Source of the DNA: Shimia ponticola
GTDB taxonomy: Bacteria > Pseudomonadota > Alphaproteobacteria > Rhodobacterales > Rhodobacteraceae
Assembly (NCBI RefSeq): GCF_007995215.1
Contig: NZ_VCDK01000005.1
Span: 372,001-436,000, forward strand
Direction of reading: 5' to 3'
DNA length: 64,000 bases
A program made the translations under genes and the position numbers. Each line of letters begins with the position of its first letter. Position 1 is the stretch's first letter. Below the pieces are notes generated by a model. It did no database searches. It was not told the origin of the DNA and worked only from the letters and a program-made list of their open reading frames with translations. This document shows, in pieces, positions 1 to 64,000 of this stretch.

Positions 1-502
1 TCAGATTTCCAATCGGGGCTTGTTGCAACCAATGCGGCACCTGCCGGCGCAAAATCCCACGGTGATAGGGCAGAGGCCCCGCCGTCGCGCCGGGACCATC
101 GCCTTTGCCTGTAATGACAAGGATCAAGCGACGTCCCTTTTGATGCGAGCGAAGCACAAAATTCACCAACTCCGGGTGGGCTTCGGACGTTGTCATCCCG
201 TGCAGGTCAATTCGGCCCTCAGGATCAAGGCGGCCCTTTCTTAGTCGAGCAAAGGATTTGGCGTCCATCTTGGGCGCATCCTTGGCTGGCTTTGGAACTC
301 GCGTGTCCGTTTTCGCCTTGGACCCGATATCGAACGGTTTCAAACGGACAGGCGCAATATCGGCGGGTTTCACCTTGGATTTCGGCGCATCCTGAATGGG
401 CGGAAGCACGTCCTCAAGTCGTGGTTTTTCGTGAAGCGGCGTGGCCGATTTGGCGACCTGATCCCAGAGCGCGCGTTCATCCGGCCTGAGGCGGCGGCTC
501 AT
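1..502 (-). CDS. Smr domain protein (C-terminus outside window)
   Basis: The reading frame begins at ATG 502 and runs off the left edge after 167 codons, so the last part of the Smr domain is missing. The N-terminal 90 or so residues are charged and proline-rich and look disordered. The Smr domain follows, with the LDLHG-type motif (seen as IDLHG, about residues 98-102) and the ITGKG motif. Smr domains outside MutS2 bind or nick nucleic acids; in alphaproteobacteria the role of this stand-alone form is not settled. Its start overlaps the mltA stop by 4 bases (ATGA), so the two are probably translated from one message. Confidence 0.85.
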   Translation of the reverse strand, partial: MSRRLRPDERALWDQVAKSATPLHEKPRLEDVLPPIQDAPKSKVKPADIAPVRLKPFDIGSKAKTDTRVPKPAKDAPKMDAKSFARLRKGRLDPEGRIDLHGMTTSEAHPELVNFVLRSHQKGRRLILVITGKGDGPGATAGPLPYHRGILRRQVPHWLQQAPIGNL

Positions 503-1524
503 TGTAGTTCTTCTGGGAAAAGGGCGAATGCCATCTGACGCGGAAGAAGGACAACCATGCGGCCTGCGTCACGAATGCGACCTGCTGCGCGCCCGGCCTC
601 GCGGCCTGTGCCAAAGAAAATGTCCGCCCGCTGCGCCCCTTTGATCGCTGACCCGGTATCCTGCGCAATCATCAGGCGCTTCATCGGCTGTCGACCTTCC
701 TTTTCGATCCAGACTGGCGCGCCAAGCGGTGTGTAAGCGGGATCGACGGCAATCGAACGCAAAGTCGTGATGGATCTGTTCATTGCGCCAAGCGGACCTT
801 TGTCCGCAGGCACTTCATTCACTTCACGAAAGAACACGTATGACGGGTTGTGGCGCAAAAGCTCGATCCCGTCTTCAGGATTGCGTTTGACCCAGTTGCG
901 AATGACATCGGCAGAGACTTGGTGCGGCTCGTATATGCCGCGGCGCACCATTTCTTGTCCAACAGAGCGGTATTTGTGACCGTTTGAGCCGCCATAGCCA
1001 ACGCGGATCTTGCTGCCATCGGCAAGGGACACGCGCCCGGATCCTTGAATCTGAAGGAAAAACACGTCGACTGGGTCATTGATCCACGCAATCTCAAGAT
1101 CACGTCCGTCCAACGCCCCGGTTTCTTCGATCTCGCGACGGCTCAGCCATAATCCGTCCCGCGCCTCTTCTGGCAAACGGTAGATCGGGAATGCAAAGGT
1201 CTCGGACTTCTGAGTGTCGCCCGTCAATTCCGGCTCAAAATAACCGGTAAACAGCATCTCCTGACCATCTTCGATCAGAACTGGCTGAAAGAACGCCTCG
1301 AAAAAGAAGCGGGGATCGGGCGATTGTGAGGCCACGGCACAGAGCTTCGACCATTCGCCATCGCGAAGATCGGTGCAGGTTTCCATGAAGGTTTCCATGG
1401 CAGGGGCGTGATCATCCTGATCCCACCCCGACAAATCGGAAAAACTGAGAAGCCTATATGTCGGCACCGCTTGGCCCATCGTGGCCCACGATGCCAACAG
1501 AACTATGCCCAGCGCCCGCAACAT
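499..1524 (-). CDS. mltA: Membrane-bound lytic murein transglycosylase A
   Basis: This 341-residue protein starts with a signal peptide (about residues 1-19, ending GQA). The MltA beta-barrel domain follows, then the C-terminal 3D domain with the family signature AQDTGSAIKG at 287-296 and the downstream RADIFFGTG containing a conserved Asp. MltA cleaves the MurNAc-GlcNAc bond of peptidoglycan and leaves a 1,6-anhydro product in the periplasm. No lipobox cysteine is visible, so it may be soluble rather than lipid-anchored as in E. coli. It lies between the Tim44-like gene (17-base gap) and smr (4-base overlap), all leftward, which suggests one operon. Confidence 0.93.
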   Translation of the reverse strand: MLRALGIVLLASWATMGQAVPTYRLLSFSDLSGWDQDDHAPAMETFMETCTDLRDGEWSKLCAVASQSPDPRFFFEAFFQPVLIEDGQEMLFTGYFEPELTGDTQKSETFAFPIYRLPEEARDGLWLSRREIEETGALDGRDLEIAWINDPVDVFFLQIQGSGRVSLADGSKIRVGYGGSNGHKYRSVGQEMVRRGIYEPHQVSADVIRNWVKRNPEDGIELLRHNPSYVFFREVNEVPADKGPLGAMNRSITTLRSIAVDPAYTPLGAPVWIEKEGRQPMKRLMIAQDTGSAIKGAQRADIFFGTGREAGRAAGRIRDAGRMVVLLPRQMAFALFPEELQ

Positions 1525-1541
1525 GAACCGTCACGCGCAAA

Positions 1542-2198
1542 TCAGTCGCCGGTCGCGACCAGCATCCAGTTTGGATCGTCGCTGCCCATGCGGCGTGCGA
1601 AGGTCCAGACATCGCGCTGTTGCTTCATGGCGCTGCTTTCTTCTTCGACAATGTCACCGCCACGGTCACGAACCGTCGAAGAAAGCTCACCAACGAACCG
1701 GATCGTCAGTTCGCCTTCGCTTGTCTCTGGATCAAACGTGGCTTCTTCCAAAGCAATCTCGCGCAGACCGATGAAGGTAGCTTCGATCGTGTACCCGGCT
1801 TCATTCCGAGCTTCGATCCCAGCAGCGAACGCTTCGTACACGTCGCCATCGAGAAAATCCTTCACCTCGGACAGATCGCCGTTTTCATAGGCCATCAGGA
1901 TCATCTCATACGCACCGCGCGCGCCTTGGAGAAAATCACCAACAGCAAAGCCAGGCTCGGCCTTTTTCATCTGCGCGAGTGCATCAGCAGAGGAGCTTCC
2001 CTCATCCACATGATCAGTAATGTCGCGATCAGGTCCACCTTCGATGACTTCAAAGCTGCGATTTGGCGGCTCTGGCTGGCGCGAACGAGGCGCGCTTTGT
2101 TCAAAACCATCGCGTGAGCCCAGAACGGACCGCAGGCGCAAGATCAGAAAGACCGCGATACCTGCGAGGACAAGAAGCTGGACAATAGAAGAGTTCAT
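1542..2198 (-). CDS. Tim44/TimA family membrane-anchored protein
   Basis: ATG 2198 gives 218 residues. An uncleaved N-terminal hydrophobic segment (about residues 4-21) is followed by an acidic/polar linker and a Tim44-like domain of about 140 residues. A longer open frame reaches back to 2537, but it crosses the divergent fxsA gene and has no membrane-protein character, so I reject that start. Mitochondrial Tim44 tethers the import motor; alphaproteobacterial relatives are inner-membrane proteins of uncertain function. Being next to mltA and near secB is consistent with an envelope role, but that is inference. Confidence 0.85.
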   Translation of the reverse strand: MNSSIVQLLVLAGIAVFLILRLRSVLGSRDGFEQSAPRSRQPEPPNRSFEVIEGGPDRDITDHVDEGSSSADALAQMKKAEPGFAVGDFLQGARGAYEMILMAYENGDLSEVKDFLDGDVYEAFAAGIEARNEAGYTIEATFIGLREIALEEATFDPETSEGELTIRFVGELSSTVRDRGGDIVEEESSAMKQQRDVWTFARRMGSDDPNWMLVATGD

Positions 2199-2321
2199 AG
2201 AGGGGCCGCCCATGTGTGGCTGGAAAAACAGTGTTACGGCGCACATATGTAAGGCAGGGGTGGGGTCAAGTCTACACGAAGGCCCGAAGTCACCTCTGAT
2301 GACGGTACAAAGGAACCCACT

Positions 2322-2825
2322 ATGTGGCTGCTTATCGCATTTATCGCGATTCCACTGATTGAGATCGCTCTTTTCATCCAAGTGGGGGGAGCGATCGGGT
2401 TGTGGCCAACCCTCGGGATTGTGATCGCAACGGCGATGCTGGGCACATTTTTGGTCCGGCAACAGGGTATGCGTGCGATGGGTGAATTGCGCGGATCGTT
2501 CCGTGATTTGCGAGACCCAACCGAACCAATAGCGCACGGTGCGCTGATCCTGTTTTCAGCCGCCCTGCTTCTGACGCCCGGGTTCTTCACGGACGCCGTG
2601 GGCTTTTCCCTTTTGATCCCCGGCGTTCGCACAGCCGTGATTGCCTTTGCAAAATCCCGGATCAAAGTTGCCCGGTTTGAGATGGGTGAACATCCACGCG
2701 GTCCACAACACCAAGGTGCACAGCGCCCGCCATCCGGCTCCACCGTCATTGATGGCGATTACCAGGACGTCACCGCCGAGCCACCGCATCCCGATCAACC
2801 GCCGTCTGGGTGGACGCGCCACTAG
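2322..2825 (+). CDS. fxsA: FxsA family membrane protein
   Basis: The 167-residue protein has the FxsA pattern. Two N-terminal hydrophobic segments (about residues 2-20 and 25-45, with a glycine-rich turn and the LVRQQG stretch after them) are followed by a third around residues 70-88 and a polar, proline-rich tail. FxsA in E. coli is an inner-membrane protein that suppresses F-plasmid exclusion of phage T7 when overproduced; its normal role is unknown. It diverges from the Tim44-like gene and is followed 43 bases later by secB in the same direction. Confidence 0.88.
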   Translation: MWLLIAFIAIPLIEIALFIQVGGAIGLWPTLGIVIATAMLGTFLVRQQGMRAMGELRGSFRDLRDPTEPIAHGALILFSAALLLTPGFFTDAVGFSLLIPGVRTAVIAFAKSRIKVARFEMGEHPRGPQHQGAQRPPSGSTVIDGDYQDVTAEPPHPDQPPSGWTRH

Positions 2826-2868
2826 TGGCCTGATAATCGACCCCTAACATCAGATTTAAGGGGTTATC

Positions 2869-3375
2869 ATGGCCGAAAACGGTGCAGCGACAGAAGAACA
2901 GAAACCAGCCGCAGTGAATATGCGGGTCCTGGGTCAATACATCCGGGATATGTCGTTCGAGAATATTCTCGCGCAGAAGGGTCTGACCGGCGAACCCAAA
3001 CCTGAGATCTCCGTTCAGGTGAACCTCGACGCCAAGAAGCGTGGCGCTGAAAACCAGTACGAAGTGATCATCAAGCTTAACATCGAGTCCAAGTCCAAGG
3101 ACTCGGGCGACAAGCTGTTTCTGCTGGAAATCGAATATGCCGGCTTGTTCCACGTTGAAAACGTCCCACAAGAGCAGCTGCATCCGTTCCTGATGATCGA
3201 ATGTCCGCGCATGATCTTCCCGTTCCTGCGCCGTGTTGTCAGCGATGTGACCCGCGATGGTGGTTTCCCGCCACTGAACCTCGAAACCATCGACTTTATG
3301 GCTTTGTATCGCGCTGAGATTCAGCGCCGTGTCGAAGCACAAAAGGCCGAAGGCACCCCGACACCGCAGGCGTAA
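2869..3375 (+). CDS. secB: Protein-export chaperone SecB
   Basis: The 168-residue protein matches SecB throughout: an acidic N-terminal tail, the beta-sheet core, and the conserved C-terminal part around CPRMIFPFLRR and GGFPPLNLE. SecB is a cytosolic tetramer that keeps preproteins unfolded and delivers them to SecA. The short alanine/proline-rich C-terminal tail is usual for alphaproteobacteria. The gene ends 5 bases before the convergent dnaQ stop, leaving no room for a separate terminator. Confidence 0.96.
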   Translation: MAENGAATEEQKPAAVNMRVLGQYIRDMSFENILAQKGLTGEPKPEISVQVNLDAKKRGAENQYEVIIKLNIESKSKDSGDKLFLLEIEYAGLFHVENVPQEQLHPFLMIECPRMIFPFLRRVVSDVTRDGGFPPLNLETIDFMALYRAEIQRRVEAQKAEGTPTPQA

Positions 3376-3380
3376 GCCAC

Positions 3381-4070
3381 TTAGACGGTTTTCCAGAGCG
3401 CGCTGTCGCCCAAGCCTTTCACGAAGGCGTTGTGCGCCTCGCGCTCTTTATCTGTGATGCGCGGCGCCAATGGCTGCGGACGCGGGGGAATGCGCCACGC
3501 GCCGTCATGGCCTGCGCTGCCAGCCGTTTCCTGTGACGCGCCTAGCGCGAAATCCGGCTGACGCCCGCCAATCAGCTCCAGATACACTTCGGCCAGAATT
3601 TCACTGTCGAGCAGCGCGCCGTGCAGCGTTCGTGACGAGTTGTCGATGTTAAAGCGACGGCACAAGGCATCCAAAGACGCAGGCGAGCCCGGAAAACGTT
3701 TGCGTGCGATCATAAGCGTATCAATCGCCTGATTATTCGGCAGCGTCGGCCGGTTCAACCATGACAGTTCCGCGTTGAGAAACTTCATGTCGAAGGACGC
3801 GTTGTGGATCACCATCTTGTCGTTGCGGACAAAATCCACGAAATCCTGTGCAATGTCCGCAAAGACAGGCTTGTCCCGCAGGAAATCATCGCCAAGCCCG
3901 TGAACTTCGAACGCTTCCTGCGGCATGGACCGTTCTGGGTTGATGTATTGATGATATGTCCGGCCAGTGGGGACATGGTTCCAAAGCTCGACCGCGCCGA
4001 TTTCAACGATGCGGTCGCCCTGATCAGGTTCAAATCCGGTTGTTTCGGTATCCAGTACCAGTTCACGCAT
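3381..4070 (-). CDS. dnaQ: DNA polymerase III subunit epsilon
   Basis: The 229-residue proofreading 3'-5' exonuclease has the DEDDh motifs. Exo I is LDTETTG near the N-terminus, Exo II is HNASFDMKFL around residue 95, and Exo III is the HGALLDSEILAEVYLEL stretch around residues 150-166 with catalytic His and Asp. The C-terminal 50 residues would contact the polymerase alpha subunit. The start overlaps the coaE stop by 8 bases, so it is the last gene of a maf-aroE-coaE-dnaQ operon, the order seen beside the origin in many alphaproteobacteria. Confidence 0.95.
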   Translation of the reverse strand: MRELVLDTETTGFEPDQGDRIVEIGAVELWNHVPTGRTYHQYINPERSMPQEAFEVHGLGDDFLRDKPVFADIAQDFVDFVRNDKMVIHNASFDMKFLNAELSWLNRPTLPNNQAIDTLMIARKRFPGSPASLDALCRRFNIDNSSRTLHGALLDSEILAEVYLELIGGRQPDFALGASQETAGSAGHDGAWRIPPRPQPLAPRITDKEREAHNAFVKGLGDSALWKTV

Positions 4071-4656
4071 GGCTCAAACGATCCTTGATGTCTGCGATAA
4101 TTCTATCAACGTCGGCTTCCGCCGTCGCGTGCGAAGTGGTGTCGATGACGTAATCTGATCGCGCAGCTTTTTTCGCATTTGGCATTTGCTTGGCCAAGAT
4201 CATTTCAAGGTTCTGATCTGTCATGTTTGGTCGCGCCAGCACCCGTTCACGTTGAAGATGCGCTGGGGCAGACACGCACGCAACGGCATCAAACTCAGCT
4301 TCGCTTCCTTTCTCGAACAACAGCGGAATGTCGAAGACGCGGATGTCTGCTGTCGCCGTCGCACGGAACTCTGCGCGGTGTTCTGCCACAAGCGGATGAA
4401 TCACCGCCTCGATCTGAGGCAAGAGGGCAGGGTTTTCTGCTATCGCGGCTTTCAATCGTTGCCGGTCGACACCGTCGCTGGTCACGGCGTCTGGGCATAA
4501 GGCGAAAATGGCGTCTGCACCTTTGGCTTTGCTTTTGTACAACTCATGCACGGCAGCATCGGCATCCCAGACTGCGCATCCGCGATCCGCAAACAGGGCC
4601 GCCGTCGTCGACTTTCCCATGCCGATCGACCCGGTAAGACCCAGATCAAACCTCAT
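4063..4656 (-). CDS. coaE: Dephospho-CoA kinase
   Basis: The 197-residue protein carries out the last step of coenzyme A synthesis, ATP-dependent phosphorylation of the 3'-hydroxyl of dephospho-CoA. The P-loop is GSIGMGKST at residues 9-17. The downstream DADAAVHELY region and RV(L)AR around residues 138-142 fit the CoA-binding and lid segments. The start overlaps the aroE stop by 4 bases and the end overlaps the dnaQ start by 8, consistent with translational coupling. Confidence 0.95.
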   Translation of the reverse strand: MRFDLGLTGSIGMGKSTTAALFADRGCAVWDADAAVHELYKSKAKGADAIFALCPDAVTSDGVDRQRLKAAIAENPALLPQIEAVIHPLVAEHRAEFRATATADIRVFDIPLLFEKGSEAEFDAVACVSAPAHLQRERVLARPNMTDQNLEMILAKQMPNAKKAARSDYVIDTTSHATAEADVDRIIADIKDRLSHA

Positions 4657-5483
4657 CCCAGAACCGAAAGCCGCGTGTCGTGATCAACTTCGGGTCGCTG
4701 GCCAAACCAGCGCTCAAATCCAGGTACGGCCTGATGCAAGAGCATGCCGAGCCCATCGACCACATCACATCCAGCCTGACGCGCTTCGCGCAGAAGGCGC
4801 GTTTCAAGTGGCGCATAGACCAGATCCGTGACCACATTGCCTGGCTCCAGCCCGTCCAGAGGAACGCGCAGTTCCGGTTGCCCGATCATGCCCAAGGAGG
4901 TGGTGTTGATGATTGTCTGAGAGTCTTCGATTACGTTGCCAGCTTCGACCCAATCGACAACCGTAACCCGAGGACCGAAAGATTGCTGCAAAACCTCGGC
5001 GCGACCGCGCGTCCGGTTGCACAGATAGATGGTCGAAACACCGGTTTCGATCAACGTAGCAAGCACCGCGCGCGCCGCACCACCAGCACCGAGGACCACG
5101 GCCGGTCCAGCATCCGGGACCCATTTGGGCGCCCCTTGTCTCAGATTGGCAAGAAATCCGTAACCATCCGTATTGTCGGCCCGAATCTGCCCATCATTGG
5201 TAAAAATCAGCGTATTGGCCGCGCCGATCAGAATGGCACGATCCGTTGCCTTGTCCGCAACCTCAAGCACCTTTTCCTTGTGAGGGATCGTGACGTTTGC
5301 ACCTACAAATCCCATTTTTGGCAAGGTTCGCACGACGGATTCAAAATCCTGCTCAGCCACCTTCAGCGGAATGTAATGACCACTGATCTGATAGCGGTCC
5401 AACCAGTGGCGGAACAGCTTGGGTGATTTGCTGTGCGAAATCGGATCACCGATCACACCTGCGATGGGAAGCGAACTACTCAT
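4653..5483 (-). CDS. aroE: Shikimate dehydrogenase (NADP+)
   Basis: The 276-residue enzyme reduces 3-dehydroshikimate to shikimate with NADPH in aromatic amino acid synthesis. The N-terminal substrate domain shows PISHSKSP (about residues 13-20) and the catalytic Lys in TIPHKE. The Rossmann domain shows GAGGAARAVL and the conserved NTTSLGM. It is coupled to maf upstream and coaE downstream by 4-base overlaps. Confidence 0.95.
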   Translation of the reverse strand: MSSSLPIAGVIGDPISHSKSPKLFRHWLDRYQISGHYIPLKVAEQDFESVVRTLPKMGFVGANVTIPHKEKVLEVADKATDRAILIGAANTLIFTNDGQIRADNTDGYGFLANLRQGAPKWVPDAGPAVVLGAGGAARAVLATLIETGVSTIYLCNRTRGRAEVLQQSFGPRVTVVDWVEAGNVIEDSQTIINTTSLGMIGQPELRVPLDGLEPGNVVTDLVYAPLETRLLREARQAGCDVVDGLGMLLHQAVPGFERWFGQRPEVDHDTRLSVLG

Positions 5484-6076
5484 GTCGCGACAGTGTCATG
5501 CAGCGCCAAAAACGCCAAGAGGGGCAAAAGCGGCAAGCCCATGATTGTCGGCATATCGCCTTGGATACTGGAGAACAGGCGGATGCCTTCTGCTTCGGCG
5601 CGGTAGCCGCCGACACAGTATTGAATGTCAGACCAGTAGGTCTCGACGTAGTCATCGATGAACTGTGCCGACAGTGTCCGCATCGACATCCGCGCCGTCC
5701 CAACATGTCGCCACATGGGTTCATGGTCTTTGTAAATGACCGCCGCCGAGAGCAAGCTGTGCGTCTGACCCTGTAGCATCGCCAATTGTTCTTTGAGCGC
5801 GTTCGGGTTGGCCGCTTTGGAAAGGCACTTGCCTTGGAAAGCCAGAACCTGATCAGAGCCAAGCACCATCTGATCGGGATGTTTGTTGGCCACGCGTTGG
5901 GCCTTTAGTTCTGCCAAAGTATCGGCGATGTCGCGCGGGGTCGCACCCTCGGCTTCTAGAGACATCTTAACCATGTCTTCATCTATCCGTGCCGGCATGG
6001 CTTTGAACGGAACGCCCGCTTGCGTGAGCAATTGCTTACGCGCGGCAGACTGAGAGGCCAGGATGATGAGGGTCAT
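5480..6076 (-). CDS. Maf family nucleotide pyrophosphatase
   Basis: The 198-residue protein has the Maf N-terminal signature LASQSAARKQLL and the catalytic-aspartate region GSDQVL. Maf proteins hydrolyse nucleoside triphosphates, often non-canonical or modified pyrimidines, and some affect septum formation. It is the first gene of the leftward operon and borders the putative origin directly; a DnaA-box-like 9-mer lies 3 bases upstream of its start codon. Which Maf subfamily it belongs to cannot be fixed by eye. Confidence 0.92.
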   Translation of the reverse strand: MTLIILASQSAARKQLLTQAGVPFKAMPARIDEDMVKMSLEAEGATPRDIADTLAELKAQRVANKHPDQMVLGSDQVLAFQGKCLSKAANPNALKEQLAMLQGQTHSLLSAAVIYKDHEPMWRHVGTARMSMRTLSAQFIDDYVETYWSDIQYCVGGYRAEAEGIRLFSSIQGDMPTIMGLPLLPLLAFLALHDTVAT

Positions 6077-6078
6077 GC

Positions 6079-6087
6079 TGTGAATAA
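6079..6087 (-). promoter_or_regulatory. DnaA box, exact match to TTATNCACA
   Basis: The minus strand reads TTATTCACA, matching the consensus at every fixed position. It sits 3 bases upstream of the maf start codon, so DnaA bound here could also affect maf expression. Confidence 0.6.
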
Positions 6088-6271
6088 CTGCGTGTATCGG
6101 AAACGGTGTAAAGGGTGACTGTTTTCCGGATCAAACCACGTGGCCGATCAGCCGGCGGAAAAACCCATCTTTCGTCCCGATCTGATACAGGGTTTTGCAA
6201 GTGTGGACAGGGGTAACTTTGAGACAAGGATAATCCTCAACCACGGAAGTTACCATGATCCCATACAAGTC

Positions 6272-6280
6272 TTGTCCACA
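6272..6280 (+). promoter_or_regulatory. DnaA box-like 9-mer
   Basis: The plus strand reads TTGTCCACA, one mismatch (third base) from TTATCCACA. It lies in the middle of the putative origin. Confidence 0.55.
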
Positions 6281-6367
6281 TGCAATTAGATCATAAGTGT
6301 CTGAATACAAATGCTAAAATATGAGAACGCTGTATACCTAGGTATCTTTACAAACAGGCAAGGTTTC

Positions 6368-6376
6368 TGCGGATAA
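6368..6376 (-). promoter_or_regulatory. DnaA box-like 9-mer
   Basis: The minus strand reads TTATCCGCA, one mismatch from TTATCCACA, 18 bases from the next box-like site and close to the AT-rich tract. Confidence 0.5.
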
Positions 6377-6393
6377 CTCGGTCGACAAACCCA

Positions 6394-6402
6394 TAATCCA
6401 CA
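6394..6402 (+). promoter_or_regulatory. DnaA box-like 9-mer
   Basis: The plus strand reads TAATCCACA, one mismatch (second base) from TTATCCACA. It lies 12 bases before the AT-rich tract, where a box next to an unwinding element would be expected. Confidence 0.5.
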
Positions 6403-6414
6403 GGCTGACAGCCC

Positions 6415-6457
6415 CCTAAATCATCTAAATCCTTTCTTTCTATATTTATTATTTTAT
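6415..6457. other. AT-rich tract, possible DNA unwinding element
   Basis: This stretch is made almost entirely of A and T (for example TATATTTATTATTTTATG near its end), in sharp contrast to the GC-rich genes around it. It is next to the box-like sites at 6368-6402 and ends about 35 bases before hemJ. It may double as the hemJ promoter region. Confidence 0.5.
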
Positions 6458-6491
6458 GAGTGTGTTCAGACGACAGGGACGGACACATAGA

Positions 6492-6947
6492 ATGATCGCA
6501 GAACTGCTCAGCTGGGCTTACCCATGGATCAAGGTCGGACACCTTGTATCGCTGATCTCTTGGATGGCCGGGATGTTCTATCTGCCGCGTTTGTTTGTCT
6601 ATCACGCTGAACGGGCCGCGGTTGGGAGCGAGCTGGACGAAACCTTCCAGATCATGGAACGCAAGCTGTACAAGCTGATCATGAATCCGGCGATGATTTC
6701 CACGTGGGTCTTTGGCCTCTTGCTTATGGCGACACCAGGGGTCGTCGATTGGGCGTCAGCGTGGTTCTACATTAAGCTGGTGGCCGTTTTGGGCATGTCA
6801 GCGGCCCATGGCTGGATGGCGGGACGCATCCGCGCATTTGCAGACGGGACAAATGATAAGCCGGGACGCCATTATCGCATCATGAATGAGGTGCCGACCA
6901 TCCTGATGTTGATCATCGTCGTCATGGTGGTTGTCAGACCTTTCTGA
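6492..6947 (+). CDS. hemJ: Protoporphyrinogen IX oxidase HemJ
   Basis: ATG 6492 gives 151 residues with four hydrophobic segments and the HemJ N-terminal pattern WIKVGHLVSLISWMAGMFYLPRLFVYH, whose conserved histidines fit haem ligation; the C-terminal RIMNEVPTILM also fits. HemJ oxidises protoporphyrinogen IX to protoporphyrin IX in the inner membrane, the step before ferrochelatase (hemH at 43.4 kb here). An in-frame ATG at 6456 would add 12 polar residues from the AT-rich tract and is less likely. It is the first gene right of the putative origin. Confidence 0.92.
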   Translation: MIAELLSWAYPWIKVGHLVSLISWMAGMFYLPRLFVYHAERAAVGSELDETFQIMERKLYKLIMNPAMISTWVFGLLLMATPGVVDWASAWFYIKLVAVLGMSAAHGWMAGRIRAFADGTNDKPGRHYRIMNEVPTILMLIIVVMVVVRPF

Positions 6948-6965
6948 GCGGATTGCCCGGCAAAG

Positions 6966-6994
6966 TTGACTCCGAGAGCCAAAACCCCTAGCTG
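6966..6994 (+). promoter_or_regulatory. Possible sigma70-type promoter for rho
   Basis: TTGACT at 6966-6971 is followed after 17 bases by TAGCTG at 6989-6994. The -35 is good and the -10 weak. It lies in the 117-base gap between hemJ and rho, which leaves a leader of about 65 bases. Confidence 0.3.
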
Positions 6995-7064
6995 TCTCCG
7001 CGCAGCCCGTCCGGGCATCGCAGTTTCATCCTGAAAACCGACATTACGATAGGCGGGTCCCCGC

Positions 7065-8348
7065 ATGAGCGAAGAAACCTCTACGGAGCGTTTGAATCTG
7101 GCTGATTTGAAGGCGCAGAGCCCTAAGGCGCTGTTGGCCATGGCCGAAGAGCTTGAGATCGAAAACGCATCGACCATGCGCAAGGGCGACATGATGTTCG
7201 CCATCTTGAAAGAGCGCGCCGAGGACGGCTGGGAAATCTCGGGTGATGGCGTTCTTGAGGTGCTACAGGACGGGTTTGGGTTCCTGCGGTCGCCAGAGGC
7301 AAACTATCTTCCGGGTCCGGATGACATCTATGTCTCGCCAGACATGATCCGTCAGTTTTCACTGCGCACCGGCGATACCGTCGAAGGTGTGATCAAGGCG
7401 CCGGGCGAAAATGAACGTTACTTCGCCATGACCAGCGTCACGAAGATCAACTTCGAAGAGCCTGAGAAAGCGCGGCACAAGATTGCCTTCGACAACCTGA
7501 CACCGCTCTATCCGGATGAACGCCTGCACATGGAGGTCGCTGATCCAACGATCAAGGATCGGTCAGCGCGGATCATCGACCTTGTGTCGCCAATCGGTAA
7601 GGGCCAGCGCTCGTTGATCGTTGCTCCGCCACGGACCGGTAAGACCGTCCTGCTGCAGAACATCGCAACAAGCATCGAAAAAAACCATCCGGAGTGTTAT
7701 CTGATCGTCCTTCTGATCGACGAACGCCCGGAAGAAGTCACGGACATGCAGCGGTCCGTGAAAGGTGAGGTCATCAGCTCGACGTTTGATGAGCCAGCGA
7801 CACGTCACGTGGCTGTCTCTGAGATGGTTATTGAAAAGGCCAAACGTCTTGTTGAGCACAAGCGGGACGTCGTTATTCTGCTCGACTCGATCACGCGTCT
7901 GGGCCGTGCGTTCAACACTGTTGTTCCATCATCAGGGAAGGTTCTGACCGGTGGTGTCGACGCAAACGCCTTGCAACGCCCCAAGCGGTTCTTTGGTGCA
8001 GCGCGGAATATCGAAGAGGGTGGATCGCTGACGATCATTGCCACAGCTTTGATCGATACGGGTTCGCGCATGGACGAAGTCATCTTCGAAGAATTCAAGG
8101 GCACCGGTAACTCGGAAATCGTTCTGGATCGCAAGGTCGCGGATAAACGCGTGTTCCCAGCTATGGACATTCTCAAATCCGGTACACGGAAAGAGGACCT
8201 TCTGGTCGACAAGGTTGATCTGCAGAAGACCTATGTCCTTCGGCGTATCCTGAACCCGATGGGGACCACGGACGCAATTGAGTTCCTGATCTCGAAGCTT
8301 AAGCAGACCAAGACCAATTCGGATTTCTTTGATTCGATGAACACCTGA
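7065..8348 (+). CDS. rho: Transcription termination factor Rho
   Basis: The 427-residue protein has the whole Rho layout: an N-terminal helical Rho_N segment, the cold-shock-like RNA-binding domain with GFGFLR and DIYVSP (about residues 72-95), and the RecA-like ATPase with Walker A PPRTGKT (R190-T194) and the [12 protein letters not shown] motif. The R-loop and the C-terminal RILNPMGT are intact. Rho is the hexameric RNA helicase that ends transcription of untranslated RNA. mnmE starts 13 bases downstream. Confidence 0.98.
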
Positions 8349-8361
8349 TTGGTGCGCGCCG

Positions 8362-9645
8362 ATGGCTGATGTCATTTTCGCGGTAGCCAGTGGAATCGGG
8401 AAATCCGGCGTGTCCGTCCTGCGTATCAGCGGGGCGGGTTGTGTGGATGCTCTGCAACCCTACATTTCGGTGCCAAAACCAAGGATAGCGTCGGTACGCA
8501 AATTCACCACAACAGGTGGTGAAGTCATCGACCATCCAATGGTGTTGAGCTTTGCGCATGGCGCGAGCTTTACCGGGGAAGAAACCGTTGAACTGCATTT
8601 ACACGGCAGTACGGCAGTGGTCGCAGCGATCTTAAAGGTTCTGTCAGACATACCCGGCTTCAGACATGCTGAGGCGGGCGAGTTCACACGGCGGGCGTTC
8701 GAAAACGGTAAGCTTGATCTGACGCAAGTCGAAGGTCTCGCGGATTTGATCGAGGCCGAGACTGAGCTTCAGCGCCGTCTTGCGCTTGATGTATATTCCG
8801 GTGAACTGCGCGACGCTCTGAGTGACATCCGTCAGTCCTTGCTGCGTGCGGCGGCATTGATTGAGGCGACGATTGATTTCGCCGATGAAGAGGTTCCTAC
8901 GGATGTGTGGCCTGAAGTTGATGCATTGGTAGCGACTGCCGCATCCGGGATTGAGGCGCAATTGAACGGTCTGAGCGCGGCCGAGAGACTTCAGTCAGGA
9001 TTTGAAGTAGCCATTGTTGGTGAGCCGAATGTCGGCAAATCGACGTTGCTCAATGCTCTGGTCGGAAGAGAAGCGGCTATCGTTACAGATATCCCAGGCA
9101 CAACGCGCGATGTGCTTGAGGTCCATATGGACCTTGATGGATTGCCGGTGACATTTCTGGATACGGCCGGAATACGTGACACAGACGATGTGGTTGAACG
9201 CGAAGGTGTGCGTCGGGGTTTGGCACGGGCGCATGCAGCGGATCTTCGCGTTTTCCTGAAAGATAGCCCGTGGGACAGTCAGCCAGGTGGGTTTGTAGAT
9301 GGTGATATATGCCTGAGGACGAAGGCGGACCTGGACCAAACCAGCGATGGAATCAGCGCAAAGACAGGCAAAGGTGTTGGCGAGTTTCTTGATCGGGTGA
9401 AAGGCATCTTGGGTCAGCGCGCGGCATCAGCGGGGCTAGCTTCAAAAGAGCGGCACAGGATTGCGTTGCAACAAGCGTCTGACTCTCTGGTTCTCTTTCG
9501 GGAACAGCGCGAGACGCAAGCACCAGAAGAAATTCTAAGTGATGCGCTTAGGTCTGCTATTATGCCTTTGGAACGGATCATTGGTCGCGTTGACGTTGAG
9601 GACGTTCTGGGGGAAATCTTTTCGTCTTTCTGCATCGGGAAATAG
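8362..9645 (+). CDS. mnmE: tRNA modification GTPase MnmE (TrmE)
   Basis: The 427-residue protein has the N-terminal formyl-THF-binding domain, a helical domain interrupted by the G domain, with G1 GEPNVGKS at 220-227 and the DTAGIRDT switch region. It ends with the catalytic CIGK motif at the C-terminus. With MnmG it installs the 5-(carboxy)aminomethyl group on wobble U34 of several tRNAs. The partner gene mnmG starts 2 bases after its stop, so the complex is encoded as a unit. Confidence 0.97.
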
Positions 9646-9647
9646 GA

Positions 9648-11522
9648 GTGTTTCACGTGAAACATGACTTTGATGTCATCGTCGTGGGTGGCGGACATGC
9701 GGGTTGCGATGCGGCAGCTGCCGCGCATCGTATGGGTGCGCGGGTGGCTTTGGTCACGTTGCAGCAAGATGCGATCGGCGTCATGTCTTGCAATCCCGCC
9801 ATCGGAGGCCTCGGGAAAGGGCATCTCGTTCGTGAGATAGACGCCTTGGATGGCCTGATGGGTCGTGTTGCTGACGCCGCAGGTATTCAATTTCGATTAC
9901 TGAACCGTCGTAAGGGACCAGCCGTCCAAGGTCCGCGCGCACAGGCCGATCGTGGGATCTACAGGGTGCGCATGCAGTCAGAAATCGCTGCGATGGCCGG
10001 ATTAGCTGTGATTGAGAGTGAGGTCGTTGACCTGGTTCAAGTGAACGGTTCCGTGGCCGGCGTGACTTTGGGCGACGGATCACAGTTGAGCGCTCAGGCC
10101 GTGGTTTTGACCACCGGCACGTTTTTGCGGGGTAAAATCCACATTGGTGATGTCAGTTATGGCGGCGGTCGAATGGGAGAGAAATCGGCGGATCGCTTGT
10201 CAGACCGTTTTTCTGACTTCGGTGTTAAATTGGGTCGTCTGAAGACAGGGACACCGCCTCGGTTGGATGGCCGGACCATAAACTGGGATGGGCTTGAGAT
10301 GCAGCCCGGTGATGATCAAGCAACGATGTTTTCATTTCTGAATACATCGCCTGAAGCGCGCCAGGTGTCTTGCGGGATCACTCACACGAATCCCCGCACG
10401 CATGAGATCATTGAGAAAAATCTGGATCGCTCTGCAATGTATGGGGGCCATATCGATGGCGTTGGTCCCCGCTATTGCCCGTCAATCGAGGATAAAGTCG
10501 TGCGCTTTGCCGATAAGGCCTCGCACCAAATATTCCTAGAACCGGAAGGGTTAGATGATCCCACCATCTACCCGAACGGTATTTCGACGTCTTTGCCCGA
10601 GGATGTGCAGGAGGATTACGTTCGCTCGATTGCTGGACTAGAGGATGTCACAATTCTTCAGCCGGGATACGCTATCGAGTATGACTACGTGGATCCCAGA
10701 AATCTCAAGCCAACCCTGGAACTTCGGCAGGCACCTGGCCTGTATCTGGCGGGTCAGATTAATGGGACGACGGGCTACGAAGAGGCCGCCGCGCAGGGTT
10801 TGGTTGCAGGTTTGAACGCAGCAGCGGCGGTCCAAGGGCGTGAAGCAATAACGTTTGGGCGGCAATCGTCTTATATCGGAGTGATGATCGACGATTTGGT
10901 GACAAGAGGTGTCACAGAGCCCTACCGAATGTTTACCTCGCGCGCAGAGTTTCGTCTTTCCCTGCGCGTGGACAACGCAGACCAACGCCTCACACCGTTT
11001 GGTCGGGATATTGGTTGCGTGGGTGAGAAGCGATGGGCGACGTTTTCCAGCAAGCTGGATCAACTCACAGAGGTCAAGGATCGTCTGACTTCAATGTCGG
11101 TGACGCCGAAACAGGCAAAATCGGCGGGGATCGCTGTGAAGGAGGATGGTCAGAAGCGCAATGGCATGGAGCTCTTGGCGTTCCCATCTGTGGGGTTTGC
11201 AGATGTCGCAAGCCTCAGCGAAAGCTTAGCCAGTACACCGAACCACATTGCAGAGCAGCTTGAGAAAGAAGCTTTGTATTTCAGCTATGAGCAGCGGCAG
11301 GCGGCTGAAGTGTCAGCGATGGCAAAGGATGAAGATCGGATTATCCCGGACGACTTCGACTACACGATGTTGAATGGTTTGTCGTCTGAGGTTCGTGGAA
11401 AGCTGGATCGCGTTCGTCCATCAAGCCTCGGTCAGGCAAAGCGGATCGATGGCATGACCCCTGCGGCTTTGACATTGATCCTTGCCCATCTGAAACGGGA
11501 GGAGAGGTCGCGTGCGTCTTGA
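9648..11522 (+). CDS. mnmG: tRNA U34 modification enzyme MnmG (GidA)
   Basis: The 624-residue FAD enzyme starts at GTG 9648. The FAD motif VVGGGHAG is near residues 12-20, the GidA signature [15 protein letters not shown] around residue 87, and the C-terminal helical domain ends with [14 protein letters not shown]. It works with MnmE on tRNA wobble uridines. Its first residues, MFHVKH, are the translation of an exact parS palindrome that begins on the second base of the start codon. The 3' end overlaps rsmG by 11 bases. Confidence 0.97.
9649..9664. promoter_or_regulatory. parS: parS centromere site (exact 16-bp palindrome)
   Basis: The sequence TGTTTCACGTGAAACA is a perfect palindrome identical to the widespread chromosomal parS consensus. 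It overlaps the GTG start of mnmG and lies about 3.3 kb from the putative origin and 3.3 kb before parB. ParB is expected to load here as a CTP-dependent clamp. Confidence 0.93.
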
Positions 11523-12111
11523 AGATGTTTCACGTGAAACAAAGGCCGATCTGGAGGCTTACGTCGCGCTCCTTCTGAAGTGGAACAACACGATCAATCT
11601 CGTGGCCAAGTCCACAGAGGATGAAATCTGGACGCGACATATTGAGGATTCCCTTCAGATTTGGCCAATTCTGCCAGATGCGGAATTGCTTGTTGATATG
11701 GGGAGCGGTGGCGGTCTGCCTGGGATTGTGCTCGCCATCTGCGCGAAGCATGATCCTCGCATCAAAGCAGTCACGCTGATTGAGGCGGACATACGAAAAT
11801 CTACTTTTCTGCAAACCGTTATCCGCGATCTGGGATTGCCAGCGAAGGTGCTGTCGCGCCGTATTTCAGAATGTCCGCCGCTCAACGCGCAGCTTGTGAC
11901 GGCGCGGGCGCTGTCGGACCTTGCGTCCCTGTTGGGATTCTGTGATCGACATCTTGCACCTGGCGGTACGGCAGTTTTCCCAAAAGGCGCGCGCGCGGAC
12001 GAAGAGATCGAAACGGCTGAAAATGACTGGCGCTTTGCCGTCGAAAAGGTTCCTAGTGCAACGGATCCGAATGCTGTGATTCTGAAGATTGGAGATATTG
12101 CCCGTGTCTGA
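11512..12111 (+). CDS. rsmG: 16S rRNA (guanine527-N7)-methyltransferase RsmG (GidB)
   Basis: The 199-residue protein starts at GTG 11512 inside the end of mnmG, with GGGAGGAGAGG upstream as a strong ribosome site. The SAM-binding motif is [11 protein letters not shown] (about residues 62-72), followed by an acidic residue in LIEAD. RsmG methylates N7 of G527 in 16S rRNA, and its loss gives low-level streptomycin resistance. Codons 5-10 (DVSRET) contain a second exact parS palindrome. The stop overlaps the parA start. Confidence 0.96.
11526..11541. promoter_or_regulatory. parS: parS centromere site (exact 16-bp palindrome)
   Basis: A second exact TGTTTCACGTGAAACA lies within codons 5-10 of rsmG, 1.9 kb from the first. 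Here the palindrome is read in a different codon phase and encodes the core of DVSRET. Confidence 0.93.
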
Positions 12112-12907
12112 CCCTCTTATGCAGGCCCGCGCGCGCATCATTGCCGTTTCCAACCAAAAAGGTGGCGTGGGCAAGACAACGACCACGATAAATCTGGCGG
12201 CGGCTTTGGTGGCCGAAGGACGTCGGGTTTTGATTGTTGATCTCGATCCACAGGGCAATGCCTCTACCGGCTTGGGTTTGATGCCAGAGGATCGCGAACT
12301 CACCGCCTATGACGTCCTCCTAGAGGACGCGCCAATCCAAGAGGCTATTTATGCCACCGAGATTGACGGCCTGTACCTTGTGCCTTCGACGGTTGATCTT
12401 AGCTCGGCAGATATCGAGTTGATGTCGAATGAAAAGCGGTCTTACCTTTTGCACGACGCGCTCAGGTCGTCAGAGGCCGCGGGTCAATTTGATTTTGTTT
12501 TGATCGACTGTCCTCCGTCGCTGAACCTCCTCACGGTCAACGCAATGGTGTCTGCGGACTCGGTTCTTGTCCCACTGCAAAGCGAATTCTTTGCACTTGA
12601 AGGGTTGTCTCAACTTATGCTGACAATCCGCGAAATTCGCACCACGGCGAACGAACGGCTTCGCATCGAGGGCGTTGTTTTAACCATGTTTGACCGCCGC
12701 AATAACCTGTCTCAGCAGGTCGAACAGGACGCCAGAGATAATCTGGGCGATCTGGTCTTTGACACCATCATCCCGCGCAATGTCCGTGTGAGCGAGGCAC
12801 CGTCCTTTGCGATGCCGGTTTTGCAATATGACCCCACATCTACGGGCGCACGGGCCTATCGTGATCTGGCGGTCGAACTTCTCGCAAAAACAAACGTCCC
12901 AGCATAA
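12104..12907 (+). CDS. parA: Chromosome partitioning ATPase ParA
   Basis: GTG 12104 gives 267 residues, with GGAG 9 bases upstream and an 8-base overlap with rsmG. The deviant Walker A KGGVGKT is at residues 19-25, followed by the VDLDPQGNAST and IDCPPSL motifs. ParA binds DNA non-specifically as an ATP dimer and moves ParB-parS complexes apart. An in-frame TTG at 12089 would add five residues but is a poorer start. parB follows 12 bases later. Confidence 0.96.
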   Translation: MSDPLMQARARIIAVSNQKGGVGKTTTTINLAAALVAEGRRVLIVDLDPQGNASTGLGLMPEDRELTAYDVLLEDAPIQEAIYATEIDGLYLVPSTVDLSSADIELMSNEKRSYLLHDALRSSEAAGQFDFVLIDCPPSLNLLTVNAMVSADSVLVPLQSEFFALEGLSQLMLTIREIRTTANERLRIEGVVLTMFDRRNNLSQQVEQDARDNLGDLVFDTIIPRNVRVSEAPSFAMPVLQYDPTSTGARAYRDLAVELLAKTNVPA

Positions 12908-12919
12908 GGAGGGCTCACC

Positions 12920-13798
12920 ATGGCCAAAGATAAGAAACGAGGTCTGGGGCGCGGTTTGTCGGCCTTGATGGCGGATGTAGAGCAAGATACCGCCGCAACG
13001 CCGCAAACGCCGCAGCGGCCCGATACGCATCTGCCCATAGAGCGAGTGTTTCCAAATCCGGATCAGCCGCGGCGCAGCTTTGACCAATCTGATCTCGACG
13101 ATCTTGCGGCTTCGATCCGGCAAAAGGGGATAATTCAGCCGCTGATCGTGCGGGCACGTCCAGGATCGGCCGATGAGTATGAAATCGTTGCCGGTGAACG
13201 GCGCTGGCGCGCTGCTCAACTGGCGCAGTTGCACGAAGTTCCCGTGGTCATTCGCGATTTCACGGACACAGAAGTCCTTGAGGTCGCCATCATTGAAAAC
13301 ATCCAACGCGCTGATCTGAACCCGGTGGAAGAGGCGCTGGGCTTTCAGCAGCTTTTGGACCGTTTTGGTCACACACAAGAGCAATTGGGTGAGGTTCTGG
13401 GCAAGAGCCGGAGTTATATCGCCAATATTCTGCGACTTTTGACGTTGCCGCTGGACGTACAGGAACTGCTCAAAGCCGGAAAACTCTCGGCGGGACACGC
13501 GCGGGCCTTGATCACGTCTGACAACGCCTCTGATTTGGCAGCGCAGGTTGTTGCCAAGGGTCTGTCGGTGCGTGAGACCGAGAAACTGGCCAAGGGCACC
13601 CCGCCGCCTGCGCCGAAACCCAAGGCCCCAAAGCTTGAAAAAGACGCTGATACACGTGCGTTAGAGAATGATTTGTCGGCGGCGCTCGGCATGAAGGTCG
13701 CCATCGACCACAAGGCTGGCGGTGAAGCTGGTGCCGTCACCATCAAGTACACGTCTTTGGATCAGTTGGACGATCTTTGCGCCCGGCTGGCACGCTGA
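12920..13798 (+). CDS. parB: Chromosome partitioning protein ParB
   Basis: The 292-residue protein starts with the typical RGLGRGLSALM. It then has the N-terminal CTP-binding domain (PNPDQPRR and GERRWRAAQLA), a helix-turn-helix around KSRSYIANILRLL that reads parS, a proline/lysine-rich linker and a C-terminal dimerisation domain. It binds the parS sites at 9649 and 11526 and slides as a clamp. AGGAGGG lies before its ATG. Its stop abuts the convergent hemW stop with no gap. Confidence 0.96.
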   Translation: MAKDKKRGLGRGLSALMADVEQDTAATPQTPQRPDTHLPIERVFPNPDQPRRSFDQSDLDDLAASIRQKGIIQPLIVRARPGSADEYEIVAGERRWRAAQLAQLHEVPVVIRDFTDTEVLEVAIIENIQRADLNPVEEALGFQQLLDRFGHTQEQLGEVLGKSRSYIANILRLLTLPLDVQELLKAGKLSAGHARALITSDNASDLAAQVVAKGLSVRETEKLAKGTPPPAPKPKAPKLEKDADTRALENDLSAALGMKVAIDHKAGGEAGAVTIKYTSLDQLDDLCARLAR

Positions 13799-14941
13799 TC
13801 AGAGCATTTGTGAGATGATCGCGTTCAGCACTGGCCGCCCCTTTGCTGTCGCACAGAGCCGGTCATTGACGATTTCGATGAATTTATCGTCCAGCATCGA
13901 CACGACGGCTCGGCAATTCTGATCCCATCCCAGCCTGGCCAATCTTTCTGTGCTGATCCCATCCGTTACGCGCAGACCAAGCAAAAGCAGTTCCCCTAGC
14001 TGTCCTTGGCGATCAAGCGTGTTTTTGACAGATGTACCATCGCCCTGATCTTTGACGGCGGCCAACCAGCTTTCGGGGCTTAGATGCGTTTCGGTGGCAT
14101 ATCGGACTTCGTCTATTGTGAGGCGCCCGTGCGCGCCTGGACCGATCCCAGCCCAATCCTGTTGTTGCCAGTATAGCATATTGTGACGGGATTCTGCGCC
14201 AGTTTTGGCATGGTTCGACACCTCATAGGCGTGCAAGCCATGCGCCTCACAGATCTCTTGGGTCCGCTCATACATGTCGGCACCGGTGTCTTCATCGGGC
14301 AGACCAGGCAAAGCACCGGCATCGAAGCGTTTTCCAAAGGCTGTCTCTGGTTCGATCGTCAACTGATACAGCGATAGGTGATCGGGATCGAATGACAACG
14401 CTTCGCGCAGTTCTGCGTCCCACTGATCCAGTGTTTGATACTGACGTGCATAGATCAGGTCGAAACTGACGCGTTCAAATGTATCGCGTGCGGTTTGAAG
14501 ACCTTGCAGCGCTTCTTCGACAGAATGTAAGCGACCAAGTAATCGCAGATCCTTTTCCCTCAAGGCCTGCACGCCAAGAGATACTCGGTTCACACCGGCA
14601 TCGCGGTAACCGGCGAACCGTTCCGCTTCGATGCTCGTCGGGTTGGCTTCAAGTGTGATCTCGATATCGTTGGACCACGCCCAAGCGTCTTTGGACGCTT
14701 GTAGAAGCGCATCGACCAATTCAGGCGACATGAGACTGGGTGTACCGCCGCCCAGAAAGATGGATTTCAGTACACGAGGGCCTGTTTCGACCCTAACCCG
14801 CCTGATCTCAGCCAAAAATGCCTGTTTCCAGAGCGCCTCGTCTATCCTTGCGCGGACATGCGAGTTGAAATCGCAATAGGGGCATTTGGCCGCGCAAAAC
14901 GGCCAATGTAGGTACAGTCCGAAATCGGGCGTCTCGCTCAC
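13799..14941 (-). CDS. hemW: Radical SAM protein HemW
   Basis: The 380-residue protein has the radical SAM cysteines C16, C20 and C23 (CAAKCPYC), the GGGTPS motif, and the HNMLYW sequence. That last motif corresponds to the HNxxYW segment that separates HemW from coproporphyrinogen dehydrogenase HemN. HemW acts as a haem chaperone for respiratory enzymes. Such proteins are often mis-annotated as HemN. The start overlaps rdgB by 4 bases. Confidence 0.92.
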
Positions 14942-15549
14942 TGGCCGAGCGCGCCAGCCTTAAATTTGGCAAAGGCGTCCGCGCGGTGGCTGATCGGGGC
15001 TTTGTCCTCGTACAGCATTTCACCAAAGGTTTGGGTATGGCCGGTTGGAATGAACATTGGATCAAAGCCAAAACCGTTCTCTCCGCGCATGGGCCAAGTC
15101 AGTTCACCCTTAGCGATGCCCGCAAATATTTCGTCATGACCATCGGGCCATGCCAGGCACAGGGTACAGTGAAATGCCGCCGTCCAAGGCTTGGCCGCGT
15201 TCTGGCTCTGAAGTTTGTCGTGAACCTTGCCCATCGCCATCGCGAAGTCGCGACCATTCGGGGTTTCGGCCCAATCAGCGGTGTAAACGCCCGGTTCACC
15301 ATTCAGCGCGTCGACTGACAGACCGCTATCGTCAGACAAAGCCGGAAGGCCCGACGCCTTTGCGGCAGCATGGGCTTTAATCCGTGCGTTGCCAGCAAAG
15401 GTGTCCTCGGTCTCTTCGGGTTCAGGCAACCCAAGATCTCCGGCTGAAACGACATCAATGCCGAACGGTTCAAGCAACCCGGCAATCTCGCGCAGCTTGC
15501 CCGCGTTGTGAGAGGCTAGAACAATCTTGGGCTCGGTCAGACGCCGCAT
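14938..15549 (-). CDS. rdgB: XTP/dITP diphosphatase RdgB
   Basis: The 203-residue HAM1-family enzyme hydrolyses dITP, XTP and dXTP to monophosphates and so keeps deaminated purines out of nucleic acids. Motifs seen are [10 protein letters not shown] near the N-terminus, [13 protein letters not shown] and the C-terminal SHRADAF. Its start overlaps the rph stop by one base (TGATG) and its end overlaps hemW by four, giving the compact operon rph-rdgB-hemW. Confidence 0.95.
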
Positions 15550-16259
15550 CAGCTTGTGACGTCTTTTTGGATTTGCACCAATTGCGACACGCCTTGGGTC
15601 GCGAGGTCGATCAAGTCATCCATCTGCGCGCGCGAGAATGTGGCGCCTTCGGCAGACATCTGGATTTCAACCATTTTGCCGGAGCCAGTAATTACGAAAT
15701 TGCCGTCGACGGCGGCTTCGCTGTCTTCTGGGTAATCAAGATCCAGAACAGGCTGACCGCCATAGATGCCACAGCTGACCGCAGCGACCGGATCAACCAG
15801 CGGATCAGACACGATATCGCCTGCTTTCATCAATTTGTTGACTGCAAGACGCAGCGCGATCCAACCGCCAGTGATGGAGGCACAACGCGTTCCGCCATCG
15901 GCCTGAATAACGTCACAATCAATGCTGATTTGACGTTCTCCCAAAGCCACACGATCCACACCGGCGCGCAGGCTACGACCGATCAGGCGCTGAATTTCTT
16001 GCGTCCGGCCCGATTGGCCGTTCTTGGACTCACGCCGCATGCGGGTGTGCGTCGCGCGCGGCAGCATGCCGTATTCAGCCGTCACCCAGCCCAGCCCTGT
16101 GCCCTTCAGGAACGGTGGCACGCGCTCTTCCAACGAGGCGGTGCACAGGACATGCGTGTCGCCCATCTTGATCAGGCATGCGCCCTCGGCATGTTTGGCA
16201 TAGTCCAGATCAACGGTGATCGAACGCATTTCGTTGGTGGCGCGGCCTGAGGGTCTCAT
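15549..16259 (-). CDS. rph: Ribonuclease PH
   Basis: The 236-residue phosphorolytic exonuclease trims tRNA 3' ends. It starts with the typical MRPSGR and shows the [13 protein letters not shown]-like region (seen as [13 protein letters not shown]), the RSLRAGVD segment and the [10 protein letters not shown] motif. The length is normal, unlike the frameshifted E. coli K-12 copy. It is the first gene of the leftward operon and is divergent from hrcA across a 119-base interval. Confidence 0.96.
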
Positions 16260-16378
16260 CGGTCAATTCCTTGCTAAGTTGGTCGGACTATGCGGCGCAG
16301 TGGGTGAAAGGCAAGTAAGATTGACCCATATCTTTGCCACACGTTACAAGTAACGCCGCAGCCGAGGTGGATCGCCTG

Positions 16379-17434
16379 ATGGATAAACAGCCACATCTTT
16401 ATGATCAGATGAATGATCGCGCCCGAGAAGTGTTTCGGCGCATCGTTGAAGGGTATCTGGAAACGGGTGAACCCGTAGGATCACGTACGCTGACCAGAAC
16501 TTTTAGCGAACAAATCAGTGCTGCAACCATTCGCAACGTGATGCAGGATCTCGAATTCTTGGGTCTTTTGAACTCACCACATGTGTCTGCGGGGAGGATA
16601 CCGACGGAGTTGGGCCTGCGCATGTTCGTGGATGGTGTTCTTGAGGTCGATTCCTTGGGCCGCGAAGACCGGGATGCGTTGGACCGAACCGTCAATGACG
16701 GTGATGTCGGGACGATATTGGACCGCATCGGCGGGGCCTTGTCCGGCATGACGCAAGGAGCGAGCCTTGTTTTGGCGCCCAAGCAATCCGCGCCGATCAA
16801 ACATATCGAATTTGTGTCGCTCGCACCTGACCGGGCGCTGGTGGTTCTGGTTTTTGCTGACGGTGAGGTCGAAAACCGCGTTTTCACACCGCCGCCGGGT
16901 CAGACGCCATCGTCCATGCGTGAAGCGGCCAATTTCCTGAACACGGTCGCAGAAGGTCGGACTCTTGATTCGTTGCAATCCGCAGTCGCGGCCGAAATTG
17001 AAAAACGCAGGCGCGAGATCGACAGCCTTGCCGCCGAAATGGTCGAAAGTGGACTGGTGACATGGTCGCAGGAGGGATCGCGGCATGAGCGTCTGATTGT
17101 CCGAGGTCGTTCCAACCTGCTGGAAAAGACCGAGGAAGCCGACCTTGATCGGATCAAAACCCTGTTCGATGACCTTGAGCGCAAACGTGACATCGCCGAA
17201 TTCCTTGAATTGGCCGAAGAAGGTCAGGGTGTGCGCATTTTTATCGGCTCAGAGAACAAACTCTTCTCACTTTCGGGTTCCTCTTTGGTCGTGTCTCCAT
17301 ATATGAACGCTGACCGAAAGGTGATTGGCGCGGTGGGGGTCATTGGACCGACACGCCTGAACTATGGACGCATCGTGCCGATTGTGAATTACACAGCTGA
17401 GCTTGTTGGACGTGCTCTGACTGACCGCACGTAA
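16379..17434 (+). CDS. hrcA: Heat-inducible transcription repressor HrcA
   Basis: ATG 16379 (MDKQPHLYDQ) gives 351 residues, with AGGTGG 9 bases upstream; an in-frame TTG at 16334 would add 15 residues. The N-terminal winged helix (RTLTR, ATIRNVMQDLE) and the SPHVSAGRIPT motif are typical, as is the C-terminal GAF-like domain with GVIGPTRLNYGRI. HrcA represses groESL by binding CIRCE. I see no CIRCE copy upstream of this gene, so autoregulation is not evident here. Confidence 0.93.
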   Translation: MDKQPHLYDQMNDRAREVFRRIVEGYLETGEPVGSRTLTRTFSEQISAATIRNVMQDLEFLGLLNSPHVSAGRIPTELGLRMFVDGVLEVDSLGREDRDALDRTVNDGDVGTILDRIGGALSGMTQGASLVLAPKQSAPIKHIEFVSLAPDRALVVLVFADGEVENRVFTPPPGQTPSSMREAANFLNTVAEGRTLDSLQSAVAAEIEKRRREIDSLAAEMVESGLVTWSQEGSRHERLIVRGRSNLLEKTEEADLDRIKTLFDDLERKRDIAEFLELAEEGQGVRIFIGSENKLFSLSGSSLVVSPYMNADRKVIGAVGVIGPTRLNYGRIVPIVNYTAELVGRALTDRT

Positions 17435-17443
17435 GAGGACAAA

Positions 17444-18028
17444 ATGGCAGACAAAGATGAAATCGGAACGCTCGACGACTTTCTGGACGATGTCGACGCC
17501 GCCGAGGCCGAAGAGTACGCCGAAGATGAGGCAGAGATCACGGATGAAGCTGCAGAGCTGGACGCACTGCGCGCCGAGCGTGACGATCTGAAAGACAAAT
17601 GGATGCGCGCACTGGCGGATGCTGAAAACGCGCGCAAACGGTCTGATCGGGATCGGAAAGAAGCCGAGAACTATGGCGGCTCCAAGCTGTCGCGGGACCT
17701 GTTGCCAGTCTACGACAACATGAAACGCGCCATCGAAAGCGCCGAAAACCTGGGTGACGAGCTGGACGATACCGTCAAGGCGATGATCGAGGGCGTGGAG
17801 TTGACCATGCGCGAGCTGATCAACGTCTTTGGCAAGCACGGTATTGTGCCTATTTCGCCGGAAGTTGGCGATAAATTCGATCCACAGCTGCATCAGGCAA
17901 TGTTTGAGGCCCCCGTGCCGGGGACCAAAGCGGGTGACATCATTCAGGTCGCCGCCGAAGGGTTTATGCTGCACGATCGCCTGCTGCGCCCGGCGCAAGT
18001 TGGCGTGTCGTCGATGCCGGCGAGTTAG
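17444..18028 (+). CDS. grpE: Nucleotide exchange factor GrpE
   Basis: The 194-residue protein has an acidic N-terminal stretch (residues 1-45), a long coiled coil (about 40-95, with ALADAENARKRSDRDR) and the C-terminal beta domain. GrpE drives ADP release from DnaK. It follows hrcA by 9 bases and shares its message; dnaK is not in this window. A strong hairpin with a T-run follows at 18053-18080. Confidence 0.95.
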   Translation: MADKDEIGTLDDFLDDVDAAEAEEYAEDEAEITDEAAELDALRAERDDLKDKWMRALADAENARKRSDRDRKEAENYGGSKLSRDLLPVYDNMKRAIESAENLGDELDDTVKAMIEGVELTMRELINVFGKHGIVPISPEVGDKFDPQLHQAMFEAPVPGTKAGDIIQVAAEGFMLHDRLLRPAQVGVSSMPAS

Positions 18029-18052
18029 TACCTCGTATCAAGTGACAAACGC

Positions 18053-18080
18053 AGCCCCGCACTTGATGCGGGGCTTTTTT
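18053..18080 (+). terminator. Rho-independent terminator after grpE
   Basis: AGCCCCGCA (18053-18061) pairs perfectly with TGCGGGGCT (18067-18075) around a 5-base loop, followed by six T. It ends the hrcA-grpE message. A second imperfect GC hairpin overlaps the mutS stop codon just downstream. Confidence 0.88.
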
Positions 18081-18116
18081 GTTTGAGGGCTAGCCGTTGT
18101 GGGTGGAGGCCCCGGA

Positions 18117-20759
18117 TCAGGTCCGGGACTGCGTTTCAGCCAAAAGAGACTTTAGTTCGTAGATAAGGTCGAGGGCTTCACGCGCGGTAAGGTCGTCTGG
18201 TTGTACATCCTGCAGCCGATCTTCAACATCCGACGAACTCGGCGCGCTGGGTGCGGGGGCGGGTGACGCTGCAAACAGCGGAAGATCGTCGATAATCGCT
18301 GACTTTGCGCCACCACCTTCCCGGTCGCCCTTTTCCAGCGCATCAAGAACAACCTTGGCGCGGTCGATAACAGCTGGCGGCAGACCCGCCAGTTTGGCTA
18401 CTTGCACCCCATAACTGCGATCTGCTGCGCCGCGTCGGACCTCATGCAGAAACACTACATCACCGTCATGTTCCTTCACGGCGACGGTGGCGTTCTCTAC
18501 GTGATCCAACTTGCCCGCCAAAGCGGTCATCTCGTGGTAATGCGTGGCAAAGAGCGCGCGGCATTTATTGACGTCATGCAGATGTTCCAGCGACGCCCAA
18601 GCAATCGACAACCCGTCATAGGTCGATGTGCCGCGCCCGATTTCATCGAGGATTACCAAGGCGCAGTCATCGGCTTGGTTTAGGATCGCGGCCGTTTCCA
18701 CCATCTCGACCATGAAGGTTGACCGCCCTCGCGCCAGATCATCAGAGGCCCCGACGCGTGAAAACAGTTGAGAGACCAAGCCAATCCGCGCCTCATCCGC
18801 CGGAACATAACTGCCCATCTGGGCGAGCAGGACGATCAAGGCATTCTGGCGCAGGAACGTCGACTTACCCGCCATGTTCGGTCCGGTCAGAAGCCACAGC
18901 CGGTCATCATTAAGGGTACAATCATTCGCAACAAAGCTTTCACCGGACGCCCGCAGCGCAGCTTCGACGACCGGGTGTCGGCCACCCTTCACGTGAAACT
19001 CTGTTCCTGACGACAACGACGGGCGCGTCCAATTTGCAATACTGGCGAGTTCGGCGTGTGATGCGGCGACATCGAGACCCGCAATGGCCTTGGACACTTC
19101 GCCCAGCTCGGCGGCGTGATCCAACACAGCAGTCTGAAGCTCTGAAAACAGTCTCTGTTCAATCGCCAGAGCTTGATCGGCAGAGGTCAGGATCTTTTGC
19201 TCCAACTCCGACAGTTCAACAGTCGTGAACCGCACGGCATTCGCGGTTGTCTGCCGGTGGATGAATGTGTCCGACAGGGGTGCCGCCATCATCCGGTCCG
19301 CATGCGTGGCCGTCGTTTCGATGAAGTAGCCAAGGACGTTGTTATGCTTGATCTTGAGCGCCGTGATACCGGCAAGATCGCTGTAATTCTTTTGCAGCCC
19401 TGCGATCACGCCGCGGCCTTCGTCACGCAGGGTGCGCAGTTCGTCGAGTTCATCGTGATGACCGGCCGCAATGAACCCACCATCGCGTGCAAGAAGCGGC
19501 GGTTCGGCCACTAGTGCGTCATCGAGCGTGACTTGCAGGTCTTCGAGACCGATCAGATCATCCGCCGTGGTTGCAATGATGTCGTCTGACGCAGCGACCA
19601 ATGCCGCAATCTCTTGTGCCGCCTCCAAAGCCGTGCGCACCACCGCCAAATCCCGCGGCCCACCCCGGTCCAGCGCCAGCCGAGACACCGCACGGTCGAT
19701 ATCGGGTGTGCCGCGCAGCTTGTCCCTTAAGGCAGAGCGGAGCGTCGGATCATTGCGCAACACATCCACGCGGTCGAGACGGGTGTTCAACACCTCTAAA
19801 TCACGGGACGGCCCGGTCAGATATGCTGTCATCAGACGCGCGCCCGCTGCGGTCAAGGTTTGATCGATCACGGATAGAAGCGATCCGGAGCGTTTTCCGG
19901 AAAGGCTCTGCGTCAGTTCGAGGTTCCGACGCGTCGCAGCGTCGATTTCCATGGCCTGACCGCGCGTTTCCTTGATCGGTGGTCGGAGGCTCGGAGTTTT
20001 GCCTTTTTGGGTGAGTTCGACATAGCCGAGCAGGGCCCCCAGCGCCGAAAGCTCCGCTCGTTCAAATGTGCCAAACGCATCGAGACTTGCCACCTGATAG
20101 ACGCGGCGGACGACATGATCGGCGTTGTTGCTGTCGAAAGAGGCTTTGCCAAGTTCGGTGGGTGACGCGCCCACGTCTTCGACAATTGGGGCAAGGTCCT
20201 CAAATGTGCCTTCGCTCAGCAAGACTTCACTTGGTCCCAGACGTGCCAATTCCGGCCCAAGTTTTACGCGCGGGCAGGGTTGGACCCAGACATCTCCTGT
20301 CGAAATATCAGCCCAAGCGAGGGCAGTTTCGTCTCGAACCTGGCTAAATGCGGCGAGAAAGTTATTGGATCGCGCGTCGAGCAGGCTGTCTTCGGTCAGG
20401 GTGCCGGGTGTAACCAAACGTACGACGCCGCGTTTGACGACGGCTTTGTATCCGCGTTTCTTGGCCTCGGCAGGGCTTTCCAATTGTTCGCCAACTGCGA
20501 CGCGAAACCCTTTGCGGATCAGCGTCAGCAAATATGCTTCGGCTGCGTGGAACGGCACGCCGCACATCGGGATATCTTCGCCCAGATGTTTGCCGCGTTT
20601 TGTGAGCGCGATATCCAGCGCCTCGGCAGCGGCAACGGCATCATCAAAGAACAACTCGTAAAAGTCGCCCATACGGTAAAAGAGCAAGGCGTCAGGATAC
20701 TCTGCCTTGATCTCAAGATACTGCGCCATCATCGGCGTGACTGTTGATTTGCTGCTCAT
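18117..20759 (-). CDS. mutS: DNA mismatch repair protein MutS
   Basis: The 880-residue protein has the complete MutS order. The mismatch-binding domain carries the YRMGDFYELF motif with the Phe wedge near residue 30. The connector, core and clamp domains follow, then the ABC-type ATPase with GPNMAGKST starting at residue 626 and the ILDEIGRGTSTYDG motif. The C-terminal tail carries a tetramerisation-like helix. A degenerate parS-like sequence lies at 18985-19000, where it encodes FHVK. The stop codon lies inside a CCGGA...TCCGG hairpin at about 18109-18130. Confidence 0.97.
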   Translation of the reverse strand: MSSKSTVTPMMAQYLEIKAEYPDALLFYRMGDFYELFFDDAVAAAEALDIALTKRGKHLGEDIPMCGVPFHAAEAYLLTLIRKGFRVAVGEQLESPAEAKKRGYKAVVKRGVVRLVTPGTLTEDSLLDARSNNFLAAFSQVRDETALAWADISTGDVWVQPCPRVKLGPELARLGPSEVLLSEGTFEDLAPIVEDVGASPTELGKASFDSNNADHVVRRVYQVASLDAFGTFERAELSALGALLGYVELTQKGKTPSLRPPIKETRGQAMEIDAATRRNLELTQSLSGKRSGSLLSVIDQTLTAAGARLMTAYLTGPSRDLEVLNTRLDRVDVLRNDPTLRSALRDKLRGTPDIDRAVSRLALDRGGPRDLAVVRTALEAAQEIAALVAASDDIIATTADDLIGLEDLQVTLDDALVAEPPLLARDGGFIAAGHHDELDELRTLRDEGRGVIAGLQKNYSDLAGITALKIKHNNVLGYFIETTATHADRMMAAPLSDTFIHRQTTANAVRFTTVELSELEQKILTSADQALAIEQRLFSELQTAVLDHAAELGEVSKAIAGLDVAASHAELASIANWTRPSLSSGTEFHVKGGRHPVVEAALRASGESFVANDCTLNDDRLWLLTGPNMAGKSTFLRQNALIVLLAQMGSYVPADEARIGLVSQLFSRVGASDDLARGRSTFMVEMVETAAILNQADDCALVILDEIGRGTSTYDGLSIAWASLEHLHDVNKCRALFATHYHEMTALAGKLDHVENATVAVKEHDGDVVFLHEVRRGAADRSYGVQVAKLAGLPPAVIDRAKVVLDALEKGDREGGGAKSAIIDDLPLFAASPAPAPSAPSSSDVEDRLQDVQPDDLTAREALDLIYELKSLLAETQSRT

Positions 20760-20906
20760 CTTTCCGTCCCCAAACGCGGGTCTACACCAACAATTCGTCG
20801 GACCCTACCGCCCGATTGCGCTAACACAAGCCATGTTGGACGTTCGGCCTGTTGTGGCGGTGCATTTGGGCCGCTAAGCACCAGACGGATCAAAGGGGAG
20901 GACACC

Positions 20907-23162
20907 ATGACCAAAGCCAAGGTCACGGTTGAAGACGCGCTTGCGTTTCACATGGAACCAACACCGGGCAAGTGGGAGGTACAGGCGACTGTCCCCATGG
21001 CCACGCAGCGCGACCTGTCGTTGGCGTATTCCCCCGGCGTAGCGCATCCCTGTGTGTCCATCTCTGAAAATCCCGAATTGGCCTATGACTACACGAACAA
21101 GGGCAATCTTGTTGCGGTGATCTCGAACGGGACGGCGGTTCTGGGTTTGGGTAACCTTGGCGCGTTGGGTTCGAAACCGGTGATGGAGGGCAAGAGTGTC
21201 CTCTTCAAACGCTTTGCCGATGTGAACTCCATTGATCTGGAACTGGACACGGAAGACACCGACGCCTTTGTCAACGCCGTAAAGCTCATGGGGCCAACCT
21301 TTGGTGGCATCAATCTGGAAGACATCAAGGCGCCCGAGTGTTTCATCATTGAACAGCGCCTGAAGGAAGAGATGGACATCCCGGTCTTCCACGACGACCA
21401 GCACGGTACGGCGGTGATCTGCGCGGCGGGTTTGATCAATGCTCTGCATCTGTCGGGCAAAAAGATCGAAGATGTTAAAATCGTTCTGAACGGCGCGGGT
21501 GCGGCAGGTATCGCCTGTATCGAATTGCTCAAGGCCATGGGCGCGCGTCACCAGAATTGCATCGTTTGTGACACCAAAGGCGTGATCTATCAGGGCCGCA
21601 CCGAAGGCATGAACCAGTGGAAGTCCGGCCACGCCGTCACCACCGAATTGCGCACTCTGGAAGAAGCGATGGTGGGTGCCGATGTGTTTTTAGGCGTGTC
21701 GGTCAAAGGGGCTGTGACGCAGGAAATGGTGCAAAGCATGGCACCCGATCCTGTGATCTTTGCGATGGCCAACCCGGACCCGGAAATCACACCCGAAGAT
21801 GCCCATGCCGTGCGCGAAGACGCGATCGTGGCCACCGGACGCTCGGACTATCCGAACCAAGTGAACAACGTTCTCGGGTTCCCGTACCTCTTCCGTGGGG
21901 CGCTGGACATCAATGCGCGTGCCATCAACGACGAAATGAAGATTGCTTGCGCGCGCGCTTTGGCCGCTCTGGCACGCGAAGATGTGCCCGATGAGGTTGC
22001 CATTGCCTATGGCACAGAGCTTTCGTTCGGCCGCGATTACATCATCCCGACGCCGTTTGACCCGCGTTTGATCCACGCGATCCCGCCAGCGGTGGCTAAG
22101 GCCGGCATGGATACAGGCGTCGCGCGGCGGCCAATCGTGGACATGGACGGGTATGAGCTGGGTCTGAAAACCCGGATGGACCCAACGGCGTCTATCTTGT
22201 CTTCGATCAACGCCCGCGCGCGCTCTGCGCAAGCGCGTATGATCTTTGCAGAAGGCGACGATCCACGCGTGCTGCGCGCAGCCGTGATGTATCAGCGGCA
22301 GGGTTTGGGTGAAGCGATTGTCGTTGCGCGCGAAGCTGAAGCGAGAGCAGATCTCGAGGCGCTGGGCCTTGGCGATGCCTATGACGAACTCACAATCGTC
22401 AATGCGCGCAACACGCCGCATCTCGATACGTACAAGTCCTTCCTCTATTCTCGATTGCAGCGCAAAGGGTTTGACGCGCAGGACATCCACCGCCTCGCGG
22501 CGCGGGATCGTCACGTCTTTGCGGCGCTGATGCTAGCGCATGGTCATGGGGACGCTCTGGTGACCGGCGCCACTCGGAAATCGGCGCATATTCTTGAGCT
22601 GATCAACCATGTTTTTGACGCCCAACCGCATGATGGGGCTGTGGGTGTCACTGCTGTTTTGAATCGGGGGCGTATTGTCCTGATCTCAGACACCTTGGTG
22701 CATGAATGGCCCAACACCGAAGATCTTGCCGATATCGCAGAGGCGGCAGCAGGTGTTGCCCGCCAATTCGGGATGGAGCCACGCGTGGCCTTTGTCAGCT
22801 TTTCGACGTTTGGCTATCCGGTTTCAGAACGCGCCGAGAAAATGCACGTGGCACCGCAAGAGCTTGATCGCAGAGGTGTCGACTTTGAATACGACGGTGA
22901 GATGACAGTTGATGTGGCGCTGAACCCGTCTGTTGCGGCGCAATATCCATTTAGCCGCCTGTCTGGGCCTGCCAATATCTTGGTTGTGCCGGCGCGGCAC
23001 TCGGCGTCGATCTCGGTCAAACTGATGCAGGAAATGGCTGGGGCCACTGTTATTGGGCCGATCCTGACAGGTTTGGATCATCCGGTTCAGCTGTGTTCGA
23101 CCGTGTCGACAGTGAATGACATCCTGAACATGGCGGTCATTGCGGCCTGTAACACGCAATAA
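20907..23162 (+). CDS. maeB: NADP-dependent malic enzyme with phosphotransacetylase-like domain
   Basis: The 751-residue protein is the long, MaeB-type malic enzyme. Residues 1 to about 425 form the catalytic part (malate to pyruvate plus CO2), with FHDDQHGTAV and the NAD(P) motif GAGAAGIA. Residues about 430-751 resemble phosphotransacetylase but belong to the regulatory form that lets acetyl-CoA control activity. GGGGAGGACACC precedes ATG 20907. The enzyme links the TCA cycle to pyruvate and NADPH supply. Confidence 0.95.
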   Translation: MTKAKVTVEDALAFHMEPTPGKWEVQATVPMATQRDLSLAYSPGVAHPCVSISENPELAYDYTNKGNLVAVISNGTAVLGLGNLGALGSKPVMEGKSVLFKRFADVNSIDLELDTEDTDAFVNAVKLMGPTFGGINLEDIKAPECFIIEQRLKEEMDIPVFHDDQHGTAVICAAGLINALHLSGKKIEDVKIVLNGAGAAGIACIELLKAMGARHQNCIVCDTKGVIYQGRTEGMNQWKSGHAVTTELRTLEEAMVGADVFLGVSVKGAVTQEMVQSMAPDPVIFAMANPDPEITPEDAHAVREDAIVATGRSDYPNQVNNVLGFPYLFRGALDINARAINDEMKIACARALAALAREDVPDEVAIAYGTELSFGRDYIIPTPFDPRLIHAIPPAVAKAGMDTGVARRPIVDMDGYELGLKTRMDPTASILSSINARARSAQARMIFAEGDDPRVLRAAVMYQRQGLGEAIVVAREAEARADLEALGLGDAYDELTIVNARNTPHLDTYKSFLYSRLQRKGFDAQDIHRLAARDRHVFAALMLAHGHGDALVTGATRKSAHILELINHVFDAQPHDGAVGVTAVLNRGRIVLISDTLVHEWPNTEDLADIAEAAAGVARQFGMEPRVAFVSFSTFGYPVSERAEKMHVAPQELDRRGVDFEYDGEMTVDVALNPSVAAQYPFSRLSGPANILVVPARHSASISVKLMQEMAGATVIGPILTGLDHPVQLCSTVSTVNDILNMAVIAACNTQ

Positions 23163-23191
23163 AGAAAAACCCCGGGCAGGAGCCCGGGGTC
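23161..23191 (-). terminator. Terminator between maeB and msrA
   Basis: ACCCCGGGC (23170-23178) pairs with GCCCGGGGT (23183-23191) around a 4-base loop. Read on the minus strand the hairpin is followed by TTTTTCTTTA, a good U-tract for msrA. On the plus strand the tract is lacking, so termination of maeB here would be weaker. Confidence 0.8.
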
Positions 23192-23216
23192 CAAACACGC
23201 TCTATCGAGAAGACTG

Positions 23217-23885
23217 TTAGTTCACGTATTTCTTTGTGAACGGGGCTGCTGATCCCCAAAGTTGCTGGACGCGGGCGTCGCGGCCACAGGCCACGCGATA
23301 GCGCTTGTAGGCTTCGGATTTCTTGCGCGGACCAAAGCGGGTGAGGATCACGTCGGACTGTTTGTAGTAATCCTGATGATAGGCATCTGCCGCATAAAAA
23401 GGGCCTTCCGGGAGGATGGGTGTCACGATGGTCTGACCCAGCGCTGACTGCGCAGCTGATTTGGCTGCCTCAGCAACCTGAGCATCCGAACCACTGGCGA
23501 AGATTGCGGTCGTATAACTGCGACCTCGGTCACAGAACTGACCGCCCGCATCGGTCGGATCGATCGAACGGAAAAACGCGTCCAAGAGCGAGCGAAGTTG
23601 AACCTTGTCGGCGTCGTAGGTGATTTGCACGGCTTCGATATGGCCTGTGCCACCATTGACCACCTGTTTGTAGGTTGGGTTGGCGACATTGCCGCCGGAG
23701 AACCCGCTGACGGCTTCGATCACGCCGGGCACGCTTTCAAAGTCACTTTCGACGCACCAGAAGCATCCGCCTGCGACCGTGATGGTCTGTACATCGGCAG
23801 CGCGGGCCTTGCTGCTGATGGCGCAAGCCAGGATCATGAAGATGGCAAGTGCAAAGGGGCGGGGGCGATGAATATCGAATGGCAT
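23217..23885 (-). CDS. msrA: Exported peptide-methionine (S)-S-oxide reductase MsrA
   Basis: The 222-residue protein has a signal peptide (about residues 1-29, ending KARA) and the MsrA active site GCFWC with the catalytic Cys at 41. The remaining MsrA fold is complete to the conserved C-terminal region. It repairs the S form of methionine sulfoxide; the leader implies that it acts in the periplasm. No msrB or msrPQ gene lies beside it, so the source of reducing power is not evident. A well-formed hairpin follows its stop. Confidence 0.93.
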
Positions 23886-24013
23886 GTCGGATACCTCCTA
23901 AACGGTTGATCCAACACTGACGCGCGCACCGATCAATGCCAATTCACGGCGATGAGAGGTCACGGTCGTTTTACCGCTTGAAAAGATTGATCCAGCACAG
24001 CAGCGTTCCGATT

Positions 24014-24910
24014 ATGGATAAGATCACGACCCACCAAGCCGACGAAGACGCCCGAAACGAGGCGATCAAGATCTATGTGAACGGGGACATTGTCCCCAAG
24101 GATCAGGCGAAAATCAGTGTCTATGACAGCGGTTTCATGCTGGGTGACGGCGTTTGGGAGGGGCTGCGGCTCTATCATGGCCAGTGGTCATTTGTGGACG
24201 AACACATGGATCGGTTGTTCGAAGCGGCCAAAGCGATTGATCTGGATTTGCCCCTGGATCGGGCCGGAATGTTACAGGCGCTCGAGGACACACGCGCCGC
24301 AAATGACATGCATCACGATGCGCACGCGCGACTTATGGTGACACGCGGGACCAAGGTTCGGCCCTTTCAGCATCCGGCGCTGAGCCAGTCAGGGCCAACG
24401 ATGGTCATCATTATGGAACATTCGGTTCCCAAGCTGCCGCGCCCGATCCGGTTGGCGACGGTCCCGCATCTGCGAGGGTTACCGATGACACAGGATCCGA
24501 AACTGAACAGCCATTCGAAACTGAACTGCATTCTGGCCTGTATCGCGGCGGAAAAGGCAGGCGCGGATGAGGCGCTGATGCTGGATGTGCATGGGTTTGT
24601 GAACACAACGAATGCCTGCAATTTCTTTATCGTCCGCAAAGGTGAGGTTTGGACCAGCACGGGCGATTACTGCATGAACGGTATCACCCGGCAAAAGGTC
24701 ATCGATCTGTGCCGAGCCAATGACATCCCGGTTTATGAACGAAATTTCAGTCTCGTGGACACCTATGGCGCGGATGAGGCTTTTTTGACCGGCACCTTCG
24801 GCGCACAGACGCCGGTGGGCGAAATTGATGGGCGCACGATCGGGACGGGTGAATTGGGCCCCGTGACCGAACGGTTGCGCGGCCTTTACAAGGAGTTGGT
24901 AGGCGCATGA
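24014..24910 (+). CDS. Class IV aminotransferase (branched-chain/D-amino acid type)
   Basis: ATG 24014 gives 298 residues; a frame extension to 23936 adds basic residues without homology. The fold-type IV PLP pattern is clear: YDSGFMLGDGVWEGLR near residues 42-57, the likely PLP lysine in KLNSHSKLN, and the glycine-rich phosphate site GITRQKVIDLC. Family members transaminate branched-chain or D-amino acids or lyse 4-amino-4-deoxychorismate; I cannot choose. Its stop overlaps the sulfotransferase-like gene by 4 bases. Confidence 0.85.
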   Translation: MDKITTHQADEDARNEAIKIYVNGDIVPKDQAKISVYDSGFMLGDGVWEGLRLYHGQWSFVDEHMDRLFEAAKAIDLDLPLDRAGMLQALEDTRAANDMHHDAHARLMVTRGTKVRPFQHPALSQSGPTMVIIMEHSVPKLPRPIRLATVPHLRGLPMTQDPKLNSHSKLNCILACIAAEKAGADEALMLDVHGFVNTTNACNFFIVRKGEVWTSTGDYCMNGITRQKVIDLCRANDIPVYERNFSLVDTYGADEAFLTGTFGAQTPVGEIDGRTIGTGELGPVTERLRGLYKELVGA

Positions 24911-25593
24911 AAATCGCGATGTGGTCCGGGCCGCGCAATCTGTCGACGGCCATGATGTACAGCTTTGGCGCGCGGCCTGATTGCGCAGTGACGGACGAGC
25001 CGTTTTACGCGGCCTACCTGCGTCGCACGGGCATCCACCACCCGATGCGGGACGAAGTGCTGGCAGACCAAGAGAATGACCCAGCCAAGGTTGGGGCCAT
25101 GCTTGCCGGGCCAAACCCGGATGGTGCCGCGCACTGGTACCAAAAGCACATGACATTCCACATGGTCGACGGCTTTCCATGGGATTGGGCCGAGGATTGT
25201 GTGCACGTTCACTTGCTACGCCACCCTGCGCGCGTGATCGCAAGCTACGCTGTCAAACGGACCGAATTCACGCTGGATGACATAGGGTTTGAGAAACAAG
25301 TCGAGCTTTTTGATCGGTTCCCGGGTCCGGTGATCGACAGCTTTGACGTCCGCGCGAATCCCGAGGGTGCCTTAAAGCGGCTGTGCGCCGATATTGGTTT
25401 GTCTTGGGATCCAGCCATGCTGTCTTGGTCCGCCGGTGGTAGGCCAGAAGACGGAATTTGGGCGTCGCATTGGTACGGTGGTGTGCATCGCTCGACCGGG
25501 TTTGCAGGCGCTGAGGGCCCGTTGCCAGAGGTCGCGCCCGAACATCAGACGATCTACGAGCAGGCGTTAGAGCACTACAACGCCATGCGATAG
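24907..25593 (+). CDS. Sulfotransferase-like protein coupled to the aminotransferase
   Basis: The 228-residue protein begins MKIAMWSGPRNLSTAMMYSF. The WSGPRNLST stretch occupies the PAPS 5'-phosphosulfate loop position of sulfotransferases, and LLRHPARVIASY matches the 3'-phosphate motif around residues 103-114. The fold is therefore probably PAPS-dependent sulfotransferase or a relative that uses another nucleotide. Its 4-base overlap with the aminotransferase suggests joint function on an amino acid-derived substrate, which is inference; the substrate is unknown. Confidence 0.75.
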   Translation: MKIAMWSGPRNLSTAMMYSFGARPDCAVTDEPFYAAYLRRTGIHHPMRDEVLADQENDPAKVGAMLAGPNPDGAAHWYQKHMTFHMVDGFPWDWAEDCVHVHLLRHPARVIASYAVKRTEFTLDDIGFEKQVELFDRFPGPVIDSFDVRANPEGALKRLCADIGLSWDPAMLSWSAGGRPEDGIWASHWYGGVHRSTGFAGAEGPLPEVAPEHQTIYEQALEHYNAMR

Positions 25594-25596
25594 GCT

Positions 25597-25881
25597 CTAT
25601 TTCAGCAACGCGCCCAGTTTCATTGCGACGCTCATGTCGCCGGACACCTTGATTTTGCCCATGGCAAAGGCGGTCATTGGGTTCAGCTTGCCCTTGATCA
25701 GCTTTTCGAGGTTTTCACGTGAAATCCGGATGGTGCAGTCGGTGTCCTGATCCCCGTTTGTGGCAGCACCATCGGCTAGAACAATCACCCCGTCATTGCC
25801 GCAGTCGAATTTCAACGTGTCCGTCAGGTTGGCCGATTGCACGCCCCTGTTCAGGGTCTCAGTGATTTGGGTTAGTGGCAT
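25597..25881 (-). CDS. SCP2 sterol-binding domain protein
   Basis: ATG 25881 gives 94 residues, with GGGGAGGGAC as ribosome site; the open frame extends to 26028 but without homology. The SCP2 fold is recognisable from the C-terminal LNPMTAFAMGKIKVSGDMSVAMKL. Single-domain bacterial SCP2 proteins bind fatty acids, lipids or acyl-CoA in a hydrophobic cavity. The coding sequence contains a 12-base palindrome TTTCACGTGAAA (25713-25724) resembling the parS core. Confidence 0.88.
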   Translation of the reverse strand: MPLTQITETLNRGVQSANLTDTLKFDCGNDGVIVLADGAATNGDQDTDCTIRISRENLEKLIKGKLNPMTAFAMGKIKVSGDMSVAMKLGALLK

Positions 25882-26057
25882 TTGTCCCTCCCCTTGGGTT
25901 TGGGGCGGGTATGGCAGGGTTGTGCTTGGCTGCAATGCGGACGTGGCGTTTACGCCCAGATCATCGTGGTCCCCCTTTGTCGTCGTTGGAGGGAGTCCTT
26001 CAGCAGAAACGGGAAAACGCAGCGTCACGGAAAACCGTGAAGAACTTCCCCCGGGGG

Positions 26058-26651
26058 TCAGTTCCCTGCTGCTATGTCTGCCAAAACTCTCTCTAAAGTT
26101 CTGCGCTGCCTATCTGTCGGATTAAAGGTCAACCCACCTCTGGCGATCCGTTCTGCCAGATCAACATTGCGCCTGACATGCTCGCCAGAGAGATAGTTTT
26201 TGGCAAGAACTAAGGCAGCCGACGATGATCCTTTGGAGAAGGCTGCGTTCAGAAGGATCAGCCCACGATTGCGGTCTTTTTGAACGCCATTCCGCCCTTC
26301 CAGCAGCATCTGCCCGAAGTAAGCTTGGGCAATAGGGTTGCCGGTTTGCTGTGCATGTTCAAGGTAGCCCAGCCATTTGTCAAAATCATGCCGATATCCA
26401 GCGTCGGCGCAGGGCTCATCCGGCCTGATGAGATGGGCGAGATTCAACGCGGCCTGACCCGCACGGATGTCATCGCCTTGAACTTCAATCAGCAGACGGG
26501 AGAAAGCAGAGTTTTGCCCTGCACAGGCTCGCCCTCCGACCTCGTTCATTTCAGCGCGTGCGATTTGGATCGAACGAACGAACCTGTCCGCGGCGACGGG
26601 TGTCGCGGCGTATGCCAATGTGAGGGCAAGGGCGCAGGTCAATCTCAGCAT
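26058..26651 (-). CDS. Exported Sel1-repeat protein
   Basis: ATG 26651 gives 197 residues with a signal peptide (about residues 1-21, ending VAA). About three Sel1-like helical repeats follow, the clearest being GNPIAQAYFGQMLLEGRNG and the next repeat with AALVLAKNYLSGEH. Sel1 repeats mediate protein-protein contacts, in the periplasm here. A longer frame from 26783 has no signal-like start. No operon partner is obvious; a 186-base interval without recognised features separates it from argG. Confidence 0.75.
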   Translation of the reverse strand: MLRLTCALALTLAYAATPVAADRFVRSIQIARAEMNEVGGRACAGQNSAFSRLLIEVQGDDIRAGQAALNLAHLIRPDEPCADAGYRHDFDKWLGYLEHAQQTGNPIAQAYFGQMLLEGRNGVQKDRNRGLILLNAAFSKGSSSAALVLAKNYLSGEHVRRNVDLAERIARGGLTFNPTDRQRRTLERVLADIAAGN

Positions 26652-26838
26652 GTTTGGGGCCTCTTTCGTGTGCGTTCTTTGGTCGAAATACGCCTTTGTT
26701 AAGTCAGCGGGTCTACAGCCCGCGTGCCAGCTTCGCCTAGCCAGGGTGCTGATTGATTGTGTCCTTAAGCAGAAGCACGACATTACGCCCCAATACCATG
26801 CCTTGGGCTGTGGAGCGCGGCACGGTGGTCGCGCTGGA

Positions 26839-28059
26839 TTAACCCTTCAGCCGACGGTCACGACCAGCCAGCAGCTTCAGGCGCAGCGCGTTCAGCTGAA
26901 TAAAGCCTGCGGCGTCTTCCTGATTGTAGGCGCCGAGGTCTTCTTCGAATGTCACGTGCGCTTCTGAGTAGAGGGAGTGATCTGACCAGCGGGCTACGGT
27001 ACGTGCAGAGCCTTTGTAGAGTTTCACGCGGACGGTGCCGGTGACGTGTTCTTGGCTTTTGTCGATCAGGGCTTGCAGCATTTCGCGCTCTGGCGAAAAC
27101 CAGAAGCCGTTGTAGATCAGCTCCGCGTAACGCGGCATGATCGAATCCTTCAGGTGACCCGCGCCGCTATCCAGCGTGATTTGTTCGATGCCACGATGCG
27201 CTTCCAGCAGGACCGTGCCGCCGGGGGTTTCATAGATGCCGCGGGATTTCATGCCGACAAAACGGTTTTCGACCAAATCGAGGATACCCACGCCGTGCTT
27301 GCCACCCAGCTCATTGAGCTTGGTCAGGATCGTGGCAGGCGACATCGCCTCGCCGTTGATCGACACTGCGTCGCCTTTTTCAAAGCCGATCTCGACCATT
27401 TCCGGCTCGTCTGGCGCATTCTCTGGTTTGGTGATGCGTTGCAGGACGTAATCGGGCGCCTCTTCGGCGGGGTTCTCAAGAACCTTACCCTCAGACGAGG
27501 TGTGCAGCAGGTTTGCGTCCACGCTGAACGGGGCCTCGCCGCGCTTGTCCTTGGCGATCGGGATCTGGTGCTGTTCGGCGAACTCGATCAGCTTGGTGCG
27601 CGAAGACAGGTCCCATTCGCGCCAAGGCGCGATCACCTTGATATCGGGGTCGAGCGCATAGGCCGCCAGTTCAAAGCGAACTTGATCGTTACCCTTACCC
27701 GTCGCACCGTGGGACACCGCGTCCGCACCTTCGGCGGCAGCGATTTCGACAAGGCGTTTTGAGATCAGCGGGCGTGCGATGGACGTACCTAGAAGGTAGA
27801 GCCCTTCGTAAAGGGCGTTTGCCCGGAACATCGGGAACACGAAATCGCGCACGAACTCTTCGCGCAGGTCTTCGATATAGACGGCGGAGGCGCCCATCAT
27901 CTCGGCCTTTTTCCGCGCTGGTTCCAGCTCTTCGCCCTGACCAAGGTCGGCGGTAAAGGTCACGACCTCACATCTGTATTCCGTCTGCAACCATTTCAGA
28001 ATGATCGACGTATCCAGACCGCCGGAATAGGCCAGAACGACTTTCTTAGGTGCAGACAT
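26839..28059 (-). CDS. argG: Argininosuccinate synthase
   Basis: The 406-residue enzyme joins citrulline and aspartate using ATP in arginine synthesis. The PP-loop is AYSGGLDTS at residues 10-18, and the citrulline/aspartate-binding segments ([20 protein letters not shown]) are intact. CGGAG lies 5-8 bases before the start. It is divergent from a membrane-protein gene. No attenuator or ARG-box was recognised upstream. Confidence 0.97.
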
Positions 28060-28160
28060 GTGGGACTCCGATGTTTAAATCAGGGGAGGCGTTACCGGGT
28101 TTTCCGGGGCGCAGCAAGGTCGCCGGTTTGGGTTGGGCGACGTTTTCGGAGTTGGACGCG

Positions 28161-28982
28161 ATGAGCTATGCAATGGCCTCCCACGCTGTGCGGATGTTGT
28201 GGTTGAATCTTCAGGATGCTCTGCGATTGACCGCAGTTCCCTATTTGGTTGTCCAGGCGATCACCATTGGTCTTCCGTTACTGTTGCTCGGGTCGATGGG
28301 AACTGATGCGCTGGGCACGTTCGAAGTCAGTTCCGTGGATGAAAGCGATCTCGAAACGCTGGTCATGCCAGACAACATCGGGATGTTCTTTTTGGTTCAG
28401 ATCCTTGTCTTGATCGGCAGCATCGTAGCTGGAGCGTGGCTTGCGGTGGTCTGGCATCGCTTTGTCCTGCTGGAAGAGTATCCTGCCGGAACCGTTCCCG
28501 TGTTCAACACCAGTCTTATCTTTGCCTATGTGGGCAAGCTGATCGTGATTTTTCTATGTATGGTGGGCATTGGTCTGGCGGGGGGCCTAGCAACCGCCTT
28601 GATCGGGGCAATCGTGCCGTTTGTCGGGATCATCCTTGGGGCCGGTCTGCTTGTTGTATTGATCTGGGCGTCGGTGCGGCTGTCGGTGATGTTGCCCGCA
28701 GCGGCAGTTGGATATGCGATGCCCGTGTCCGAGGCGTGGTCCAAAACCGAGAGCACGCAGTGGGCATTGTTCGGAGCAACGATTCTGATTGCTCTTTTGT
28801 CGATCTTGATTGCGATCCCGGGTCTGATCTTGATTGGCCTCATCGTCGGGGTGGATGCGACCACCGTGTCCGTGCCGCAGATTGTGATCAATGTCGTGTT
28901 TGGGTGGATCTTCACCATGCTGACGGTCAGCCTTGCCACCACCATCTACGGTGTCGCGGTTGAAGGCCGCGAACTGACCTAA
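28161..28982 (+). CDS. Multi-pass membrane protein of unknown function
   Basis: ATG 28161 gives 273 residues with about six hydrophobic segments (near residues 18-38, 70-90, 110-145, 150-185, 210-230 and 240-262) and an amphipathic N-terminus, the type seen in roseobacter proteins of unknown role. GGAG lies 9 bases before this ATG. An in-frame ATG at 28071 would add 30 residues but leaves only 11 bases to the divergent argG start, too few for two promoters. I recognise no catalytic motif. Confidence 0.65.
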   Translation: MSYAMASHAVRMLWLNLQDALRLTAVPYLVVQAITIGLPLLLLGSMGTDALGTFEVSSVDESDLETLVMPDNIGMFFLVQILVLIGSIVAGAWLAVVWHRFVLLEEYPAGTVPVFNTSLIFAYVGKLIVIFLCMVGIGLAGGLATALIGAIVPFVGIILGAGLLVVLIWASVRLSVMLPAAAVGYAMPVSEAWSKTESTQWALFGATILIALLSILIAIPGLILIGLIVGVDATTVSVPQIVINVVFGWIFTMLTVSLATTIYGVAVEGRELT

Positions 28983-29021
28983 TCCTTGCTTTGACGGCGA
29001 GCGTCAGGCAAGCGGGTCGGC

Positions 29022-30269
29022 ATGACTGAATTTGCAGATAACGTCCGTCAGGCCGCCGTGGCCATGCGCGCGCTGTTTCCCGCCACGCCCATGCAGCGCA
29101 ACGCCCATCTGAGCGCGAAATATGATGCAGACATCTGGCTGAAGCGCGAAGACCTCAGCCCTGTGCGTTCGTACAAGCTGCGCGGTGCCTTCAACGCGAT
29201 GTCCAAACGGATCGCCGAGAACCCGGATCAGCAGCTGTTTGTCTGCGCAAGCGCTGGCAACCATGCCCAAGGGGTCGCCTTTGTCTGCAACCGGCTGGAT
29301 CGGAAAGGCGTGATCTTCATGCCGGTCACGACCCCGCAGCAAAAGATCGACAAGACCAAGGTCTTTGGCGGCGAACATATCGAAGTGCGGTTGGTCGGAG
29401 ACTATTTCGACGACTGTCTGCGCGCAGCGCAAGAGTTCTGCGCAGCTGAAGGCGGGCAGTTCTTGCCGCCATTTGACGATCCCGACGTGATTGAAGGTCA
29501 GGCGACGGTCACGATGGAAATCCTCGATCAGATGCCGCGCGTCCCGGACCGGATAATCCTTCCGGTGGGCGGTGGGGGTCTTTCTGCCGGGGCGCGGGCC
29601 TATTTGAATGCTCTGAATGCTGATGTGCATCTGAACTTTGTTGAACCCAAGGGCGGCGCAAGCCTGACCGCCGCGCTCGAAGCCAGAGAGCCTGTCACGC
29701 TGAACAAGGTCGACACGTTTGTCGATGGCGCGGCTGTGGCACGGATCGGTGCGAACACGTTTTCGGTGCTGTCCGATACGGCTCCGCAAGATGTGTTGCT
29801 GGCGACCGAGGATGGGGTCTGCACCACGATCCTGGAAATGCTGAACATCGAGGGTATCGTTCTCGAACCCGCGGGCGCGTTGTCGATCAAGGTGCTGGAT
29901 GATCTACGAGACGAGATCAGGGGCCAGACGGTCGTTTGTGTTTCGTCGGGCGGAAATTTTGATTTCGAGCGTTTGCCAGAGGTCAAGGAACGCGCGCAGC
30001 GCTATCTTGGGCTGAAGAAATACTTCATCCTGAGGCTGCCGCAGCGTCCGGGTGCGCTCAAGGACTTTCTCGGGATGCTGGGGCCGGATGACGATATTGC
30101 CCGGTTTGAATACCTGAAAAAATCGGCGCGCAACTTTGGCTCTGTTCTGATCGGGATCGAGACGAAATCGGCGTCCAATTTCGAACGTCTGTTCGGTTTG
30201 ATGGAAGAGGCCGGTTTCGTTTTCAACGACATTACCGATGACGAAACGCTTGTGAATTTTGTGATCTGA
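29022..30269 (+). CDS. ilvA: Threonine ammonia-lyase (biosynthetic type)
   Basis: The 415-residue PLP enzyme deaminates threonine to 2-oxobutanoate for isoleucine synthesis. The Schiff-base lysine is K52 in RSYKLRG, and the phosphate-binding glycine loop is GGGGLSAG. The C-terminal 80 or so residues form one ACT-like domain (KKYFILRLPQRPGAL), which places it with the short regulated form rather than the catabolic TdcB. It follows the membrane protein by 39 bases and may share its transcript. Confidence 0.94.
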   Translation: MTEFADNVRQAAVAMRALFPATPMQRNAHLSAKYDADIWLKREDLSPVRSYKLRGAFNAMSKRIAENPDQQLFVCASAGNHAQGVAFVCNRLDRKGVIFMPVTTPQQKIDKTKVFGGEHIEVRLVGDYFDDCLRAAQEFCAAEGGQFLPPFDDPDVIEGQATVTMEILDQMPRVPDRIILPVGGGGLSAGARAYLNALNADVHLNFVEPKGGASLTAALEAREPVTLNKVDTFVDGAAVARIGANTFSVLSDTAPQDVLLATEDGVCTTILEMLNIEGIVLEPAGALSIKVLDDLRDEIRGQTVVCVSSGGNFDFERLPEVKERAQRYLGLKKYFILRLPQRPGALKDFLGMLGPDDDIARFEYLKKSARNFGSVLIGIETKSASNFERLFGLMEEAGFVFNDITDDETLVNFVI

Positions 30270-30333
30270 TCCGCTCTTCACGGCCCGTTAAGTCACCGCG
30301 TCTAAAGCTGCCTCGGTGGATGATGAGGGAGCG

Positions 30334-31515
30334 ATGGGTATCAGCTTGGCCAGCACTGACGCGCCAACGCGCGCGGCTATGCCATTTGGGCGTGGTCTGA
30401 CGTTCGGCGTGTGCGGGTCGCTGGCGGATGACATTGTTGTTGTTCTGGCACAGGCCGACCTGTGCGACGTCAAAACCCTGAAGCGTGATGGCCGGATGGT
30501 CGAGTGTGACGTGATCTTTCGCTCGGATGGAAGTGAGCTTGATGCCGAAACACTGGCCGACACAACTGCCTTGATCATTGACGTCGGCAAGGGGCCGCAT
30601 GACACTGTGCCATTGAGCGGCCTCTCAGATGCTTTGCCATTGATTACGGCTCTAACACGCCAGAAAATGACGCAAATGGCCCGCCAACAGACCGAGATCG
30701 CAGAGCTGCGTAGCGCATTGGCGGACATACGGGAAACGCATGCTTCGATCGACGGCGACCTGGTCGAGGCCAAGAAATTGCAACAAAGCCTTTTGCGGGA
30801 CAGGGGCGTGGTTCATGGGCGGGCGGAGGTAGCTCTTTTCCTGCAATCCAGTGGCCATGTGGGCGGCGATCTGGTGGGTCATTTCCCGGTGGATGATCGT
30901 CGGATTGGGATATTTGCCATAGATGTCTCTGGCCACGGGATCACGTCTGCTCTGATGGCCGCGCGGCTTGCCGGGTACCTGTCTGCGGGATCGCCCCAAT
31001 CGAATATCGCTCTGACCGATGGGCCGGATGGCCCGGTACCCCGCGACCCCGCAGAGGTCGTGACGGAATTCAACGCCTTGGTGTTAGAGGAATTGGAGAC
31101 AGAGCATTATTTTACCTTGCTTCTCGGTATCATCGACACCGCAAGCGGGCAGGTCCAAGCATGTCAGGCGGGGCATCCCTATCCGGTACTGGTGCGGTCT
31201 GACGGGACGCAACGCTCGCTCGGTGCAGGCGGCCTCCCGGTTGGGATGATCCCAGGCGCGGAATACGAAACGTTTCATGTCGATATGCAGGCCGGGGATC
31301 GGTTGGTCATCCTGTCAGATGGCTTTACCGAGGCGGAACTGCCGGATGGCAGCTTCTTTGGCGACGAGGGATTGACCGGCCTGTTGAGAGAGACGCGCGG
31401 TCAACCTGTGCACCGGATCATGGACACGCTGGTTTGGCGGCTCAGTCAGATTTGCGGTGATGCCGCATTTGCCGATGATCTGAGTGGGGTCGTTATCGGA
31501 TTAAACGCTCACTGA
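30334..31515 (+). CDS. PP2C/SpoIIE-family serine phosphatase
   Basis: ATG 30334 gives 393 residues, with GAGG 5 bases upstream; GTG 30316 is an alternative. The N-terminal 100 residues may be a degenerate receiver, since I see no convincing phosphoacceptor set. A coiled coil (about residues 108-155) links it to a SpoIIE/RsbU-type PP2C domain with GGDLVGHF, DVSGHG, QAGHPYPVL, LSDGFTEA and ADDLSGVVI, so metal-binding aspartates are present. Such enzymes dephosphorylate anti-anti-sigma factors, but no partner-switching partner is adjacent. Its end overlaps the convergent Nudix gene by 23 bases. Confidence 0.85.
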   Translation: MGISLASTDAPTRAAMPFGRGLTFGVCGSLADDIVVVLAQADLCDVKTLKRDGRMVECDVIFRSDGSELDAETLADTTALIIDVGKGPHDTVPLSGLSDALPLITALTRQKMTQMARQQTEIAELRSALADIRETHASIDGDLVEAKKLQQSLLRDRGVVHGRAEVALFLQSSGHVGGDLVGHFPVDDRRIGIFAIDVSGHGITSALMAARLAGYLSAGSPQSNIALTDGPDGPVPRDPAEVVTEFNALVLEELETEHYFTLLLGIIDTASGQVQACQAGHPYPVLVRSDGTQRSLGAGGLPVGMIPGAEYETFHVDMQAGDRLVILSDGFTEAELPDGSFFGDEGLTGLLRETRGQPVHRIMDTLVWRLSQICGDAAFADDLSGVVIGLNAH

Positions 31516-31942
31516 TCGCATCAATCAGAAAGTGCCGATCGCCGGCATTTTCGACAGCTTCGATTGCGGCCTCAGGATGCATCCAAACTGCGGTGTGACC
31601 AGGTTCAGTAGGTGGCCCAAGGCACAGCGCCGGACGCGCGATGAACACCGTACAGACCTTGTCCGCCCAAAGATCGTATTCCGGCATGTAAGTGAACCGG
31701 CGAAACACGCCCAGCCTGCGAGGCTGCGTCATGGTCCAGCCAGTTTCCTCTAACACCTCGCGATGCAGGGCTGGGATGACCTGTTCACCCGGATCAACGC
31801 CACCGCCGGGCAGTTGAAATTCGGGGATAGGCTCGGCCTGATGTGTTAACAGAATGCCGCCCGCACCCAATAGCACAACGTAGGCGCCGGGGCGCGTGAT
31901 ATAGGTTCGACCCGGCTCTGGCGGGCGTCCGAAACGGCGCAT
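31493..31942 (-). CDS. Nudix hydrolase
   Basis: ATG 31942 (MRRFGRPPEPG) gives 149 residues; ATG 31957 adds five. The Nudix box runs from GGGVDPGEQ through REVLEETG, with the catalytic REVLEE intact. The substrate, a nucleoside diphosphate linked to some group, cannot be told. It is convergent with the PP2C gene and divergent from hslO. Confidence 0.85.
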   Translation of the reverse strand: MRRFGRPPEPGRTYITRPGAYVVLLGAGGILLTHQAEPIPEFQLPGGGVDPGEQVIPALHREVLEETGWTMTQPRRLGVFRRFTYMPEYDLWADKVCTVFIARPALCLGPPTEPGHTAVWMHPEAAIEAVENAGDRHFLIDAISERLIR

Positions 31943-32051
31943 GGCTGGTATCCTCATGGCGCAATCCCCTTGGACCGCGGCTTGTTGTCCCTATATGGAC
32001 GCGGTATGCCCAGTGGTGGCAATCCTGAAAACCCCCCAAAGGTTGGCTAAG

Positions 32052-33056
32052 ATGACCCTAAGCTCACAGATTGCGTGGGACGATACTGTCCTGCCGTTTC
32101 AACTGGATCGGTCCGACGTGCGCGGCCGCGTCGCGCGGCTGGATGGCGTTTTGGATCAGGTCCTCGCTCAACATGACTACCCGCCATTGATCGAGGCGCT
32201 GGTGGCCGAGATGGCTTTGCTGACCGCGATGATCGGACAGACGATCAAGCTACGCTGGAAGCTGTCGTTGCAGGTGCGTGGCGATGGTCCGGCTCGGCTG
32301 ATCGCGACGGATTACTACGGCCCGACTGAGGATGGGAAACCGGCGCAAATCCGCGCCTATGCGAGCTATGACGCAGAGCGTCTGGATCACAAGGCGGACC
32401 CATTTTCGCAGATCGGCAAAGGCTATTTCGCGATCTTGATCGACCAAGGGAACGACATGACGCCCTATCAAGGGATCACTCCCATCGCTGGTGGATCGCT
32501 TTCGGCCTGTGCAGAGACGTATTTTGCGCAATCCGAGCAGATCCCGACCAAGTTCGCGATGGCCTTTGGTCGGTCGTCCGTGCCGGGAGGCGAAGAAAGC
32601 TGGCGCGCTGGCGGTGTGATGCTGCAGCACATGCCAAAGGCGTCCCCCTTTGCCGCAGCAGAGGAAGGCTCTGGCGAAGGCGGTCTTTTGCAGGCTGATG
32701 ACATTCTTGACGGTGAAGAAGGGGAAAACTGGAACCGTGCGAATGTGCTGCTTGGCACCGTCGAGGAAATGGAGCTTGTCGGCCCTTCGGTCCAGCCCAC
32801 CGAGTTGCTGATGCGCCTGTTTCACGAGGATGAGCCGCGCGTGTTTGACCCGCAGGTGGTCAAGTTTGGCTGTACCTGTTCGGCAGATCGAGTGCGTCAG
32901 AGCCTATCGATCTATTCGGCACGCGACATCGGCCACATGACCAAAGAAGACGGCACAGTCACGGCTGACTGTCAGTTCTGTGGTGCGCATTACGTGTTTG
33001 ATCCCAAGACACTTGGGTTCGAAGCGGAAACCGCGCCGGAAGGTGACAGTGACTGA
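32052..33056 (+). CDS. hslO: Redox-regulated chaperone Hsp33
   Basis: ATG 32052 gives 334 residues; the open frame continues to 31941 without homology. The C-terminal zinc-binding cysteines are C274/C276 (CTC) and C307/C310 (CQFC), the CxC...CxxC redox switch that releases zinc and activates Hsp33 upon oxidation plus unfolding. An insertion of acidic residues around 200-235 is common in alphaproteobacteria. The stop overlaps the following Nudix gene by 8 bases. Confidence 0.94.
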   Translation: MTLSSQIAWDDTVLPFQLDRSDVRGRVARLDGVLDQVLAQHDYPPLIEALVAEMALLTAMIGQTIKLRWKLSLQVRGDGPARLIATDYYGPTEDGKPAQIRAYASYDAERLDHKADPFSQIGKGYFAILIDQGNDMTPYQGITPIAGGSLSACAETYFAQSEQIPTKFAMAFGRSSVPGGEESWRAGGVMLQHMPKASPFAAAEEGSGEGGLLQADDILDGEEGENWNRANVLLGTVEEMELVGPSVQPTELLMRLFHEDEPRVFDPQVVKFGCTCSADRVRQSLSIYSARDIGHMTKEDGTVTADCQFCGAHYVFDPKTLGFEAETAPEGDSD

Positions 33057-33651
33057 CGCGGTCACAGTCGATGACATTCGTCGCGCTTTGGAACGCGCGG
33101 CGGAGCCATCGTCAGATTTTGACCTGAACCCGGCGGTGCAATTGCCGACGGGGCGCAAGCTTCGCGATGCGGCGGTTCTGATGCTGGTGTCCGAGGGCGA
33201 GTCAGGGCCAGACGTCGTGCTGACGAAACGATCCGCGCATCTCAAGCATCATCCCGGACAAATCTCGTTCCCCGGCGGGAAGAAAGACCCGGAGGATGCT
33301 GACCTCTGGGCCACTGCGTTGCGTGAGGCGCGCGAGGAAATTGGCCTGAATTCCGCCGATGTAGAGCCTTTGGGCATGTTGCCGCCGCATGAGACGGTCA
33401 CGTCCTTTACCGTCACTCCGAAGATCGCGGTCTTGAACCGTCCGCAGGATTGGGTGCCAGAGGTCGGCGAGGTCGAAGAGGTTTTCACCGTGCCATTGAG
33501 GCATGTGCTGCGGCCTGAGAACTTTATTGTCGAAGGTCGAATTTGGCAGGGCAGCGTGCGCCGCTATTACGCCGTACCTTACGGCCCTTATTACATCTGG
33601 GGCGCGACGGCGCGTATTTTGCGCGGGTTGGCCGAACGGGTGGCGGCGTGA
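33049..33651 (+). CDS. Nudix CoA pyrophosphatase
   Basis: GTG 33049 gives 200 residues, with GGAAGG 5 bases upstream and overlap with the hslO stop. The LTKRSAHLKHHPGQISFPGG motif is the CoA-specific UPF0035 signature, followed directly by the Nudix box ending REAREEIGL. The enzyme splits CoA to 3',5'-ADP and phosphopantetheine. The next gene, CCA nucleotidyltransferase, overlaps it by 4 bases. Confidence 0.9.
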   Translation: MTDAVTVDDIRRALERAAEPSSDFDLNPAVQLPTGRKLRDAAVLMLVSEGESGPDVVLTKRSAHLKHHPGQISFPGGKKDPEDADLWATALREAREEIGLNSADVEPLGMLPPHETVTSFTVTPKIAVLNRPQDWVPEVGEVEEVFTVPLRHVLRPENFIVEGRIWQGSVRRYYAVPYGPYYIWGATARILRGLAERVAA

Positions 33652-34790
33652 AGCTTCGGGCTGCATGGCTGGATGATCCCGCGACCAGCGCAGTCAGCGA
33701 TGTGTTTCGGTCAGCAGGTCATCAGGTGTTCTTTGTCGGCGGATGTGTCCGGAACACGCTCCTGAATGCGCCGGTCACCGATATCGACATTTCAACCGAT
33801 GCGCGCCCCACGCAGACGATCGCATTGGCCAAGGCGGCGGGGATGGCTGCCTATCCCACCGGGATCGACCACGGTACCGTGACCATCGTCACCGGCGGTA
33901 CACCATTTGAAGTCACTACATTCCGCAAGGATGTTGCCACCGATGGTCGCCGTGCCGTCGTGGCCTTTGCCGATACACTAGAAGAAGACGCCCAGCGGCG
34001 CGATTTCACCATGAACGCGCTTTATTCGGACCCCGAGGGCGTGATCCAAGATCCGACTGGCGGCTTGCAGGATCTGACAGAGCGCCGGTTCCGCTTCATT
34101 GGCGACGCACATCAGCGCATTCGCGAAGACTACCTGCGCATCCTGCGGTTCTTTCGGTTTCATGCGTGGTACGGGCGTGATCTGGATGCCGATGGGTTGG
34201 CAGCCTGTGCGGAACTGGCCGAAGGGTTGGCGCAGCTATCCACGGAGCGTGTGACGGCTGAGAGTCTCAAGCTGCTTGGCGCGCCTGACCCCGCCCCCGC
34301 TGTTGCCTCGATGGAGGCGGCAGGCGTGCTGGCACGGGTCTTGCCCGGTGCGGACGCCAAGGCGTTGACACGGACCGTGCATTTTCAGGCGGACATAGAT
34401 GCGCCACAGGATGCCATCGTGCGTCTTGCCTCTCTTACTGCTTCAGGTGCTGACCAACTGCGGTTGAGCAATGTCCAAAAGCGCCAATACCAGGAATTGC
34501 GGGACGGAATGGCGTCCCAGCAATCGCCGTCGGCGCTGGGCCAAGTGCTGGGATATCCCATGGCGCGGGACATCCTGATCCTGCGTGCGGCCATGTTTGA
34601 GATGCCTCCGGTGCGGAGTGACTTTGAGGCTGCTGAATTCGCCTCGCAACAGACCTTTCCTGTGCGCGCGGGCGACCTGCCGGACAGCTTGAAAGGTGCT
34701 GCGATTGGTGAGGCGCTGACGCGGTTGAAAGCCGAGTGGATCGCATCAGGGTTTACACTGACGCGCCAAGACTTACTGAGCGGCTTATGA
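33648..34790 (+). CDS. CCA tRNA nucleotidyltransferase family protein
   Basis: GTG 33648 gives 380 residues. The class II nucleotidyltransferase head is clear: FVGGCVRNTLL, then DIDIST with the metal-binding carboxylates, and the RRDFTMNALY motif. The neck with EDYLRILRFFRFHA follows and no HD domain is visible. It adds or repairs the 3' CCA of tRNA; a poly(A) polymerase activity is a possible alternative. It overlaps neighbours by 4 bases on both sides. Confidence 0.92.
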   Translation: MKLRAAWLDDPATSAVSDVFRSAGHQVFFVGGCVRNTLLNAPVTDIDISTDARPTQTIALAKAAGMAAYPTGIDHGTVTIVTGGTPFEVTTFRKDVATDGRRAVVAFADTLEEDAQRRDFTMNALYSDPEGVIQDPTGGLQDLTERRFRFIGDAHQRIREDYLRILRFFRFHAWYGRDLDADGLAACAELAEGLAQLSTERVTAESLKLLGAPDPAPAVASMEAAGVLARVLPGADAKALTRTVHFQADIDAPQDAIVRLASLTASGADQLRLSNVQKRQYQELRDGMASQQSPSALGQVLGYPMARDILILRAAMFEMPPVRSDFEAAEFASQQTFPVRAGDLPDSLKGAAIGEALTRLKAEWIASGFTLTRQDLLSGL

Positions 34791-35365
34791 TCCCGCCACT
34801 GTATATCTTTGTCTTTCTGGGGCTCTTTTCGCCGGGTCCGAATGTCATTCTGCTGACGGCCTCTGGCGCGCGGTTTGGGTTCAAACCGACGCTGCCGCAT
34901 GTCTTGGGCGTGGCATTTGGTGTTGGGATCACGGCAGGGCTGACCGGGTTCGGCATTGGCGCACTTTTGACCGCGCTACCTGGGCTGCGCCTCGTTCTGC
35001 AGGTCATTGCTGCCGGCTGGATTCTGTTCATGGCGTGGAAGTTGTGGAACGCCAAACCGGGCAGTGCGGATAGCGGCAAGGATCGCCCTTGGACCTTTTT
35101 TGAGGCCGTGCTGTTTCAGTGGGTCAACCCGAAGGTCTGGGCCATTGCGGTGGCTGCGACGGCCTATACCCACGACGCAGGGCCGTTGATGTCAGCGTGG
35201 CTGTTGGGAACCGCCTTTGCGGGGATCAATCTGTGCGTTTGCCTGTTCTGGAGCTTTGCCGGATCGCTCCTGTCTTACTTGCTCGGGAACCCATCCGCCT
35301 ATCGGGTCTTCATGCGGATCATGGCGCTACTATTGGCAGCCTCGGCGGCGATGGTGTTCCTATAA
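34787..35365 (+). CDS. LysE family amino acid exporter
   Basis: ATG 34787 gives 192 residues with about six hydrophobic segments and the LysE/RhtB signature FSPGPNVILLTASG near residues 13-26. The second conserved region VNPKVWAIAV lies around residues 115-124. The family exports amino acids or homoserine lactones; the substrate is unknown. ATGA overlap couples it to the CCA gene. Confidence 0.9.
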   Translation: MIPPLYIFVFLGLFSPGPNVILLTASGARFGFKPTLPHVLGVAFGVGITAGLTGFGIGALLTALPGLRLVLQVIAAGWILFMAWKLWNAKPGSADSGKDRPWTFFEAVLFQWVNPKVWAIAVAATAYTHDAGPLMSAWLLGTAFAGINLCVCLFWSFAGSLLSYLLGNPSAYRVFMRIMALLLAASAAMVFL

Positions 35366-35433
35366 ACAGCGCCTGACTTTCCCCTGTCACATGCCGTGCC
35401 TATATTCGGGGTCTACTTCAAAGGTCATTCCCC

Positions 35434-37281
35434 GTGTTCCGCTTCTTTGAAAAGCTGATCGATCCATACGCGCCTTATCCCGAGAACGATACGCCGCCGC
35501 AAAAGCTGTGGCCGTTTCTCAACGAGTATCTGGCACCGTTTAAGTGGGTCTTTGTCCTTGCTGCGGTGCTGGCCGTTGTGGTCGCGGCGATCGAGTTGTG
35601 GCTGATCGGATATGTGGGGCGGCTCGTGGACGTGTTGGGCACCGTCGGGCCAGAGCAGTTCTGGGCGCAATACGGCACTGAGATGATTGTCGTGACGGTC
35701 TTTATCCTGTTGGCGCGGCCTGCGGTGCAGGCGTTGGATGTGTTCCTGCTTAACAATACGCTGATGCCCAATATCGGCACTCTGATCCGGTGGCGTGCGC
35801 ATAGGCATGTCCTGCGCCAGTCGGTTGGGTGGTTTGAAAATGATTTCGCAGGCCGCATTGCGAACCGGATCATGCAGACACCGCCGGCCGCGGGCGAGGC
35901 GGTGTTTCAGGTTTTCGACGCGATTGCTTATGCGCTGGCCTACGTGATCGGCGCGGCGATCCTTCTTTCGGCGGCTGATCCGCGCCTGATGCTGCCGCTG
36001 GCAATCTGGCTCGCGCTATATGCGTGGCTTGTTGTCTGGACGGTGAAGCGGATTGGCCCTGCATCAAAGGCATCGTCCGACGCACGCAGCGCTGTGACCG
36101 GTCGGGTGGTCGACAGCTACACCAACATCCACTCGGTCAAGATGTTCGCTCATCATGACCATGAGGAACAGTTCGCCAAGGAAGCCATCGAAAAGGCGCG
36201 CACGACGTTCCAACACGAAATGCGCATTTTCACCACGATGGATGTCATTCTGACCGTCTTGAACGGGTTGCTGATCGTGGCGGTTGTTGGTTGGGCGATC
36301 TTTCTATGGACCGGCGGCAGCGCATCCATTGGGTTGATTGCAGCAGCGTCGGCTTTGGTTCTGCGGCTGAACGCGATGACCGGATGGATCATGTGGGCGT
36401 TGACGTCATTCTTCCAAAACCTAGGCGTTGTGTCCGAAGGGATGGAAACAATTGCGCAGCCGATTACGCTGGTGGATCAGCCCGGAGCCAATGAACTGCG
36501 GCTTACGGCGGGCGAGATCAGGGTTCAGGGTCTGTCCCACCACTATGGCCGCCAAACGGGTGGGTTGGATCGGATCGACCTGACGATACCGGCGGGGCAA
36601 AAGCTCGGTCTTGTCGGGCGGTCGGGCGCCGGGAAATCGACACTCGTTAAGCTGCTTCTGCGGTTCTACGATGCCGAAACGGGTCAAATCCTGATAGATG
36701 GTCAGGACATCGCGACCGTGCGGCAAGACAGCCTGCGCAAGGCGATTGGCATGGTCCAGCAGGACAGCGCTTTGTTGCACCGCTCGGTTCGGGACAACAT
36801 CCTGTACGGCGATCCAACGGCGACTGAGGATCAGGTAATCGCCGCCGCCAAACAAGCTGAAGCTTGGGAGTTCATTCAGGACCTCGAAGACCCGCAGGGC
36901 CGCAAGGGACTTGAGGCGCATGTGGGGGAACGGGGCGTCAAGCTGTCGGGCGGCCAACGGCAGCGGATCACCTTGGCGCGTGTCATCCTCAAGGACGCGC
37001 CGATCCTGCTCTTGGACGAGGCGACCAGTGCGCTCGATTCCGAGGTCGAAGCCGCGATCCAGCAAACGCTCTACGGCATGATGGAGGGCAAGACGGTGAT
37101 CGCCATTGCCCACCGTCTGTCCACGATTGCCCAGATGGATCGCATTCTGGTGATGGATCAGGGCCGTATTGTCGAAGACGGCACCCATGCGCAGCTTTTG
37201 GCGCAAAACGGCCTATATGCAGGCTTCTGGGAGCGCCAGTCAGGGGGCTTCCTGACGACCGATGAGGTAGCCGCCGAATGA
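35434..37281 (+). CDS. ABC transporter, fused permease-ATPase (half 1)
   Basis: The 615-residue protein starts at GTG 35434. The six-helix exporter domain covers residues 1 to about 345, and the ATPase follows with Walker A GRSGAGKS at 395-402, signature LSGGQRQR, Walker B LLLLDEATSALDS and the H-loop AHRLST. The NBD motifs look catalytically complete. It is coupled by ATGA to a second half-transporter of nearly the same length, so a heterodimer is likely. The exported substrate is unknown. Confidence 0.92.
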   Translation: MFRFFEKLIDPYAPYPENDTPPQKLWPFLNEYLAPFKWVFVLAAVLAVVVAAIELWLIGYVGRLVDVLGTVGPEQFWAQYGTEMIVVTVFILLARPAVQALDVFLLNNTLMPNIGTLIRWRAHRHVLRQSVGWFENDFAGRIANRIMQTPPAAGEAVFQVFDAIAYALAYVIGAAILLSAADPRLMLPLAIWLALYAWLVVWTVKRIGPASKASSDARSAVTGRVVDSYTNIHSVKMFAHHDHEEQFAKEAIEKARTTFQHEMRIFTTMDVILTVLNGLLIVAVVGWAIFLWTGGSASIGLIAAASALVLRLNAMTGWIMWALTSFFQNLGVVSEGMETIAQPITLVDQPGANELRLTAGEIRVQGLSHHYGRQTGGLDRIDLTIPAGQKLGLVGRSGAGKSTLVKLLLRFYDAETGQILIDGQDIATVRQDSLRKAIGMVQQDSALLHRSVRDNILYGDPTATEDQVIAAAKQAEAWEFIQDLEDPQGRKGLEAHVGERGVKLSGGQRQRITLARVILKDAPILLLDEATSALDSEVEAAIQQTLYGMMEGKTVIAIAHRLSTIAQMDRILVMDQGRIVEDGTHAQLLAQNGLYAGFWERQSGGFLTTDEVAAE

Positions 37282-39119
37282 CATTGACCGAAAAGCTGGG
37301 GGGCCTGATCGACCCGTTCAAACGGGCCGAGGGACCACCGCCACAGACGCTGTTTGCCTTTTTCCTGTGGGGGGTGAAGGGCGCGTGGCCGATGCTGATC
37401 CTCGCCGCGGTTATTTCGTCTTTGGCTGGGACGACGGAGGTCTGGACGGCTTATCTGCTGGGGCAGGTGATCGACTCGGCAGCGGGTGATCCCGCCGGGT
37501 ATTTTTCCGAGAACTGGGTGCTTCTGCTGGCATTCGTTGCGTTTTTCATCGGCTTTCGCCCGCTGATTTTTGGCCTGTCGGCGACGTGGCAGGGGCTGGT
37601 GGTATCGCCACAGATCGCGACCAAGATCACCGCACGCCTGCATCGTTGGACGTTGAACCAGCCCGTGGAGTTCTTTGACAACGATTTCGCGGGGCGGATT
37701 GCGGCGAAACAGGGTCAAACGACCAACGCCATGACAAACGTGATCGTCGAAGTCATCAATGTCGTGTTCTTCGCCGTCGCTTCGGTTGTTGGGTCGCTTT
37801 TGCTGATCCTGACGCTGGATTGGCGGCTGGGCCTTGCGATGCTGGTTTGGGTTGGCGCGTATCTTTGGATGATCTCGTGGTTCATGCCGCGTCTCCGGGT
37901 TAAGTCCAAATCAAGGGCCGCAGCCCGTGCCGCAATGGGTGGCCAGATCGTTGACACGATTACCAACATCAAAACGGTCAAACTCTTCGCCAATTCCAAA
38001 CACGAAGACCGCGTCGCGTTAGACGCGATGGAGACGCTGCGCCTGCGGATGCTCGACTACGGTGCAATCTCATCGGTGTTCCGTTTCGCGCTGATGGGGA
38101 TTGCTGGGATTTTGCCGCTGATGTTGATCGGTGGCGCGGTTCTGCTGTGGCAGGCGGGAAGTGCTACTCCTGGCGATATTGCAGCTGCCGGGGCCGTGTC
38201 GATCCGTCTGGCGCAGATGACGGGTTGGGTCAGTTTCACCCTGATGGCGATCTATTCCAATATTGGTGAGGTCGAAGACGGGATGCGGACGCTTACCCCT
38301 AGACCGACTGTCATTGATCGCGCAGACGCCGTGGATTTCGAACTGCGTCAGGGTGAGGTCACATTTGACAATCTGAGCTATACCTACGGCAGTGACCGGA
38401 ACGGGGTGCATGGTATCTCGCTGACCCTCAAGCCCGGCGAAAAGGTTGGGTTGGTTGGTGCATCCGGCGCGGGGAAATCGACGCTCGTGGCCCTGATGTT
38501 GCGTTTGTATGATCCGGAGAAGGGCCGCGTTCTGATGGACGGACAGGACCTGCAATCCATCAAACAGGAAAGCGCACGCCAGCATATCGGGATGGTCACG
38601 CAAGAAACGGCGATGTTCAATCGCTCGGCGTGGGACAACATCCGTTACGGCCGCCCTGATGCCACCAAGGATGAGGTGATCGCCGCTGCGATTGCGGCTG
38701 AGGCCCATGACTTCATAAAGGATTTGCGCGACCACATGGGGCGCGAAGGTTATGACGCGTATTTAGGGGAACGGGGCGTAAAGTTGTCAGGCGGTCAACG
38801 TCAGCGCATCGCGCTGGCGCGTGCCATCCTGAAGGACGCGCCGATCCTTGTGCTGGACGAGGCGACATCCGCGCTGGATTCCGAGGTTGAGGCCCAGATT
38901 CAAGCTGCGTTAGAGACGGTCATGGATGGAAAGACCGTGCTGGCCATCGCCCATAGGCTCAGCACGCTGTCGCAGATGGATCGGATACTCGTGATGGATG
39001 CAGGCCAGATCGTTGAGGAAGGTACCCACGCTGACCTTTTGGCGCGGGGTGGGCTCTATGCGCGGTATTGGCACCGACAGTCGGGCGGGTTCCTGTCGCT
39101 TCAGGATGCGGCCGAATGA
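37278..39119 (+). CDS. ABC transporter, fused permease-ATPase (half 2)
   Basis: This 613-residue paralogue of the preceding gene has the same layout, with Walker A GASGAGKS at 394-401, LSGGQRQR, and Walker B with LVLDEATSALDS. Sequence similarity between the two is obvious in the transmembrane FDNDFAGRIA-type and ATPase segments, pointing to tandem duplication. Both ends overlap neighbours by 4 bases; the following gene is an RNA methyltransferase, so the operon mixes unrelated functions. Confidence 0.92.
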   Translation: MTLTEKLGGLIDPFKRAEGPPPQTLFAFFLWGVKGAWPMLILAAVISSLAGTTEVWTAYLLGQVIDSAAGDPAGYFSENWVLLLAFVAFFIGFRPLIFGLSATWQGLVVSPQIATKITARLHRWTLNQPVEFFDNDFAGRIAAKQGQTTNAMTNVIVEVINVVFFAVASVVGSLLLILTLDWRLGLAMLVWVGAYLWMISWFMPRLRVKSKSRAAARAAMGGQIVDTITNIKTVKLFANSKHEDRVALDAMETLRLRMLDYGAISSVFRFALMGIAGILPLMLIGGAVLLWQAGSATPGDIAAAGAVSIRLAQMTGWVSFTLMAIYSNIGEVEDGMRTLTPRPTVIDRADAVDFELRQGEVTFDNLSYTYGSDRNGVHGISLTLKPGEKVGLVGASGAGKSTLVALMLRLYDPEKGRVLMDGQDLQSIKQESARQHIGMVTQETAMFNRSAWDNIRYGRPDATKDEVIAAAIAAEAHDFIKDLRDHMGREGYDAYLGERGVKLSGGQRQRIALARAILKDAPILVLDEATSALDSEVEAQIQAALETVMDGKTVLAIAHRLSTLSQMDRILVMDAGQIVEEGTHADLLARGGLYARYWHRQSGGFLSLQDAAE

Positions 39120-40318
39120 GCATTACGATCACGCGCCTTGGCCATCAGGGTGACGGGATCGCGGAAGGTCCGGTCTTTGTTCCACGTGCCCTGCCGGGTG
39201 AGATCGTGGATGGCACGATCCAAGGTGACACACTGGTCAAACCCAAGATCGTGACGCCATCTGAGCATCGCGTGAAAGCACCTTGCCCTGTGTACAACAC
39301 CTGTGGCGGCTGCTCGGTCCAACATGCATCAGACAGCTTCGTCGCGGAGTGGAAGACAGGGATCGTGCGCGCCGCGCTTGAGGCGCGGGGGTTGGACGCG
39401 CCGATCCGCACGCTGCACACATCACCAACGCGTTCGCGGCGGCGGGCAAAGTTTTCGGGAAAGCGCACCAAGACCGGGGCAATTGTTGGTTTTCATGGGC
39501 GTGGTGCCACGCAGATTGCCGATGCAGATCGGTGTTTGGTCGTGACGCCTTCCATGGCGGCGCTTGTCGATCCACTGCGCGAGCTGACGGTGCGACTTGG
39601 GTCCCGCAAGGCCGAGGTCGGGTTTCAGGTGACCGAGCTTGAAAACGGGTTTGATTTGGCCATCGACGGGGCCAAGACTCCAACTCCGCAAGAGACCATG
39701 GACCTGATGATCTGGGCGCGTGATAACCGGGTGATCCGGCTGTCCGTGAATGGGGAGTTAATCGGTCAGGAGGCGGTTCCGACGCTGGGGCCGTTGCTCC
39801 CGCCGCCGGGCGCGTTTTTGCAAGCGACCGCGCATGGCGAGGCGGCCTTGATGGCCTGTGTGTCCGAGACGCTGGGCAATGCGAAGACCGTGGTTGATTT
39901 GTTTGCTGGCTGCGGGACGTTTTCGCTTCCAGCCGCGCGCAAGGCTGATGTGCATGTGGTCGAAGGCGACCGTGATCTGACGGCTGCGGCAGAAACTGCA
40001 TGGCGGCAAGGGCAGGGTTTACATCACATGACCTTTGAGACGCGCGATCTGTTTCGTCGCCCGCTGATAGCCGATGAGTTGAACAGGTTCGATGCGGCGA
40101 TTATCGACCCGCCCCGAGCCGGGGCCGAGGCGCAGACAGCCGAAATCCTGATTTCAACCCTGCCCAAAATCGCGGCAGTGTCCTGTAATCCTGTTACATT
40201 CGCCCGCGATGCCGAGGCGCTGATACATGCTGGCTATCGCTTGAATTGGGTCGATGTGGTTGACCAATTCAGATGGTCACATCATGTGGAGATCGCAGCA
40301 AGCTTCAGCAGGGATTAA
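39116..40318 (+). CDS. TrmA/RlmD-type class I SAM-dependent RNA methyltransferase
   Basis: ATG 39116 gives 400 residues. An N-terminal TRAM-like domain precedes Fe-S cysteines C57, C63 and C66 (CPVYNTCGGC), with a fourth probably in RCLVV. The C-terminal methyltransferase has DLFAGCGTFSLP, DPPRAGAEAQ and the nucleophile region VSCNPVTFARD. The family makes 5-methyluridine in 23S rRNA or tRNA; the exact site cannot be assigned. Confidence 0.9.
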   Translation: MSITITRLGHQGDGIAEGPVFVPRALPGEIVDGTIQGDTLVKPKIVTPSEHRVKAPCPVYNTCGGCSVQHASDSFVAEWKTGIVRAALEARGLDAPIRTLHTSPTRSRRRAKFSGKRTKTGAIVGFHGRGATQIADADRCLVVTPSMAALVDPLRELTVRLGSRKAEVGFQVTELENGFDLAIDGAKTPTPQETMDLMIWARDNRVIRLSVNGELIGQEAVPTLGPLLPPPGAFLQATAHGEAALMACVSETLGNAKTVVDLFAGCGTFSLPAARKADVHVVEGDRDLTAAAETAWRQGQGLHHMTFETRDLFRRPLIADELNRFDAAIIDPPRAGAEAQTAEILISTLPKIAAVSCNPVTFARDAEALIHAGYRLNWVDVVDQFRWSHHVEIAASFSRD

Positions 40319-40320
40319 GG

Positions 40321-41088
40321 ATGCGCGACGCCGTTAAGAATTGGATCGAACGGCCCATTGTGGGCAACGTGATCATGGGTGTGATCATCTTTAACGCCAT
40401 CGTCCTCGGTCTTGAGACGTCCAAGCCGATCATGGACCTTTATGGTCCGTTTATCATCGCCTTGGATCGCATTTGCCTTGGCATTTTCATCATCGAAATT
40501 TTGGCCAAGCTGATTGCCTACAGGTTTGCGTTTTTCCGGAGTGGCTGGAATGTCTTCGATTTCGCGGTGGTTGGGATCGCCCTGATACCCGCCGCAGGTG
40601 GGCTAAGCGTCCTGCGGGCCTTGCGTATCTTGCGGGTGTTGCGCTTGATCTCGGTCGCCCCGCAACTGCGCCGGGTTGTTGAAGGATTTGTCAGCGCGCT
40701 GCCCGGTATGGGCTCTGTGTTCCTGTTGATGGGGATGATGTTTTACATCGGCGCTGTGATGGCGACCAAGCTCTTCGCGGCCTCGTTCCCCGATTGGTTC
40801 GGGACCTTGGGACGCTCGCTTTATTCGCTGTTTCAGATCATGACGCTGGAAAGCTGGTCGATGGGTATCGTGCGTCCTGTGATGGAGGTTTATCCCTACG
40901 CTTGGGCGTTCTTTGTGCCGTTCATCATGGTCACCACCTTTGCCGTGGTGAACTTGTTGGTCGGTCTGATCGTGAACTCGATGCAGGACGCCCACGCGCA
41001 AGAGGCCAACGCCGCCACCGATACCTATCGCGAAGACGTGCTTGCGCGGCTTTCCGCCATTGAAGAGGCGCTCAAGAAGCGCGACTAA
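40321..41088 (+). CDS. Single-domain voltage-gated sodium channel (NaChBac family)
   Basis: ATG 40321 gives 255 residues with six membrane segments. S4 carries regularly spaced arginines (SVLRALRILRVLRLIS), and the pore loop is TLESW at residues 175-179, the selectivity filter of bacterial Nav channels. The C-terminus after S6 is a short helical coiled coil (REDVLARLSAIEEALKKRD) expected to assemble the tetramer. Such channels are known in marine alphaproteobacteria. It follows the methyltransferase gene by 2 bases. Confidence 0.92.
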   Translation: MRDAVKNWIERPIVGNVIMGVIIFNAIVLGLETSKPIMDLYGPFIIALDRICLGIFIIEILAKLIAYRFAFFRSGWNVFDFAVVGIALIPAAGGLSVLRALRILRVLRLISVAPQLRRVVEGFVSALPGMGSVFLLMGMMFYIGAVMATKLFAASFPDWFGTLGRSLYSLFQIMTLESWSMGIVRPVMEVYPYAWAFFVPFIMVTTFAVVNLLVGLIVNSMQDAHAQEANAATDTYREDVLARLSAIEEALKKRD

Positions 41089-41152
41089 AGCAAATGTGTG
41101 CAGCAGGATCGAGCGGTTTCTGGTAGGGTGCTGCAAGACAATATGAGTAACG

Positions 41153-41647
41153 ATGATGCGGGCAGTGCGCTATTTTCTTTTGACGGGTGTTTTGTGTCTT
41201 CTTGCGGCCTGTGGCGGCAAATTTCAGACCTATAACGGACCCGAAGTCACCTATGTCATGGCGTTCAAGGAGGAGCGGAAGCTCGTTCTGCTTCACCACG
41301 ACCAGATCCTAAAAACCTACGATTTCGAGCTTGGGTTTGCGCCGGTCGGAGACAAGTTCATCGAAGGGGACGGCAAGACGCCAGAGGGTCGCTATTTCAT
41401 CGACCGCAAGAACCCGAACTCGTCATTCCACCTGTCGATCGGGATCAGCTATCCCAACAATCAAGACCGGGCCGAGGCTGCCGCGCTGGGCAAGTCACCG
41501 GGCGGTGACATCTTTATTCATGGTACGCCTCGCAAATTCCGCAAGGCAGATGATTGGACATGGGGATGCCTCGCCGTCACCAATCGCGAGATGGAAGAAA
41601 TCTATGCGATGGTGAACGTCGGCACGCCGATTGAGATTTATCCCTGA
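41153..41647 (+). CDS. YkuD L,D-transpeptidase lipoprotein
   Basis: The 164-residue protein has a lipoprotein signal peptide with LAAC and the lipidated Cys at 20. The catalytic region has H123 (HGTP) and the nucleophile C139 in the segment WTWGCLAVTN, matching the YkuD HXX14-17[S/T]HGC-type motif with a variant before Cys. It probably cross-links or tethers peptidoglycan in the periplasm. A CAP-domain gene is convergent just downstream. Confidence 0.86.
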   Translation: MMRAVRYFLLTGVLCLLAACGGKFQTYNGPEVTYVMAFKEERKLVLLHHDQILKTYDFELGFAPVGDKFIEGDGKTPEGRYFIDRKNPNSSFHLSIGISYPNNQDRAEAAALGKSPGGDIFIHGTPRKFRKADDWTWGCLAVTNREMEEIYAMVNVGTPIEIYP

Positions 41648-41655
41648 AGTGGGGG

Positions 41656-42225
41656 TCAGCCGGACAGGATACCGGCGGCTGCGACGTTCGGCTGAACCAC
41701 GGTCTGCTGGCCCGGTGCGCCAAGGACCATGGTCCACCAGATCTTGCCGTTGTCTTCCTGAAAATATCCAAAGCCCAGATCGCGCGCGCGGTCGTCCAGG
41801 ATGACGGTTCGCGTCTGTGGCTCTTGCATCCACGCGCCCAGCGTCTCAAGCTCGGTCTCGTAGGTTTCCGAGATCGTCTCGCCGATCAGGATACCCTGAT
41901 AGCCCACCCGGTTGATACGGTCGATGGGCGACGATCCGTCCGATCCAAAGTGCCACGGCCGATTCTGAATCGCCATGTCGCGCGAATGGGTGGCTGCGGC
42001 TGCGTTGAGCGCGGCGTTCAATTCGACACGCGGCACGCCTGCCGCTCCGCGCAGCGTGTTCACGCCGTCCAGCAGGCGAAACTGAATATCGCCCAAGTCT
42101 TTGGGACGAATGCGATACAGGCGCTGCAAAGGTCGGCCATCAGAGCCAACTGCGACCCGCCCTGAGCCGCTTGCGCAGGCTGCCAAAAGTGCCGGAAGCC
42201 CCAGTATTAGCGCGCGTCTTTTCAT
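41656..42225 (-). CDS. CAP-domain lipoprotein
   Basis: ATG 42225 gives 189 residues with a lipoprotein leader (LLAAC, lipidated Cys17) and a CAP/SCP (CsrP-like) domain. It shows the conserved LNAALNAAAATHSRDMA helix and a second region near ETISETYET. Bacterial CAP proteins are secreted or envelope-bound and of uncertain function. It is convergent with the L,D-transpeptidase and divergent from a second one, an unusual sandwich. Confidence 0.85.
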   Translation of the reverse strand: MKRRALILGLPALLAACASGSGRVAVGSDGRPLQRLYRIRPKDLGDIQFRLLDGVNTLRGAAGVPRVELNAALNAAAATHSRDMAIQNRPWHFGSDGSSPIDRINRVGYQGILIGETISETYETELETLGAWMQEPQTRTVILDDRARDLGFGYFQEDNGKIWWTMVLGAPGQQTVVQPNVAAAGILSG

Positions 42226-42383
42226 TACTGCCCGTCCCTTTTCTTCTTGCGCCTGATTAAACGGGCGGGGCAGTTGTCTCCAACCCACAATCCCGTGCGT
42301 GGGCGACATAACGCCCGTTTGAATTGCGACTGCGGCTTTCGCGCCATAATATGCGCGGCAGAGGCAGAACCAAAACGAGTGAG

Positions 42384-42992
42384 ATGATGACAAAGACAAC
42401 CTTTGGACGCCGTAATTTTCTGGCCGGGTCGTCCGCCCTGCTGGCTGCGCCCGCCATTGCACAAAGCGTTGATGGCACGTCGATTCCCGGTGACACGGTC
42501 GAGATCGAAGGTGACCTGAACACGACCACACGGCGCAATGTGTCTGCCTTCCGGACGCTGGATTGGCAGCCCTATTTTGACAACACGCGGGGCGGGGCGA
42601 TTCTGGTCGATATCGACAGCCGCGCATTGCATTACTGGTCCGAGGATCAGTCGATCTACAAGCTTTATCCAACATCGGTGCCGCTGACCGAAGACCTCAC
42701 GCGCCGGGGCCGGACCTCTGTTGTTCGCAAGGTCGAAGGACCAAGCTGGCGTCCAACGCCGGCGATGAAGGAACGCAATCCAGAATGGCCGGATTTTGTG
42801 GGCCCAGGACCGGATAATCCGTTGGGAACGCACGCTCTTTATCTGAGCTGGACGTATTACCGAATCCACGGCACCCACGATACGCGCAAAATTGGGCGTC
42901 GGTCGTCCAACGGGTGCATCGGTTTGTACAACGAACACATCGCCGAGCTTTACGGGATGGTCCAAAACGGCGCTCAAGTGTTGCTAATTTGA
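42384..42992 (+). CDS. Tat-exported L,D-transpeptidase
   Basis: ATG 42384 gives 202 residues (ATG 42387 is next). A twin-arginine leader GRRNFLAGS (residues 8-16) is followed by a cleavage site after AIAQ. The YkuD catalytic site is H162 (HGTHD) with SSNGCIGL and the nucleophile C178, a textbook motif. Unlike the first enzyme it is Tat-dependent and soluble. It acts on peptidoglycan or tethers lipoproteins. Confidence 0.9.
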   Translation: MMTKTTFGRRNFLAGSSALLAAPAIAQSVDGTSIPGDTVEIEGDLNTTTRRNVSAFRTLDWQPYFDNTRGGAILVDIDSRALHYWSEDQSIYKLYPTSVPLTEDLTRRGRTSVVRKVEGPSWRPTPAMKERNPEWPDFVGPGPDNPLGTHALYLSWTYYRIHGTHDTRKIGRRSSNGCIGLYNEHIAELYGMVQNGAQVLLI

Positions 42993-43139
42993 CGACATTC
43001 GGGCGATCGGCTGTATTCGCGCGCGAAGTGGGGTTTGCAATGCGCAACTTTTGCTGCTTTACCCGCATTACGAGGTAAGTCTTGGGTGTGTTCGGTCGCC
43101 CTCAACATTTGTGACCGGACGCAATTACTGGAGGAAACT

Positions 43140-43328
43140 ATGAAGAAACTCGTTCTCGCCGCAGCATTCGCAGGCGCAGCATCGTTCGCACACGCCGGTG
43201 GTATGGAAGCTCCAATCATCGAGCCAGAAGTTGTGATCGAAACTGTTGAAGAAACTGGCGGCTCGTCGTCGGCAGGCCTGATCGTTCCACTGATCGTTCT
43301 GGCACTGGTTGCAGCAGCTGCATCGTAA
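43140..43328 (+). CDS. Small exported protein with C-terminal hydrophobic helix
   Basis: ATG 43140 gives 62 residues with GGAGG 5 bases upstream. A signal peptide (residues 1-19, ending HA) is followed by an acidic mature part (EAPIIEPEVVIETVEE) and a C-terminal hydrophobic helix (residues 43-61). It ends before a strong terminator and its codon use favours GTT, CTG and CGC-like preferred codons, so it may be abundant. I recognise no family. Confidence 0.8.
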   Translation: MKKLVLAAAFAGAASFAHAGGMEAPIIEPEVVIETVEETGGSSSAGLIVPLIVLALVAAAAS

Positions 43329-43351
43329 GCTTTAAGCTTATTTGAAAATTT

Positions 43352-43386
43352 AAGGGCGGTGCCGATGGCGCCGCCCTTATTCTTTT
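43352..43386 (+). terminator. Terminator after the small exported protein
   Basis: AAGGGCGGTGCC (43352-43363) pairs with GGCGCCGCCCTT (43367-43378), with one G:T pair and a 3-base loop, followed by a T-rich tract. AAATTTTC on the other strand could also end hemH transcription coming from the right. Confidence 0.85.
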
Positions 43387-43410
43387 CTGGGGATTGTTCC
43401 GGTGCTGGAT

Positions 43411-44505
43411 TTACACCCAGCCGCCCAGATTTTCGCGAATGACTTGGCTGAGCGCAGCGATATGCGCATCGTCGTCGTTCAAGCACGGGATATAAGTGAA
43501 TTCCTCACCACCGGCTTCTTCGAAGCTTTCGTGAATCTCTTCGTTGATTTCTTCGAGCGTCTCAATGCAGTCCGCGCTGAAGGCTGGTGCGCAGACGGCG
43601 ATCTTTTTCTTGCCGGTCTCCGCAAGGCGCGCGACCTCTTCGACGGTGTAAGGCTTTAGCCATTCTTCCGGGCCAAAGCGGCTTTGGAAGGTGGTGATGA
43701 TTTCGCTGTCATCCCAGCCCAACCGCTCTTTCAAGAGGCGCGTCGTTTTCTGGCACTGGCAGTGATACGGGTCGCCTTCCATCAGGTAGCGTTTCGGGAC
43801 GCCGTGGTAGGAGCACACCAGCACATCTGGCCGATTCTCGATTTTCTCGTAGGCGCGCTCAATAGATTGGGCCAACGCCTCGATATACATCGGATGCTCA
43901 AAATAGGGCTCGACCGTACGCGTTAGCGGTTGCCATTTTTCCTCCATCAAAGCGCGGAAGAACTGATCACAAGCGGTCGCCGATGTCGCGCCGGCGTAGT
44001 GCGGATAGAGCGGAAAGAACAAGATCTTGGTGCATCCTGCCTCGACCATCTCGCGGACCTTGGATTTGGTCGACGGATTGCCATAGCGCATACAGAAATC
44101 GACCATCACCTGATTGCCGTATTCGGCCTCCATGGTCGCCTTGATCTTGGCGGTCTGGTCTTTGGTGATCGTCATCAGCGGGCTTTCGCCCTGCTCTTCG
44201 TTCCAGATCGACTTGTACGCTTCGCCGGATGAAAACGGACGCTTGGTCAGGATGACAAGCTGCAGAAGGGGCTGCCAGATCCACGGGCTGTAGTCGATGA
44301 CGCGCTTGTCGCTCAGAAACTCGTTCAGATACCGGCGCATGGACCAGTAATCATAGTTGTCGGGCGTCCCGAGGTTGGCCAGCAAGATACCTACCTTGGC
44401 AGGCTTCACCTTTGGGTGGTCTGGCGCGGCATGGACCGGGCAGCGCGCTTCATCCATGGAAGGATCGGATTTTGCGTCAAACATCGTGTCTGTTCCGGAA
44501 GTCAT
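43411..44505 (-). CDS. hemH: Ferrochelatase
   Basis: The 364-residue enzyme inserts Fe2+ into protoporphyrin IX. LLANLGTPD opens the domain, followed by the catalytic FCMRYGNPS region, the metal-site SYHGVPKRYL His and the C-terminal CPAFSADC-like CAPAFSADCIETLEEI segment. ATG 44505 has GAAGG 9 bases upstream; ATG 44484 is an alternative that drops 7 residues. Together with hemJ at the origin it makes the last two haem steps. Confidence 0.95.
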   Translation of the reverse strand: MTSGTDTMFDAKSDPSMDEARCPVHAAPDHPKVKPAKVGILLANLGTPDNYDYWSMRRYLNEFLSDKRVIDYSPWIWQPLLQLVILTKRPFSSGEAYKSIWNEEQGESPLMTITKDQTAKIKATMEAEYGNQVMVDFCMRYGNPSTKSKVREMVEAGCTKILFFPLYPHYAGATSATACDQFFRALMEEKWQPLTRTVEPYFEHPMYIEALAQSIERAYEKIENRPDVLVCSYHGVPKRYLMEGDPYHCQCQKTTRLLKERLGWDDSEIITTFQSRFGPEEWLKPYTVEEVARLAETGKKKIAVCAPAFSADCIETLEEINEEIHESFEEAGGEEFTYIPCLNDDDAHIAALSQVIRENLGGWV

Positions 44506-44542
44506 AAACTCAGGCCTTCACCTATAGGGAACCGGGCAAAGG

Positions 44543-45400
44543 TCAATCTTTGCGACCATTTGGCCCAGTCAGGGTTGGCGGGTTCGCGTTTGGGTCGAAC
44601 TCGGCGGTGCCCAGCGCGTCGGCGAGCCGCGCCTTTGCCGATCCGGGGCGCAAAGGTTGTTGCTGCGAAGGATCAGGAGCCCAGCCGGTCAGAAAGACCA
44701 GTTCGAAGGTGGCTTTCAAGCGTCCGTCCTCATCCGCGTAGTGTTCTTGATACAAGTCTTCGGCGCGTTTGAATACAGCGCGCCGCGTTGGGTGACGCAG
44801 TCGATTGGCCAGCACGTTGGTTTCGCCCATCGCGCGCAGATCGCGGACCAATGCGGCAAGGGATGGATAGGTGACCGGTACGACGGTCGTATCGGCGACA
44901 GGCAATGCAAATCCCGCGCGCCCCAACAGTCCACCCAGATCGCGTACATCGCCCATGGGTGTGACGCGCGGGGACAACCCGCCACTGATCTCGCTTTCGG
45001 CTGTGGCAAGGACCGTGCGTAATTCATGCAGGGTCTGACCGCCGAAGAGGACGGCCATCAGGAGACCGTCGGCCTGCAAAGCACGTCTGCATTGGATCAG
45101 TTGTCCGACCGGATCGTTTTGTGCGTGTAGTGACAGGGCGTGGATGACCAGATCATGCGCGCCTTCGGCCAGTGGCAGGGTCTCTTGGTCGGATGCTATC
45201 TCCGCTGCCATGTCCCAGTTTTCGGGAAACCCGGTGACGACGACCGGCTTGGTAAACGTCCTGTTAACCTCTGTTAGTCTTTCCTCGACCTCATCGCGGG
45301 CCAAAGCGTGCAGGAAGCGCTCGGTCGCAGGCACGCGTGAAGCGCGGGCGCGGCGCTGGGCAATGGCCTTGCGATCAAAAAGCTTGGGCGGTTGAGACAT
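44543..45400 (-). CDS. NDUFAF5/BioC-like SAM methyltransferase
   Basis: ATG 45400 (MSQPPKLFDRKAIAQRR) gives 285 residues. The start is typical of the NDUFAF5-like family; the SAM fold is less canonical, with HALSLHAQNDPVGQLIQCRRALQADG as the post-motif II helix. In eukaryotes NDUFAF5 hydroxylates complex I, and in bacteria the role is unsettled. It is divergent from comF, whose start lies 31 bases away, so promoters probably overlap. Confidence 0.75.
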   Translation of the reverse strand: MSQPPKLFDRKAIAQRRARASRVPATERFLHALARDEVEERLTEVNRTFTKPVVVTGFPENWDMAAEIASDQETLPLAEGAHDLVIHALSLHAQNDPVGQLIQCRRALQADGLLMAVLFGGQTLHELRTVLATAESEISGGLSPRVTPMGDVRDLGGLLGRAGFALPVADTTVVPVTYPSLAALVRDLRAMGETNVLANRLRHPTRRAVFKRAEDLYQEHYADEDGRLKATFELVFLTGWAPDPSQQQPLRPGSAKARLADALGTAEFDPNANPPTLTGPNGRKD

Positions 45401-45430
45401 GGGCAGCGGCCTACGCAGAAGGAGGGTATC

Positions 45431-46147
45431 ATGCAAGGTGCCGTGAGGCTGATTTACCCTGGGCAATGTGTGTCATGTGATGAACGGGTCGAGGGGAGGC
45501 ATGGCATATGTGGCCCGTGTTGGCGCGATACGCCGTTCATCGAGGGCGCGGTTTGTGGCCAGTGCGGTACACCCTTGATGGGTGGGCGGCCTGACGAGGT
45601 CTCGGACTGCGATGATTGCCTGAAAACGCCCCGTCCATGGGACGGCGGGCGCGCGGCGATGCTGTATCGCGGGAACGGGCGCAAGCTGGTCTTGTCGTTC
45701 AAACATGGCAATCGAGAGGATATGGCCGAACCCTTGGCTGCATGGATGGTGCAACGGGGGCGCGACATGATCATGGCGGGTGCCATCGTCGTGCCCGTGC
45801 CCTTGCATTGGACGCGCCTCGTGCGGCGGCGCTACAATCAGGCGGCGCTGTTGTCGCGTTGCATCGCCAAACAAGCGGGTCTGACCCATGCGCCGGACGC
45901 CTTGCGGCGGATCAAGCGAACGGCTTCGCTGGACCGTATGTCCCCAGAGGCGCGCGAGCGCATGCTTGAGAACGCGTTTACGATCCACCCACGTTGGCAG
46001 GCCGCCCTGAAGGGCGCTCAGGTGCTCTTGATTGACGATGTCATGACTTCCGGCGCAACGCTGACCGAGGCGACCCAGGTTCTCCGTCGCGGCGGCGTTG
46101 CATCGGTTCACATGCTGACACTGGCACGGGCGGCGAAAGACGCCTAG
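45431..46147 (+). CDS. ComF-family phosphoribosyltransferase-like protein
   Basis: ATG 45431 gives 238 residues. A zinc-ribbon-like N-terminus (CVSC, CGPC, CGQC, DCDDC) is followed by the phosphoribosyltransferase PRPP loop VLLIDDVMTSGAT. ComF family members assist DNA uptake; a nucleotide-salvage role is also possible. GGAGG lies 6 bases upstream. The family in roseobacters may contribute to natural transformation or gene-transfer-agent uptake. Confidence 0.87.
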   Translation: MQGAVRLIYPGQCVSCDERVEGRHGICGPCWRDTPFIEGAVCGQCGTPLMGGRPDEVSDCDDCLKTPRPWDGGRAAMLYRGNGRKLVLSFKHGNREDMAEPLAAWMVQRGRDMIMAGAIVVPVPLHWTRLVRRRYNQAALLSRCIAKQAGLTHAPDALRRIKRTASLDRMSPEARERMLENAFTIHPRWQAALKGAQVLLIDDVMTSGATLTEATQVLRRGGVASVHMLTLARAAKDA

Positions 46148-46180
46148 GTAAAGGTCCGAATGCACAACGGACCAAACTTC

Positions 46181-46438
46181 ATGCAACCAGTCGAAATTTA
46201 CACCACACCGATCTGCGGGTTCTGTCATGCGGCTAAACGCCTGCTGACACAGAAGGGCGTGGGCTTTACCGAGATTGACGTGATGAAAGACCCGTCGAAA
46301 AAAGCCGAGATGACCCAGCGCGCCAATGGCGGGCGGACGGTGCCTCAGATTTTTATCGGGTCGACGCATGTTGGCGGCTGCGATGACCTTTATGCTCTGG
46401 AGCGCGCTGGCAAGCTTGATCCATTGCTGGCGGCCTGA
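46181..46438 (+). CDS. grxC: Glutaredoxin 3 (GrxC)
   Basis: ATG 46181 gives 85 residues, the standard GrxC length. The active site is C12-G-F-C15 instead of the usual CPYC, and the GSH-binding TVPQIFIG and GGCDDLYAL motifs are intact. An in-frame ATG at 46160 with AAAGG 5 bases upstream has the better ribosome site and would add 7 residues. It reduces disulfides with glutathione. Confidence 0.92.
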   Translation: MQPVEIYTTPICGFCHAAKRLLTQKGVGFTEIDVMKDPSKKAEMTQRANGGRTVPQIFIGSTHVGGCDDLYALERAGKLDPLLAA

Positions 46439-46441
46439 CGG

Positions 46442-47293
46442 ATGCGTGCGGCCCTGCTTCAAACGAACAGTTCGGACGATGTGTCCGAGAACCGACAAGT
46501 GCTGGTTCAAGCTGTTGTTGATGCCAAGGCCGCTGGCGCCGATATTCTGCTGACGCCAGAGGTGTCGAATTGTGTCTCGTCCAGCCGGAGCCACCAGCAA
46601 GCCGTGCTTGCGCTGGAAGAAGATGACACAACGCTTGCCGCGATTCAGGCGGCGGCGCGCGAACATGGAATCTGGGTGCTCTTGGGGTCGCTTGCCTTGC
46701 TGACGGGTGATGCTGATGGGCGGTTTGCCAACCGATCCATCCTGATCGATGACTCCGGATCTGTTCAGGCGCGCTATGACAAGTTGCACATGTTTGATGT
46801 GACACTGTCCGATAGCGAAGCTTACCGGGAATCCGAAGGCTACCGCCCCGGCGCAGATGCTGTTGTGGCTCAGACGCCGTTTGCCCGTCTTGGGCTGACG
46901 ATCTGCTATGACGTGCGTTTTCCATATTTGCACCGGGCGCTGGCACAGGCCGGCGCGCAGGTGATCACCGTCCCGGCAGCGTTTGCTGTGCCCACCGGGC
47001 AAGCACACTGGGAAGTGTTGCTGCGCGCGCGGGCTATTGAAACGGGATGTTTCGTCTTGGCCCCGGCCCAAAGCGGGTCACATCGCGTGCGGGCGGGTGC
47101 AAGGCGCGACACATACGGTCATTCCCTTGTGGTCGCCCCATGGGGAGACGTGCTTTTGGATGCTGGTGATGTGGTGGGCTTACACGTCATTGATCTTGAC
47201 CTGTCACAGGTCGATATTGCGCGTCGGCGCGTCCCGTCGCTTCAGCATGACAGGGCTTTCAACGCGCCGAGCTTGGTGGCATCCGACAGTTAA
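46442..47293 (+). CDS. Carbon-nitrogen hydrolase (nitrilase family)
   Basis: The 283-residue protein has the Glu-Lys-Cys triad at E40 (LLTPEV), K114 (YDKLHMFD) and C155 (ICYDVRFP). The family includes deaminated glutathione amidase and omega-amidase; the neighbouring glutaredoxin, 3 bases upstream, fits the glutathione-repair role, but this is inference. Confidence 0.9.
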   Translation: MRAALLQTNSSDDVSENRQVLVQAVVDAKAAGADILLTPEVSNCVSSSRSHQQAVLALEEDDTTLAAIQAAAREHGIWVLLGSLALLTGDADGRFANRSILIDDSGSVQARYDKLHMFDVTLSDSEAYRESEGYRPGADAVVAQTPFARLGLTICYDVRFPYLHRALAQAGAQVITVPAAFAVPTGQAHWEVLLRARAIETGCFVLAPAQSGSHRVRAGARRDTYGHSLVVAPWGDVLLDAGDVVGLHVIDLDLSQVDIARRRVPSLQHDRAFNAPSLVASDS

Positions 47294-47298
47294 AGCCT

Positions 47299-47742
47299 AT
47301 GACAGAATCTCTCGACTCGATTTCAGTTTCCTTGTTTTCGGAAATCCTCAGCATCGATCAGATGGTGCGCAACCGTGTGTCCAAGGTGCTGCCCAAGGGC
47401 ATGGAGTTGTCTCATTTCACGGTTTTGAACCACCTTGCCCATGTCGGCGGCGAACGGACTCCGGCGCAATTGGCCAAAACGTTTCACCTGACCCGCGGCG
47501 CGATGACGAACACATTGGGCAAACTGGAATGGGCTGGTTACATCCATGTCCGTCCTGATTGGGACGACGCGCGGCGCAAGCTTGTCACGATCAGCCCTGC
47601 GGGTCGCAATGCCCGCGACGCAGCGATGGCGGCCATTGGTCCGATCATCCGGAATGTCGTCAGCAGCGTGGGTGCCGATCAGGCACGTGCCATGGTCCCG
47701 GTTCTGCGTGAGATGCGCGTGTCTTTGGTCGAGCAGGATTAG
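47299..47742 (+). CDS. MarR-family transcriptional regulator
   Basis: The 147-residue protein has the winged helix typical of MarR, with [29 protein letters not shown] as recognition helices and [14 protein letters not shown] as wing. Helices at both ends would form the dimer. The ligand and target are unknown. It follows the nitrilase gene by 5 bases and ends 4 bases into the convergent ubiG. Confidence 0.9.
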
Positions 47743-48485
47743 GCGGATTTGCGCGACGCCGTGACGTAGTTCACGCTCAGGTCGCGGGGGCTCTGGCTCC
47801 ATTCCCAACGGATTTTGTCAAAGACAAAGCCCATGCGATCAAGCGGGTCGAGCCCGGCATTTCCCAGCAAGTCAAACAGTTCATCCGGCGTGATGAACTT
47901 ATCCCACTCATGGGTACCCTTCGGCAGCCACCGCATCACGTATTCTGCACCGATGATCGCAAAGAGAAAGCTTTTGGGATTGCGATTGATGGTGGAGCAG
48001 ATGTGCAGCCCGCCGGGTTTCAACAGTTGCTGGCAGGCGGTGAGATAGGCCAACGGATCGGCGACGTGCTCGACGACTTCCATGTTCAGAACAACATCGA
48101 ATTGCTCACCCGCGTCGGCCAGTGCTTCGGCGGTGGTATGGCGGTAATCAATGTCCAGACCTGATTGTTCCGCGTGAACGCGAGCCACAGGAATATTGCC
48201 GCCAGCGGCATCTGCCCCCACCACAGTCGCGCCCAAACGTGCCATAGGCTCACAAAGCAGCCCGCCACCGCACCCGATGTCGAGCACGCGCAGGCCCGCG
48301 AAAGGTTTCGGTTGGCGTGTGTCCCGACCGAATTCCGCAGCGATCTGGGTTGTGATATAATCCAACCGGGTCGGGTTCAGCATGTGCAACGGCTTGAATT
48401 TGCCATTCTCGTCCCACCATTCGGCAGCCATCGCTTCGAATTTTGCGATTTCCGATGGATCGACGGTGTTGGCAGTTGCGTGCAT
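47739..48485 (-). CDS. ubiG: Ubiquinone O-methyltransferase UbiG
   Basis: ATG 48485 ([12 protein letters not shown]) gives 248 residues; the upstream extension to 48548 is less likely. The SAM motif [11 protein letters not shown] and the segments [16 protein letters not shown] and [11 protein letters not shown] are typical UbiG features. It does the two O-methylations of coenzyme Q synthesis. The N-terminal [12 protein letters not shown] is also characteristic. Confidence 0.95.
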
Positions 48486-48549
48486 GTAAGGCTCCGTTAC
48501 GGTTGTGACGCAGGTGGTTGCGGCACATAGCACGCTATATAGGGACACT

Positions 48550-49518
48550 ATGGACAGAAACGCAGGTCAAAAGCGCGCGGTGCAATATCTGTATCCGCCG
48601 AGCGACCCCTTCGATCAGCGCATGCTGGATGTCGGGGACGGACACCGCGTCTATGTCGAACAATGCGGGCAACCGGACGGTATTCCGGTCGTTGTGGTGC
48701 ATGGCGGTCCCGGTGGCGGCTGTTCACCTGCCATGCGGCGTTATTTCAACCCGGCGAAATACCGGATCATTCTTTTTGATCAACGCGGCTGCGGACGTTC
48801 GCGGCCCCACGCAAGTGTAACGGCCAACACGACATGGCACCTTGTTGCCGACATGGAATTGATCCGCAAAACGCTTGGGATCGATCAGTGGATCGTCTTT
48901 GGCGGATCATGGGGCGCGACCCTATCGCTGATTTATGCTGAAGAGCACCCAGATCATGTCGCCGCGCTCGTTTTGCGGGGCGTCTTCCTGATGACCAAGG
49001 CCGAGCTTGATTGGTTTTATGCCGGTGGCGCGGGTCAGTTTTGGCCAGATGTCTGGGCCAAATTCGTAGCACCTATCCCCGAAGATGAACGGGATGATTT
49101 GATCGGGGCCTATCATCGCCGCTTGTTCAGTGGCGATCTGATGCAGGAAACCCGGTATGCCCGCGCGTGGGCTGCGTGGGAAAACGCGTTGGCGTCCATG
49201 GCCAGCAATGGCAGTACAGGGGATAGCCCGGCAGAATATGCGCGCGCATTTTCACGACTAGAGAACCATTACTTCTACCACGCAGGTTTCCTTGAACAGG
49301 ATGGTCAAATCCTGAAACGGATCGACCGGATCAAGCACATCCCCGGTTTCATCGTTCAGGGTCGCTACGACATGATCTGCCCGCCAAAGGCTGCTTGGTC
49401 GCTTTCTCAGGCATGGCCAAAGTCACAAATCGAATTCATCGGCCGCGCGGGTCACGCGCTGAGCGAGCCGGGAATTTCAGCGTCGCTTGTGCAGATTATG
49501 GACAGTTTAGCCCCTTAA
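48550..49518 (+). CDS. pip: Proline iminopeptidase
   Basis: ATG 48550 gives 322 residues. This S33-family alpha/beta hydrolase has oxyanion loop HGGPGGG, nucleophile S120 in GGSWG, and the likely Asp and His in RYDMICP and RAGHALSEP. It releases N-terminal proline. It is divergent from ubiG across 64 bases. Confidence 0.92.
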
Positions 49519-49649
49519 TTCCCGCCAACTGGACCTATGTGCGCCGGACAGGGGCCAAAGTCGCAAATCGGCGCTTTACAGGTCGCATTTGACTAGTACC
49601 GTGAGGGGCAAGAAAAGAACACAAGCAGGGACGCGGGGTACCCGAAGCC

Positions 49650-50648
49650 GTGGGATCCATTGGACGGATTATTTTGCAACGACTCGGATTGGGGTTGTTG
49701 ACCCTTCTGGTCGTCTCGATCGTCATCTTTGTTGCCGTGAATGCGCTACCGGGCGATTTCGCACAGGCCATTTTGGGACAAGGTGCTACGCCCGAAGCGG
49801 TTGCCGCGTTCCGCGAAGACCTTGGTTTGAACCGCCCTTACCTGACGCGGTATTTCGAATGGCTCGCCGGTGCGGTGCGGTTTGATTTCGGCACGGCTTA
49901 CAGCCAGGCGCAGTTTGCTGAATTTGCAGGCAGCGATGCAGGCAGCGGTCTGGGCTCGGTTGCCGAGATGCTGGGTCCTCGGTTCCGCAATACCATTTTC
50001 CTCGCAGGTCTGACGGCGCTGATTGCTGTGCCGTTCTCGATCACCATCGGTGTTCTCGCGGCGCTCTATCGCAATTCGGTGTTCGACCGCGTCGCCAACA
50101 TCTCGACCCTGACGTCGATCTCGTCGCCAGAGTTTTTTCTGGCTTACATCCTGATTCTCTTCCTCGCCGTCATCAATCCGATCCTGCCTGTTCTGTCGCT
50201 GGTAAATGACGAGATGGCATTGACCGAGCGCATTCGCATGACGCTGCTGCCGGCACTGACGCTGACGCTGGTCGTCACCGCGCATATGATGCGGATGACG
50301 CGGGCGGCGATCATCAACCTGCTGGCATCGCCCTACATCGAAATGGCGCGGCTCAAGGGGATCAGCCCGATGCGTGTGATCGTGCGCCACGCGTTGCCAA
50401 ATGCGCTTGCGCCGATCATCAACGTGATCGCGTTGAACCTCGCATACCTGATCACAGGCGTGGTCGTCGTTGAGGTGGTGTTCGTCTATCCGGGCATCGG
50501 TCAGCTCTTTGTGGATAGCGTCAAGAACCGCGATATCCCGGTGGTTCAGGCCTGCTGCCTGATCTTCGCAGCGGCGTATATCCTGTTGAACCTGATGGCT
50601 GACATTCTCTCGATCCTGTCCAACCCACGTCTGAGGCACCCGAAATGA
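49650..50648 (+). CDS. Peptide/opine-type ABC transporter permease (OppB/DppB family)
   Basis: GTG 49650 gives 332 residues with six membrane segments and the EAA loop EMARLKGISPMRVIVRHALPNA. It is the first gene of a four-gene importer operon (permease, permease, ATPase, substrate-binding protein). The order differs from the more usual SBP-first operons. The preferred solute cannot be read from the permease. Confidence 0.9.
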   Translation: MGSIGRIILQRLGLGLLTLLVVSIVIFVAVNALPGDFAQAILGQGATPEAVAAFREDLGLNRPYLTRYFEWLAGAVRFDFGTAYSQAQFAEFAGSDAGSGLGSVAEMLGPRFRNTIFLAGLTALIAVPFSITIGVLAALYRNSVFDRVANISTLTSISSPEFFLAYILILFLAVINPILPVLSLVNDEMALTERIRMTLLPALTLTLVVTAHMMRMTRAAIINLLASPYIEMARLKGISPMRVIVRHALPNALAPIINVIALNLAYLITGVVVVEVVFVYPGIGQLFVDSVKNRDIPVVQACCLIFAAAYILLNLMADILSILSNPRLRHPK

Positions 50649-51844
50649 GCACATGGATGATGATCCTTGCCGTTGTGGTCGCGGCAGCACCGGTTGCCTG
50701 GGCCATGCGTGCCGGTTTGCAGTCTGCAACAGGCAACGCGCCAAAGTGGCGGGATATGCCGCTGAGCGTGGCCTACGGCTATGTGATCGGTGCGGTGATC
50801 CTAGCTTGGTTGGCTTATACCTATTACCTGTCGGTGACGGCTGAGCGGACACCGGTTGATACCTATTTCTTCTTCCGCACGGCGGTGCATGGCTTTGTGC
50901 TCTTTGCTGCCGCGGCTTGGGTGTTCAGGCTGCTGGGGCAGTATGTGGGGACGGCTGGCACGCGCAAACTGTTCCGCAACATGCCGGTGACGGCAGCCTT
51001 CGGCATCCTCGTGATCCTGATTTATGCCATCGTGTCGATCTTTGCCGGATTGATCGCTCCCTATGGGCAGGAAGAGGTGCTGGGCAGCGCCAACGTTGTT
51101 CCGGGAGGCAACCCGGCGATGGGCGGTAATCCCGAATTCCCGCTGGGCACTGATCAGATCGGCCGCGATATCCTGAGCCGCCTGATCTATGGCGCGCAGA
51201 ACACCGTGGGCATCGCGTTTGCAACTACCTGTCTGGCATTCTTCATCGGCGGGTCTCTCGGTTTCCTTGCCGCGACACTACAGGGCTGGCTGGATCAGGT
51301 AATCTCGCGGACGGTCGATGTTCTGATGGCGATCCCAGCTCTGATCTTTGCGCTGCTCTTGATGACCATCGCCACAGTCTGGGCGAACGAGTTTGGCATC
51401 AACCGGACGTATTTCATGGTGGTGATCATTGCTGTGATTGACTCAACTCGCGTGTTCCGTCTGGCACGGGCGGTAGGTCTGAACATCGTAGTGATGGACT
51501 ACATTGAGGCTGCGAAGTTGCGGGGTGAAGGTCTGGGATACCTGATCTTCAAGGAAATCCTGCCGAACGCGACTGCGCCACTCTTGGCTGAATTTGGTCT
51601 GCGCTTCTGCTTTGTGTTCCTCACGATCGCGTCGCTGTCATTCCTAGGTGTGGGTATCCAACCACCGCTGGCTGACTGGGGCACCATGGTGCGTGACCTG
51701 TCGCAGTTCATCAACTTTGCTGCCTTTGCGCCGCAGGTTGCCTCGGCCCCGCTGTTGGCTGCTGGTGCCATCGCTCTGCTGACCGTCGCGGTGAACTTTG
51801 TGGTCGACTGGATGTTGCACAAATCGTCGGGGTTGAAGGAATGA
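50645..51844 (+). CDS. Peptide/opine-type ABC transporter permease (OppC/DppC family)
   Basis: The 399-residue protein is longer than usual OppC (about 300), because of an N-terminal extension with three hydrophobic segments (about residues 1-100). The OppC core begins near residue 115 and has the PLGTDQIGRDILSRLIYG motif and the EAA loop around EAAKLRGEGLGYLIFKE. It overlaps the first permease by 4 bases. The next gene of the operon starts only after a 169-base repeat-containing gap. Confidence 0.88.
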   Translation: MSTWMMILAVVVAAAPVAWAMRAGLQSATGNAPKWRDMPLSVAYGYVIGAVILAWLAYTYYLSVTAERTPVDTYFFFRTAVHGFVLFAAAAWVFRLLGQYVGTAGTRKLFRNMPVTAAFGILVILIYAIVSIFAGLIAPYGQEEVLGSANVVPGGNPAMGGNPEFPLGTDQIGRDILSRLIYGAQNTVGIAFATTCLAFFIGGSLGFLAATLQGWLDQVISRTVDVLMAIPALIFALLLMTIATVWANEFGINRTYFMVVIIAVIDSTRVFRLARAVGLNIVVMDYIEAAKLRGEGLGYLIFKEILPNATAPLLAEFGLRFCFVFLTIASLSFLGVGIQPPLADWGTMVRDLSQFINFAAFAPQVASAPLLAAGAIALLTVAVNFVVDWMLHKSSGLKE

Positions 51845-51861
51845 TTTGTTCCGTTTCCAAA

Positions 51862-52007
51862 GGGACGCGTCCGACCCTGGGTGGGCGCACGCAACGTACT
51901 TCTAACGTGCAACCTCAAAGCATGAATGCCGTGCGTTCTGCTGGTGACATCGCCAATGCGCCCTCCCGGGGGGAGGGTCGGGCGCGTCCCGGTGGTGCCC
52001 ACCGGGA
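51862..52007. repeat. Inverted-repeat element inside the importer operon
   Basis: GGGACGCGTCCGACCCT (51862-51878) recurs in inverted, one-mismatch form as AGGGTCGGGCGCGTCCC (51974-51990), about 95 bases apart. A perfect hairpin TCCCGGTGG-TGC-CCACCGGGA (51987-52007) follows. The arrangement resembles dispersed intergenic repeat or MITE-like elements and fills the otherwise gene-free gap between permease and ATPase. A 61-codon open frame crosses it but has no coding evidence. Confidence 0.6.
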
Positions 52008-52013
52008 CAAAGG

Positions 52014-53678
52014 ATGGCTCAGCTGATGGATAACGACCTCCTCCTTAAAGTTCGGGGCCTCAAGATCGAAGGCCGCGCTGACGAAACCTGGAACCAGATC
52101 GTCAACGGCGTCGACCTTGATTTGAAAAAGGGCGAAGTGCTTGGCCTCATCGGGGAATCCGGCGCGGGGAAATCGACTGTTGGTCTGGCGTCCATGGGCT
52201 TTACGCGCGATGGCTGCCGCATCAGCGGGGGTAGCGTCGAATTCGACGGTATCGACCTTGTGAACGCGTCCGCCAATGTGAAACGGCAACTTCTGGGCAA
52301 ACGCATCGCCTATGTGGCGCAGTCTGCCGCTGCCTCGTTCAATCCGGCGCACAAGCTGATCGATCAGCATACCGAAGGCCCGACGCAGCACGGTGTGATG
52401 TCCAAGTCCGAGTCGGAAAACGACGGGATCGAGCTTTATCGCAAGCTGCGCCTGCCTGATCCTGACAGCATCGGTTTCCGCTATCCGCATCAGGTGTCAG
52501 GGGGTCAGTTGCAACGTGCGATGACGGCCATGGCCATGGCCTGCCGCCCGGACCTGATTATCTTTGATGAACCAACCACCGCGCTTGACGTAACCACGCA
52601 GATCGAAGTGCTCGCCTCGATCCGTGAGATCGTGGAAGAGTACAACACAGCCGCGATCTACATCACACATGACCTCGCCGTCGTGGCGCAGATGGCCGAC
52701 AAGATCAAAGTCCTGCTCAAAGGTGATGAGGTCGAAGAGGCCGACACGCGCACTATGTTGAGCGCGCCGAAAGAGGATTACACCAAATCCCTCTGGGCGG
52801 TCCGGTCCTTTGAACGCCCGCAAAAGCCGCCGGTGGCGGTTGATGCCACGCCGGTTGTGCGCGTCCATAACGTGACAGCAGCATACGGGACTGTGCCCGT
52901 GTTGCATGATGTCAGCTTTGACATTCACGAAGGTCGCACTGTTGCGGTGGTGGGCGAATCCGGCTCGGGCAAATCGACCACCGCGCGCTGCATCACAGGT
53001 CTTTTGCCGCCGAAACAGGGTCATATTGAGTTTGATGGGCAACCTCTGCCGCTGGACTACCGCAAACGGACCAAGGACCAGTTGCGTCAGGCGCAGATGA
53101 TTTATCAGATGGCTGACACAGCCCTGAATCCCCGCTCCAAGATCGGGGACATTATCGGGCGTCCGGTCGAATTCTATCTGGGCCTGAAAGGTGCCGCGAA
53201 ACGCAAGCGGGTTGAAGAACTGCTGGATCAGATTGAACTTGAGCCGTCGCAATATATCGACCGACTGCCCTCTGAACTGTCTGGTGGCCAAAAACAGAGG
53301 ATCGGTATTGCGCGGGCGCTCGCTGCTGAACCCAAGTTCATCATCTGCGATGAAGTCACCTCGGCGCTCGACCAATTGGTCGCCGAAGGGATCCTGCGGC
53401 TTCTCGCCAAGCTTCAAGATGACCTGAAACTATCCTATATGTTCATCACGCACGATTTGGCGACGGTGAAAGCCATCGCTGATGAGGTGGTGGTGATGAA
53501 AGACGGCAAGGTCGTCGAACAGGGACTCAAGAACGATATGTTCCAGCCGCCCCACCACCCATATACCGACCTGCTTTTGTCGTCGGTGCCGGAAATGGAC
53601 CCGGATTGGCTGGATAATCTGCTTGCTGAACGCGGAGTTGATAACATCGGCGACGCAGCAGTTGATAAGATGGGATGA
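52014..53678 (+). CDS. ABC transporter ATPase, fused OppD/OppF type
   Basis: The 554-residue protein has two ATPase domains in one chain. The first has GESGAGKS (47-54), a signature with SGGQLQRAM, and Walker B IIFDEPTTALD. The second has GESGSGKS (314-321), LSGGQKQRI and the variant Walker B IICDEVTSALD. Usual operons encode these halves separately. ATG 52014 is preferred; ATG 52026 is an alternative. It energises the permeases at 49650 and 50645. Confidence 0.93.
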   Translation: MAQLMDNDLLLKVRGLKIEGRADETWNQIVNGVDLDLKKGEVLGLIGESGAGKSTVGLASMGFTRDGCRISGGSVEFDGIDLVNASANVKRQLLGKRIAYVAQSAAASFNPAHKLIDQHTEGPTQHGVMSKSESENDGIELYRKLRLPDPDSIGFRYPHQVSGGQLQRAMTAMAMACRPDLIIFDEPTTALDVTTQIEVLASIREIVEEYNTAAIYITHDLAVVAQMADKIKVLLKGDEVEEADTRTMLSAPKEDYTKSLWAVRSFERPQKPPVAVDATPVVRVHNVTAAYGTVPVLHDVSFDIHEGRTVAVVGESGSGKSTTARCITGLLPPKQGHIEFDGQPLPLDYRKRTKDQLRQAQMIYQMADTALNPRSKIGDIIGRPVEFYLGLKGAAKRKRVEELLDQIELEPSQYIDRLPSELSGGQKQRIGIARALAAEPKFIICDEVTSALDQLVAEGILRLLAKLQDDLKLSYMFITHDLATVKAIADEVVVMKDGKVVEQGLKNDMFQPPHHPYTDLLLSSVPEMDPDWLDNLLAERGVDNIGDAAVDKMG

Positions 53679-53771
53679 GAATCGCTCTGACCTGTTGAGA
53701 AGAGAAACAGGTTGGTCCGCATAAGACGGGGCAAAAAGCCCCAAAAACAAATGTTCAACAGGGAGACGAAC

Positions 53772-55319
53772 ATGACAAACCTTTCAAGACGCGGATTGCT
53801 GAAGGCCGGTGCCGCAGCAGGTGTTTTGACCGCGACAGGCGCAGTGGCTGGTGGCCACGGGCCAAAGCGCGGCGGCACTGCCAAGATCGGGCTGGCTGGC
53901 GCGAACACGTCAGACAGCTGGGACGGCCGGACGCATTCGGACAGCTACATGATTGTCACGGCGCATGGCTGTGTCTTTGACTGCCTGACCGAAGTTGCCG
54001 CAGACGGTACGCTGGTTGGCGAACTTGCCGAAAGCTGGGAAGCCTCGGCTGACGCCAAGACCTGGACGTTCAAGCTGCGTCAGGGCGTGACCTTCCACAA
54101 TGGCAAGCCATTCAGCGCGGACGACGTGATTGAATCGCTGAACCTGCACACCGCAGAAGGTGCGAAATCCGCCGCGAAACCTATCGTTTCGGCCATCACC
54201 GAGATGAAGAAGATGGATGATCACACCATCGAATTCACTCTGGCAGCCGGCAACGCAGACTTCCCGTTCCTGCTCTCGGATTATCACATCCTGATGTACC
54301 CAGCGGGTCAGATCGAAGAAGCCATCGCCAACGGCATTGGCACCGGCCTCTACAAGGTCGAGACCTTCGAGCCCGGCGTGCGCACCATCGTGAGCCGTGT
54401 CGACAGCCACTACAAAGACGGCTCGGCTGGCTGGTTCGACTCGATCGAATTCACCGCGATCAACGACTCGACTGCGCGTATGAACGCCCTGATGACCGGT
54501 CAGATCGACGCTGCAAACCGCGTTGACTTCAAGACCGAGCCATTGATGCGCGCGAACCCGAACATCACCATCTTCGAGGTGACGGGTAACCAGCACTACA
54601 CCTTCCCAATGCTGACAAACGTGTCGCCGTTCGACGACATGGCTGTGCGCAAGGCGCTGAAGCACGCGATCAACCGTCAGGAAATGGTCGACAAGATCCT
54701 GCTGGGTCACGGTGCTGTTGGTAACGACCACCCGATTGGTCCTGCGAACCAGTACTTTGCTTCTGACATCGCACAGAACTCTTACGACCCTGATATGGCC
54801 AAGAAAATTCTTGCCGACGCGGGTCTGTCGGATGTGTCGGTGCAACTGTCGGCGTCGGATGCGGCCTTCACGGGTGCGGTTGACGCGGCGCAGCTTTACC
54901 AAGCATCGGCCAAAGAGGCCGGCATCAACATCGAAGTCGTTCAAGAGCCTGCGGATGGTTACTGGTCGAACGTCTGGCTGAAGAAGCCATGGTGTGCATG
55001 CTACTGGTCGGGTCGTGCGACCGAGGACTGGATGTTCTCGACCGCGTACGAAACCGGTGTTCCATGGAACGACACCCAGTGGGAAAACGCGCGTTTCCAA
55101 GAGCTTCTGTTGCAAGGTCGCGCCGAACTGGACACGACAAAGCGTTCGGAAATCTACACCGAAATGCAGATGATCATGTCCGAAGAGGGCGGCACCGTGG
55201 TTCCGATGTATGCGAACTACGTGGACGCGCACAGCAACAAGCTGGCGAACTCGGGAACCATCGGCAACCTGTGGCAGATGGACTCGAGCCGGATCGCAGA
55301 ACGCTGGTGGATGGCGTAA
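53772..55319 (+). CDS. Tat-exported ABC substrate-binding protein (family 5)
   Basis: ATG 53772 gives 515 residues, with GGGAGACGAAC upstream. The twin-arginine leader SRRGLLKAG is followed by a family 5 extracellular binding fold with GLYKVETFEPG and the AVRKALKHAINRQEMV segment. Family 5 proteins bind peptides, opines, nickel or haem-like solutes; the CACYW segment around residue 410 is unusual. It is the last gene of the importer operon, ends at a strong terminator, and is probably the most abundant component. Confidence 0.93.
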   Translation: MTNLSRRGLLKAGAAAGVLTATGAVAGGHGPKRGGTAKIGLAGANTSDSWDGRTHSDSYMIVTAHGCVFDCLTEVAADGTLVGELAESWEASADAKTWTFKLRQGVTFHNGKPFSADDVIESLNLHTAEGAKSAAKPIVSAITEMKKMDDHTIEFTLAAGNADFPFLLSDYHILMYPAGQIEEAIANGIGTGLYKVETFEPGVRTIVSRVDSHYKDGSAGWFDSIEFTAINDSTARMNALMTGQIDAANRVDFKTEPLMRANPNITIFEVTGNQHYTFPMLTNVSPFDDMAVRKALKHAINRQEMVDKILLGHGAVGNDHPIGPANQYFASDIAQNSYDPDMAKKILADAGLSDVSVQLSASDAAFTGAVDAAQLYQASAKEAGINIEVVQEPADGYWSNVWLKKPWCACYWSGRATEDWMFSTAYETGVPWNDTQWENARFQELLLQGRAELDTTKRSEIYTEMQMIMSEEGGTVVPMYANYVDAHSNKLANSGTIGNLWQMDSSRIAERWWMA

Positions 55320-55343
55320 GCCAACCCCTCAATTACCTAACGA

Positions 55344-55372
55344 AGCGCCCCGCAGATGTGTGGGGCGCTTTT
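55344..55372 (+). terminator. Rho-independent terminator after the importer operon
   Basis: AGCGCCCC (55344-55351) pairs with GGGGCGCT (55362-55369), with a further CA/TG pair inside the loop, followed by a short T-run. The stretch from 55373 to 55480 has no further recognised feature. Confidence 0.85.
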
Positions 55373-55480
55373 GTGTTGGGCGGTGAGTAACGACTTGGAC
55401 GGTGGGTCGATCCGGGGCGAGACACACGCCATGCCCGTTCCATGGCTATGCACATGGGGATGGATGTTTGATCTTATCCG

Positions 55481-55717
55481 TTAGCTTCCAGAGCCGCTGT
55501 CGTCGTGATCATCCGTCGTTGCGCTGCTCGACCCGCGTGGTGTTGGCTGCCCTGTTCCACGGGCTTGCGGCGGCTCTTCGCCCGGGATCGGCCATCGCCC
55601 TTCGCGCGACCGGTAAAAGATCATCTCCATGATCGGTTTGATTTGCCATACGGTCGCGCAGGCTAACGCGATCAGTAGCCAGCCAACGACGCTTAGGGAC
55701 GACAGAAATTCCAGCAT
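55481..55717 (-). CDS. Small single-pass membrane protein, hypothetical
   Basis: ATG 55717 gives 78 residues: a hydrophobic helix at about residues 7-24 (VVGWLLIALACATVW), then a positively charged IKPIMEMIFYRSREG stretch and a low-complexity tail rich in Pro, Ser, Asp and Gly. The composition is protein-like, but the ribosome site is weak and no family is recognised, so it may be non-coding. Confidence 0.4.
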   Translation of the reverse strand: MLEFLSSLSVVGWLLIALACATVWQIKPIMEMIFYRSREGRWPIPGEEPPQARGTGQPTPRGSSSATTDDHDDSGSGS

Positions 55718-55784
55718 CCACGAACGCTAGATGAATTCCCCAGCGCAGGAAAGGGCGGCATATGTGCCGCCGTTCCTGGCATCG

Positions 55785-56342
55785 TCAGGCGCGTAGCGTT
55801 GGACGTCGGCCAATCTCCAGCATAGGCACGCCGAAGTTCCAGTTTGCCGGGGCGACCATTTCGCCATGGCGCGTCAAAGCGAGTGCCGAGGTCATGCGCA
55901 CTAGTTCTTCTGACGAAAATCCAACTTGCCGTGGAAGCTGGGTCTTTGCCGCCAAGCGCTGTGTGGTGTCGAATATGAAATGCCCCCTGGGTCCAGGACG
56001 CCCATCGAACGGACGACTGGTTTCAAAGAAGGCCGACGCAAAATGGCTCTCTGGGTCCGCGATACATGTGTGATCCACGGTCACGCCAGTTTTGGTCTTA
56101 ATGTCAGCAATCCAGTCCGAGAGCGTTTCAACGCTCTCAGGAATGACGCTGTAGACACACAGCTCTTTGAGTTGCTTCTTTGCCAGACGTGACAAAGCAA
56201 CAATCTCTGATGCGCAAACCGGCGCGAACGCCTGTGCATGAAACATCACAACTGACCAACGGGCCCCAATGTCGTGGGGGAAGACAATGGGGCCGTTGGT
56301 AGATGTGGCTTTGAGTTTTGGAAAGTAACTGCCAAGCCGCAT
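55785..56342 (-). CDS. 1-Cys peroxiredoxin-like protein
   Basis: ATG 56342 gives 185 residues; the open frame extends further to 56417. The peroxidatic site is FAPVCASEI with the catalytic Cys near residue 46, the 1-Cys (Prx6-type) PVC motif. The region DHTCIADPE and the RGHFIFDTTQ beta strand fit the fold. It is not obviously linked to a reductase gene. The 216-base gap to the AraC gene has no recognised feature. Confidence 0.8.
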   Translation of the reverse strand: MRLGSYFPKLKATSTNGPIVFPHDIGARWSVVMFHAQAFAPVCASEIVALSRLAKKQLKELCVYSVIPESVETLSDWIADIKTKTGVTVDHTCIADPESHFASAFFETSRPFDGRPGPRGHFIFDTTQRLAAKTQLPRQVGFSSEELVRMTSALALTRHGEMVAPANWNFGVPMLEIGRRPTLRA

Positions 56343-56558
56343 TTTTAACTCCTCAGGTTCGAGGCCGTTATAGGAGCTGCAAGTTGGCCTGCGGTGTGCG
56401 CATTCGGCGGAAATCACTATCTAGAAGTATAGCGACCTCATCCTGACGCATGTGTGGGACACAACCGTCGGTCGCAAAAAAGCGGTCTGTGCCGAGAATC
56501 TTCCGCCTTAGCGTCTGGGAAAATTAGGTTTTACTGAAAGAAGCCGAATTTCGTCGTT

Positions 56559-57557
56559 CTATGATTTCGCTGTCTGCCTTGCGACCTGCGGTGTCATTCC
56601 GGTCCATCCGTGAAAGGCCCGATAGAAGCTGTTGGGGTCGCGGAACGCGAGGAGGTGGCTGATCTCTTCGATTCTCAGACCGTGTTGCGACAGATAGTGA
56701 AGCGCAAGTTTGTGGCGTGTCTCTGTGAGGACCGCATTGAATGATGTGCCTTCGGTTTTCAGATGTCGTTGAAGGCTGCGCTTTGAGGTTTGAAGGCGCT
56801 CGCAGGCGGCCTCAATCGTGGCAAGCCCGCCCGGCAAAAGCTCTAGCAGCACACCTTGCACCCGAGCCGCGTGGGTCAATTGATCAAGGACGGCGTCCAG
56901 TTGCAGCCGCAGGCCCGGCTCGAAGTAGCGCCACTGGTCGGCATTCTCGCTCATCAACCGCCGCGACGCGTCTTGATGGCTGAGTGCGATTTCAAGGATC
57001 GGCCCGAGACGAATGTCGCATCCCGCATAGTAAGTCGCGTCTTCGAACGAATGGCTGTCGGGGTGCATGGTGATCCACAGCGGGCGGATGGCAGATCCCG
57101 AACAGGTACGGATCATTTCAAGAAGAAAGCCGATTTCAGTCGGTTGCATGCTGGACGGCAGAGGGGCGTCGATATCGGGGCTGCGCACAGACAGGATCAC
57201 GGCATCCGGCGTCCGGCGAAGGTCAAGCCGATAGGGGCCGACGATCGGCTTGAAGATCGCCAGGCGCTCGAGGCCCGTTGTCACATCTGGGCTGCAAGCG
57301 AAGGCAAAGATTTGCGGTGTGAAAGGCCCATTCGTCATGCGCCGACCCAATTCGATCGACATCTTTGCGGGACCAACCAGATCAAAGGCGGCGTTCCAGG
57401 CGGCAAAGGTTTGTTGTGCCGAGAAACCACGCCCTTCATCCGTCAGGTACGCTTGGGGCAGGCGAGCATGACGCAAGAGCGTTTCCACCTCGACACCAAT
57501 CATCGCACAGAGCGCGCGCAATTGGCCCATGCCTTTGTAGCGGATTGCTTTGTCCAT
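56559..57557 (-). CDS. AraC-family transcriptional regulator
   Basis: ATG 57557 gives 332 residues with GGAGG 5 bases upstream; the alternative start 57578 is less likely. An N-terminal arabinose-binding-type domain (Pfam Arabinose_bd, as in OruR-type regulators) is followed by a C-terminal pair of HTH motifs, RLQTSKRSLQRHL and LAFRDPNSFYRAFHGWTGMTPQVAR. It is divergent from the molybdenum hydroxylase operon across 151 bases and is its likely regulator. Confidence 0.88.
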   Translation of the reverse strand: MDKAIRYKGMGQLRALCAMIGVEVETLLRHARLPQAYLTDEGRGFSAQQTFAAWNAAFDLVGPAKMSIELGRRMTNGPFTPQIFAFACSPDVTTGLERLAIFKPIVGPYRLDLRRTPDAVILSVRSPDIDAPLPSSMQPTEIGFLLEMIRTCSGSAIRPLWITMHPDSHSFEDATYYAGCDIRLGPILEIALSHQDASRRLMSENADQWRYFEPGLRLQLDAVLDQLTHAARVQGVLLELLPGGLATIEAACERLQTSKRSLQRHLKTEGTSFNAVLTETRHKLALHYLSQHGLRIEEISHLLAFRDPNSFYRAFHGWTGMTPQVARQTAKS

Positions 57558-57708
57558 CCCGACCTCCTGCGTGATCACTTCAGCATCTCTGCGCGGGTCA
57601 CGCCAGATGGGTGGCGCGGATTGTTAGACGCTTGGCGCGATTTGCATGTTTCCCTCTCTAACTTTCAGACCTAGCTTGAGAAAGAGCCAGCAACGACAGG
57701 AGCCCGCC

Positions 57709-58170
57709 ATGAAACTGACGATCAACGGCACCGAACGCGAGGTCGACGTCGACCCCGAAATGCCTCTGCTGTGGGTCCTCAGGGATGAACTTGGCATGAC
57801 GGGCACAAAATACGGCTGCGGCATCGCGCAATGCGGGGCCTGCACGGTGCATCTTGACGGGCTTGCTGTCCGGTCATGTCAGGTGCCGGTTGCCGAGGCC
57901 GCGGCCAGCAACATCACAACCATCGAAGGGCTGGGTACACCAGACGCGATGCATGCGGTGCAGGCTGCATGGGTCGAACATCAGGTGGCACAATGTGGCT
58001 ACTGCCAATCCGGACAGATCATGCAGGCGGCATCGTTGCTGGAGGTGAACCCCGACCCAACAGACGAGGACATCGACAACGCGATGTCCGGAAACCTGTG
58101 TCGGTGCGGAACCTACGTGCGCATCCGAGCGGCTGTGAAGACCGCCGCCAAAACCCTTCAGGAGGCGTAA
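57709..58170 (+). CDS. Molybdenum hydroxylase [2Fe-2S] subunit (IorA-like)
   Basis: ATG 57709 gives 153 residues with AGGAG upstream. The plant-type ferredoxin cluster has C37, C42, C45 and C57 (CGIAQCGAC...C). The second helical [2Fe-2S] domain has CGYCQSGQ and NLCRCG. It passes electrons from the molybdenum cofactor in the next subunit. Small-subunit form and the missing FAD subunit point to the isoquinoline 1-oxidoreductase/aldehyde dehydrogenase class, which feeds electrons to cytochrome c. Confidence 0.92.
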
Positions 58171-58172
58171 GA

Positions 58173-60410
58173 ATGGGACGTTTGAAAACCCTCACCCGTC
58201 GCGCGTTCCTGATTGGGTCTGTGGCAGTGACCGGCGGCGTTGCCTTTGGCGCGTATATCGTCGGGCGCGATCCTGAAAACCCGCTGCTCGCTGGGCTTGG
58301 GGACGGCGAAGCTGCGATCACGCCATTCGTGAAGATTACGTCTGAGGGCGTCACCCTGATCACGCCTCATGCGGATGTGGGACAGGGTGTCTATCATGCG
58401 CAGGCGTTGTTGATAGCCGAGGAGATGGACCTTGACCTCGGGCAGTTCGAGGTTTCCCCCGGCGAACCATCAGCGGCCTATTGGAACACCGCGATGGCCG
58501 AAGAGGCGGTCCCGTTTAAGTCGACAGATGAAAGCTTTGCCGCCGAGACCATGCGCAGTGTCATGGGCGGCGTGTTCAAGGTGTTCGGCGTCCAAGGGAC
58601 CGGCGGGTCCAGCTCGATGCCGGACAGCTTTGTCAAACTCCGCGAGGCCGGTGCGGTCGCGCGTGAGACGTTGAAAGCGGCGGCGGCGGCGCGGACGGGT
58701 GTGCCTGTGGGCGACCTGACGACAGCGTCGGGTGAAGTGCGGCTGCCGGACGCAAGCACGATTGCCTACACAGATCTGGCGACAGACGCGGCAGGGATCG
58801 AACCTGTTCGGTCTGTCACTCTGCGCGACCCTTCTGAATGGCGGCTGGTCGGCAAACCGACACAAAGGTTGGATATTGTCGGCAAATCCACAGGGACGAC
58901 GCCTTATGGGATCGACCTTCAGATTCCCGGGATGGTGCATGCAACGGTCAAGATGAACCCGCGTCGCGGCCCAATGAATGGCTATGACGCAAGCGCGGCA
59001 GAGGGCATGCGCGGCGTTGAAAAGATCATCCCAGTGCGCAACGGCGTTGCGGTTGTAGCCAGCAACACATGGTATGCCATTCAGGCTGCCAACGCGATCG
59101 AGTTCGATTGGGGGGCGTCACCTTATCCACCCGAGCAGGATCAGCATTGGGCCGAGGTAGACGCGTCCTTTACCGAAGAGCGCCTGAACATGGAGTGGCG
59201 ACATGACGGAGACGTCGACGCCGCGCTGAATGGCGCCGAGGTCATCAGTGCCGAATATCGCGCGCCCTATGTTGCGCACCAACCGCTGGAACCGCTGAAC
59301 GCCATTGTGCGCGTCGATGAAAACGGGGCCGAAGTCTGGGCGAACCATCAGTTGCCCGGTTTCCTGAAAATGCAGGTCGCCGGTGTCGCCGGGATCGAGG
59401 CGGATCAGGTCACATTCCACAACCAGTATGGCGGCGGGTCATTTGGGCATCGGCTGGAGTTCGAGAATATCACTCTGGCGACCGAGATCGCGATGCAGAT
59501 GCCGGGTGTTCCGGTCAAGCTGACCTTCAGCCGGGAAGAGGATTTCTGTCAGGACTTTGGCCGTCAGATCGGTGCCGCGCGTGCGAAGGGCGTTGTAAAG
59601 GACGGAAAGGTTGAGGCGTTTGATCTGCAGATTGCCACAACCTCGGCGGTGGCGTCGCAGGGCGGGCGGATGGGTCTTCCTGTGGGTGGTCCGGATACGC
59701 AGATCAGTGCTGGCGCGTGGAACAACCCCTATGACATCCCGAACCAGCGCCACCGCGCCTATCTGGTGCCGGAATTGGCACCGGTCAGTTCGTGGCGTTC
59801 GGTTGGGGCCTCAGGCGCGGGGTTCTTCAACGAAGGGCCGCTGGACGAGATGATCCTTGCCGCCGGTGGCGACCCGCTGGAGGAACGCATCCGCATGTGT
59901 ACCCACGATGACGCGCGCAAAGTGCTCGAGGCCGTGCGCGAGATGTCTGGCTGGGGGTCGGACCTAGGCCCGAACCGCGGGCGCGGTGTTGCCTTCGTGA
60001 ACAGCTTCGGTGTGCCGACGGCAGAGGTGATCGAAGTCACGATGACCGACTGGGGCATCAAGATCGACAAGGTTTTTGTCGCGCTGGATGTGGGCACGAT
60101 CATCGACCCGGATAACTTTGAAAACCACGTTCAGGGTGGCGTCGTCTTTGGGTTAGGTCATGCGATCAACTCGGAACTGACCTATTCGGACGGTATTGCC
60201 GAGCAGACGAACTATCACGCGGCAGAGGGCATGCGGCTGTATCAGACGCCGGAGATCCATGTGCGCGGGTTGGAGAATGCCGAAAAGATCAGGGGTGTGG
60301 GCGAGCCGCCTATCCCGCCCGCTGCGCCTGCACTGGCTAACGCGATCTTTGCGGCCACCGGTCAGCGACTTCGCGAGATGCCGTTCAACAAGTTCATTGA
60401 TTTCGTGTGA
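58173..60410 (+). CDS. Molybdopterin-binding hydroxylase subunit (IorB-like)
   Basis: ATG 58173 gives 745 residues; the open frame from 57876 is not real because it overlaps the IorA gene. A twin-arginine leader TRRAFLIGS is at residues 9-17, so the complex is exported folded. Molybdopterin-contact segments (GGGSFGHR, RSVGASGAGFFNEG) are present and the catalytic Glu of the family is E711 in GVGEPPIPP. The oxidised substrate (aldehyde or N-heterocycle) cannot be told. No maturation factor of the XdhC/CoxI type lies beside it. Confidence 0.92.
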   Translation: MGRLKTLTRRAFLIGSVAVTGGVAFGAYIVGRDPENPLLAGLGDGEAAITPFVKITSEGVTLITPHADVGQGVYHAQALLIAEEMDLDLGQFEVSPGEPSAAYWNTAMAEEAVPFKSTDESFAAETMRSVMGGVFKVFGVQGTGGSSSMPDSFVKLREAGAVARETLKAAAAARTGVPVGDLTTASGEVRLPDASTIAYTDLATDAAGIEPVRSVTLRDPSEWRLVGKPTQRLDIVGKSTGTTPYGIDLQIPGMVHATVKMNPRRGPMNGYDASAAEGMRGVEKIIPVRNGVAVVASNTWYAIQAANAIEFDWGASPYPPEQDQHWAEVDASFTEERLNMEWRHDGDVDAALNGAEVISAEYRAPYVAHQPLEPLNAIVRVDENGAEVWANHQLPGFLKMQVAGVAGIEADQVTFHNQYGGGSFGHRLEFENITLATEIAMQMPGVPVKLTFSREEDFCQDFGRQIGAARAKGVVKDGKVEAFDLQIATTSAVASQGGRMGLPVGGPDTQISAGAWNNPYDIPNQRHRAYLVPELAPVSSWRSVGASGAGFFNEGPLDEMILAAGGDPLEERIRMCTHDDARKVLEAVREMSGWGSDLGPNRGRGVAFVNSFGVPTAEVIEVTMTDWGIKIDKVFVALDVGTIIDPDNFENHVQGGVVFGLGHAINSELTYSDGIAEQTNYHAAEGMRLYQTPEIHVRGLENAEKIRGVGEPPIPPAAPALANAIFAATGQRLREMPFNKFIDFV

Positions 60411-60419
60411 GTTGGAGCA

Positions 60420-61028
60420 ATGAAGAAACTGATTTTCGCTCTGATCCTGACCCCTTTGGCGGCCTTTGCAGAAGGTGAAACCGTCGCGATCAACCCGCCT
60501 GTGTCGGCGACGACCGAGGAAGGTCTGGCGGCGTGGGGACGGATTTATGAGGTGGCCAGCCACCCGCGCTGTTCCAACTGCCATGTCGGTGCGGATGGGT
60601 ATCCGATGTGGTCAGGGCCAAGCTATGGCAAGACGCGCCGCCATGGGATGAACATCAATGCGGGTGAAAGCCGGGTCGGCGCGGAGACCGTGCCTTGTGC
60701 AACCTGTCACTACGCCCGGTTCGAGGGCGCGAATGACGCGCCGCACATGGCCCCGCAAGTTGCGATGGACTGGATGCTACCACCTGCCGAGGCGGAGTGG
60801 TTCGGGAAATCCTCGGTCGAGATTTGCAATCAGCTACGTGATCCGGAGCGGAATGGCGGGCGCGATTTCCGCGCGCTGGCATCGCATCTGGATCACGACC
60901 TGATCCTGCATTGGGCTTGGACGCCGGGCGGCGGGAGAGAGCCTGCACCATATTCGTTGCAAGAGCATGTGAACGATGTGCTGGTCTGGGGCGTTTCCGG
61001 GTATCCATGTGAAGGAGATACGCAATGA
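60420..61028 (+). CDS. Exported diheme cytochrome c-like protein
   Basis: The 202-residue protein has a signal peptide (residues 1-17, ending AFA) and two haem c motifs, CSNCH (C51/C54/H55) and CATCH (C93/C96/H97). Both lie in the first half; the C-terminal part (about residues 110-202) has no haem motif and is rich in Trp and acidic residues. It follows IorB by 9 bases and is the probable periplasmic electron acceptor for the hydroxylase. Confidence 0.87.
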   Translation: MKKLIFALILTPLAAFAEGETVAINPPVSATTEEGLAAWGRIYEVASHPRCSNCHVGADGYPMWSGPSYGKTRRHGMNINAGESRVGAETVPCATCHYARFEGANDAPHMAPQVAMDWMLPPAEAEWFGKSSVEICNQLRDPERNGGRDFRALASHLDHDLILHWAWTPGGGREPAPYSLQEHVNDVLVWGVSGYPCEGDTQ

Positions 61029-61375
61029 CATCCTCGCGCGCAGCACGTCTGGCCATCTTTGGTCTGGGCCTATCGGTCTTGTTTCACCTCGTTGCAGCGG
61101 TGATGGTCGGGTTTTCCCAGACACTGATCCCGATGTTTTTGGCTGTCGTGATCTACCCCGCTCTGATGATTGGTCTGGCTGATGACCGTCGCTGGGTGGC
61201 GTGGATTGGGTTTATCCTGCTTCCCATCGGTATGATCGGCGCGATCTGGACGGCGAGCGGGCTGGTCGGTGCTGTTGCCACGATGTTCTGGCTGATTGCG
61301 GCGGCGGATGCTGTGGCGATTGTCGGATTGTTTGGGGTGTTGTGGAATGGTGCCAAGGGAAAATCCATAGCATGA
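61025..61375 (+). CDS. Four-helix membrane protein of the hydroxylase operon
   Basis: The 116-residue protein has four hydrophobic segments (about residues 10-30, 34-51, 58-76 and 80-106) and no catalytic motif that I recognise. It overlaps the cytochrome gene by 4 bases, so it is probably co-expressed. It could anchor the cytochrome or relate to quinone or cytochrome reduction, but nothing in the sequence shows this. Confidence 0.7.
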   Translation: MTSSRAARLAIFGLGLSVLFHLVAAVMVGFSQTLIPMFLAVVIYPALMIGLADDRRWVAWIGFILLPIGMIGAIWTASGLVGAVATMFWLIAAADAVAIVGLFGVLWNGAKGKSIA

Positions 61376-61528
61376 TTGGCGCCGGCTTCGCGCCACCCTA
61401 CGAACCGGCTTGGAACCAGCATCATTTCATTCCGCGTCTGAATCACTTGCGTTCTGCCGACTTTCCCCCTATCTGACGCTCAACAGCGGCGCGCTGGGGT
61501 CCAAACCCAGTGCCCACCGGATCGACGA

Positions 61529-61552
61529 ACGGGCCCGCTGGCCCGTTTTTTT
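61529..61552 (+). terminator. Terminator-like hairpin before rimP
   Basis: ACGGGCC (61529-61535) pairs perfectly with GGCCCGT (61540-61546) around CGCT, followed by seven T. It may end the hydroxylase operon or act in the rimP-nusA leader. It sits only 18 bases before the rimP start, so the next operon's promoter must be either upstream of it or read through. Confidence 0.85.
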
Positions 61553-61569
61553 GTTTTTGGAGGCCACCC

Positions 61570-62160
61570 ATGGCTGACATGATCGCCAAGGCGGCGATGG
61601 ACCAGCGCATTCGCGAGATTATCGAACCCACCGTTGAAGGTATGGGGTTTGAAATTGTGCGGATTCGGTTGCAGGGCGGGAACACGCCCCTGCTCCAGAT
61701 CATGGCGCAGAAGGCGGACGGCACTATCGAAGTTGACGAGTGCGCGCAGATTTCGACGGCTGTCAGTGCTGTGCTGGATGTCGAGGATCCAATTCTGGAT
61801 GCCTACACTTTGGAAGTGTCTTCGCCGGGGATCGACCGGCCGCTCACGCGGCTCAAGGACTTTGGTCAATGGGACGGCTACATTGCCAAGATCGAGACCG
61901 AAGACCTGATTGATGGACGCCGTCGCTTCAAAGGTCCGTTGCAAGGGATCGAAGGCGACGAAGTTTTGATCGAGATTGAGAACCACGGAGAGCCGGTGAC
62001 CATCGGCCTCAAATTCGACTGGCTGAGCGATGCGAAGCTGGTCCTGACAGATGACCTGATCCGCGATGTCCTGCGTGCGCGCAAGGATGCGGGTCAGATT
62101 GATGAATCGCAATTCGACGAAGTGGAACAGATCGTCGGAGACGAAGAGGGAGACGCCTGA
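61570..62160 (+). CDS. rimP: Ribosome maturation factor RimP
   Basis: ATG 61570 gives 196 residues with GGAGG 7 bases upstream; the open frame extends to 61510 through the hairpin. The N-terminal domain has [14 protein letters not shown] and EVDECAQIS, and the [15 protein letters not shown] motif is the RimP signature. It acts in 30S maturation. The stop overlaps nusA by one base (TGATG). Acidic residues at the C-terminus are common in the group. Confidence 0.95.
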
Positions 62161-63779
62161 TGGCCATTACTTCTGCCAACCAGCTGGAACTGCTGCAAAC
62201 CGCCGAGGCGGTCGCGCGCGAAAAGATGATCGACCCAAGTCTGGTCATCGAAGCGATGGAAGAATCGCTCGCGCGTGCGGCCAAGTCGCGTTACGGCGCA
62301 GAAATGGACATTCGCGTGTCCATCGACCGCAAGACCGGCATCGCGACCTTTACCCGCGTGCGCACCGTGGTCGAAGAAGAGCTGCTGGAAAACTATCAGG
62401 CTGAGTTCACGGTTGAGCAGGCCAAGCAGTACATGGACAACCCGCAGGTCGGCGATGTCTTCGAAGAGCAGGTGCCGCCGGTCGAAATGGGCCGCATCGC
62501 TGCGCAGTCGGCCAAGCAGGTCATCCTGCAGCGCGTGCGCGAAGCAGAACGTGACAAGCAATACGAAGATTTCAAGGATCGCGCAGGCACCATCATCAAC
62601 GGCGTCGTGAAGCGCGAAGAATATGGCAACGTCATCGTCGATATCGGCAGTGGCGAAGGCGTTCTGCGCCGCAACGAAAAGATCGGCCGCGAAAGCTATC
62701 GCCCGAACGACCGTATCCGCTGCTACATCAAGGATGTGCGCCGCGAACAGCGTGGGCCTCAGATCTTCTTGTCGCGGACAGCGCCAGAGTTCATGGCGGA
62801 GTTGTTCAAGATGGAAGTTCCCGAGATCTATGACGGCGTCATCGAGATCAAGGCTGTGGCCCGTGACCCCGGTTCGCGCGCGAAGATTGCCGTGATTTCC
62901 TACGACGGCGGTATCGATCCGGTCGGTGCCTGTGTGGGTATGCGCGGGAGCCGTGTGCAGGCCGTTGTGAACGAGCTTCAGGGCGAAAAGATCGACATCA
63001 TCCCATGGAACGAAGATCAGCCGACATTCCTTGTGAACGCACTGCAGCCTGCAGAAGTGTCCAAGGTTGTTCTGGATGACGAAGCCGAACGCATCGAAGT
63101 TGTTGTGCCAGACGAACAGCTTTCGCTGGCGATTGGTCGTCGCGGTCAGAACGTGCGTCTGGCGTCGCAGCTGACTGGGCTCGACATCGACATCATGACG
63201 GAGGAGGAGGAATCCCGCCGCCGTCAGGCCGAGTTCGAAGAGCGCACCAAGCTGTTCATGGATACGCTGGATCTGGACGAATTCTTTGCCCAGCTCCTCG
63301 TTGCCGAAGGCTTCACCAATCTGGAAGAGGTCGCTTACGTCGAGTTGGACGAACTGTTGGTCATTGACGGTGTGGACGAAAGCACTGCCGAAGAGCTGCA
63401 GGCGCGGGCCCGTGACTACATCGAAGCGCAGAACGCCAAGGCGATTGAAAACGCCAAAGCGATGGGTGTCGAAGACAGCCTTATTGCATTTGAAGGTCTC
63501 ACACCCCAGATGGTTGAGGCACTGGCAGAAGATGGCGTGAAAACGCTCGAAGACTTTGCCACCTGCGCAGACTGGGAATTGGCTGGTGGCTGGACGACAG
63601 TCGACGGCGAACGCCAGAAAGACGACGGTATCCTTGAGAAGTTCGACGTTGGCCTTGAAGAGGCACAGAACATGGTCATGACCGCGCGCGTCATGCTGGG
63701 CTGGGTCGATCCTGAAGAGCTGATCGCTCAGCAGGCTGAGGATGCGGAAGGTACCGAAGAAGAGGGGGCCGAAGCCTGA
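62160..63779 (+). CDS. nusA: Transcription termination/antitermination protein NusA
   Basis: The 539-residue protein has the N-terminal polymerase-binding domain (about residues 1-130), an S1 domain around GVVKREEYGNVIVDIG, two KH domains with GMRGSRVQAVVNELQGEKIDII and LAIGRRGQNVRLASQLTG, and C-terminal acidic repeats. NusA controls pausing and rho-dependent and antitermination events. It is followed closely by ylxR, the usual order rimP-nusA-ylxR-infB. Confidence 0.97.
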   Translation: MAITSANQLELLQTAEAVAREKMIDPSLVIEAMEESLARAAKSRYGAEMDIRVSIDRKTGIATFTRVRTVVEEELLENYQAEFTVEQAKQYMDNPQVGDVFEEQVPPVEMGRIAAQSAKQVILQRVREAERDKQYEDFKDRAGTIINGVVKREEYGNVIVDIGSGEGVLRRNEKIGRESYRPNDRIRCYIKDVRREQRGPQIFLSRTAPEFMAELFKMEVPEIYDGVIEIKAVARDPGSRAKIAVISYDGGIDPVGACVGMRGSRVQAVVNELQGEKIDIIPWNEDQPTFLVNALQPAEVSKVVLDDEAERIEVVVPDEQLSLAIGRRGQNVRLASQLTGLDIDIMTEEEESRRRQAEFEERTKLFMDTLDLDEFFAQLLVAEGFTNLEEVAYVELDELLVIDGVDESTAEELQARARDYIEAQNAKAIENAKAMGVEDSLIAFEGLTPQMVEALAEDGVKTLEDFATCADWELAGGWTTVDGERQKDDGILEKFDVGLEEAQNMVMTARVMLGWVDPEELIAQQAEDAEGTEEEGAEA

Positions 63780-64000
63780 CCCGAGGCGGCGCACAAAAAC
63801 AGGCCGATGGGCCTGAACGCATGTGTCTGGTGACCCGTGACAGCGGACCCAAGGATGGGTTGATCCGATTTGTCACGGGGCCGGATGGTCAGGTTGTGCC
63901 TGACCTTCTGGGCAAATTGCCTGGGCGCGGTTACTATGTGAGTGCGCGCCGGTCGGTTCTGGAAGAGGCGGTCAAGAAACGGGTGTTTGCCCGTGGGGCC
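63776..64000 (+). CDS. YlxR-family RNA-binding protein (3' end outside window)
   Basis: The frame after nusA encodes TRGGAQKQADGPERMCLVTRD and continues to the right edge; the PERxCxVT and LPGRGYYVSA segments identify the YlxR (DUF448) family. No ATG, GTG or TTG lies upstream of the conserved ERMC motif; the only candidate is CTG at 63776, overlapping the nusA stop (GCC TGA), with AGAGGGGG 7 bases upstream. ATG 63821 would remove conserved residues. YlxR binds RNA and is linked to RNase P in some bacteria. The gene is partial. Confidence 0.75.
   Translation, partial: MTRGGAQKQADGPERMCLVTRDSGPKDGLIRFVTGPDGQVVPDLLGKLPGRGYYVSARRSVLEEAVKKRVFARGA

Follow-up and report, generated by a model that had tools for sequence, protein, structure and literature searches.

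Alphaproteobacterial origins of the hemE/COG1806 (DUF299) class, to which Caulobacter crescentus Cori belongs, consist of a box cluster in an intergenic region of more than 300 bp flanked by hemE and COG1806: a few DnaA boxes, an IHF-like site and an AT-rich tract within ~400 bp (PMC1914354). Alphaproteobacterial origins without CtrA sites have been reported in the same study; CtrA sites are not universal. For Rhodobacteraceae, oriCs near parAB have been predicted with Ori-Finder; the part of that study considered here names no flanking genes (PMC6699656). The basal unwinding system pairs a DnaA box with a DnaA-trio made up of 3'-GAT-5' repeats, for which a rule has been formulated: three or more 3'-NAN-5' triplets no farther than 16 bp from a box and directed into the unwinding tract (PMC8287927). 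Our search of the literature, which was limited in coverage, found no experimentally mapped Rhodobacterales origin.

We analysed a 64-kb stretch of DNA from a marine-type bacterium of the Rhodobacterales (the window), together with the full 673,122-bp contig on which it lies (C8) and samples of the larger other contigs amounting to 1.02 Mb. An earlier note on this DNA had proposed the intergenic region between maf and hemJ as the chromosomal oriC. That reading gains support from box clustering, duplex instability, the skew minimum of C8, the sole parS pair and conservation in relatives, and on this sequence evidence we put its probability at about 95%.

Sites in the maf-hemJ gap

In the 415-bp gap between maf and hemJ (6077-6491), four DnaA boxes differ from TTATCCACA at no more than one position. 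At least four box-like 9-mers, one of them exact, had been noted before; none of the gap boxes matches TTATCCACA perfectly, and it is the box at 6079 on the minus strand that is exact, to TTATNCACA. This first box, TTATTCACA (6079-6087, minus strand), abuts the maf start. The others are TTGTCCACA (6272-6280, plus strand) and an inverted pair formed by TTATCCGCA (6368-6376, minus strand) and TAATCCACA (6394-6402, plus strand), whose right half is directed at the predicted unwinding tract. Two weaker boxes with two mismatches, CTGTCCACA at 6202 (minus strand) and TAATCCTCA at 6231 (plus strand), lie in a middle box-like block (6195-6240). Boxes this close to the same 9-mer (one mismatch or none) number 10 in the window and 68 in C8, and a scan of the full contig found no more than two in any other 415-bp stretch, which leaves the gap as its sole cluster; the probability of four or more in 415 bp is about 1.2 × 10^-7 (Poisson). 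Box-like 9-mers are not enriched across the window as a whole (16 seen, 24 expected from dinucleotide shuffles), so what matters is their clustering and not their number.

By nearest-neighbour energies, the gap also holds the 40-bp segment with the lowest duplex stability in the entire contig (6417-6456); we predict this segment to be the DNA unwinding element. The AT-rich tract that the earlier note had described is found here as well, with no 50-bp segment of the window richer in AT than 6416-6465. The GC-skew check proposed in that note, carried out on the whole of C8 with samples of other contigs, places the cumulative minimum of C8 at 5364, no more than 1.1 kb from the gap, after which the skew rises. 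Local skew is noisy, and the minimum falls within the gene block to the left of the gap, and the 2000 lowest cumulative positions span 4771-7089. Two general marks of an oriC, a GC-skew switch and a predicted unwinding element (beginning at 6417), are found at this locus.

An IHF-like site, ATTCAGACACTTA (6294-6306, minus strand), has one mismatch to WATCARNNNNTTR. There are no CtrA sites (TTAA-N7-TTAA) in the gap at up to one mismatch, GANTC sites show no excess, and searches of the window for tRNAs and Rfam families found nothing. A PLSDB search with 6000-6560 returned no match and so revealed no similarity to known plasmid origins.

Neighbouring genes and history of the locus

The genes on either side diverge, as had been claimed: maf (5480-6076, minus strand) begins at 6076, and hemJ (6492-6947, plus strand) at 6456 or, more likely, 6492. 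The first encodes a Maf-like nucleotide pyrophosphatase whose profile score, 116, is just under the subfamily cut-off of 117.15 bits; the second encodes the protoporphyrinogen oxidase HemJ (TIGR00701, above cut-off). The statement that this is the only gene-free stretch of more than 300 bases holds roughly and fails strictly, as a crude gene call leaves 55320-55784 and the left edge of the window free of genes too; 33057-33542 is an overlooked Nudix-like ORF and not a gap. Within 55320-55784, a possible second gap of more than 300 bp, there is a candidate 78-aa membrane-protein ORF (55481-55717, minus strand).

A HemJ search returned 80 loci, nearly all from Rhodobacterales. In 49 of these maf and hemJ diverge across 328-423 bp, as in the window; the aligned set used below comprises 50 loci. 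Other relatives show the Pfam-checked gene orders maf-ppsR-(boxes)-hemE-hemJ, maf-(boxes)-hemE-hemJ and maf-ppsR-(gap)-hemJ, with the same box cluster adjoining ppsR (DUF299/COG1806) and/or hemE. Relatives that keep hemE/COG1806 share the chromosomal place of the window, with maf and aroE on one side and hemJ, rho and mnmE on the other. Because one or both genes are kept there, the position of the locus is orthologous to that of the hemE/COG1806 origin. Two relatives that keep ppsR and have no hemE are short of boxes before hemJ, with none in L050 (4763-6001) and two in L064 (4792-6001).

The gap resembles the Cori class in its few DnaA boxes and AT-rich tract within ~400 bp and perhaps in its IHF-like site, and its box cluster occupies an intergenic region of more than 300 bp. 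It differs in that its flanks are maf and hemJ rather than hemE and COG1806, the ppsR family (PF03618) being absent from the genome and hemE lying on a different contig (C9), and in that no CtrA sites were found; such sites are present in 4 of the 50 aligned gaps (1.2 expected). Apart from the CtrA sites and the hemE/COG1806 flanks, and with its IHF site as a candidate, the locus has the features set out in the two published descriptions, as far as the part of the second considered here goes (PMC1914354; PMC6699656). Since relatives keep ppsR and hemE beside the same cluster, we infer from gene order that the gap is the ancestral, Caulobacter-type ppsR-oriC-hemE origin of alphaproteobacteria with both flanking genes removed, ppsR through loss and hemE through relocation.

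DnaA also acts as a transcription factor, and the boxes could instead mark a promoter region through which DnaA regulates maf and hemJ, with the true origin elsewhere, for example at dnaA. The divergence of the two genes and the placement of the first box against the maf start would suit such a role. However, dnaA lies ~51 kb away, while it is at the gap that C8 has its box cluster, its lowest cumulative skew, its weakest duplex and the parS sites, and the cluster endures in relatives beside other genes (ppsR, hemE), all of which makes a promoter region in place of an origin very improbable.

Two parS sites, both exact palindromes TGTTTCACGTGAAACA, are the only ones in the genome at up to one mismatch and lie 3-5 kb from the gap, at 9649-9664 and 11526-11541. 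Both sit within coding sequence: the first within the mnmG start, where GTGTTTCACGTGAAACA is translated as MFHVKH, and the second within rsmG near its start, where it encodes DVSRETK. With parA, a ParA-type ATPase gene, at 12089-12907 (plus strand) and parB (TIGR00180, above cut-off) at 12920-13798 (plus strand), parAB is 5.6-7.3 kb from the gap, in agreement with the earlier placement of parAB and two parS sites within 7.5 kb. In having a box cluster at the GC-disparity minimum near a single parAB, the locus is like the Ori-Finder oriCs of Rhodobacteraceae, and nothing essential differs from them in the part of that study considered here (PMC6699656).

The gap might also be a real chromosomal origin but one of several, the same genome carrying a chromid or a second origin. 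The assembly comprises 12 contigs, and on C5 the skew passes from -0.011 to positive near the contig start; against this, the genome's only two parS sites are both here, and the 1.02 Mb sampled elsewhere contains at most two boxes per 415 bp, and on these grounds we hold additional origins to be highly unlikely. In the samples from the other large contigs, skew mostly keeps to a single sign (largely negative on C6, largely positive on C9, C5 and C1), which fits one origin on C8. From the first 40 kb to 90 kb of C6 the sampled skew goes from positive to negative, possibly reflecting a terminus-side switch or an assembly join.

Conservation in relatives and a DnaA-trio-like element

In relatives, boxes occur at 3.64 per kb in the gap and 0.25 per kb in the flanks, 14 times background. 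Alignment with the window shows several kept blocks. The box at the maf start is kept as TGTGGATAA in most of the 50 loci, the mid-gap block has the family consensus TTTCCAC.GTGGA.AAGGATAAG, and the inverted pair is conserved, its left half as GGATAA.TCTG within GGATAA.TCTG..GATAA. A AATCCACAG box is also kept; the position of the box at 6272 is not. The block TAA-N4-TTGATA is the IHF consensus in reverse, and the exact IHF consensus is found in 16 of the 50 gaps (1.6 expected from mononucleotide shuffles), mostly at a similar distance from hemJ. Among 64 loci, GC skew increases across the gap in 61 and turns from negative to positive in 53. A 15-base probe, CATCATCTTTTCTTT, matches in 12 of 198 family genomes, and 11 of the 12 matches are at a locus flanked by maf and hemJ. 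That AT-rich 9-mers came together by chance in an unremarkable intergenic region, as the imperfection of the boxes might suggest, is effectively refuted by this conservation across 50 loci, besides having a probability of ~10^-7.

The last kept block is CTA(CAT)n-CTTTTCTTT, with an AT-rich stretch behind it. Most maf-hemJ origins (loci L037-L109) carry this block after the last DnaA box and before hemJ, and in relatives that keep hemE its place after the last box is taken by TATCTACTATCAACCACCACTTCTCTTAAATATT. At least two tandem CA[TAC] units occur in 43 of the 50 loci, and CATCATC in 34 of the 50 gaps (2.0 expected from mononucleotide shuffles). The window carries a degenerate version, CTAAATCATCTAAATCC (6416-6432, minus strand, on which it is read as single-stranded DNA), and the CAT repeat is longer in relatives.

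Like the basal unwinding system, most relatives have a box separated by a short spacer from a trinucleotide repeat, which lies on the predicted strand, but the repeat is CTA(CAT)n, or 3'-GAT(GTA)n-5', and not a series of 3'-GAT-5' units (PMC8287927). The DnaA-trio rule is satisfied somewhere in 46 of the 50 gaps, as opposed to 13.5 in shuffles. A trio role is nevertheless a hypothesis, because several of these matches are not the CAT element and because the rule fails from the right-hand box of the window (6394), where the element reads as given above. A trio match from the minus-strand box at 6368 was dropped because it is directed away from the AT tract and because such matches occur in ~27% of shuffles. 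The conserved element is a possible divergent DnaA-trio. We tentatively suggest, as an idea that may well prove wrong, that maf-hemJ origins of Rhodobacterales use it as a divergent single-stranded DnaA-binding repeat in place of the 3'-GAT-5' DnaA-trio, relatives that keep hemE having a CTACTA version in the same place. A conserved CTA(CAT)n at the DnaA-trio position, unlike the usual 3'-GAT-5' repeat, is mildly new.

Proposed mechanism and significance

Initiation at this origin can be pictured from the arrangement of its sites. DnaA would bind the boxes of the gap, and an IHF-type protein would probably bend its middle. From the inverted pair at 6368 and 6394, DnaA may be guided into the neighbouring minus-strand element of CTA(CAT)n-like sequence, and growth of the DnaA filament could then open the tract at 6417-6456, which is rich in pyrimidines and AT and adjoins hemJ. 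The helicase would be loaded at the opened tract and forks would depart both ways as the origin fires, while ParB at the two nearby parS sites would segregate the new origins.

The gap is almost certainly an origin of the standard kind for its class, in a somewhat reduced setting, and it is therefore well supported but ordinary. Its identification would narrow the origin of this organism down to ~400 bp. The conserved CTA(CAT)n element is a specific candidate variant of the DnaA-trio and is testable in vitro. In many Rhodobacterales the standard alphaproteobacterial origin locus is seen stripped of ppsR and hemE, and it appears otherwise as expected for the group.
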